Source: Rodentolepis nana (Eukaryota > Platyhelminthes > Cestoda > Cyclophyllidea > Hymenolepididae). From it: a stretch of DNA of 44,194 nucleotides. A model generated the notes under the pieces. The model searched no databases, was not told the DNA's origin, and worked only from the letters and a program-made list of their open reading frames with translations. The translations under genes were made by a program, and so were the position numbers. Positions 1 through 44,194 of this stretch are shown here, in pieces (position 1 is the first letter of the stretch; each line of letters begins with the position of its first letter). Location of the stretch: contig UZAE01012373.1 in assembly GCA_900617975.1 (NCBI GenBank), positions 1-44,194 of the forward strand, written 5' to 3'.

Positions 1-197
1 ACTTGTGTGAAGTTCATTCTCTAAAAGGTTTGCAAGTCTAGGCCAGTCAATCTTCTTGAAGTTCCATGATAGCTTAGCTGGCACTTTCCTTTCATGCTTT
101 TTTGCCACTGGTAATACTAGCAATGACTGGTTTGTGACCAGAACCAGGGCGTCAATTATTTTGCGGTGTGTATGCTCACTGATGTCGCTTCAAAAAA
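1..197 (-). mobile_element. LINE fragment, endonuclease/RT linker, antisense
   Basis: This stretch matches the antisense LINE copy at about 33533-33620: both ends align (around 1-45 and 150-197). About 90 nt in the middle are absent from the 33.5-kb copy, so this fragment keeps the longer, probably ancestral form. It is cut by the window edge on the left and loses similarity after about 197. No intact reading frame remains. Confidence 0.8.
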
Positions 198-726
198 ACA
201 TACAAACATTCAAGTATATCTTGAGGAATGGAGTAACTTGCTCAACACGGTTCTACTTGCAACCGGATTTTCATTAAATTCCCCATTAAAAATCGGACAT
301 CTCACGTCCTTTTCTTTGAGTATCTAATGGGTAATTGTAAGTGTGAGAAAGGTGGTTAAGACTAACAATAAATAAACATCTAAATACTATTGATTCCATC
401 ATGATCACATACCTGTCACTGATTTACTACGTCGCTTTCATCAAACACATGCAGTAGATCGCCCGTTCTTGGACTCTTTTATCGACTGAAGGTCTCATTG
501 GGTATGTTAGTCAATTTTTTCTGCTAAACTGACCGGAAAATACCTTCATGACCGCTGAGTATTGTTCACCTAAAGCGATTTATTGATTGATCAGGTGAGG
601 GTCCTACTTATGAGTAAAATTAGTTCGCTAATGTTGGATATTCACAACCAGCCATCTCTTAGCTCTTGCTTTCTACTCGTCCTTTTTACCAACATATCAG
701 GACTTTCAAATGGATCTACTCGCACC
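198..726. other. intergenic, nothing recognised
   Basis: No coding frame with splice support, RNA gene or clear repeat was seen here. A short open frame at 583-768 runs into the neighbouring SINE and has no protein-like character. Confidence 0.5.
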
Positions 727-961
727 ACTCGCACAGAAGGGAGGAGCATCAAAGTCGTAAAAAGTTGAGAGGGGGACAGATGAGTGATTCACAGGGAAAA
801 AGTGAGGTGGGTACTGTGGAAATGATCGGATATGGCCTACAGTCGGGTCACGATAGTTTGAGGTCAGATGTCAACTACAGGTTTATAGACTTTTTGTCTT
901 ATGAATATACGCGGCCAAGGATACACCACGTGGAGACAAGTCTATCGCGCACTCCCCCCCC
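727..961 (-). mobile_element. SINE copy, reverse strand, 3'-truncated
   Basis: Read on the minus strand, the copy starts after a G run (C run at 951-961 on the plus strand) with the family head: P2 strand GATAGACTT, then L3-like TCCACGT. It continues through the pyrimidine-rich body and stops near 727, before the shared 3' tail. P1 is degraded relative to intact copies. Confidence 0.85.
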
Positions 962-1586
962 CAGGGAAAAATAACTAAATCTACTTAAATTGGCTACTGT
1001 GTGTCCCTCCTTAGTGGCTTTGCTCTTCGAATCTGAGTTTGGTGAAAGGAGTGTGAGCTGTGAAAGGTTGATTTGTTGCTGAGGTCAACTTTAAGTCATG
1101 ATCTTCTTACCTCTTGGAATTTGCGTATAAAGGTCACAGGGAGAAGGCGGATGTGGATCGCTTTACTTCACAAGGAATTTTTATATGGTCAGGTACTACA
1201 ACTTACTTTAGGTATACTAAAATTATTACTGTACTCACTAAGTGCAATTTTACATTCTTTTATTTCAATTAATGGAATATCATTATAAAATATGGCATGA
1301 CTAACTATCCCAACGCTTCAAACGGTGATTCCAGGGCAATAACTTCATGAACGCTTAATATTTGATGAATGTTAAACGGTTCTGTGTAATACGTAAGTAT
1401 TCTCACGAAAAACGGCTCTCATAAAGTATGCTCTTTGTCTCTAATGTGCCATTGGATGAAACAAATTTTTTGAGCAATATTCAACAATATTTAATCAAAA
1501 CAAAACAATAGTCAACTTTTGCTCAGTGATTCCGAGTCAGTTTTCTATCAAGCACCTTCGAACCACGGTCTCAAAGCTTAAAAGAT
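962..1586. other. intergenic, upstream of zinc-finger gene
   Basis: No supported gene. The stretch just before 1587 is presumably the 5' UTR and promoter of the zinc-finger gene, but no TATA box or other clear core element could be assigned. Confidence 0.4.
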
Positions 1587-2330
1587 ATGGAGGAATTGGG
1601 TTGTTCTATTTGCGAAAAAAAACTAACAGCAAAGTATGCCGGTCTCCCATCTTGTGATCACAAGTTTCATCTCTCATGTCTCATGAAGTGGTCATCAGAG
1701 AAGACAGTCACTCAGGGTCAACGACAAATCTGTCAATGTCCAGTTACCAACTGTGATAAAAAATTTGAGTCAATCAGAATTCTGGAAACAGACAATAACA
1801 ATGAAGTGAGAAATAGAATGAATATACAGAGTTTGATTTGTCTGATGTGCAAAAACGCGTTAACTCCCCCCATTCTTGTAATTGGTTGTTGTGGAAGGAG
1901 CTTTTGTTTAAAGTGTATTGCACCGCAGTTTCATCGCAAATTTAAATGCCCATTTGATCGGAACATACTCTCAAAAATTTGCGCTCTGACTTGGGTTCAA
2001 GATTCAATTATAACCTATGAAACTGGTAAGCAGTGCCTATTAATGTTTTTTGTTATATATATGTATATATAAGAGAAAAATATCTCTTTTTCTTGCACAT
2101 TTCCAGTGTATCGACATGGAATGGTGTTTGTTTACCAAATTTGTCGTGCTCTATCATCAGATTTTGTCTGCCGTGTTTGCAATTCAAGTGAAAATATCGA
2201 TGACATCTTCTATTGCTTTTGCTGCTCAAAGTGCTGCCATTATAAATGCGATTCCAAGGAGCATTTACAAGTACGCGAACTGATGGGGATATGTAGCGCA
2301 TGTGTCAAAGATACCAAAGAGAAAAAATAA
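1587..2330 (+). CDS. RING / RING-like / PHD zinc-finger protein, two exons
   Basis: Exons are 1587-2025 and 2107-2330, separated by an 81-nt GT-AG intron (gtaagc...ttccag, phase 1). They give 220 residues. Three zinc modules follow one another. The first is a RING-H2-like site: C6, C9, C23, H25, H28, C31, then C51 and C56, with unusual spacing in the last pair. The second is RING-like: C85, C88, C101/C102, C107, C110, C121, D124. The third is a PHD-type C4HC3 finger: C168, C171, C183, C186, H191, C194, C209, C212. RING modules usually recruit E2 enzymes for ubiquitin transfer and PHD fingers often read histone tails, so a small nuclear E3 ligase is a reasonable inference. No family member was recognised by name. 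The start is the first ATG and there is no signal peptide. An AATAAA lies 34 nt after the stop. Confidence 0.85.
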
Positions 2331-2363
2331 CAACCAGACTCCTTTTTTATAAAGTTTTTGGTC

Positions 2364-2369
2364 AATAAA
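2364..2369 (+). terminator. poly(A) signal of zinc-finger gene
   Basis: AATAAA lies 34 nt after the stop codon of the 1587-2330 gene, with no competing signal between. It fits a short 3' UTR. Confidence 0.7.
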
Positions 2370-2812
2370 GGTTAATGAAATACAATCGGCAATTTCGTTG
2401 AATTTTAATTTTTTTACTAGTTATCAGGATAATTCAGAGGATAAGCATTTAATTGCCTTGTAAAACGTAAGCGATGCTGTGAACGGTTGGTGCAAAATGA
2501 TATCGATGTTTTCGAAGAAGTTGGGCTGCTTAATTTTGTTGACGTTTCTTGTTTATATAAACTTTAATCACCATTTAGGGTTAAAGAAGAAGTTCACCAA
2601 CTGTTTACCTTGACTGATCTCTTGTGAGCCCAGCTGTGTTCAAACTGTGGTAGCCGCATTTATCCTCTCAGTAACTTGGTTATTAGGCACCTCCTCCTGA
2701 TGCATTCCCGTATTCCCAGCTGAATTCAAAAGTATTTGTTAAGCATGTCAATAAATAAATAAACATATCTAACTCGGAGAAGCTTAGTACAAGACCCGAA
2801 GAATACTATCAC
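2370..2812. other. intergenic, nothing recognised
   Basis: AT-rich sequence between the zinc-finger gene and the first sense SINE. No open frame with splice support and no repeat was seen. Confidence 0.45.
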
Positions 2813-3397
2813 GGGGTGTGCGATAGAATTGCTTCCATGTGGAGCACCCTGCATACGCCAAAAAAGTCTATTAACCGCAGTTGACTACTGACTTCAAACT
2901 ACCATCACCCCACTGTATGTCATATTCCAGTTGACTCTAGCTACCATGACCCACTGTATGGCATATTAGTCTACTTCCACAGTACTCACCTCACCTTTTT
3001 TCTACCTCTGAGTCTGTATACTTCCATAGTACTCACCTCACCTTTTTTCTACATTTGTATCTTCCACAGTACTCACCTCACCTTTTTCCTACCTTTTCTA
3101 AGCCTCCACAGTACTCATCTTACCTTTTTCTCTACCTTCGTGTAACACAGTACTCACCTCACCTTTGTTCTACCTTTGTGTCTGTTTAAACTACCATCAC
3201 CCCACTGTATGTCATATTCGACCCCTTTCACATTACTCATCTTACCTTTTCTCTGTCTCTGTGTTTGTCTGACTCTTTTACATCTGTGAATCGTTATTCC
3301 GTTCCCCCTCTCGATTTTTTGTGACTTTTATGTTCCTCCTCCTCTCTATGAAGTCCGAAGTCAGATAAAGAGCTAATGATAACTATCAAAACGCATT
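2813..3397 (+). mobile_element. SINE copy with expanded middle
   Basis: The copy begins exactly at GGGGTGT, the expected P1 strand of the HDV-like head. P2 (GATAGAATT against AAAGTCTATT) is largely kept, but the J1/4 segment is shortened. The body is expanded by tandem duplication (2970-3185) and by two extra copies of the segment around CACCCCACTGTATG (2905 and 3193). The 3' end carries the family hairpin segment but breaks off after AAAACGC, without the AAAT tail. Confidence 0.9.
2970..3185 (+). repeat. minisatellite inside SINE, about five ~40-47 bp units
   Basis: Five imperfect units, each containing CAGTACTCACCTCACC or a close variant followed by a T-rich stretch and CTACCTTTGTGT-like sequence. 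In other copies this segment occurs once, so this is a local expansion in one copy. Confidence 0.8.
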
Positions 3398-3472
3398 TTT
3401 TAACTTGAAGTTGCGCACTAAGTAGGCCTGTTTTATATCAGTCTATTTAACAATTGTAGTTAACAATAATCA

Positions 3473-4091
3473 GGGTGTGCGATAGACTTACCTCCACGTG
3501 GTGCATCCTGGGCAACGTATATTCATCAGGCAAAAGTCAATTAACTGGCAGTTTGTGTGCGATAGACTTACCTCCACGTGGTGCACCCTGGGCAGCGTAT
3601 TTTCTTACGGCAAAAAAGTCTATCACTCGGCTTTCGTTATATTCATACGGCAAAAAGTCTATTAACTGGCAGTTAACTACGATAGACTTACCTCCACGTG
3701 GTGCACCCTGGGCAACGTACTTTCTTACGGCAAAAATTCTATCACTCGGCATTCGTTTTTCAATAGACTTACCTCCACGTGGTGCATCCTGGGCAACGTA
3801 TATTCATCAGGCAAAAGTCAATTAACTGGCAGTTGACTTCCCACTTCAAATTACCATCACCTCACTCTATGCCATATTCGACTATTCACTGTACTCACCT
3901 CACCTTTTTCTAACTTTTGTGTTCGTCTCTTTTACATCTTTGAAACACTCTTCTGTTCCCTCCCCCCCCCCCCCCCCCCTCTCGACTTTTTTTCAATTTA
4001 ATGTTCCTTCCCCTCTGTGAAGCCTGAAGTTAACTTAACCCCTAATGATAACCATCAAGACGCCTGCCATTTGATATAAATAAGTAAATAA
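3473..4091 (+). mobile_element. SINE copy with a tandem array of ribozyme heads
   Basis: Four head units start near 3473, 3555, 3680 and 3761, with an extra partial unit (P4-J4/2-P2') around 3640-3668. Units 2 and 3 end in the LINE-type sequence ATCACTCGGC; units 1 and 4 and the partial unit end in the SINE-type sequence TTAACTGGCAG. The last unit runs into a normal SINE body containing a long C run (3962-3979). It ends in the shared tail TGCCATTTGATATAAATAAG with an extended A/T tail to about 4091. Confidence 0.9.
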
Positions 4092-4235
4092 TAATCTATA
4101 AGGATATCCGTTTTTTGAAAATCTGAGAAACTTTTAAGACTTATTCAAATAATTCAATAACCTGTAATCGAGAATTATTTAACGCCTAAAAGTACAATCG
4201 GCAATTAGCAATTAATGTAGAATACTATATTCCAG

Positions 4236-4545
4236 ACTATGTGGCGCTCGAATGACTTACCTAAATGTGATGCACCCCGGGCAGCGTATACTCATACGAC
4301 AAAAAAGTCTAAAAATGGCAATTTATTTCGAACTACCGTGATCCGAATGTATGACAGTACGCACAGTACTCTCCTTACCTTCTCTCTACCTTTGTGCCGT
4401 CTATTTTACATCTGTGAATCACTCTTCTGTTCCCCCTCTCCACTTTTTGTGATTATGTCTGTTCCACCCCTCTGTGAAGTCCAGAGTCAACTAAAGGGTC
4501 AATGACGCATCATAAAGCCTGCCAGTTGACACAAATTTTTTAAAC
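4236..4545 (+). mobile_element. decayed SINE copy
   Basis: The head is recognisable (ATGACTTACCTAAATGTG, GCACCCCGGGCAGCGTATACTC, AAAAAAGTCT) but P1 and P2 are damaged. The body and the 3' segment around CTGCCAGTTGACAC are diverged, so this is an older copy. Confidence 0.8.
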
Positions 4546-4947
4546 TATTATAACACAGTGAAGCGTCCATTGTTACCAACTACTTGTCTTCTGATATAAG
4601 GCAGCTTTGCAGTATGAATTAATTCATAATAATAAAATTTTTTCACAAATTGGCGTATGTGTATTTTATTGCAGTAGAGCATATGGTGGGTGCCTTAAAT
4701 ACTATAGAGAGGACGCAGTTCATCTCTGAATCGATGTAAATATATTTCTTATCAATAATTGGGATATTCTACTAAATTTTCTTAAAGCGGATTTTTCTGA
4801 AAGCGTGCCCATCCCCTCTAAATTTCAGTTAAATTTTGACAACAGAGGCCGCGCCTTGCACGACAACCATGTTATTTGGGCCACAAATGTCATAAACGCA
4901 GCTAATCAACATGAGCATTTCATTGTCAGCAATAGCTTCTCAATTAT
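4546..4947. other. intergenic, nothing recognised
   Basis: AT-rich sequence between two SINE copies. No supported gene or repeat was found. Confidence 0.4.
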
Positions 4948-5256
4948 TTATACCAAATGGCGGGCTTTATGGTAGTCACCATTAGCCCATTAGCTGACTT
5001 CGGACTTCACAGAGAGGAGGAGGAACATCAAAGTTGGAAAAAGTCGAGAGGTTGGGGACCAGATGAGTGATACTCAGATATAAGGGAGAGAGAGAGAGAT
5101 ACAATGGCAGAGAAAAGGCAAGATGAATACTGTGGAAGTAGTGAGATATGACAAACAGTTGTCATGGTAGTTTGGAGTGAAAAGTCAATTGCCGGTTTAT
5201 TGGCCTTTTTGAGGTATGAGTCTACATTACCCAGAGGACACCACCCACATCTTATC
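4948..5256 (-). mobile_element. SINE copy, reverse strand
   Basis: Minus-strand copy running from a decayed head near 5256 to the 3' end near 4948, where the complement of the TGATA...TATCA hairpin region is partly preserved. An (AG)n run lies at about 5085-5100 inside the body. Open frames on the minus strand here have no protein meaning. Confidence 0.85.
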
Positions 5257-5339
5257 TGAGTTTCCCTCTGTTTTTGTCTCCAGCCTGGCATGTTAGAACT
5301 CAAGTATGGAGTGCAATACAATATTTAGACCAATGAAAA

Positions 5340-6132
5340 GTCCTTATTTATCACATCTAGATAAATTGCTGACTCCCAAAAATGAAATTCAAAAATTATC
5401 ATTGGGAATCATTCCATTTTTGAATAGTCCTTGGTCTACGCCTTTGCACAAAGTTGTAGAAGAAAACGGTGGGTAGAAACCATGTAAAGGCTATCGTGCC
5501 CTCAATCAACCGACTTTCTCAGATTCTTGTCCCCACCCACCTATTCGTGACGTCCAAATTCACCCAAATGATAAGATTACTTTATCCCAAAGAGATATTG
5601 TTCAAGCTTATCACTGATTGCCATTGGCCCAAGAGGATATCTCGAAATCATTCATAATCACCCCATTCGGCCTTTTTAAGTACCTGCGTATACCCTTTAG
5701 CCTCAATAATGTGGTACTTCCCTTTCAACGATTCATGAACCAAGTATTTTGTAATCCAGATTTCGATTTATTGCTTATACCGGCGATGTGCTCATTGTCA
5801 GCACCAACTTTAAGGAAAATGAACAACACCCAGAACAAATGTTTGAACCCCTTAAGCAAAACGGAACGTAGTGAAATATGCCGTGTGGTACAAATTCAAC
5901 ACCTCTCGACCTTCAGGAACTTGCTCCCAAGCAAAAGTTAGACCCAGGATTTGTGTAAATTACTTCAATCCCAATTTGAATGGTTACCGCAAAACAATCC
6001 ACTATCTCGTTGCTACCGGCACGTCGAGGCCTTTTGTGCCGCAATTACAGCGCCAGATGACCTTCGATATCATCCTTGGATTATGTCATCCAAGCATTCT
6101 TTCAACAGCTAAGCTAACTATCCCCTGTCTCA
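5340..6132 (+). pseudogene. Ty3/Gypsy pol remnant: RT, then linker to integrase
   Basis: Translated pieces match Gypsy-type pol in order. The first is an RT start with S-P-W-S-T-P-L-H-K-V-V followed by a Y-R-A-L-N-Q motif. Next comes the segment containing F-I-I-T-P-F-G-L-F-K-Y. At about 6024-6116 lies the region just before the integrase zinc finger, with a R-P-F-V-P ... H-P-S core. Stop codons and frame changes interrupt it (for example near 5476 and 5618), and protease, RNase H and LTRs were not found. The polyprotein of the family normally copies and inserts a retrotransposon; this copy is dead. The continuation lies beyond the LINE insertion, from about 7021. Confidence 0.75.
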
Positions 6133-7020
6133 ACTGATTGGTATAAAGCAGAATATGCCAAACTGGATAAAGGCATTCATTGGACAAAGATCATGTAAAG
6201 TCAGATATGAAAATGCTCTATCAAAATCCAATCTTTTACAAACAAGCCTTCCACAGGGAACTGTCACAAGCTGCACTCTTTTCAATGTCTTCATCAATGA
6301 CATAGCTGAATTAGCACAGACAGTCACGGACATCAAGTGCTTGCTTTATACAGATGATCTTGTTCTATGGCATTGCACCCCTAAGAAAAACGCTCAGGAG
6401 AGGACAGAAAGTGCCCTAAATTGTGCACTTAAACTACTAGCAAACTGATGCGACAACAATGGAATGGTAATCAACACCGCGAAAACTGCATTCCAAACTT
6501 TTTCTTTGGCCCATCACAGCATGAACGCACTTCTAAGGTACAAGGACACTACCGTAGAAAAACCAATGAGTTCACATATCTCGGAATGACTTTTGACACA
6601 AAGCTAACGTGAGAAAGCCACATTGCTAAAATAGCAGAACGAGACTCTGGAGACTCTGAACTCTTCTCTTTCTACGCAGCACCCGGCTGGCCAAGAATCG
6701 AAGCCGTTTCTGAGTTTAGACTACTTACCGGACAAGATTGCCTGGCAAAACAGTTCACAGTTTAGGAGTATACACTCACCCTATGTAACCTACAGAAGAA
6801 AATAGAGAAGGCACACTTGATTCGGTGTCCATCCCTAAAGACAACGACGGAAAGCCAGAGATACTGGGAAGCCAGAAGACATCTAATGTACTGCTTTTAA
6901 TTAACTGTTATATTTGTACCCCCCCCCCTCCCCACCTATGGGGAAAACTGAAGTCATCCAGGGGCTAATGATAAATATCATAAAGCCTGCCATTTGAAAT
7001 AAATAAATAAATAAATAATA
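6133..7020 (+). mobile_element. 5'-truncated, internally deleted LINE copy
   Basis: The copy starts in the RT palm region. The frame at 6155-6448 shows the S-L-P-Q-G motif and a mutated catalytic box (Y-T-D-D where sister copies have Y-A-D-D). It is broken by stops after about 6446, jumps near 6650 to a short RNase H piece and then to the C-terminal end, which has a cysteine/histidine motif (C-N-L ... A-H-L-I-R-C-P). A C-rich 3' UTR leads to the shared 3' hairpin and an (AAAT)n tail (7001-7020). It sits between two parts of a Gypsy pol remnant. Confidence 0.88.
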
Positions 7021-7310
7021 CGATTCCGTTAAGTGGTGCTTCATCTCGATCTGTGGATCTGAACGTCTATATTCGGTTTTCCATCTGCAATCGCAACAGA
7101 GAGGAAGTTACAACTCCTTTCTGACCTGTTTCAAAAATTGAGTCGTCTAATCCAAACCACAACCTATCATCCACCTGCTAATGGTCGTGCAGAACGCTTT
7201 TATCAATAACTAAAACCAGTTATAATCACAGCTTCTAGTTTGGGTTGGTTGGTACTTCTTCCAATCAGTTTCCTTGCAATTCGACACAATATTGTATAAG
7301 GCCCTTGATG
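7021..7310 (+). pseudogene. Ty3/Gypsy integrase core remnant
   Basis: In one frame the product contains a Y-H-P-P-A-N-G-R-A-E-R-F motif, typical of the Gypsy integrase catalytic core around its glutamate, preceded by an F-G-x-P-S segment. Further on, a W-L-x-x-L-P-x-S-L-L-A-I-R segment is recognisable. Stops (for example at about 7207) and divergence show it is not functional. It continues the 5340-6132 remnant, interrupted by the LINE at 6133-7020. Confidence 0.7.
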
Positions 7311-7511
7311 ATGTACCACAAAAATTGTAATTGGTACCCGTTGAAATGATTCGTGACCCCAAAGACAAAAAATGAAGACGCCAGTCATATTTGTGCATTT
7401 AAAAGGTATTAAAGATCCCTTTGTCCAATGTCCGCCTTCTTGAATGATAAACCAGTACAAATCCATTATTAAGAAATGTGAAAGTAACACGTGAGATTAC
7501 GATCATGACGA

Positions 7512-7827
7512 GATGTTCGATAGACTTACCTCCAAGTGGTGCACCCTGGGCAACGTATACTCATACGCAAAAAAGTCTATCAACCGGCAGTTGATTTCTC
7601 ACTTCAAACTACCATCACCCGACACTATGTCATATTACACCACTTCACAGTACTCATCCTACTTTTTCTCTACCTCTGTGTCTGTCTGTCTGTCTCTCTT
7701 ACATCTGTGAATCACCCTTCCGTCCCTCTCATATTTTTCTCACTTTGATGTTTCACCCCTCTGTGAAGTACGAAGTCAGCTAAAGGGCTAATAATAATTA
7801 TCAAAACGCCTGCCATTTGAAATAATT
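7512..7827 (+). mobile_element. SINE copy, P1 strand lost
   Basis: It starts at GTTCGATAGACTT, so the 5' P1 strand is missing while P2, P3, L3, J1/4 and J4/2 remain. The body is compact and includes a (TCTG)n run near 7680. The 3' end is TGCCATTTGAAATAAT, with a very short tail. Confidence 0.9.
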
Positions 7828-10800
7828 GGTCATCATCACCTCTAATAGCACTTGCAAACCTCTTACAAGCATCACAAAGGTTTACAAGGATCGATAATTA
7901 AGCCGGTATTGCATGAGAACTATTTTCATTTCTCTGAATGATCAAAAACAATTGGTAGTCTTACATTTCACCATTTTTTTTAATTTTCTTGAGAGGGAAC
8001 TTTTCGTTATTATGAACAGGAATAAGAATTTACTACCGTTTTTACAATGGCGACAGGATCAATTCAAAAGTTTCACTTGTGTCGTTTCCATGGCGTTGAG
8101 TAAGCTTACTCTTCGATTCTTTAAGATGAGGTAGCTGGATCTACTTTGCGTTGACAACCAAAGGCGATATCCTTTCGTCGAAGCTTGATCATGAAATTTT
8201 TAAGAATTTTTTGAAAACTTATTTGCATATCATGGTTCTTCAAGAAGATAATCCTAAGATCAACCTTCTTGTAGTGTTAAAGCAAACCTCACGTCTGTCA
8301 TCAAATGCCCTCAGGTAATAGTACTTTTTTTCGTGATTCTTCTTCTGTGTTTGTAATCGAAAACCGGGTTTCAAATGTTAAAAGTTAACCAGGTAGCCAA
8401 TCTATACCCTACGTCTTAGCTTTATAAAAACGGCTGTACTTTCTTCAAGCAGGTAAGGGAATCTAATCTCAACTCTACGTGTCTTCTTTTCAGCCATTTC
8501 TAGGTTGATAGCCTAGAATAAATGAGCAACTTTATAGGGCTACATCAGTGGGAGCTAAGTTTGCCATAGCAATGATTACTTAATCTGTTAGGAGTGAATC
8601 TTATTAGCTCCACCTCTCGTAAACTGGAATATTTAAGGCCGCCACTGAAGCAATTGACGCTCCAATTTTTGGTTTGTCCGATTTACTTAATCAAATCCAT
8701 TTTATTCATAAGAAGTTGTTTGAGATGCAGATCTTCTTCCTAAGATAGGAGTAGTTCCAACTTTTTAATAGGATGTCCCAAGTGAGTTCTACGACAACTT
8801 CTAAATTTTAAAATATTATGCCTCGAGTGACAAAAAAAACAGTCACAACCCAATGGATAATAGCACACTCGACACCAATGCACAGGCATTAACAAAAAAT
8901 ATTGAGAAAAAAAGAAAGGTAAAATGAGACGTCAAAGAAAAATCTCCATTCAGATAAGTGCTACATACACACACACACACATTCTACGTAGAGATGAAGG
9001 CCAAAGAGGAAACCTCAGTAAAAGCAACCAGTGAGGTGGCTGAAAAGGGGAGGGATTTAGATTCGAGCAGGCGCTAAAGTAAGAAGCTCCGGCTAAATAG
9101 AGACGCGGCTGTTATTAGGAATACAAGGGACAATTTTGATAGACCTTTAGGCCATCCACGGGCATGATTACATCTCTCAGAGGAACAAAAACAAATGTAT
9201 CCCCCTCGACCCTTTGATTCATGCATGCAGATCAGATGACGGTCAATCTTTAGGTAGAGCTGGGAAGAACAACCGCGTATCAGCTGGTGCTTTTGTTCTA
9301 TAAATGAGAAGAGGCATAAAGAATAGATAAGATTGATAAGCCCCATAAGTGATTTCATGATAAAGGTCTAATGTCCAGACGCATGCGTTCTGAACATGAA
9401 CAACCGAAACTGATTTACACATACAAACATGAAGTGTTTGGGATAAATTCGACTATCTTAACAGAGAAAAATGAAGCGGTTTGTAACTATAAATTAAAAA
9501 TATTTAGAAGCAATTCACTGGACAAGGAGATTACCCTATTGGTAATTTGTTGTACTTAACAGAAAAGCCACTTCTCCCCCCCCCCTCCCCTCATTACTGC
9601 CACAATCATGCACCGGAACCTGGGCCAAGATAATTTTACAATTTCCCTGAAAAGGTCTTAAAAAGAGCTTTTTTTCTGTCCATTTACTGGTTTGCCTTGT
9701 GGTATTGGCACAGTGATTAGTATCATCCTCGACATTAAAGTCCATCGCGTTAAGAACTTAGGAGTTCAAATGTAAAATCTACATTGGGAGACGTGTTGGC
9801 CGTAAAATAAGGGACTGACAATCATATTTTGTCTTCTCCATGAGACGTGGAAGGTGGAAGAGTACAATTGTTGACATACATATAGCCACCTTTTGTCTGC
9901 GCTCACATCCTACTACAGATTCATTCATAGGGAATAAATCCGAAAACTTTGACAATTTGGATGAACTTTGGAGTAGTAATTAGGAATATTGAATGTATTA
10001 AGCGGAATGACCAGCCACAATAGTCGCGTTTGGTTAATGAAAGGTGACAGGAAATTCAGATTTCCCCCAAGGGACCCTCCACTCGACTACCCTTCTACCT
10101 ATGAGGAGTAGTGTGAAGCGATTTCAAAGTGAACTTTTGAGATATGAGAGCGGAATCTCAACAATAGATGGTGTTTTCGGTGTGAAAGGAACATATCTTT
10201 AGACTAATGTCCCGAGCCCATTCGTGAAAATAAGCACAATCGCTTTGGAAACTATTCTCCAATAGAAATGGACTTCTCACTCATCATGAAGATGATAGAA
10301 ATAAAGCGACACGAAATTGAATTCAGCCTCTGGTTTATATTATAACTTCAAAAAAGATATATTCTTATTTCAGCACACTCCATATTTACAAACTGCAAAA
10401 TTTAAATCCATGCATTATTATTTCAAAAGCCTTTATTACTAGAATTAATAGATCATTCTCTTTGATGACAGCGACAAAATATTATAAGTCTGTGGAAAGG
10501 CAATTTAAAGAAGAAATGGGGTAATGGATTATGTAGAAATAAACTGTCAGTTAAAGGGAGTAAGAAAGTATCAGCCCAAAGTACCAGTAAATAAAGCAAT
10601 GAAGTCGTAACCATATTCATAAACTTGACTAAATGCTAATTTAACTGTTAGGGTGAATTTGACAAATTAATTGTTCCATTATTAGTTATGTACCTCACCC
10701 AAATCATTATATTTAAATATTTGCCACATAATACCAAAATGCCCCGGTTTTATAAAATTAGTTAGTAAAAACCTTACACAGTGCATTTGTTCGTCAAATT

Positions 10801-11030
10801 TTTTCTGGGGATCTTTTTAGTTCTAACGGGGAAAACAGACCACTAGCAACTTGAGATAATAATTAATCAAATTACAGGAATAATAAAAATATAAGCACGA
10901 AGTAAAATGAATCTGAGAAAAATTTTAGTCTGTTTAACATAAATGAGATTCGTGCTACAATTTAAATTTCGTAATAAATGATAAAATTATGGCTAAATAT
11001 TGATCGCAAAGGCAGTACATACGAAAATCT
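7828..11030. other. long intergenic stretch
   Basis: About 3.2 kb without a supported gene. It holds a short (AC)n run (8967-8980) and a C run (about 9578-9592). Several short open frames were read and none has a recognisable domain or good splice context. Confidence 0.4.
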
Positions 11031-11031
11031 A

Positions 11032-11037
11032 TATAAA
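11032..11037 (+). promoter_or_regulatory. candidate TATA box
   Basis: TATAAA within CTATATAAAGCC, 54 nt before the ATG of the small candidate gene at 11091. It fits a start site near 11062 and a 5' leader of about 30 nt. Called only because of its position. Confidence 0.35.
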
Positions 11038-11090
11038 GCCACTTGAAACAGTCCTCATAACAGTCAACCGTTGGCAAATTCGGTAAATAC

Positions 11091-11294
11091 ATGTCACGCT
11101 TAGGAAATGGATCCTCGCATCCTTTCAGCTTCGAAGAATTGCAAAATAGACATGATATCTTTCGGGCTAAATTGTTAAAAGTATGATAAATAGCGTAAAT
11201 TCTTTGATAAAATTATAATTACTCTAAAAAGCATTCACGAAATTATTCTTACGTGCGCAAGGCACAGGTTCTTGAGAAGCTGCATCATCTGTAA
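11091..11294 (+). CDS. possible small two-exon gene, ~40 residues
   Basis: Exon 1 (11091-11180) reads from ATG with a composition that looks coding (G-N-G-S-S-H-P-F-S-F-E-E-L-Q, then R-H-D-I-F-R-A-K-L-L-K). It meets a donor GTATGA in phase 0. An 81-nt intron would end at GCGCAAG, and the second exon (11262-11294) continues in frame to a TAA. The predicted 40-residue product has a charged, probably helical C-terminal half and no signal peptide. A TATA box sits at a suitable distance upstream. It may instead be the first exon of a longer gene whose later exons were not found. No family was recognised. Confidence 0.35.
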
Positions 11295-11299
11295 ATGCA

Positions 11300-11994
11300 A
11301 TTAACAGCAAAAATACTAAGAATATAAGGTGAAAAACAATTTTACTTGAGAAATAGAAGACATTATATGCAAATTTGAATGACAATCGCATCATTTATAT
11401 ACATCTGAGGTTTAGTTGCTAGACATTTTACAAAGGACAAAATGTACTCGGGTAAGTACTAAGGGTTCATCAAATATAGGTATATGACCAAATAGCCTCA
11501 GCAACAAATAGAAAACGGGGTCTGATTTTGTAATGGGGTCCTACCCATTCATTTTAAAGTTAATGTAATTAGGAAATACAAACAAATATTTTTGAATCAT
11601 AAATATTTAAATTTACAATTAATACGAAATTAAGTTCAATTTTAATAGAATATCAATTTCTAACGCTAATTTATATATTTTAATATTATATTGTCATTAA
11701 CACATTGACTGTAAAAAAACACTTGTTTATGCATCTTCGTATTATTTCAATGAAATTTTCATTACTAAATATTGTAATTATAATGTGTTTTTTACTATGC
11801 GGAGTGTATAATTTTAAACTCTCTCTCTGAAGTCTATCAATATTTCCACTTCTGGGATTAATATTTTCTCAATAATTGGAAGAACAACCAATTGTGGATT
11901 TCAAAACACTATTCTTATGTCTCTTTCTCTTGATTTATCTTCCTCTATCATTCCATACGTCTTGATCACAATTCTCCGATATTTATTTATCTAT
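11300..11994. other. AT-rich intergenic stretch
   Basis: No coding frame, RNA gene or known repeat was seen. The sequence is strongly A/T-rich, especially 11560-11800. Confidence 0.45.
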
Positions 11995-12268
11995 ATCAAT
12001 TGACAGGCTTTATGATAGTGTCATTAGCTCTTTAATTGACTTCGGACTTCACAGATGGGAGGAACATTAAGGTCACAAAAGCCGAGAGGGGAAAAGAGGA
12101 AAGAAGGGTTGGAGAAAAAGGTAAGGTAAGTACTGTGGAAGTTGTCGAATGACATACAGTCGATTTGCGATAGTTGGAAGTCAATTCCTGGTTTATGGAA
12201 TTTTTCGTGCTATAAGTGTACGTCACCCAGGGTACACCACGTGGAGGCAAGCCTATTGCACAACACAG
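11995..12268 (-). mobile_element. SINE copy, reverse strand, diverged
   Basis: The minus-strand head near 12268 keeps CCTCCACGTGGTG and CCCTGGG, but P1, P2 and P4 are damaged. The body and the shared 3' segment (about 11995-12045) are clear. No obvious TSD. Confidence 0.85.
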
Positions 12269-13055
12269 AAACGTAACTTATTTCCTAACTGGATAATTCG
12301 TAATTTTTGTTGCATTAATATAAGCACCTCTTTATTACCCAGATTTAATGCATTAATATTGTACTAATTCATTTACACTTTAGATATGTGATTAACAATT
12401 ATATATTTGTCTGAATAAAACTTCATACACCCCAATATCCATTATTTTTTAGTTTTAAAGCAGTTGGTCAAATTAATTCCAGTTTAATTATTTAGATAAA
12501 CCAATAAATCAATTTAAAATTTAAAAACTAAAGATAAGGTGTTTTAAAAGTTAGCTTATATTAGTCAAAGATAGCCGACAAATAGGTGGTTAAATTCAAG
12601 ATTATTTATCAATCAGCATTGTGAAGTTCCATGATTGTAGCGATCTATCGCGGCAGCAACGGCCCTCATGCGTGGTTCTACAGCCTATATAATCAGATAT
12701 ATAATGCTCTTTGAGAGTATTATTTATTTAAGTCTATTTTGCGAAGCTGTAATCAAAGTAGAAGTAAATATAAGGTTGCTAACAATTTAAATATTTGCAC
12801 AAAATCCACGAGTATTAATTATTTGAGATTATACTGTCAATTCTTGCAACTGATTTTTTTACTTTTTTCTATATACTCTACGTGGGCTTTCAAGCCTAAA
12901 ACGAAAATTTAGTAATGCTTGGAAATTCAAATTCAACATATTATCGAACTATTTGTTGCTTTCTCAATTATAAACTGCTTACTGAAGTAGCTGACTTACT
13001 ATAATTGGCCATTTAGTCAAAATGATTTCGAAACTACTTTAAATACAGAATGAAA
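12269..13055. other. AT-rich stretch 3' of the minus-strand RING gene
   Basis: No supported gene. It may include the 3' UTR of the RING-H2 gene read leftward from 13056, but no convincing poly(A) signal was assigned. Confidence 0.4.
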
Positions 13056-13900
13056 TCAAATTACCTCTAACGGTCTATTACTTTGATCACTATCTGTGCT
13101 GTCGACTGTATGATTTCTGTTCGTTGGCCTCCGTATCTCCACTCTCAAGTTTCGATGGTTAGCAACTGTTGAATCTGAAGGATAATGCTTAATAATATAA
13201 AAATAAATTATTTTGTGATGGTCAGGTAAGAATATAAAAAGCTTAGCAATGATTACCAGACTTTCAACCGAATGCTGTCTTCTCTGAGTTGCGCAGCGGC
13301 GTCTCAGAATAGAACTCCGCGTTTCTCTATATGAAACGCCATCCTAAAGTGCACAAAAATAAATATAATCTATCGTTTAAGGGTTTTAAAATTAATAAAA
13401 GCATTGATGACTAACAATATCAGTAATTTGGACTGTTGTTGTTAAGTTGCTACGTATATTTATGCGAATTTGTCTTCTAGTATTTCGTTGATCGCCCCCT
13501 TCTAACGATAATTGAACCGTAGTCCGACAAATAGGGCAAGATCTGTTGTTTAATATCCATTGTAAAATGCATTCCGAATGAAAGGTATGAGCGCAATTTA
13601 AAACTTCAAGATTATCAGAGGGTAATAAACTGTCTAGGGTAAAAATATAAAGTGACATAGTTCATTATTAGATGGTATTGTGTGAAGATAGTCCAATTTT
13701 ATGATTATAAAATTATTAAAAGGCAGTAGACAGGTATTATTTACTCAGACATATTGCACAATCAGCCGGTGCGCGTAGTTCAGACAAACGCGTGTTTAAA
13801 TCTTTTGAACTCTCAGAATTTAAATCTAAAAAACGCTAGTATCAATACGATCTTACCATTCAAATTGCCCGTTGGGCTAGTTTCATTTGAGTTCTCGAGG
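13056..13900 (-). CDS. RING-H2 protein, multi-exon, 5' end unresolved
   Basis: Minus-strand exons, all phase-consistent: 13900-13857, 13825-13745, 13633-13416, 13343-13257, and a last one 13187-13056 ending in TGA. Introns are 31, 111, 72 and 69 nt; the 69-nt one is also open in frame and could be retained. The RING is split: exon two ends in C-A-I-C-L and exon three continues with C-A-H-T-F-H-S-E-C, then C-P-I-C. Together they make a full C3H2C3 site, the type that binds E2 enzymes for ubiquitin transfer. The C-terminal part is arginine-rich. The start is missing. An upstream coding-like stretch near 14230-14290 (minus) could be an earlier exon through a donor near 14230, but this is uncertain. 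No transmembrane segment was seen in the visible part. Confidence 0.75.
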
Positions 13901-14483
13901 CTAGGAATAAGTCCAATTAGTTAATATTTCACCTACTTCATGGTTTTTTAGATGGCCAGAACTTTAACTCGTAACTTAGCTTCTGAATTAAAATCACTTG
14001 ATATCTATTCTACATTTTTATGAATAAATATGCATTTTGAACAGATTGGAGCTATATTTTTTAAAATCAGAGATATATAAATCTATTGGTTTCAGATTGT
14101 AAAAATATCAATACAAAAAAATTAAATTTTATGAAATTCGCATAATAGCAATAATAGTAATAATAAACTGAAAATTATTCTGCAATACCTTAAATGCTTA
14201 TGATACTTGACGAATGTTTATTTCACTTACTTAAGAAATCTTCTTTGGCAGGTGTAACATTTATACAAATAATTAATTTGGGATCTCAAAACGTTTTACT
14301 TCACAGCAAATAGACTTGATCCTTGTCAATCCCATACCGTGACTATTTAAAAAATTATAATTATTAAATCTTGAAAACCAACTAAATATAGTTTATATTG
14401 TTGACTGTTTGATACTAATAGTTTAAATAATCATATTTGTGGCCGGCAACTAGATTTCTTTTATAAATTATCGTGTGGATAAA
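13901..14483. other. region between divergent RING genes
   Basis: About 580 nt between the visible 5' parts of two divergent RING-H2 genes. It probably holds promoter sequence for the plus-strand gene and missing 5' exons of the minus-strand gene. No clear core promoter motif could be assigned. Confidence 0.4.
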
Positions 14484-17400
14484 ATGTTTCCACATTTTGA
14501 AGATTTTTTTCTACCACATTTTATTAATCCACCGGAAAGTTCATATGGCATGATAATCTCTATAAGATCAAATTTTATCCAAAGGTATTTTAAAATATTT
14601 TCTAAATACTGTAAATATAAACTTAAGGATAGCTCATTCTGGTCATGATGTTCTTATTAATGTTAGTGAACGTGGAAATAATAACCGAATAAGAAGAAGG
14701 TTGCAAGGAATTGATGCAAACATTCGGAGGCCGTGTACTCCTCCATTAACTTCTTCATATTCTCCAGCTTGTCGAGCTATTCATTGTATAAATTCTCTTC
14801 CTGTATCTACCATTTGGATTAAAAAGGAATTAATTAAAAAAGCTTCTCCAGCTTGGTATTTTGAAAGAACGCTTGATTTACGTTTTTGTTCACTGACGCT
14901 TCTAATAATACTATCATTATATTTCAGCAATTTGCCTGCTCCGGCCGAAAATTTGGAATCGATAAATGACTTTTTACATCAATACGATTTTTTTCCTGAT
15001 CGTAAATATGATCAAAAGCTGCGGACCTTGATACCCTCTCAACCAATTTCTATCAAAGGCGATGATCACAAACTGGAATGCAATATCTGCCTTTGTAAGT
15101 TATTTATTCTTCAAATAAATACATGAGCGATTGTTTAATTGCAAGTTCACGCTGACTATTATATAAAAATCAGTTTCTTGGGATTTGAATGAGGTACAAT
15201 CTAGTAGGTGTATCTATTACCCCTGCTGATTTAAATGTTCTATTCCTCATAGTTTTTCTTTAACATGGACTGGGTTCAAACAAAACCAGAGTACATGAAC
15301 TGTATAACGATAGTCAATTCGGTAGTTGAACTTATTTCATGCATAGTTTTTCAAATTTTTCAATTTAACATCTGCATTATAGTATATTCACTATGATAAT
15401 TCTGAAGACTTAATGCATTATTTGACTTGAGGTTGCGATTGTGAATATCGCATAATTTGACCCCTGTTATTTTTTTCTATTGGCGAACTGTGATTGGACA
15501 ATGATATTGGTGATGTAAAAAGTAAACGATGTTAGCAATGAAGTGGTTTGAAGTTAAGCTGATAATTTCTATTTGGGGGGGGGGTTAAAAATCAATAAAG
15601 TCGTCTTTAGTGAAAAAGGATAATTAAAGTATTAAATGTACACCACTACAGTCATAAAACGATGCATCTTTAAGCGTTTGTCTACACATTTTATGAGTAC
15701 ATAGCATAAGCCGCAGTGCACAGTGGAAGTAAGCCATAAACCGATCTAGCATGCGTGAACGTACTCGACTGTACATAGTCTGATACTACCGCAGAGCATA
15801 GGCCGATGGGAAAAGTGAGCCATGATTGAACAGTAAGAATTAATTAGATCAGAACAAATACTATGTTTTATGGTTCTTTATAAAGGTGAAGCGATGTTAC
15901 CATGCTCTCTATATGGTTGCTTCCTATCTTACTTAGCAATTTTCACATTTCTTGTTCATTAGTTCCGTCTTCAACAGTTTCATACCACTTTTGCTTTTCT
16001 CATACCTTACCTCATCTATGTGATGTGTCTTAATAAACATCTTTTTGGACTTCGTTGCCATCGACAATCAGTTGGAAACTTATTTTGTCACTTAATTACC
16101 TCTTCGTGTTTTGTTCACAAAGGTGACTACAGGACTGGACAAAAGGTACGCCATCTCCCCTGTGGTCACGTTTTCCATCGGGAGTGCGTTGACAAGTGGT
16201 TGGCCAACGCGGAGACGTGTCCCAAGTGTCGAAAACATGTGGTAAACGCTCTGCGCCTTCTACTTTCGAGTAAAGAAAGCCAAAGCACTCGTAGACGCTC
16301 GCAATCGAGCGTTAATTTACCATCGTCCTCGTTTTCATCGTCTGTACGTTCCAATTCTGTTTCCTTCAATAGGTCTTAAATGAAACCATAAATACATTTA
16401 GAAATGAACAAAACTTATTTATACTTGACACGTGATGGTCAAAATACGCATTAGCCAAGTCAGTGGTCTCGAAATGGATACTTACTGGTGCAGACACAGT
16501 GGTGTGGTAATAATGCCTAAAGCAATCTGCATCTCTGAAACCAATAATTAATAATGATGAATAAACGCATAAAGCAAATGCATGTTTAATATTTTTATAG
16601 ACATAGGTCACGAGCAAAGTTGCTATGTGACAATTAATGAATGTGTTAGAGTTTGAGAGTTAAATGATAAAGTTTAGTATTTTTGCTTAATAAAAATGCG
16701 AGCTGAAACTGGGTTAACGGCGAAGCTAGAGGTCAAGGGGTCGGTGATCACCAGTGCTTAGATATTGTACGCAATTTCAGACTGCACTAACTCTGGGTGG
16801 CTAGTAAAGAGAGTAGCAGTACCCGAGGTTTTCATAAGGTAGGCTCTATGATGCACAAATCCCATCACCCACTCATTGTGGCATTGATGTTGATATCTTC
16901 CTTTTTTCTTATATTTTATCAAAAAAAGATATTTACGTGTCTTTTTTGGTCATTTTTAGTGGCTGTATCTGTTTGTCTGTTTTAATAATCTGTTGCATCT
17001 CTTTCGCTTATTTTTTTGTATATTTATTATATATTGAATTCCTTATTTTTTTCTAAAGCAATTACAGAACATACAGCCTTCAGTGGTTGTGAAGCACAAT
17101 CGTGCAAGCATTCTGCGTCTTGAATTAGCGAGGAGTCGTCGTACAGCAAATACAGAATTTGAAAGAGCGATAAATTCAAATAGTACGACTCAGGCAAAAC
17201 TAAGAATAACCTCAAATATTCCTGAACAAATCCCAACTCACAGTGGAGAAACTCTTTCGGCTTCTAGTTCTATCGAACCTTCAGCTGGGGCAAACGAAGG
17301 CATTAGCATTTGTACTGACGATTTGCATTCTACGAATGACAAAGGAGATGAAATGTTAAATCACGAATCATCTGATGTAATGTGTGGAATTGCTTAAACT

Positions 17401-17516
17401 TTGCCACTTATTTTCCGTAGGTAGAACGTCTTCTCTTTTACTTTCAGGAGCCGAGACGAAAAGCTGCTGAGGCCGCAATGCAACGCTACGAGCAGTTCCA
17501 CAAAAAGACAGATTAA
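14484..17516 (+). CDS. RING-H2 E3 ligase-like protein, C-terminal VIM in long model
   Basis: Proposed exons: 14484-14584, 14628-14855, 14928-15094, 16123-16241, 17068-17376, 17448-17516. They join in phase and give 330 residues. Introns are 43, 72, 1028, 826 and 71 nt. The RING-H2 site is C161, C164, C179, H181, H184, C187, C198, C201, split by the 1-kb intron after C-N-I-C-L; its spacing is close to RNF38/RNF44-type RING domains. The last exon holds R311-x5-A317-A318-x2-R321, matching the VIM consensus that binds the N domain of p97/VCP, as in gp78/AMFR and SVIP. A shorter form is equally possible: exon four can run on to a stop at 16379 (250 residues, Ser/Arg-rich tail), with AATAAA at 16689. 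The RING exons are firm; the first two exons and the link to the last two are inference. Confidence 0.7.
16689..16694 (+). terminator. poly(A) signal for short form of RING-H2 gene
   Basis: AATAAA 310 nt after the in-frame stop at 16379. It would end a transcript that does not splice at 16241 and so lacks the C-terminal VIM exons. Confidence 0.4.
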
Positions 17517-18255
17517 AGCCACTCTATTCTCTTCAATATTGCCCCCCAACTTCTTATTTATTTTATGTTATCCCGTGTTCCTTACCGAAAACTACTGGAA
17601 ACTCGCACAAGTTATGGAGCGTATTCTCTTATTATTTCAAAATGCATTGACAGAAGTGTACTTTCATTGTTATTTAATGAAAATTGTTGGGCTTGAAGGT
17701 AATTTGGGAGCTTAAGTCATTTATGATATTAGGAAGTTAATATTTGATAGTTTTTAAGCGAAATGAAAGACACGGCATCAGCAATGTACCTGAAGTTTAT
17801 AGTTTGACTATTTTTATCGAGGGGATTTATGTGGTTGCTAAGGTAATCATTAATTAAGCACGAATTAAGCTTTTTAACTAAAGCGCAATCAATTTTTTCA
17901 ACCGTCAGGAATATTTTAGAAGAACATTTATATAAGTAGGACGATAAGAGATTTGTGGACACTAGTTTATTCCTCATTACTTCCTTAATGAAATAGGCTC
18001 ATAGTTGGTTGAAAGTGAAAATGGAAATACCTGCAAGCATGAGAAGTTATCAGTTTTTTAACACTTATTTGTATTAAACATCGGCATGTAGAGGTCCAGC
18101 TCAGAGCGCCACTACAGTTTACTCAATAACCCCAACCTCCCCACTCTCCCCTTCAAAATGCCTACCAGTAATGTAGCGAGACGCACATTATTGACTAACT
18201 TAGGCCCCAGTGAAACTGAACCGACGAAGAAAAGTGAATGATCTGGCAAACTGAG
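17517..18255. other. intergenic, nothing recognised
   Basis: Presumed 3' flank of the RING-H2 gene. A minus-strand frame at 17729-17977 was read and has no domain or splice context. Confidence 0.45.
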
Positions 18256-18273
18256 CTCCAGGAATTTTACTTA

Positions 18274-18581
18274 TTTCAAATGGCAGGCGTTTTGATAGTT
18301 ATAATCAGCCCTTTAGCTGGCTTCGGGCTTCACAGGGGGAAGAAACGTCAATGTAACAGAAATTCGAGAGGTGGGGAACAGAAAAGTGATTTACAGATGT
18401 AAAAGAGACAGACACAAAGTCAGAGAAAAGGTAGAATGAGTACTGTGGAAATGGTAGAATATGATATACAGTGGGGTGATGGTAGTCTGAAGTCGAGTGC
18501 CGGTTTATGGACTTTTTTGCCGTATGAATATACGTTGCCCAGGGTGCACCACGTGAAGGTAAGTCTATCGCACACCCCATC
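18274..18581 (-). mobile_element. complete SINE copy with TSD, reverse strand
   Basis: The minus-strand copy starts at G1 = 18578 (GGGGTGT) and ends with the shared 3' tail at 18274. It is flanked by CTCCAGGAATTTTACTTA (18256-18273) and CTCCAGGAATTACTTA (18582-18597), a TSD differing by a 2-nt indel. This shows that the element's 5' end really is the ribozyme G run. Confidence 0.92.
18506..18578 (-). ncRNA. HDV-like ribozyme fold (SINE head)
   Basis: Minus strand, 73 nt. P1 is GGGGTGT with GCACCCT (7 pairs with two G-U wobbles). P2 is GATAGACTT with AAGTCCATA (one mismatch). P3 is ACC with GGT around L3 TTCACGT. J1/4 is GGGCAA, P4 is CGTAT with ATACG, and J4/2 is GGCAAAA, holding the candidate catalytic C. 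Confidence 0.7.
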
Positions 18582-18597
18582 CTCCAGGAATTACTTA

Positions 18598-19456
18598 TCG
18601 AGAAATAATTTGTCTTTCTCTTTATTTGGTGACAGCTATATGAAAATGAGTGAAAATTGGATTCTTTGTAAACTTACAGCAGTCACATCAGTAGCACTTG
18701 CATCCAGAGCAAATAATCTCCTATTCGTGTCGGTATTTTATTTCAAGACGGTCTATTTTAACTTATCTACTTCCCTCCCCCCCCCCCCACTTCAAAAACT
18801 GAGTTCTGCGCTGCAACTTAGAAACTTTCGGGGCTTACTGATTACAGGAATGCCTTTTTGTTTGTTGCGCTTCAAATGATTCATTTTACTACTCACTGTC
18901 GGCCTCCTACCTTGCAGCAGAAGTGGAAAGCGAACTGTGAGAATTCAACTACTAAGCCAGCGTTTCCCATTCTGCGATTACAGTGTATATGCTAGAGCAA
19001 TTTGTCTTCGAGTTAGTTGCCATAAAAGTAGTATTTCGACTTGACTACTTCCATGCGAGAAAGCGTTACGAATTTGGCGGCTACTTATTAGAGGGCGGGG
19101 CAAAATGTGCAATGATATACCAGACAGAATCCCATCTTTTGCCTACCAATCAAGTTTACCGATTTTACTTCCACCTACTGATTTTTTATCGATCTACATT
19201 TACTTCTTTACTTACTGGAAAAATGCCATTAATTGCTAATGGTGAAGAATTGCTGGTATACCCATTATCGTATCTCGATGGCCTTAAGAATGGAAGAAAT
19301 GGTGGTAATTGCAAACTGGTTGAAAGAACAGAAAGATTGAATTATGGCAGGAGGGAGAGATCATGATGTCCTTGTTTAAGTACTTTGGGGAGTGAAGCTA
19401 AGTTTAATTAAGCCTCTAAATATTTCCCAGAGGAGTAAAAAGACAGTAAGATCCAC
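18598..19456. other. intergenic, C-run and short open frames only
   Basis: A 127-codon open frame at 18983-19366 has no recognisable domain, and its second half resembles 21900-22140, so it is better read as part of an old repeat. A C run lies at 18775-18788. Confidence 0.4.
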
Positions 19457-19496
19457 CCCTCTCCCCCTCCTCCCTCTCCCCCTCCTCCCTCTCCCN

Positions 19497-19535
<39 letters not shown>
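19457..19535. repeat. pyrimidine tract with ~39-nt C run and an N
   Basis: A CCCTCTCCC-type tract (19457-19495) is followed by one N at 19496 and an unbroken C run to 19535. The N shows that the length of the run is not trustworthy. The G-rich complement could form quadruplex or triplex structures. Confidence 0.9.
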
Positions 19536-19538
<3 letters not shown>

Positions 19539-19895
19539 TACAAACCAACTTAACCTCACCTCATTACACCCCTTCGCCTTATTGTGAGTTAAATTAGAAT
19601 CAGAGACTTCCCCCCTACTGTTGCATCTTGAGTGATTAGAGCTCGGGTGAGAATATAACCTCGAGTTGGTACTTTCCTTAATTGTCTTTAGGTCACCGGA
19701 GGACACTTCACCTTAAAACCATTAAATTATAAGATAAATCCTTTCTGTTACTAAATCAATATAGCCCACCCCCGCCTCCTCAATTTCATCTTAATTAGAG
19801 TTAATGATTAATTTAACTCTCTCTCTCTCTCCCGGTTCTACTGTATTAAGTTGAAAATGTAATAAGTTCAGCTTCTGCTCTTCATGATGTCTTAG

Positions 19896-20087
19896 TCTTT
19901 AGAAGAAAGGCGAATTCGTGTCGGAAAACTGGCCGTCGAAATTATCGTGGGAAGATGCATAACTAGAGCCCTCGATCTTATTATCGAGCTCTATCACTTT
20001 TTGTGCGTTGAGGTGAGCAGTCTGCCAGAATTTATCTTTATCTTTCCTATATTTTTACATTTTTTCATGATTGTAATTTCGCATTAG
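19896..20087 (+). CDS. possible exon, unrecognised
   Basis: After an acceptor-like TGTCTTAG the frame opens with a protein-like start (E-E-R-R-I-R-V-G-K-L-A-V-E-I-I-V-G-R-C-I) and a hydrophobic, helix-prone middle. A donor-like GTGAGC lies at 20013; without splicing the frame runs to a stop at 20087 through a very hydrophobic segment. No start codon, domain or second exon was found, so this may be chance. Confidence 0.2.
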   Translation, partial: SLEERRIRVGKLAVEIIVGRCITRALDLIIELYHFLCVEVSSLPEFIFIFPIFLHFFMIVISH

Positions 20088-23000
20088 CAGCTAATGTCTC
20101 ACAAGAGATAGTTGATGCCACCCTATTTTATTTGTACCAAACAATTTTTAATGTTATACCACTAACTCATAGGCGCCTAACTTAAAGTTTCTTTTCGCTG
20201 CACGAGTTCTGTTCTCTTTCTCTCAACTACATAAGTTAACTCTGTATCCTCATTTGTCATAGTAACTTGATGACCGAGGTAACGACTTAATTAATGTTTG
20301 TTCAGTTATGGGGACATTGTACTTAACTCAGAACTTTCCAGTCCTATTTAAAATGGTTTACTGAAATTCATAAAGTTTCTCGATTTTATTGAGAATTGAA
20401 TTAGCGCAAAACATACGTTTCCAACATTAATTTTGCTCACGCGGATTGGTTCCTACACACAATAATGGTTGTGACCTTGAATGTTGACCAACCAGGCCAA
20501 ATAATACAAACTTTATGAATGAAGCATCTCGACTTTAAGGAACTTGATAAAGTTAAGGAAATCATGAAACACTGTTTCTTACCCGTATTGATCTAACTTT
20601 GGCCATCTCACTTTTTCGCAATTACTAGAAAGCTTCGTGAAAGTAACTGCAATTTTGAATCATTCACCGATGTGAAACATGCCTGATAAAAGTAACGAAT
20701 CGACAACTACGTTGCCTCCAATGTTTCTAGAGCTAACAGTGATTTCCCTCAAAAAATTGAACATTAGGAGCAATTTATTCACTAACATTAAATCGAGCCC
20801 ATTGAATACCCGTGCTGGCTTTCATTTTGGAACTTCCCAGAAGCCTATTTTTAATTGTCAATAAATTCAGCTTATCATGATTCAGCTTAGATCAGTTTTA
20901 ATGAAATCAAGATACCATAATAATGTTGAATAGATATTTTGAAATTTAACTGGTATCTGATTTTTCACATGTTACAAAGGTATTTTCTTTCTACCTTTAA
21001 TCACCTTGTAAATTATAACAAAACCATAAAATCTGTTGCTTGCCAAGTGAATATCGAGGTGTGGGGGGAGCCTTTTAACTAAATTAAATTGAAAAGTAAA
21101 TTAAATCGGGATTTTGGAGATCCCTACATCTATACGGAACTTAATAAACTCTTGAATTAGAACAGTCAAATAAACTCTGCTATATGGGCTGGTCGTTGTC
21201 AAATAACCATGACAACAAACGAAAGATTTAGAGCCTTGGAAGCGAAAAGGCTTAGACTTATGTACTTATTTTACATAAGTAGTAATTTAACTTTTTGCTG
21301 AGTCCACAATCCAAATGTAGAAAGTTGACGACATTCAACAATGCTTCTAGTGAAATTTTTGAATCTTCTTTATATCGCTTTCGTTTAATATCACTAAAAA
21401 TCCAATTAGTTATTTTTTGTTAAAGTTAATTAAATTGCTTGCATTATATGAGGATAAAAAATCAAAAGTCAATTTTTATACCTAAGTATATTCCATATCA
21501 CGGTATTTATTCTGTATAACTTCTTAATTCTCCGTACATCAGCCAATAAAAGATCAATTAAGGCATCCGGACAAAAACTGAAGAACGTTTTTAACGACAA
21601 CATTTGTTATGGGAATTTATTGTTTAACATCACTATCTTATTCACTTTAAAATGAATATTGAGTGCATCAAACACTGTAAATATTGTTACATATTCATGG
21701 CAATCATATAGAATTAAGCATTAAAAAATAAAATGAGACGAAAAGGAATATATGGAGGTTGCTTATCTTCCTATTTAAGTGGAACACTTGCGTACGGGAA
21801 ACTTGTATTCTAATGAAAATTTAAAAAATTCAATTTTCCCCTACACTTTTACCTTTTGCCCTGAATTAAATTCGATTCAAACTCCATTAGCTGCTGATCA
21901 AGAGAGGGCTGATGAAAAAGCATTAGTCAAACTAATTATGGAGTCTCCAAGGGTTCAGAAAGGAGAGGAAATTAGTGATTATCGTCAAACTGGTTGAATG
22001 GAAAGATAATTTTGATTGCAATTACCGCAAGGGGGAGAATAATGTGGACGATGGAGAGGGTGATCAAGATTGCTGTGTACATGTGCTTAGGTGATTAAGT
22101 CAAGTTTAATTAAACCTTCGAATGTTTCCCCAAGGGAGACAGTAGAAGTAGATGAAGGAGGCAATAAAATCTCCCCTTACCAATCACGCCTACCCAATGT
22201 TAAATTAATGTGAGCAACCGGTTCAAACCCCTCTCCCCCCCCCCCCACTTCCACTTATATAATCTCGACACTGCTTCTCTGTTCACCTTCTTGCGACTAA
22301 AACCATAATCAAAACCTTATCACCAACCGTTGCGTTATATGTGCGTGCGTGCGAGCGTGTGCGTGTGCGTTGCGTATGCGTATGTAATTAAAGCTCAGTT
22401 GAGATTGAATTTGCAAGTTGTCCTCCTCCATGTCTATTTTTCGGTTTATCTGAGAGCACATCACCAAACCGCCATCTAATTACCCAAATCATTCATGCTA
22501 TTGTCAAGTCACCCATTTCGTTAAAAGTGACTATTTTAAGTGTTTGCGACTTACAAATTTATACTCCTTCAGCGTCTACTATTTATAAAAATCATAGTAA
22601 GAACACCAGGGGGTGCAGGAAAACCTGTCAACGAGATTTAAGCATTGTCTTCTTGGGTAGATGTACAACCAGAATCCAGGAGTCAAATGAAGTAGGACTC
22701 TTTGATAACTTGATGCTCTTTTCAGCGTCTTTTCCAACCTCCTACTTGCCATTTATCATGTATTGGACTTAATCTACAGCGATGTCAGCTCCTTTTCCAA
22801 AGCAAAAAAATGGATAAATATATTCTGGCTTTCAACTGAGTTAAAATGAAAGGGGTGAGAAGCATTGATGGAATCTTTATGAAGGCATCTTAGCAGCCAT
22901 CCAATTGTTGGTATTACTTGCAAACAAAGTGCTATTTGGTCTGCTAACTTTGAACTTGGTGTACATAAACCACCGCTCAACAGGAGATCTAAATATGACA

Positions 23001-24064
23001 ATTTCAACTTTAGAGGCATTAAGGGAAAGTGGATATGGCATTGAGCATCTCAACCTCGATCTCCCTTTTAACGGCATTTAGTTCCATTTCAAGCACAAAA
23101 TTTGCAGTATTATTGCTCATATTTTCTGTGGAATCACAATACATTTTACAGGTTTTAATTATTAAAAGCTTAAGTTGAAAATAAGCTCGTTAGAAATGAG
23201 ATGAGGGAAAAATTCCTGGCATAACTTTTAATCTTACTTTGAGAGCATTTTTATCTGAAGCACCACCGTATTCTATAATAACTGCGTGGTAGTTAAGAGC
23301 CAAGTGAAGGTCATCTCAATCGATATACTCGCGTTCAGCCTTAATCACTATTAATGGTAACCTACCATTGATGTGAAACAAGATTATCAAGTATTTCACA
23401 ACAAAAGAAAAACTCTCTGATGCTAGGAGCAGTAGACAATTAAATTTTCTTAAGATCGATATCCCTTCAAGTGTTTTGATTATTCACTAATCTGACTATC
23501 AGTCAATCACCTAACCAAGTCGTCTAATTTCTTAACATTGAGTGGTTTTTTAAATTGTTTTAAAACTATCCACTTCTTCAAAGCATGTATGTTCAAACGA
23601 ATGCGGAAAGTGTGGGGATCTTAAAAATGCTCGACACGGGGAGTTTTCACTATGATTTGGGAAAAAAATGTTGTTAACGCGGTGAAAGGCATCTGAGAAG
23701 TCGCTTTTCCTGCATCTATTAACGAATGGTTTTGCTTCATAAAATTTTTCAGAAGTAACTTTAAAGGAGAAAGGACTGAGGAGACAATACAGTAAAGTTC
23801 ATCGTGAGTTCATAGAGAGAGAGAATGGTCAACAATTAAATACGTTTGCTTTACTACTTTAAAGATCACATTAGTTATTCATTTCCCTCGAATTCTGAAC
23901 TCATTTCATCACTTGAAAAGCAATCAATTCGTTAATTGTGAAAATAAATGCGTCCACTTCTAAGGAGAATATATCATTAAACTATGTAAATATCATTATC
24001 AATTAACTGCATATTTGTATTTAATTACCTCCCAAGCCTGTAACAGTAAGTGCTTTCAAACTCC
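20088..24064. other. long stretch without supported genes
   Basis: About 4 kb, AT-rich. It contains a GTGCG-type alternating tract (22340-22384) and C runs (about 22233-22247). A segment at 21900-22140 resembles 19270-19440 in order of short blocks. Open frames at 20679, 21779, 22527 and 22774 were read and show no domain. Confidence 0.4.
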
Positions 24065-24340
24065 TCACTTGTGTAGGGAAGTAGAGTATTGAAGACTCTC
24101 CATTTTGCGAAATTCACATTCAAGTTCACTGACTTTCTCTAATAAAATTATTTGATGGCCAATTTCTTCGCAAGCACGTACAACTATCAGTAGTGAACGA
24201 AGCGTTCCACGTCCATCAAGTGAAGTATTGACGATAGTTGCTCTCTGATGAGAAAACCACTTTCTGCCAACACAGCTACGCACTGCGGTTGGTCCTCCAC
24301 TACAGCATTAATTAAGCATGTGAGTTCTTAATTCAAGAGG
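24065..24340 (-). CDS. coding-like fragment, probably frame-disrupted
   Basis: On the minus strand one frame gives about 45 protein-like residues (E-D-Q-P-Q-C-V-A-V-L-A-E-S-G-F-L-I-R-E-Q) ending at a stop. An overlapping second frame continues with L-L-I-V-V-R-A-C-E-E-I-G-H-Q-I-I-L-L-E-K. The two halves would join with a frameshift, which suggests a degraded exon. No family was recognised. Confidence 0.25.
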
Positions 24341-25019
24341 TAACCGGTGACCTATTGACTTCTTTTCGTGAGTAGATTAAAACCGTAATTATTTCCCCCA
24401 CTTTTGATTGCTTTTTATTAATTTATTTCGATCTAATAACCTTTGCGTTTGCGCATCATTGATTGCTCTTAAAAAAGTTCATAAAAAATAGATATGAATT
24501 TTACTTTAAAATAAGTTTTTTAAATGGCACGCTAATTAACGACATCATTTTACTCAAAATCGATAAACTATTCGAGTTGCATAAATCTAGGTCATTGACC
24601 GCATTTGACCTTCTGACCCGACCCCACCTGCAGCTTGTTGATTATCGAGTTTACAATTCTGACTCAGAACACTTAACTTAGTTACACGCGCGTCGATTGT
24701 TATATACCTCATGCAATATTGAGTTCTCTATCTCTAGTTTTTCTCTGTCTTGGTTCCAATTCTACGCTTTCATATTTGCTGGAAAATTTCAAAGGAAATT
24801 GTTCGCTAGAGCATATCAGTTTGCCACCTCAATTACCGCAACAATTCCATTGTAAATATCTATATTCGTCTAACTGAGATTGTATTTAGAACTGACATTT
24901 CGGTGTTTATGTTATCTCAAATATGGAATTTCATTTGTCATTTACCTACTAATTTAAGAATACTATATGACCTGTGGGAAGGTGACGTAGACATTGTCAA
25001 TGCAATTATTATCACTCAA

Positions 25020-26100
25020 AAGGTGTGCACGATAGAGTAACCCTCACGTGGTACACCCTAGGCAACGTTTCTTCGTACGACAAAAAAAGTCTATCACTCG
25101 GCAATTTGACACAAAGCTAACATGGAAATATCACATTGTTAAAATAGTAGAACGAATCTCCAATAGACTGAATGACTGCTGGTAGCATATGGGGCTGAGC
25201 ACGCTCAACTCTCAACACCACTTACAAGATGTTTATTCAGCCAATAATGTTGTATTGCTGTGAGCCACTCATTACAGCCACTGAGGTCACTCTCAAACCA
25301 CTCGAGAGGGCACACAACCAAGCATTACGATTTATTACTGGAGGGATAAAATCAACACCCATTGATGCAATGCTCCTGGTTACAGGGAGCACCACAATGT
25401 GTTCCCTTATCAAAGAGAAGGTCTTGATCCTGTATGAGAAGCTACAGCACATTACCATGAACAAATTCTTCAGCATCTATGAGAATGGACCAAGACATCT
25501 GAAAACGCAATCTGGTCTAATATAGAAAGCCACAGAACTGAAGAAAACATTACAAATCGATGACAAACCAAAATGTCTCTCTCTACCCATGACCCTATTA
25601 GCAGACACTGATGTAGTGTGTTGCACACAACTGCTTGACCTCTTCAGGAAATCAAACACCCCTCCAGAATAGATGCGCTCACTGGCCCTTGAGACAATCA
25701 ATGTCAACTATCCTGCAAATCAATGGCTCCAAGTCTCCACTGATGGGTCTTACATAGAAAAGCAAGCAAATGTTGGTGCAGGTGTCTACTCTGAACACTT
25801 CTCTTTCTACGCAGCAGCGGGACACAATAGTATCGCTTTCGAAGGAGAAATAGAGGCCATTAGGATAACACTAGCCGATTATGTTGTCTGGATACGAGAT
25901 TCACAAAAGCGGTGATACTTTCGGACTCCCAGTCAACAATAAACTCAATTGCAAACAAAGAGCCCCTTATGACAGCTGAGATAAAGGAATGTAGAAAACT
26001 CAATCAGCTGCTGAGAGAGAAAAACAAAACAGTGGTCCTCTAATGGATTCCTGGTCACTGTGGCATTAAAGGCAATGAGCTTGCTGACACACTTGCTAAG
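25020..26100 (+). mobile_element. LINE copy: ribozyme head joined to RT interior
   Basis: A family head (25022-25103, LINE-type ending ATCACTCGGCA) is followed directly by sequence from the C-terminal part of the RT domain, so most of the endonuclease and RT is deleted. It continues through RNase H (frame near 25673-25915 with T-D-G-S and G-E-I-E-A-I motifs) to about 26100, where an N interrupts. Stops and an altered segment near 25870-25915 show it is not intact. 25105-25612 forms the left arm of an inverted repeat. Confidence 0.88.
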
Positions 26101-26609
26101 NATCAGTGTCTGCTAATAGGGTCATGGGTAGAGAGAGACATTTTGGTTTGTCATCGATTTGTAATGTTTTCTTCAGTTCTGTGGCTTTCTATATTAGACC
26201 AGATTGCGTTTTCAGATGTCTTGGTCCATTCTCATAGATGCTGAAGAATTTGTTCATGGTAATGTGCTGTAGCTTCTCATACAGGATCAAGACCTTCTCT
26301 TTGATAAGGGAACACATTGTGGTGCTCCCTGTAACCAGGAGCATTGCATCAATGGGTGTTGATTTTATCCCTCCAGTAATAAATCGTAATGCTTGGTTGT
26401 GTGCCCTCTCGAGTGGTTTGAGAGTGACCTCAGTGGCTGTAATGAGTGGCTCACAGCAATACAACATTATTGGCTGAATAAACATCTTGTAAGTGGTGTT
26501 GAGAGTTGAGCGTGCTCAGCCCCATATGCTACCAGCAGTCATTCAGTCTATTGGAGATTCGTTCTGCTATTTTAACAATGTGATATTTCCATATTAGCTT
26601 TGTGTCAAA
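25105..26609. repeat. inverted repeat, 508-bp arms, N in spacer
   Basis: Arms 25105-25612 and 26102-26609 are each 508 nt, collinear without indels and nearly identical. Both share a private deletion (AATGACTGCTGG) not seen in the copies at 32.7 and 39.6 kb. The spacer ends with the single N at 26101, exactly where the right arm starts. Confidence 0.9.
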
Positions 26610-26886
26610 CGTCATTCCGAGATAAGTGAACTCATTGGTTTTTAATAGGGTAGTATCCTTGTATCTTAGAAGCGGGTTTTTTGCTGTGACGGGCGAAAGA
26701 AAATGTTTGGAATGCAGTTTTCGTGGTGTCGATAACCATTCCATTGTTGTCGCACCAGTTTACTAGTAGTTTGAGTGCATAATTTAGGGTACTTTCCGTT
26801 CTCTTCTGAGCGTTTTTCTTTGGGGCGGAATACCATAGAACAAGATCATCTGCTTCTAGAATTGATCCAATTATGTAAGACAGCAA
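26102..26886 (-). mobile_element. LINE copy, RT region, reverse strand
   Basis: Reads leftward from near 26886. It includes a remnant of the RT catalytic region (altered to A-D-D-L-V-L-W after an unrelated lead-in) and the RT C-terminal part, ending at the N at 26101. The right half duplicates the 25105-25612 arm. Confidence 0.85.
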
Positions 26887-29422
26887 CTTTTAACAGTTTT
26901 CGGATAAAAATGAGGTCAGAAAAGAGTTAGTATAGAGGCTTTTGTGCATGAAATGAAAGTACTTTTTCGGATTCAGATCGTATGAAATTTATTTAATTAG
27001 AAGTTTAAATTCAGAGATCTAATTATTCTATTTGTTATGTGATTTTATATCTCGATAAAACAGTCCCTAAGTCTCTGCGCTTCGAACGGAATGGGAGGAG
27101 TTGAACACATCTCAATTGACTTTTTTCCACTTAATCGCTGTTTCAGGATGTAGACCATTTTCTCAGTAGGCTTTTCTCCACTACACTCTCTAAAATTCAA
27201 AATTCCTCTTTCGTGGCATAGATTCCTGATCAAACTTTCATCCACGGTCTTCTATGCTTCTTTTGACCGACTGGCTAGATTAGGTGATCAATTTTGACAC
27301 TTTTATTAATTTCATCTTCCAAATGGCGATAAGACGAGAGCTTGGGCAACTTGCTTTACTAAACTCCCTAAGCAGAATTCACCTAAAAGCATTGATCATA
27401 GACTATGGAACTATTCTCCCTCGCATAAGCGAAATAAACTATATATTTTTCATTTAATTTATTTAACTGATGTTTTATTTAAATATAAGACGCTATTTAC
27501 TGACATTAAATTGGCATGACCGTTTATATTTGCCCAAATCCGACATCATATTTTTCGCCGCCTTCTTAACCGTAACATAGCAACTCCATTTTAAGTCAAA
27601 TTAAGGACATATTTGCGGCTAGCACCTGTTAGCGGTGTCAATCAAAAGTGGCAAAAGGTGACAGTTAATTCGGCAGCGATGCTACCAACCCAGAATTAGC
27701 AACAGTGACATGGAAAGCACTTGCCTCCTACCCCCCCCCCCTCCCCCTCCTTCCAAACCCCTTTTACCCTTCAGGGTTTAAAAAAATTGAAGAAAAGTAA
27801 TAAAATACACTGACCCCGTACGTGGGATAAGGGGAAAAGGGGGGGGGGAGATGGGAGTAAATGAATTAAGTTTAATTTTTCCATAAAGTTGTAAATTTGG
27901 TAAGTGGGTACACTTCAGAGGTCACTACCTTGAAAATCGCTTAACCTCAGGGGGCTTTACATGGCTTTTAAGTGATCTGTCGATCAAGATTCAAGGATGG
28001 TCATTTACAAGTTTTGATCTTCCCATCATCGTAAACGATGGCCTTAATGACTCATAATGTTTCAATTTTGATCTAATGTTTTTTAGGAAAATTAAGTCAA
28101 TAGAGGAGTAAAGGGGGGGGAGACGTACACCTGCTATTAGTGTCTGACTCATCACGAGTTGAAACATTTAATTTATTCTTCAAATTAAGCCTGTTGGCTG
28201 AAAAAATTATTAAATTAATCCCCCTATTTTTAATAGCTCTTATCATTGAAGCAGTTATTTGGATTTGGCTGTAAACCAGAGAATTAGGGAATACTTTAAG
28301 TGTCTAGTTTCACTTTGACAACATTCGATTCTAACTTTACGAAAAGATGAGTTAAAATCACTCACGATGGTGATTAGACTACCGTTCCCACACACCCGCC
28401 GTCCTTCTGAAAGTGTCTAAAAACAAGTAAATCAAATCGACACAACCAATCATTCAACAAGCCCCTTATTTCATAAAGTTTAACTCAGCCATGAATCCGC
28501 GTGTCTGTGAAGTTCTATACATGATGTAGCCAACCGCCATCTTAGTCATTTCACGCACTTCATCCACTTTGACTTCTTCTCGCAAATAGCACTTTATATC
28601 AACCCGACTTCATATTGAATTCCTATCGAAATTGTCAGTAAAATTCTGCGGAAAAAGGTTTTAAATACTTCACTTCGCCGTGATCAAACATGAGGCTATT
28701 ACACACAGTGATCCAATGCTAAGGTTCATAGGTCAACACCCAAGTATATAAGAGTAAAGATCGGTTAAATGAGACTTGATAGTTTTCACATTATCTCACC
28801 TACCTCTTGTTAAGTGGCCTCAAATTCAGCCGCGAGAATGTCTATACTGGCAACAACCATCTCTGCCAATTAGCTTAAATCCATTTGTTGGTAAAAAAAT
28901 AATTGGTAAGCTTTAATTCAATTGTGAGATAAATGCGAAGAAACTGACTTCAATCTTTATGACTGACCTTATCATTTCAGAGTAATTAAGAGGTTTAGAA
29001 TTTATGGATCTGGAGTCAATTATATATTATAAGCTTGTTGACCCTAGTGGAAACTGCATTTTCAATCTGATGTTTGTAGAAGGAAAGTGGACGGTCGGGG
29101 AGAGGGGTAGAGAGGGGAGAGGGAAAAAACTGGCATCGTCATGTTCTCTTTGGCCCACTTCAAGCTGAAACGCGAACTTCTTTTGAAAGTTTGCCATTTC
29201 AAATGTGTAATTATGGGAAAGCTTTTAAAAGCCTTAAACAGTAATTCCAATGGAGGATAAACTTGTTTGAGAAGCTGTTGAGTAGAAAGTCTTTCATTTA
29301 GGTACAGAACTTCAAAGACATTGTAAAGGAGTTAGGGAAAAGTTGTTAACTAACGGACGACAACTGTAATTCCTTAATCGAAATGTTAATCATCACGAAT
29401 TGACGCAGCTATATGGTAAAAT
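26887..29422. other. long intergenic stretch
   Basis: No supported gene. It includes C and G runs (27729-27742, 27838-27848, 28117-28124) and short open frames at 27045 and 29062 (minus) without domains. Confidence 0.4.
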
Positions 29423-29550
29423 GGGGTGCGCGATAGATTTTCTTCCACGTGGTGCATTCTGGGCAATGTATTCTCATACTTCAAGAATGTCTATAAATCA
29501 CCAGTTGACTCCTTACTTCAAACTACCATGACCCCACCGTTTGTTATATT
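29423..29550 (+). mobile_element. SINE 5' part only
   Basis: The copy starts at G1 = 29423. P1 is GGGGTGC against GCATTCT, still seven pairs through compensating wobbles. The J4/2 region is damaged (CTTCAAG). It stops after the ACCCCACCGTTTGTTATATT segment, about 128 nt in. No TSD was found. Confidence 0.85.
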
Positions 29551-29983
29551 GGTCGGGAGGTCGGAAATTTATGACTCCTATTAATTGGTGGCTATGGAAA
29601 ACATTTCTCGATTTGAATAACGCGCGGTTTCTTGCCACCACTTTAAATGAACTGGCTTCTAACACTTGCTGGCATTCTAATCTGACCAGCTCGAATCGGG
29701 TTGGTGAAATAGGATTCCCAATGCCACGAAGACCTTTTCACTGCTCATAAAACTGCATTCATGATCTATTGCTAATTATTTATAATATTTACACATTTGT
29801 TTGAACTTTTGGGGTAACACATACCATCAAAATGCTTTAGTGTGTCATTGGGCTCAGGTCTTTGTGAAATTTTATGACAGTAGAGAGGCAGACAACAAAT
29901 TCTTTAAGGACTCGATAAGTGATATTAAATAAAAAACATCCTTATCCAATACTGAGAGTAAAAATTGAATGTCATTCAAACTG
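29551..29983. other. intergenic, nothing recognised
   Basis: A 69-codon open frame at 29541-29750 begins inside the truncated SINE and has no domain. No other feature was seen. Confidence 0.4.
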
Positions 29984-29995
29984 ATGTACCAACAA

Positions 29996-30330
29996 GAGGT
30001 GTGCGATAGACTTACCTCCACGTGGTGCACCCTGGGCAACGTATACTCATACGGCTAAAAGGTTTATTAACCGGCAGTCGACTTCTGACTTCAAACTACC
30101 ATCACCCCACTGTATGTCATATTCGACCCCTTCCACAGTGCTCACCTTACCTTTTCTCTGCCTTTATGTCTATCTCTCTGTCTGTCTTTTTACATCTGTG
30201 AATCTTTATTCTGTCCCCCCCCCCTCTCGACATTTTGTCACTTTGATGTTCCTTCTCCTCTCTGTGAAGCCCGAAGTCAGCTAAAGGGCTAATGATAAGT
30301 ATCAAAGAGCCTGCCATTTGAAATAAATAA
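29996..30330 (+). mobile_element. complete SINE copy with 12-bp TSD
   Basis: Flanked by ATGTACCAACAA at 29984-29995 and 30331-30342. The copy runs from a head that has lost two Gs to the tail TGCCATTTGAAATAAATAA. At 335 nt it is the clearest unexpanded copy and a good reference for the family. Confidence 0.95.
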
Positions 30331-30342
30331 ATGTACCAACAA

Positions 30343-31144
30343 CGCATCCTATGAATCTGCTCCAGTATCAGTTTTCTATCTGAATAGCTAAATTCCATAA
30401 TGCTAACTAGAAGGGAGGTGATTGAATGATAGGCATTTAAAGTTATGCAATCCTAATGGTTGCATTATCCCTTTTAACTTATTAAAAAAATACTTAATAA
30501 TTTAAATAAGTATTGACAGAAAATAGAAAAATTATTTCTATTTCCTAATAATCAGAAAGCATTTCAATCTTTGAAAAGTTAAGTCATTGAAATGTAAAGT
30601 AACTGTGGGCTATACAGGTGTAGCGGATTGCTACCTTAGTAAAACCTGACTGACTCAGAAATCTATATGGCAGATTCTCCAACATCTAGCTAGACTCTCA
30701 GAACAAGCTAAGCTATAGCCCAGCTATAAGGGAAACAGACGTGTAGCCCGGAATACGTTTATTCGGTACGTATATTGATAGCGAAGTGTAATGTTGGCAA
30801 AGCGATTAGTTAACAGGTAACTCTAACATGATTCGTGGGAACATTAATAGCTAAATATTTCTGAGTAAGCAGGATTTCTATTGGTCATTGATGAAGTGTC
30901 CCACACAGGTAAAGTTTTAAGACTTCAGGGTTATTTTAATGAAATCCAAAATACTGGGACTCATGCCTTCAGGTGCGAGACCTCAAATTTAATTATCTTA
31001 CTCTTCAGAGAGTTCATAACAGTAATTATCATTAGTAATTGATGATCGGCCACGTTAACTTTTTACTAATCCAATTGTCTACCATTCGGCAGGTTTCACA
31101 CTATTTCGTTCAAATTAAATAGGATAGAGTTACCAATAATTTTA
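30343..31144. other. intergenic, nothing recognised
   Basis: No supported gene. A short block near 30617-30680 (GTGTAGCG ... ATATGGCA) is weakly like 42199-42260, too diverged to name. Confidence 0.4.
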
Positions 31145-31158
31145 TTAAAATCTACATT

Positions 31159-34100
31159 TTTTAAAAGGCAGGCTTTATGATATTTATCATAAGCCCTTTA
31201 GTTGAGTTCAGGCTTCACAGAGGGAGAGGAACATCAAATCGAAAAAAGTCGAGAGGGGGAGGAACAGAAGAGTGTTTTAAAGATGTAAGAGACAGACACA
31301 AAGGTAGATGAAAGGTGAGGTGAGTACTGCGGAAGTATTATTTTAAAGGGCAGGCTTTATAATATTTATCATTAGCCCTAAAACTTTGATTTCAGCTTCC
31401 CAACATGAGTGGGGGTACATATGTAGCAGTCAATTAAAAGAAGTTCAATACCTGTCTTCTTGCTTCCCAGTTTCTCGCGCTTTCCGTTGTTGTCTTTAGG
31501 GCTGGAAACCGAAACTGCTGGGTCTTTTCCTTTTACTCCTGTTGGTCACATAGGGGGCATGTGGATTGAATGTACACTCCCAATCTGTGAAGGTGTTTTG
31601 ACAGGCCATCGTGTCCGGTACCTAGTCAAAACTCAACAACGTCTTCGATTCTTGGCCAGTCGGATATGTCGGAGAGTGCCACTGACCACTGTTTCTCCTT
31701 TTTTCGAGCTTTAAGTTCTTTGCACCTTGAGGTCTTGAATTCTCTCCTGCTTAAAGCCTTCATTGTGTGGAAAGACATCGGCCGGTCTATGTTTGCAAAA
31801 TCGTTGTCCCCTTCTTAGCAAGTGTGTCAGCAAGCTCATTGCCTTTAATGCCACAGTGACAAGGAATCCATTATAGGACCACTGTTTTGTTTTTCTCTCT
31901 CAGCAGCTGATTGAGTTTTCTACATTCCTTTATCTCAGCTGTTTTGAGTGGTCCTGTTTTTCCAAATGAGTTTATTGCTGACTGTGGGTCCGACAGTATC
32001 ACCGCTTTGGTGAATTTCGCATCCATGCAACATAATTGGCATAGTGCCTTCCTAATGGCCTCTATTTCTCCTTCAAAAGCGGATCTATTGTGTCCCGCTG
32101 TTGCGTAGAAAGAGAAGTGTTCAGAGTAGACACCTGCACCAACGTTTGCTTGGTTTTCAATGTTAGACCCTTCTGTGAAGATTTGGAGCCAATGATCTGC
32201 AGGAAAGTTGATATTGATTGTCTCAAGGGCCAGTGAGCGCATCTATTCTGGAGGGGTGTTTGATTTCCTGAAGAGGTCAAGCAGTTGTTTGCAACACACT
32301 ACATCAGTGTCTGCTAATGGGTTCATGGGTAGAGAGAGGCTTTTTGGTTTGTCATCGATTTGTAATGTTTTCTTCAGTTCTGTGGCTTTCTATATTAGAC
32401 CAGATTGCGTTTTCAGATGTCTTGGTCCATTCTCATAGATGCTGAAGAATTTGTTCATGGTAATGTGCAGTAGCTTCTCATACAGGATCAAGACCTTCTC
32501 TTTGATAAGGGAACACATTGTGGTGCTCCCTGTAACCAGGAGCATTGCATCAATGGGTGTTGATTTTATCCCTCCAGTAATAAATCGTAATGCTTGGTTG
32601 TGTGCCCTCTCGAGTGGTTTGAGAGTGACCTCTGTGGCTGTAATGAGTGGCTTACAGAAATACAACATTATTGGCTGAATAAACATCTTGTAAGTGGTGT
32701 TGAGAGTTGAGCGTGCACAGCCCCATATGATACCATCAAGGCGCTTCAGTACATTCAGTCTATTGGAGAATCGTTCTGCTATTTTATCAATGTGACTTTT
32801 CCATGTTAGCTTTGTGCCAAACGTCATTTATATGGTAGTATATTTGTACCTTAGAAACAGGTTTTTGCTGTGACGGGCCAAAGAACATATTTGGAAAGCA
32901 GTTTTCGCGGTGTTGATTACCATTCCATTATTGTCGCACCAGTTTGCTAGTAGTTTAATTGCACAATTTAGGGCACTTTCTGTCCTCTCCTCGGCGTTTT
33001 TCTTAGGGGCGGAATACCATAGAACAAGATCATCTGCATAAAGTAAGCACTGGATGCCCCTGACTGTCTGCACTAATTCAGCTATGTCATTGTTGAAGAC
33101 ATTGAAAAGAGTGCAACTTGTGACAACTCCCTGTGGATGGCCTGATTGCAAAAGGTTGGATTTTGATAGAGTATTTCCATATCTGACTTTACGTGATCTT
33201 TGTCAAATGAATGCTTTTATCCAGTTTAGCATGTTATGCTTAATACCAATCTTTGCCAATTTTAGAATTAGCTTCTCTTTCCATACTAAGTCATATGCTG
33301 ATTTGAAATCGACGAAAACAGCCGTAAGAGTATTTCTTGCATCAATGACATCTTTGATATGTTGGGAGAAAGTGGCTACTTGTTGGTTCGTTGATCATTG
33401 TGACCTAAAAACTGCTTGTTCATTGATAATAATATTGTTGGTCTCAAGGAACCAGGTCAGCCTCCTGTTAACCATTCTTTCCATAAGTTTAGCCAGCACG
33501 CTTGTGTGGGAGATAGGAGTAAAGTTGAGGGGACTTGTGTCAAGTTCATTCTCTAAAAGGTTTGTGAATCTAGGCCAGAACCAGGATCGTCAGTTATTTT
33601 TCGGTGCGTATGCTCGCTGATGTCGCTTGAAGCCAGGAGGAAGTCAGGAATTGTTCTGGTTCCATTGTAGTGCTGATACGTAGCAGGATCCTCATTGGTA
33701 TAAATAAGTTCCAGAGGGTTGCTGTTTAGCATGTCTTCGATTTCCTTTCCAGCTATGTTTGTATCCTTATAGCCCCATCTAGTGGAATGGGCGTTGAAGT
33801 CTCTTAATACTACAGTTTTTTGTGTGATGTTCGGAAGATCAAAGTTGGGACTGTTCGGGGGTGTAGTATAGATTGTATATATCTTGAAGTGGTTTTGAAA
33901 TTTTCAAACATTTAATCTGTTTATTTCCCACTTGTTTTGCATCGAGCCCATACTCTTGATTAGATCGTAATGTGATGTGAGGCCATCTTTTACTCCATTC
34001 AGAATTCCACTTGCAACTTGCGGTATTTATGTAGAAGGTACAGGGTGTAACCTGGGAATTGGTAATAGTTCAGTTTGACATCCGAAAGGTTTGCTTCCAT

Positions 34101-34361
34101 AATTGTGAAAATGTCTACATCATAGGTTTGTAGGATTTTCTGTACTTGGATCTTTTTGTCCTGTGACATCCCTCCAACATTCCACTGAAGGATCTGTAGA
34201 CGTTGTGATTCGCCCTGACGAGGGCAATTTCTCTTATAGCTTTGGTTCAAGCTAATCATAATAAATAGAAGTCAGATCAAATGCCGAGTGATAGATTTTT
34301 TGCCGTATGAAGATACATTGTCCAGGGTGTACCACGTGGAGGTAGGTCTATGGCGCGCCCC
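31159..34361 (-). mobile_element. near full-length LINE fused to a SINE 3' end, one TSD
   Basis: Read leftward. The 5' end (34361) is the ribozyme head, partly decayed. The ORF starts at ATG 34259 with an AP endonuclease N-terminus (Q-W-N-V-G-G-M). At about 33720-33840 lies the endonuclease motif D-F-N-A-H-S ... W-G. RT follows (32828-33151 with Y-A-D-D-L-V-L-W; 32390-32827), then RNase H (31871-32242, G-E-I-E-A-I ... I-L-S-D), the C-terminal end and the 3' UTR to about 31344. The SINE 3' half (31338-31159) comes next. TTAAAATCTACATT (31145-31158) and TTAAAATCTAAATT (34362-34375) flank the whole unit. LINEs of this type nick target DNA, prime reverse transcription there and use RNase H to remove RNA. 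Stops and frameshifts make this copy inactive. Domain order, one ORF and RNase H suggest the I/Ingi-like group; the clade is inference. Confidence 0.9.
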
Positions 34362-34375
34362 TTAAAATCTAAATT

Positions 34376-34635
34376 AATGCAGAAAATCGATAGTTTGTCC
34401 AGTCTGAAAGTTAAATAAATCATCTAAAAGAAAGAGGGATCAAAAGGTAAAGATTTGCAGAGATGGTGAGATTAAGATTAAGGGAGCTTAGAAATCTTGT
34501 ACAATATTTTTTAATCCATTACTTACGTTTTTAAAATTCAAATTTATTAGTTGTCACCTATTTAACTTAATTTGGTTATAAATATTTGAATTAAATTCAC
34601 AAAAATTCAAAAAATAATTTAATATTGACTTAGTA
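34376..34635. other. upstream flank of homeobox gene
   Basis: AT-rich sequence between the LINE insertion and the CCAAT cluster. Nothing further was recognised. Confidence 0.4.
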
Positions 34636-34767
34636 ATTGGTTATAACTTTAGTGAAGACCAATCACAAGCTCCAATGATCATAATACGCGCTTATTTCTT
34701 CTCTCTGATTGGTTCATTAATAAACCAATCGGGTATGGTAAACTGACCTTTCGAGAAATGGATAAAT
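34636..34767 (+). promoter_or_regulatory. CCAAT-rich promoter of eve-like gene
   Basis: Five CCAAT/ATTGG motifs lie at 34636, 34659, 34672, 34708 and 34725. The last two form a perfect inverted repeat, GATTGGTT (34707-34714) and AACCAATC (34723-34730), with an 8-nt centre. An A/T box (GATAAATA, about 34761) follows. CCAAT boxes are bound by NF-Y. The ATG is about 110 nt downstream of the A/T box. Confidence 0.55.
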
Positions 34768-34875
34768 AGACAAAATCAAGACTTGTCTTTTCTTACCTTA
34801 CTTGACTTCTTCATAAGTCCCAAATTGTGAGAAATCAATATAAATTTATTGTTTGCATTTCATACATAGGTACAT

Positions 34876-37800
34876 ATGCAGGAAAATATTGACAAATCTG
34901 ACCCAACATATCCACCAGTTGTTTCAAATTTGCCAAATGCAGCGGACTTCAGGAATAGAGTCGACTTGTTAAGTGCCGAGGCGGCGAATTTTTGGTACTC
35001 ATACTTACCCTTCTCGCAACTGATGCCCCCCTCACATTTATTTCAATTAATGAACTTCCCAAGAGGCCCCCTTATACCTTCCACAACTACAAGGCCCCAA
35101 TCTTTCGGAAGTCCATTTTCCCTACCTACAGAGCATTCACCATCAAGCTCACCAACAGGTTCTCATCTTCAGAATGAAGAACGCAAAGTCGAAAATAGTG
35201 TAGAAGTTGCATGCGCGAATTCCAAGGATCCTAAGCGCAATCGGACGTCATTCTTGACGCAACAAAGCGAAATTCTGGAAAGAGCCTTTCAATCTGAGCG
35301 TTATATTACGAAGACACAGAGGGTCCAATTGGCCCAACAATTAGACCTCCCGGAAAACACAATCAAGGTAAATCTAATACGCGAATTATCTGGTGTTAAA
35401 GCAAAAAAACTTATATGAGACTTATTGAGGTACTTTCTTAAGGTTTGGTTTCAAAATCGACGCATGAAAGAAAGGCGAAAGTCAATGATGCTTCCCAGTA
35501 ATATCGGTAAGTCCTATCATTTATATTGAATTTAAGCTGCTTTGAAATCTTTCATTACATCTGTAATTGAAATGATTAAGTACATGTTCATTCATATTTA
35601 AATCAACCGTTATTATTATTATTATTGATATACGTTTTTCAACTAATTGTGAAAGTCATGAAGTTGGCAAAGCGAGTGATGATGCACAATAAGTAGAGTT
35701 CAGATTATTGCTTATTACCACGTGCAATCTCAGTGATAATTTGACTTTCAAATGGATAGTGAACCGAAGTGATCTGATAATGAGCACTTGAGGTTGTAGA
35801 CGGATGGTGAACTTTTTAATTCAAAACTGTTTAAAACAGCAGCATCTGCTCTTGAACTTGAAATTTCGAATCTCTTTCCTATCTCATTTCAACTTCTATC
35901 TAGAGCAGAATGATTTTGTAATGACAAGTAGAGATGTTAGCGAATATCCGTTCCTCAGTTAAAGACTTCCGAGACTATCAGTTGAAATCGCTGTCCTTCA
36001 AGGAGGTCAGCGTCATTTCAACGAAGGATCAGTGATGTTGATGGCTTTTCCCACAGGTAAATTCTGGTCACCTTCCTGCTCTCTGTTGTGAGCGGCGCAT
36101 ATTTCCACCAAAGGTAAAGGATCTAACATCCTCTCAGTTTGCAAGGTCCTTACATTTCACTGAAAAAGAATTTAATCTGCTTTTTTCATACGATACAATT
36201 TTATTTGAATTTAGAGCACTTCATATGGTCAGTTAAGGAAGAAGTTGGAACAGTGCCGATTACAATGTAAGTGCCTACCTTACTCGACCCCAAGTAGCTC
36301 ATTGTTATCTTGGGACAAATGAAGGCTGGGATTGCAATCTATAGTCATTTCGTGCCTGCATTTATAAGTACATATGAGATTGGAGAGTGGGGGGGAGTTT
36401 GAGGGCCGAGGAGTTGGTTAAGAGGTTAATGAGGTACAACTAGTCAAAATTAACTTCAGAAGTGCACTATTTCACATTTCAGTTTTGAGAAGAGAGAGAG
36501 ATCATTTAAGAATGCATCTTCTGAAAGCTCCAGTTTTTGCTCAATACATCTACTGGCATTTCCAGTTTCTTTGAACACTTGTCTCGAATTATGAAATGTG
36601 GGAAATATGTGGAAAGTGCTAATGAGCTGTCTCTGAGGTTATTTAAAATGTTCTCTTCCTGTTTTAACCCCCCCCCCCCCAAATTCCAATCCAACGCAAT
36701 TCGATGAAACAGGACTGTTGGCCACTCTGGACTTCCAAAAAATTTGATGTGACTAGCCCTGATTTTCAAGTTACTGCAAGTATTGTCGTTGACGAGGCAG
36801 GGGGTTCGTATTCAAAACAATCGCTTGATGATCATGTTTTTTTATTCATCAATTAGTGATAACTATTTTCTAGCGTTCATTTTTCATTTTTATTTTATTA
36901 GCCATGAAATAGGATGAACTTTTTATCTCCATTATAACCTTTTTATTTCAATATAAAGGGAACATAATAACAATAACCTGAGGTCATTCATAATGCCATC
37001 GTTTAATTGAGTTCTGAATCTGTCTCCTTAAGTGTATCAAAATGACTACTTACAATTAAGCACAATTAATTAAGTTCAAGATACTGAAGTTCAAGTAATA
37101 AAATTTTGTCATTGCTTGGGTCAGTTAACTTAATAAATTTCTACCATTCCTCATGGCTCTGGACTTGGGCGGAAAAGTATATGTTTGCGTGTATTCGTCT
37201 TTTTTACAGTTTTCTACTCTACACCCCTAATTCATTGTTATCATTTCTAATGTCTTAAACTACTATCCTCAGTCCCAGCAAAAATCACAGTCTTCGAAAA
37301 TGGTGAAATGTTTATTGGCCCAAAAAGGGATGTCTTCATTCCAACGGTAATTTGAAATCTTTGCTATAGTTCTAGTTTATTTGAGCTCCGAGTCCGTCTG
37401 TTGAAGCCCCCTTCACATTGTGAACATGCTTGAGAAACATCCATGTCTCAAAATTTAACAAGAGTTCATTGTTTTCAAATTCGGTTAGAAGACCTGGTTT
37501 CTTCTAATGTTAGGGGTGTGTAACAGACTTACCTCCACGTGGTGCACCCTGGACAGCATATACTCATACACAAAAAGTCGGCAGTTTCTTCTAATAGCCA
37601 AGGCAGTTTCAATATGGTGAGAAGTGGGACTTTATTTATCTTAATATTCTGCCAAGAGAAAAAATTGTCTGTTTATTTATTTGTTACTGTTGAGTTGTTT
37701 CATAGAATTGCCAAATACCCGCTTAACTACTTAAAATTTCATTTTTTGCAGTAAACAACCCATGGGCACGAGAAAGGCTGATGGAATATGCAAATGAACT

Positions 37801-37957
37801 ATGCCAGATGCGCGAATATAGGAATTATGCAGAAATACCCGAAACCTCCTCTTCTTCGAGCACGCAACCGTCTTGTGATGTTTCGACATTCACCGCAAAT
37901 TCGACTTTTTCCGTCGAAAGCTTTTATTCCCCGGATTTCAAACCCACCGACAACTAA
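34876..37957 (+). CDS. eve: even-skipped/Evx-class homeobox transcription factor
   Basis: Exons 34876-35367, 35443-35506 and 37752-37957 join in phase to 253 residues. Introns are 75 nt and 2245 nt. The homeodomain follows an N-terminal region rich in Pro and Ser. It keeps R5, F8, L16, F20, W48, F49, Q50, N51 and R53; Q50 and N51 contact TAAT-type DNA sites. The helix-3 run L-P-E-x-T-I-K-V-W-F-Q-N-R-R-M-K is the signature of eve/Evx proteins, while the first 35 positions are strongly diverged. Intron 1 falls between K46 and V47, a homeobox intron position I recall for Evx genes. The C-terminal exon starts N-N-P-W and ends in a Ser/Thr-rich tail; no Ala-rich repressor domain was seen. Eve proteins act in the nucleus as repressors in body patterning and neurons. 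AATAAA lies 10 nt after the stop. Intron 2 contains a 75-bp retroposed ribozyme head. The start is the first ATG; an acceptor-like CATACATAG lies just upstream. Confidence 0.85.
35607..35622. repeat. (ATT)n microsatellite in homeobox intron 2
   Basis: Five ATT-type triplets in tandem at the start of the large intron. Confidence 0.8.
37273..37346 (+). other. coding-like segment in eve intron 2
   Basis: Between an acceptor (TATCCTCAG) and a donor (GTAATT), one frame encodes K-I-T-V-F-E-N-G-E-M-F-I-G-P-K-R-D-V-F-I. This resembles the start of a doublecortin-type domain (usually V-x-R-N-G-D). It fits the phase of exon 2 but not the last exon, so it could only serve as an alternative end, belong to another gene, or be chance. 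Confidence 0.25.
37509..37583 (+). mobile_element. head-only retrocopy (ribozyme alone) with TSD
   Basis: GTTTCTTCTAAT at 37497-37508 and again at 37584-37595 flanks a 75-nt insertion. It contains only the family head: P1 GGGGTGT/GCACCCT intact, P3/L3 intact, P2 shortened, ending at GGCA just past the P2 strand. No SINE body or tail is present. Confidence 0.8.
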
Positions 37958-37967
37958 GTCTGTGACT

Positions 37968-37973
37968 AATAAA
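37968..37973 (+). terminator. poly(A) signal of eve-like gene
   Basis: AATAAA begins 11 nt after the TAA stop at 37955-37957. A very short 3' UTR is implied. Confidence 0.7.
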
Positions 37974-38151
37974 TGACATGACAATGGGGTGAATGAGAAC
38001 TATTTAAGGGCAATAACTATGACTTTTCAACATGCATTGCGAATCAAACAAAAAAATATACAAATAATATTCAAGAGAGAACAGCACTTGCCATAACTAA
38101 AAACTCCTTTTATTTAATAGTTCATTTGATAAGGAAAAATAGGCTGGGGCC

Positions 38152-38231
38152 ATTGGATTTTCTACGCATGCGATTGGTGCTTTTTGTGCCCAATCACATT
38201 TGCTCTCATTTTATTGGTTAAGAGCGTATAA
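38152..38231 (+). promoter_or_regulatory. orphan CCAAT/TATA promoter-like cluster
   Basis: CCAAT/ATTGG motifs at 38152, 38173, 38190 and 38213, followed by a GTATAAG box at about 38226. The layout mirrors the eve promoter. No convincing open frame follows; the first ATG (about 38266) reads eight codons. It could serve a non-coding transcript, a gene with a remote coding exon, or be an enhancer. Confidence 0.35.
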
Positions 38232-38239
38232 GTGTGCAG

Positions 38240-38881
38240 TACTATTCCCGCCTGATCTTCCCAAAATGAACAAAATATCACTAATATTTTGTTAGTCATG
38301 AATTAATTTTACCAAATTTAAAATTACAGAAGCTTAAGGCTCTAACATGATAGATAATTTAGTAACGATGATAATGTAATGTGACCCAGCAGATAGATTT
38401 GAACCAACCAATGACATGGGTTCATTGATCATTTGTAAGGAGTCGACTATGATGGAGTATTTCTAACTCCCTAAATGAAAACGCCGAGTTTGGCCAGGTG
38501 ATTGCTTGGTAGCTAAGCCCAGTAGAGTGAATAATTAATGAATAATCAGTAGAATTGAGAAAACTTGACAGTTGGAATGTAAAATATCTTGGAAACAAAG
38601 AAGTGTAAGTTTGAGAATAAGGAATTTCCTGCGACCTCCTAACCGATTCAAAATTGACTTCGTGATATAACATTGCCACCAAATGCAATGCTCATCGCAT
38701 TGACCTATTAATTACAAATACAGAAATATACATACATTTCGGCACAGAACAACCAAATAACTACCTAGTGAAGGTTGTGTGAAGAAAAGTTTTTCCCATT
38801 ATGTATTTTGATGCTTGGGGTTAGGAACTTATCGATTCGAGAAACCGTCTCAGATACATTCAATAGCACTGTATATTCACT

Positions 38882-38887
<6 letters not shown>
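38240..38887. other. intergenic, nothing recognised
   Basis: An open frame at 38422-38688 (minus) was read and has no domain. No repeat family was recognised. Confidence 0.4.

Positions 38888-38918
<31 letters not shown>
38888..38918. repeat. (TA)n microsatellite
   Basis: About 15 TA units directly abut the 3' truncation point of the LINE copy that follows, so the insertion or a deletion ended in this run. Confidence 0.95.
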
Positions 38919-38920
<2 letters not shown>

Positions 38921-40149
38921 AGACAACATAATTGGCATAGTGCTATCCTAATGGTCTCTATTTCTCCTTCGATAGCGGATCTATTGTGTCCCGCTACTGC
39001 GTAGAAAAAGAAGAGTTCAAAGAAGACACCTGCACCAATGTTTGCTTGGTTTTCTATGTACGACAGATCAGTGAAGACTTGGAACCATTGATCTGCAGGA
39101 TAGTTGACATTGATTGCCTCAAGGGCCAGTGAGCTCATCTGTTCTGGAGGGGTGTTTGATTTCCTGAAGAGGTCAAGCAGTTGTTTGCAACACACTACAT
39201 CAGTGTCTGCTAATGGGTTCATGGGTAGAGAGAGGCTTTTTGGTTTGTCATCGATTTGTAATGTTTTCTTCAGTTCTGTGGCTTTCTATATTAGACAAGA
39301 TTGCGTTTTCAGATGTCTTGGTCCATTCTCATAGATGCTGAAGAATTTGTTCATGGTAATGTGCAGTAGCTTCTCATACAGGATCAAGACCTTCTCTTTG
39401 ATAAGGGAACACATTGTGGTGCTCCCTGTAACCAGGAGCATTGCATCAATGGGTGTTGATTTTATCCCTCCAGTAATAAATCGTAATGCTTGGTTGTGTG
39501 CCCTCTCGAGTGGTTTGAGAGTGACCTCAGTGGCTGTAATGAGTGGCTTACAGAAATACAACATTATTGGCTGAATAAACATCTTGTAAGTGGTGTTGAG
39601 AGTTGAGTGTGCACAGCCCCATATGCTACCATCAAGACGCTTCAGTACGTTCAGTCTATTGGAGATTCGTTCTGCTATTTTAACAATGTGATATTTCCAT
39701 GTTAGCTTTGTGCCAAACGTCATTTATATGGTAGTATATTTGTACCTTAGAAACAGGTTTTTGCTGTGACGGGCCAAAGAACATATTTGGAAAGCAGTTT
39801 TCGCGGTGTTGATTACCATTCCATTATTGTCGCACCAGTATGTTAGTAGTTTAAGTGCACAATTTAGGACACTTTCTGTCCTGTCCTCAGCATTTTTCTT
39901 AATAGCGGAATACCATAGAACAAGATCATCTGCATAAATTAAGCACTGGATGCCCCTGACTGTCTGCACTAATTCAGCTATGTCATTGATGAAGACATTG
40001 AAAAGAGTGCAACTTGTGACAACTCCCTGTGGATGGCCTGATTGCGAAAGGTTGGATTTTGATAGAGTATTTCCATATCTGACTTTACGTGATCTTTGTC
40101 AAATGAATGCTTTTATCCAGTTTAGCATGTTATGCTTAATACCAATCTT
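38919..40149 (-). mobile_element. LINE copy, RT to RNase H, truncated both ends
   Basis: Read leftward from the N at 40150. It includes the RT region with Y-A-D-D-L-V-L-W (39724-39969), the RT C-terminal part (39286-39723) and RNase H (38919-39222). It is closely similar to the 31-34 kb copy over the shared part. The 5' end is lost at an N, and the 3' end stops at the (TA)n run. Confidence 0.9.
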
Positions 40150-40150
40150 N

Positions 40151-40608
40151 GAAACGTACATCCTGCTCCTCCCACGCCAACCAATTTTTATGCATGTGTG
40201 TGTGTGAGTACCGTTTATTTAGCAGATGTGTGCAATGAACTTTACGCTACCAACACACAGCATATCATAATGCCATTAGCTTGCTCATGGCAAATCGCAA
40301 AAAAATGTGCCTGCAATTGCAAGGCAACACAGAATCAAAATTTGGAGGTAAAATTTAATAGATACACTAGTTGAGTAGGCGGAAGTATTCTTCTGTATTG
40401 ATGTGTTTCCTAAATCATTTAACAACAAACAACAACAACAACGGTGAGACAAATAGCCACGCATGTCGATAAAGCCAGTATTAAAAGCTCATTGGTTGGA
40501 TATTCAAATGTGATTTCTGTCATATTGCAATGCTCGCTTATACAGATGTCGATTTTAAACTTTACAAATCGTAAAAAAGCCTATTCAGAATAACCGAATA
40601 CTCAGTTT
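40151..40608. other. sequence beyond an assembly N
   Basis: A GT-rich run (40196-40208) and an (ACA)n run (40422-40441) lie here. No gene was recognised. The join at 40150 is uncertain, so this block may not be contiguous with the LINE. Confidence 0.5.
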
Positions 40609-40621
40609 ATGATGTTATCAT

Positions 40622-41016
40622 GGGTGTGCGATAGATTTAACTTCACGTGATGCACCCTGGCCAACGATACTCATACAGTAAGAAAGCCTATTAACCGGCA
40701 GTTGACTTCGGACTTCAAACTACCACCATCCCACTGTGCGCCATATCCGACTACTTTCACAGTACTCACCTTACCTTCTACTCTATCTTTGTGTCTGTCT
40801 CCTTTATATCTTTGAAATACTCTCCTGTTCCCCCCCCCCTCGACTTTTTTCACTTTGATATTTCTTCCCCTCTATCAACTTTTTCTCACTTTGATGTTCC
40901 TCCTCCCTGTGAAAATTTTTTTCACTTTGATATTTCTTCCCCTCTATGAAGCCTGAAGTCAACTAAAGGGTTAATGATAACTATCAAAACGCCTGCCATT
41001 TGAGATAAATAAATAA
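40622..41016 (+). mobile_element. complete SINE copy with 13-bp TSD
   Basis: ATGATGTTATCAT at 40609-40621 and 41017-41029 flanks the copy. The head starts at GGGTGTGC and J1/4 reads CTGGCC. The 3' part has a threefold tandem expansion of a TTTCACTTTGATATTTCTTC-like unit (about 40845-40950). The tail is TTTGAGATAAATAAATAA. Confidence 0.94.
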
Positions 41017-41029
41017 ATGATGTTATCAT

Positions 41030-42334
41030 AAAGATTCATCGCTTTGGAACAGGTATACTCACAATTTTCATAACCCGAGGGCGCATGAAGTAATTGAATT
41101 ATAAATGACCTTTTAAGTCTGAATGTGGGAATTGATTAGGTCATCACAGGTGTGCTATAAATCTGAGGTCAATTAATGACCTCGAAATCACCTAACAGTC
41201 TTTCTCAGGGCAGTTCATGATCATTCACAACGCGTAAAAATTATGTGAAAGTAATTTTGAGTCATTACTCATGAGTGAAAGCCTCAAAAGTTTAACATGG
41301 TGCTCAGTTCATCAATTACATTGAATTCAACCAAATCAAATTGCGATTAATTCAAAATGAAATAAAGACGTAATGGGTCTGACAGCCTGCTCTACCGAGA
41401 TCAAAGTTAATGCAATTAACTTTAAAGAAATAGAAATATCCTCCATGTGATAAAACGGGTCAATTAGGCTTCAAATTCGCCTACGAGAATTCCTTCAGGA
41501 ATTTGGTCTATGAATTATAAAGTGCGAATTCTGGTAAATGAAGCAGTGAACTGGCAATAAGTGGCTCGTCTTCAAAGAATGAATGAAGACCTAACTCTTA
41601 TTCTCACCATCTTTCCCACTCCCTTAAACCCCAATCAAACACTACTGATAACCGATTTCAGTACACAATGGCAACTCTCAAAAACTTTTATCAAGTAGTA
41701 ATGAAGCACGATGTCATTAAAATATCCATTAATCTCGACAGTATAACTCCTAGTAACTGTGCCATTTAAAGCTGTGCATCTTTGTGTCCGTATCGTATTG
41801 TTAATATCAACTTAAAGCTGCGCATTCTTTCGATCATGTGGACTTAATGAAGCATTTAAGTTTATCTGCCAAATGCAAAATTTGCAATATATACATTTAC
41901 ACATACTTGTCATTGACATTGGCTGCCTTTAATAGTAAAATAAAATATATTAAAGAAGGTAATATCCAATTTAATTCATTTGACATTAAAGCACTCTAGT
42001 ATCTAACTACAATGTTCGATCTTAATGTCTTTAATTTAACAATCCAATTAACTCAACATACTTGGGGTTTAAAGGATTGACCTTTCGTCCTACATTTATT
42101 GCATGTATAACTGTAAACTAGAAATGTTATTCATTATATCTCAGTTTCCTCTATTCCTCTTTAAAGTTTATCATTTAAATGGGGGGGGGGTCGATTACGT
42201 GTAGCGAGTTACTACACCAATAAGTCTCGATTAATTCTCATCAATCCATATGGCAAGTTCACCTACTTGGAAAGGCCTCCGGACTTGAGCTAGCGCAATG
42301 ATATAAAGGAAGAAGACGTATTGTGAGTGAAGCG
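41030..42334. other. AT-rich intergenic stretch
   Basis: No supported gene. A G run (42181-42190) precedes a small inverted repeat, GTGTAG ... CTACAC (42199-42218). Confidence 0.4.
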
Positions 42335-42340
42335 TTTATT
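42335..42340 (-). terminator. poly(A) signal for minus-strand exon
   Basis: AATAAA on the minus strand, 27 nt past the stop at 42368. Confidence 0.5.
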
Positions 42341-42367
42341 GAAATTATATGATATCAGCAAAAATTA

Positions 42368-42701
42368 TTAGTCATCGCTCACATCTAGCATAATTTCAAT
42401 AAACATTAATAGCTGATTGCTTGAGCAGTCCTCTGCACGCATGACCGCACCCTCCAGAATCTTCGGGGGCATTAACCGATTTCTTTTAATTGAGTGTGCA
42501 AAATTGTTGGCCAGAGTGCAACAAATAGATTCCAAACAATTGCAATCGTAAATATAATAACAGTGGTAAATTTTATTAAGAGCACAAATAGAGAGGCAGG
42601 ACTGAGTACCATCTGTTGGAAACTCCCAAATCAAAATGCATTCATGAAATACATGCAGGTTGAATAGACAGAAATTGTAACCATTTGAAGGACGTAAAAT
42701 T
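42368..42701 (-). CDS. probable 3'-terminal exon of an unrecognised gene
   Basis: The minus-strand frame is open for about 110 codons from an acceptor-like TAAAATAG (exon start about 42701) to a TAA at 42368-42370. The product is Cys-rich in its middle (about eight Cys in 45 residues) and includes N-F-C-L-F-N-L-H-V-F-H-E-C and M-P-P-K-I-L-E-G-A-V-M-R. It ends in an acidic tail. An AATAAA follows closely. The composition looks coding, but no family was recognised and no upstream exon was found. The SINE at 42733 sits right upstream, probably in the preceding intron, so earlier exons would lie beyond 43155. Confidence 0.4.
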
Positions 42702-42732
42702 CTATTTTACGAAACATTTTAGTTCCATTAGG

Positions 42733-43141
42733 GGGGGGGGGGGGGGTGTGCGATAGACTTACCTCCACGTGGTGCACCCTGGGCAACGTATACTCATACG
42801 GCAAAAAAGTCTATTAATCGACAGTTCACTTCTGACTTCAAACTACCATCACCCCACTGTGTGCCATATTCGGCTAATTTCACAGTACTCACCTCACCTA
42901 ATTTCTACCTTTGTGTCTGTCTGACTCTTTTACGTCTGTGAATCATTATTCTGTCCCCCCTCTCGGTACGTCTGTGAATCATTATTCTGTCCCCCTCTCG
43001 ACTTTTAACGTCTGTGAATCATTATTCTGTCCCCCCTCTCGACTTTTTGCCACTTTGATGTTCCTCTTTCTTTCTGTGAAGCCCGAAGTCAGCTAAAGGG
43101 CTAATGATACCTATCATAACGCCTGCCATTTGAAATACATA
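42733..43141 (+). mobile_element. complete SINE copy with 13-bp TSD and 5' G run
   Basis: TAGTTCCATTAGG at 42720-42732 and 43142-43154 flanks the copy. The 5' end has about 10 extra Gs ahead of the ribozyme. The body contains three tandem units of a GTCTGTGAATCATTATTCTG segment (about 42930-43045). The 3' end is TGCCATTTGAAATACA with little tail. Confidence 0.94.
42743..42815 (+). ncRNA. best-preserved HDV-like ribozyme fold (SINE head)
   Basis: 73 nt, with G1 at 42743. P1: 42743-42749 with 42774-42780 (7 pairs, including G1-U and U7-G wobbles). P2: 42752-42760 with 42807-42815 (9 pairs, one wobble). P3: 42761-42763 with 42771-42773. L3: TCCACGT, whose CC can pair with GG of J1/4 (GGGCAA, 42781-42786) as P1.1. 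P4: 42787-42791 with 42796-42800. J4/2 is GCAAAA, with the candidate catalytic C at 42802. HDV has the closely similar L3 UCCUCGC and J1/4 GGGCAA. Self-cleavage would free the 5' end exactly at the element's first base. Confidence 0.75.
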
Positions 43142-43154
43142 TAGTTCCATTAGG

Positions 43155-43908
43155 TATTTTCAGAGTTCAAGCGTCTCCATTTTTGTTAATTACACCCCCT
43201 ATAAATCTCAAAACCCGTTTCTCAACAAATCTACTACTATTTACATTTAAATAGCCGTTAAGAAATGCATTTTATTATTAAGTCATATTGTTAAGTTAAG
43301 TAGGCAGTCGTGATTCAATCTCATAAATCCTTTTAGTCATGATCAGCCATCAGCAATTTACAAGGTTTATACTCACTCTAATGCATATATTATTTAGTAT
43401 TAATTATGCTTAAATATCGGGGAAAAGGAGCGGCAAAAGTAGAGTCAGGGGAGTTGTGGTTGTCCAAGGAGAAAGAGGATCATCTTTCACTTGAAGATTT
43501 GGATTTAGTGATTCCGATGCTAAAGTGAAGGCAAAATATTTTCGGATAATACAAATGTTGTTCCCTTCAAATCCGAAAACCCACGCTCTTGTAGCTAAAA
43601 AAATATTAACTGATTCGTTATAACTGTATGTCCAAGTTATTGCAATAATCTCGAGATGATTAATCTGAATTCATTAGGAAGATGACCTCTAATATCAAAT
43701 AGGTCTACGGAACGCAACAATAGGCGAGGAGTACCTCGATATCAGCGGGTTGTTTTGGACTGAATATATTGAAAATATGGGTAAATTCCTTCGAAAGTAA
43801 GCAAACTGCATCTACAAGAACGAACAACAGTGGCAAGCCTCCTCCCATTCTATTGTGAATTGTTTATTTCTTTTTCGGACGTTTTCTAGTATTCGGTCCA
43901 TTTATTTA
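43155..43908. other. intergenic or intronic, nothing recognised
   Basis: No supported coding frame. It may be part of an intron of the minus-strand gene ending at 42368. Confidence 0.35.
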
Positions 43909-44194
43909 CTTCAAATGGCATGCGTTTTGATAGTTAGCATTATTCCTTTAGCTGACGTCAGGCTTCGCAGAGGAAAGAACATCAAAGTAACAGAAAGTCG
44001 AGGAAAGGGGGAAGAGAAGAGTGATTCACAGATGAAGAGAAAAAGGTGGGGCAAGATGAGTACTGTGGAAGTGACCGAATATGACATACAATGGAGTCAT
44101 GGTAGTTTGAAGTCAGAAGTTAACTGCCGGTTTATAGATTTTTTCGCCATATGTGCATACGTTGCCCAGGGTGCACCTCGTGGAGGTAAGTCTA
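43909..44194 (-). mobile_element. SINE copy, reverse strand, cut by window end
   Basis: Runs leftward from inside the head at 44194 to the 3' tail at 43909. P4 (CGTAT-type stem) is damaged, while L3 and J1/4 are kept. The first ~10 nt, including P1, lie beyond the window. Confidence 0.92.

Follow-up and report, generated by a model that had tools for sequence, protein, structure and literature searches.

A probable self-cleaving ribozyme of the HDV type opens a LINE and its short non-autonomous partner in the flatworm Rodentolepis nana

The DNA analysed here, hereafter called the window, covers positions 1 to 44,194 of contig UZAE01012373.1 (assembly GCA_900617975.1) of the cestode Rodentolepis nana. 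The host's COX1 gene agrees with a flatworm: read as a mitochondrial protein, it has several positions at which AAA seems to encode Asn and ATA Ile, as in the flatworm mitochondrial code. Nucleotides 42743-42815 of its forward strand very probably form a self-cleaving ribozyme of the HDV type, cleavage being predicted from the fold, and this ribozyme opens a retrotransposon family made of an autonomous LINE and a non-autonomous partner that keeps its 5' end and its 3' tail.

Reading the sequence directly and applying a structural descriptor, we recovered every helix of the full HDV double pseudoknot named by the initial annotation, in the same register. P1 pairs GGGGUGU (42743-42749) with GCACCCU (42774-42780) through seven standard pairs out of seven, and cleavage is predicted to leave its first base, G1 (42743), at the 5' end of the RNA. 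P2, which forms the pseudoknot with P1, joins GAUAGACUU (42752-42760) to AAGUCUAUU (42807-42815) with nine pairs out of nine, J1/2 being 2 nt long. P3 and its loop occupy 42761-42773, where ACC (42761-42763) pairs with GGU (42771-42773) and closes loop L3, UCCACGU; two cytosines of this loop, C42765 and C42766, pair with G42781 and G42782, directly after P1, to form P1.1. The P4 hairpin (42787-42800) has five base pairs, CGUAU (42787-42791) with AUACG (42796-42800), and a 4-nt loop. Finally, J4/2 (GCAAAA, 42801-42806) carries at its second position a cytosine, C42802, in the place occupied by the catalytic cytosine of HDV. When all these elements are imposed together (P1 7/7, P3 3/3, a GG for P1.1, 3 bp or more in P4, a C in J4/2, and 6 bp or more in P2), the only site in the window is the focal copy at 42743 on the forward strand, while 40 dinucleotide shuffles of the window, searched on both strands, gave three sites in total (a mean of 0.075 per shuffle).

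The HDV identity also holds against curated covariance models. In an Rfam cmscan of the window, RF02682 exceeds its gathering threshold at the focal site (42745-42814; 44.5 bits, E = 3.9e-5) and at 29998-30067 (46.4 bits, E = 1.5e-5), and comes just under it at 18507-18576 (42.3 bits); weaker matches lie at 3554-3623, 3474-3541, 34290-34361, 3676-3743, 44134-44194 and 25020-25094. The model of the HDV genomic and antigenomic ribozymes, RF00094, stays below its gathering value of 50 at the focal site (34.8 bits, E = 0.19), and its match, at 42743-42814, begins at the G1 of the initial annotation. RF02682 places P1 of the focal copy 2 nt further downstream, with one mismatch, which would put the end of the element at +2. 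We favour G1 over this shifted P1 because target-site duplications end there; at locus L079, the RF02682 alignment itself begins at G1. Genome-wide, 37 of the 59 RF02682 matches listed are over the cut-off, the best at 54.5 bits (61 scored of 25212 first-look candidates). The threshold is passed by 9 of 20 short-element loci (taken from the 40 loci L061-L100) and by one match in 20 LINE regions picked by reverse transcriptase similarity, and no match was found in 14 control genomes, of which the eight named are prokaryotes. The possibility that the best-scoring genome copies represent a second ribozyme family was rejected, as the 20 copies fetched resemble the same family.

A family model was built from 29 copies, namely the 32 listed minus three truncated ones and L004:2936-3007, plus the focal copy. 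With this model, 20 matches were detected in the window (E <= 0.1), among them one truncated where the window stops and one of marginal strength. Many copies had initially been said to fold, a wording that was too strong, since the strict descriptor is passed by only one of the 20, the focal copy, and most window copies are damaged. Near-identical copies also exist: all 40 copies scored are 97-100% alike over ~84-88 nt. In a set of 33 copies with resolved duplications, position 60, the J4/2 cytosine, is a C in 32, and P1 has all seven pairs in 25 and six of seven in the other eight. A point against the ribozyme is that the copies at 29996, L088 and L032, whose duplications are exact, have a GAGG variant (position 2) that disrupts the second pair of P1.

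In the window, the focal ribozyme heads a non-autonomous, SINE/SIDE-like element (42743-43141, forward strand), whose sequence is common to other copies up to ~43141 and which is bounded by a 13-nt target-site duplication, TAGTTCCATTAGG, at 42720-42732 and 43142-43154 on the same strand. The left copy of this duplication ends in GG and is followed by ten extra G before G1, so that a run of 16 G spans 42731-42746. This run may stem from slippage at the 5' junction or from nucleotides added there without a template. Runs of G similarly precede G1 in L016 and at window position 955, where no duplication is resolved. Three further non-autonomous copies were delimited: 29996-30330 (forward strand; Rfam 46.4 bits), with a 12-nt duplication, ATGTACCAACAA, ending exactly at G1; 18267-18578 (reverse strand; Rfam 42.3 bits), with an 11-nt duplication; and 40622-41016 (forward strand), whose 13-nt duplication extends over the G1 position, occupied here by a T. 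These elements are ~0.31-0.40 kb long and have in common with the LINE mainly their first ~72-97 nt and their last ~40-67 nt. By its layout, the partner resembles a short, internally deleted element; a search for a tRNA-derived SINE head with ARAGORN found no tRNA in the window.

The LINE itself is present in the window at 31155-34361 on the reverse strand. This copy has a broken frame, starts with the same ribozyme (from 34361 downwards) and ends with the same 3' tail. It is 3.2 kb long, as against 4.07 kb for the copy at L044. Its ribozyme (34286-34361, reverse strand) is damaged, scoring 84.2 bits with the family model R1 and remaining under the Rfam gathering threshold, and a 10-nt target-site duplication, TAGATTTTAA, adjoins G1 at 34362-34371 on the reverse strand, with its partner directly after the tail at 31145-31154. 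Reverse-strand pieces of reverse transcriptase (32831-33202, PF00078) and RNase H (31874-32242, PF00075) lie within it, the latter under the curated cut-off here and over it in the copy at L059. Endonuclease (PF14529), reverse transcriptase (PF00078) and RNase H (PF00075) were found in pieces from several genome LINE copies, and none of the 20 regions listed holds an intact full-length LINE frame. Matches in the PDB are LINE-1 and R2-type proteins, and the LINE reverse transcriptase gave 155 matches (150 scored of 644 first-look candidates). A search of viral contigs for relatives gave one weak reverse transcriptase match (33% identity across residues 270-322), to which we attach no weight, and the exact core of the ribozyme was absent from them. 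In the window, this LINE reverse transcriptase is also represented by fragments at 38860-40098 (reverse strand) and 6185-6556 (forward strand). The window also contains a homeodomain exon (PF00046; 34870-35415, forward strand) beside the LINE copy, and two stretches coding for RING fingers (1530-2069 and 15963-16376, both forward strand).

According to the initial annotation, the ribozyme heads a LINE/SINE family, and LINE anatomy bears this out. An endonuclease match, EN1, was detected in 7 of 21 regions (20 loci plus the window LINE), and six of these seven carry ribozyme sequence upstream of the endonuclease in the same orientation (as fragments only in L049), the upstream part of the seventh, L056, being N. 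Two other regions, L050 and L058, show an EN2 match without EN1 or ribozyme, and L050 starts at a contig end. When compared with three short elements, all nine LINE stretches have the 3' tail in common with them, over up to 67 nt, and each of the four that reach a 5' end shares at best the first ~72-97 nt of the short element; the window LINE also matches the middle of the short element, near the LINE 3' end. The five LINE copies with both a 5' end and a tail range from 0.5 to 4.1 kb, and internal deletions seem to be common among LINE copies.

Target-site duplications provide good evidence that the end of the ribozyme is the end of the element. For each copy, we took the longest exact repeat between a segment comprising the 45 nt before G1 and the 6 nt after it and the region past position 200. 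Hits starting within the first four model positions were kept, one of 79 being set aside for its short flanks, and copies identical in their first 200 nt or at their junction were collapsed (L085 is absent for this reason), leaving 78 copies. The 40 loci L061-L100 had been selected as top matches of ribozyme queries, which biases the sample towards copies in good condition. A direct repeat of at least 9 nt was found in 43 of the 78 copies, and none in the other 35. The repeat ends exactly at G1 in 22 of these 43 copies and within 1 nt of it in 28; three end one nucleotide before G1, three one nucleotide after, two at two nucleotides after (in one of these, a copy from an array, the repeat is internal, 47 nt long and no duplication) and 13 elsewhere. 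By comparison, 390 mismatched pairings of flanks gave 42 repeats of at least 9 nt, none of them ending at G1, which corresponds to a chance expectation of about 8 of the 78 copies. Among LINE copies, a repeat ends exactly at G1 in two of five, measuring 10 nt in the window copy at 34361 and 11 nt in L057, a count taken without a shuffled control, and the three others, including L106, which is cut at its 3' end, show no repeat of at least 8 nt.

The position 18578 had initially been given as an element end defined by target-site duplications, and the 11-nt repeat of that copy in fact stops 3 nt short of G1; the exact junction is that of the 29996 copy instead. The copies at 2813, 29423 and 37513 do start at G1 by alignment, but no repeat of at least 9 nt was found for them. 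The set of 33 copies already mentioned, with repeats of 10-39 nt ending between -7 and +2, includes L085 and leaves the focal copy (-10) outside. It reveals a target-site preference of the form ~TT/AT, with a T at -1 in 23 of 33 copies and an A at +1 in 25. Extra bases precede G1 in eight of the 33, never as G only, and the focal copy is the sole one in which a resolved filler before G1 is a run of G.

Covariation, whose absence the initial annotation had named as a ground for refutation, was examined as well. Among 28 distinct copies of this one family, 88.0% of cells are paired, versus 88.2% after shuffling, with a single two-sided change, so the check gives no support. Such a count cannot test selection on pairs, because the rows are copies of one family decaying independently after insertion, and the result is therefore not decisive; a fold without function would likewise show no covariation. 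The one signal specific to the structure is that sliding it along the alignment lowers pairing from 88% to 34-49%, as expected if the structure was read off one of the sequences. A pattern allowing P4 variants has 6876 matches in the genome (0 for the reversed-pattern control), and the 100 places shown of these 6876 include no double change and hence carry no covariation information.

The family is abundant. A 27-nt core of the ribozyme, GACTTACCTCCACGTGGTGCACCCTGG, has 5018 exact copies in the 107 Mb assembly, a count that includes array units which are possibly artefacts, whereas the backward pattern has 0; the copies are distributed between strands as 2550 and 2468 (p = 0.25). Apparent tandem arrays, in which ribozyme units and half units of 40 nt succeed one another, occur in the window (3472-3849) and at L049, L054, L057, L101-L106 and L108-L127. 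We considered these arrays as a biological feature comparable to the doubled Pr77 of SIDER2 and rejected this interpretation, as near-identical units follow one another in the same order between unrelated flanks; the second unit is the same letter for letter in 19 of 20 loci, L110 being different. One junction pattern occurs 52 times forward and 9 times in reverse relative to the scaffolds (p = 1.8e-8), and another 10 and 3 times. Because of this strand bias, and in an assembly that holds stretches of N, gap filling likely lies behind the apparent arrays, which suggests that they are artefactual in part. Strand balance is no clean control, however, because matches of the P4 pattern also divide slightly unevenly between strands (3258 and 3618; p = 1.5e-5). 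A duplication at, or one base before, the first G1 was found in 2 of 20 array copies (12 nt in L117 and 14 nt in L127).

In the course of events that we infer, the element would be transcribed along with surrounding host sequence, or from a promoter that has escaped notice. The ribozyme would fold and cut just before G1, releasing an RNA whose 5' terminus is exactly defined. The LINE protein would then bind the freed RNA, that of the short element included, by its 3' tail and nick the target at ~TT/AT, and reverse transcription running to G1 would create new copies that start at G1 behind a duplication of ~9-16 bp.

A fixed transcription start would equally give an exact 5' end, and G1 could then be where transcription begins under an internal promoter contained within the first ~75 nt, with the HDV-like fold a relic or serving some second purpose. 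Some non-LTR retrotransposons do have an internal promoter at their 5' end, within the ribozyme stretch itself in L1Tc, as described in parts of one report (PMC4035085). The G runs that precede G1 also fit this explanation; the focal copy has one, as do L016 and window position 955, where no duplication is resolved. Reverse-transcribed capped RNA frequently gains a G, yet none of the eight copies of 33 with extra bases before G1 has G only, and the one resolved G-run filler is that of the focal copy. Moreover, a start site leaves unexplained why an independent HDV covariance model matches with its P1 at that very end. We thus consider this explanation unlikely, and as Pr77 of trypanosomatids is both promoter and ribozyme, a promoter may add to the ribozyme rather than replace it.

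Less likely still is that the ribozyme was active in an ancestor and that present copies, the focal one included, are inactive and merely inherited the fold. The lack of covariation and the single pass of the strict descriptor among 20 window matches would be expected of such fossils; near-identical copies, intact helices and exact duplications point instead to recent amplification with the ribozyme intact, and inactivity of the focal copy would leave the reading of the family unchanged. That the likeness to HDV is fortuitous, and the 5' end of the repeat lies there by coincidence, is the least credible explanation and can hardly be entertained. At 0.075 hits per shuffled window, the descriptor alone is not overwhelming, but chance would also have to account for the Rfam E values of 1.5e-5 and 3.9e-5, for scores of up to 54.5 bits elsewhere among the matches listed, for the coincidence of the fold with the element end, and for its presence in both the LINE and its partner.

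An HDV-type ribozyme heading both a LINE and a short partner is of a known kind, exemplified by L1Tc/NARTc and by the R2 SIDEs. A close parallel is that with the L1Tc/ingi elements, LINEs with endonuclease, reverse transcriptase and RNase H that start with a 77-nt ribozyme, and with their short partners, which keep this ribozyme (passages of PMC4035085). As in L1Tc/ingi and NARTc/RIME/SIDER, an HDV-like ribozyme of ~75 nt (Pr77 in those elements) opens a LINE with AP endonuclease, reverse transcriptase and RNase H, and, as in NARTc/RIME/SIDER, a short internally deleted partner flanked by target-site duplications retains the 5' ribozyme and the 3' end (same source); the host, however, is here a flatworm and not a trypanosomatid. 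Similarly, the SIDEs of Drosophila R2, like the R2/R1 hybrid ones, are short non-autonomous elements that combine a 5' HDV-like ribozyme with the 3' end of the autonomous element (sections of PMC3414825).

HDV-like ribozymes in R2 and other LINEs are also mentioned in part of a further article (PMC7761336). The most conserved part of the R2Dm 5' region, as given in an excerpt of PMC5035012, is CCUCCUCGUGG, where the flatworm family has CCUCCACGUGG. In hybrid SIDEs, an A replaces a conserved U in the catalytic region (PMC3414825), and this position may be the one that distinguishes CCUCCUCGUGG from CCUCCACGUGG. Unlike in Drosophila R2, where J1/2 is large, J1/2 is 2 nt long here. R2 inserts in 28S rRNA genes by means of a restriction-like endonuclease; the flatworm LINE departs from R2 in both respects, as its endonuclease matches PF14529 and its insertion sites are dispersed with a TT/AT preference. 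The best-matching Rfam model, RF02682, describes the ribozyme of Faecalibacterium prausnitzii, which has the same P1-P3-P4 layout and similar L3, J1/4 and J4/2 but, unlike the flatworm family, is bacterial, and to our knowledge it is not known as part of a retrotransposon. The fold is also that of the HDV genomic and antigenomic ribozymes (RF00094), which implies no relation to delta viruses.

The family bears on how often the combination of a LINE with a ribozyme arose. As a tentative and rather improbable scenario, the ribozyme may have been inherited with the reverse transcriptase, an animal LINE with endonuclease, reverse transcriptase and RNase H descending with L1Tc/ingi from one ancestor headed by an HDV-like ribozyme, and in this flatworm lineage thousands of copies may later have come to cut the host transcripts that contain them. 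A large flatworm family would join the retrotransposons in which a ribozyme of the HDV type defines the 5' end, and many of its copies, of the LINE and of the short partner alike, begin at the base that the ribozyme would expose. With 5018 core copies in 107 Mb, array units included, R. nana would be a natural system in which to test how a genome copes when its transcripts contain thousands of sites at which they could potentially cut themselves.
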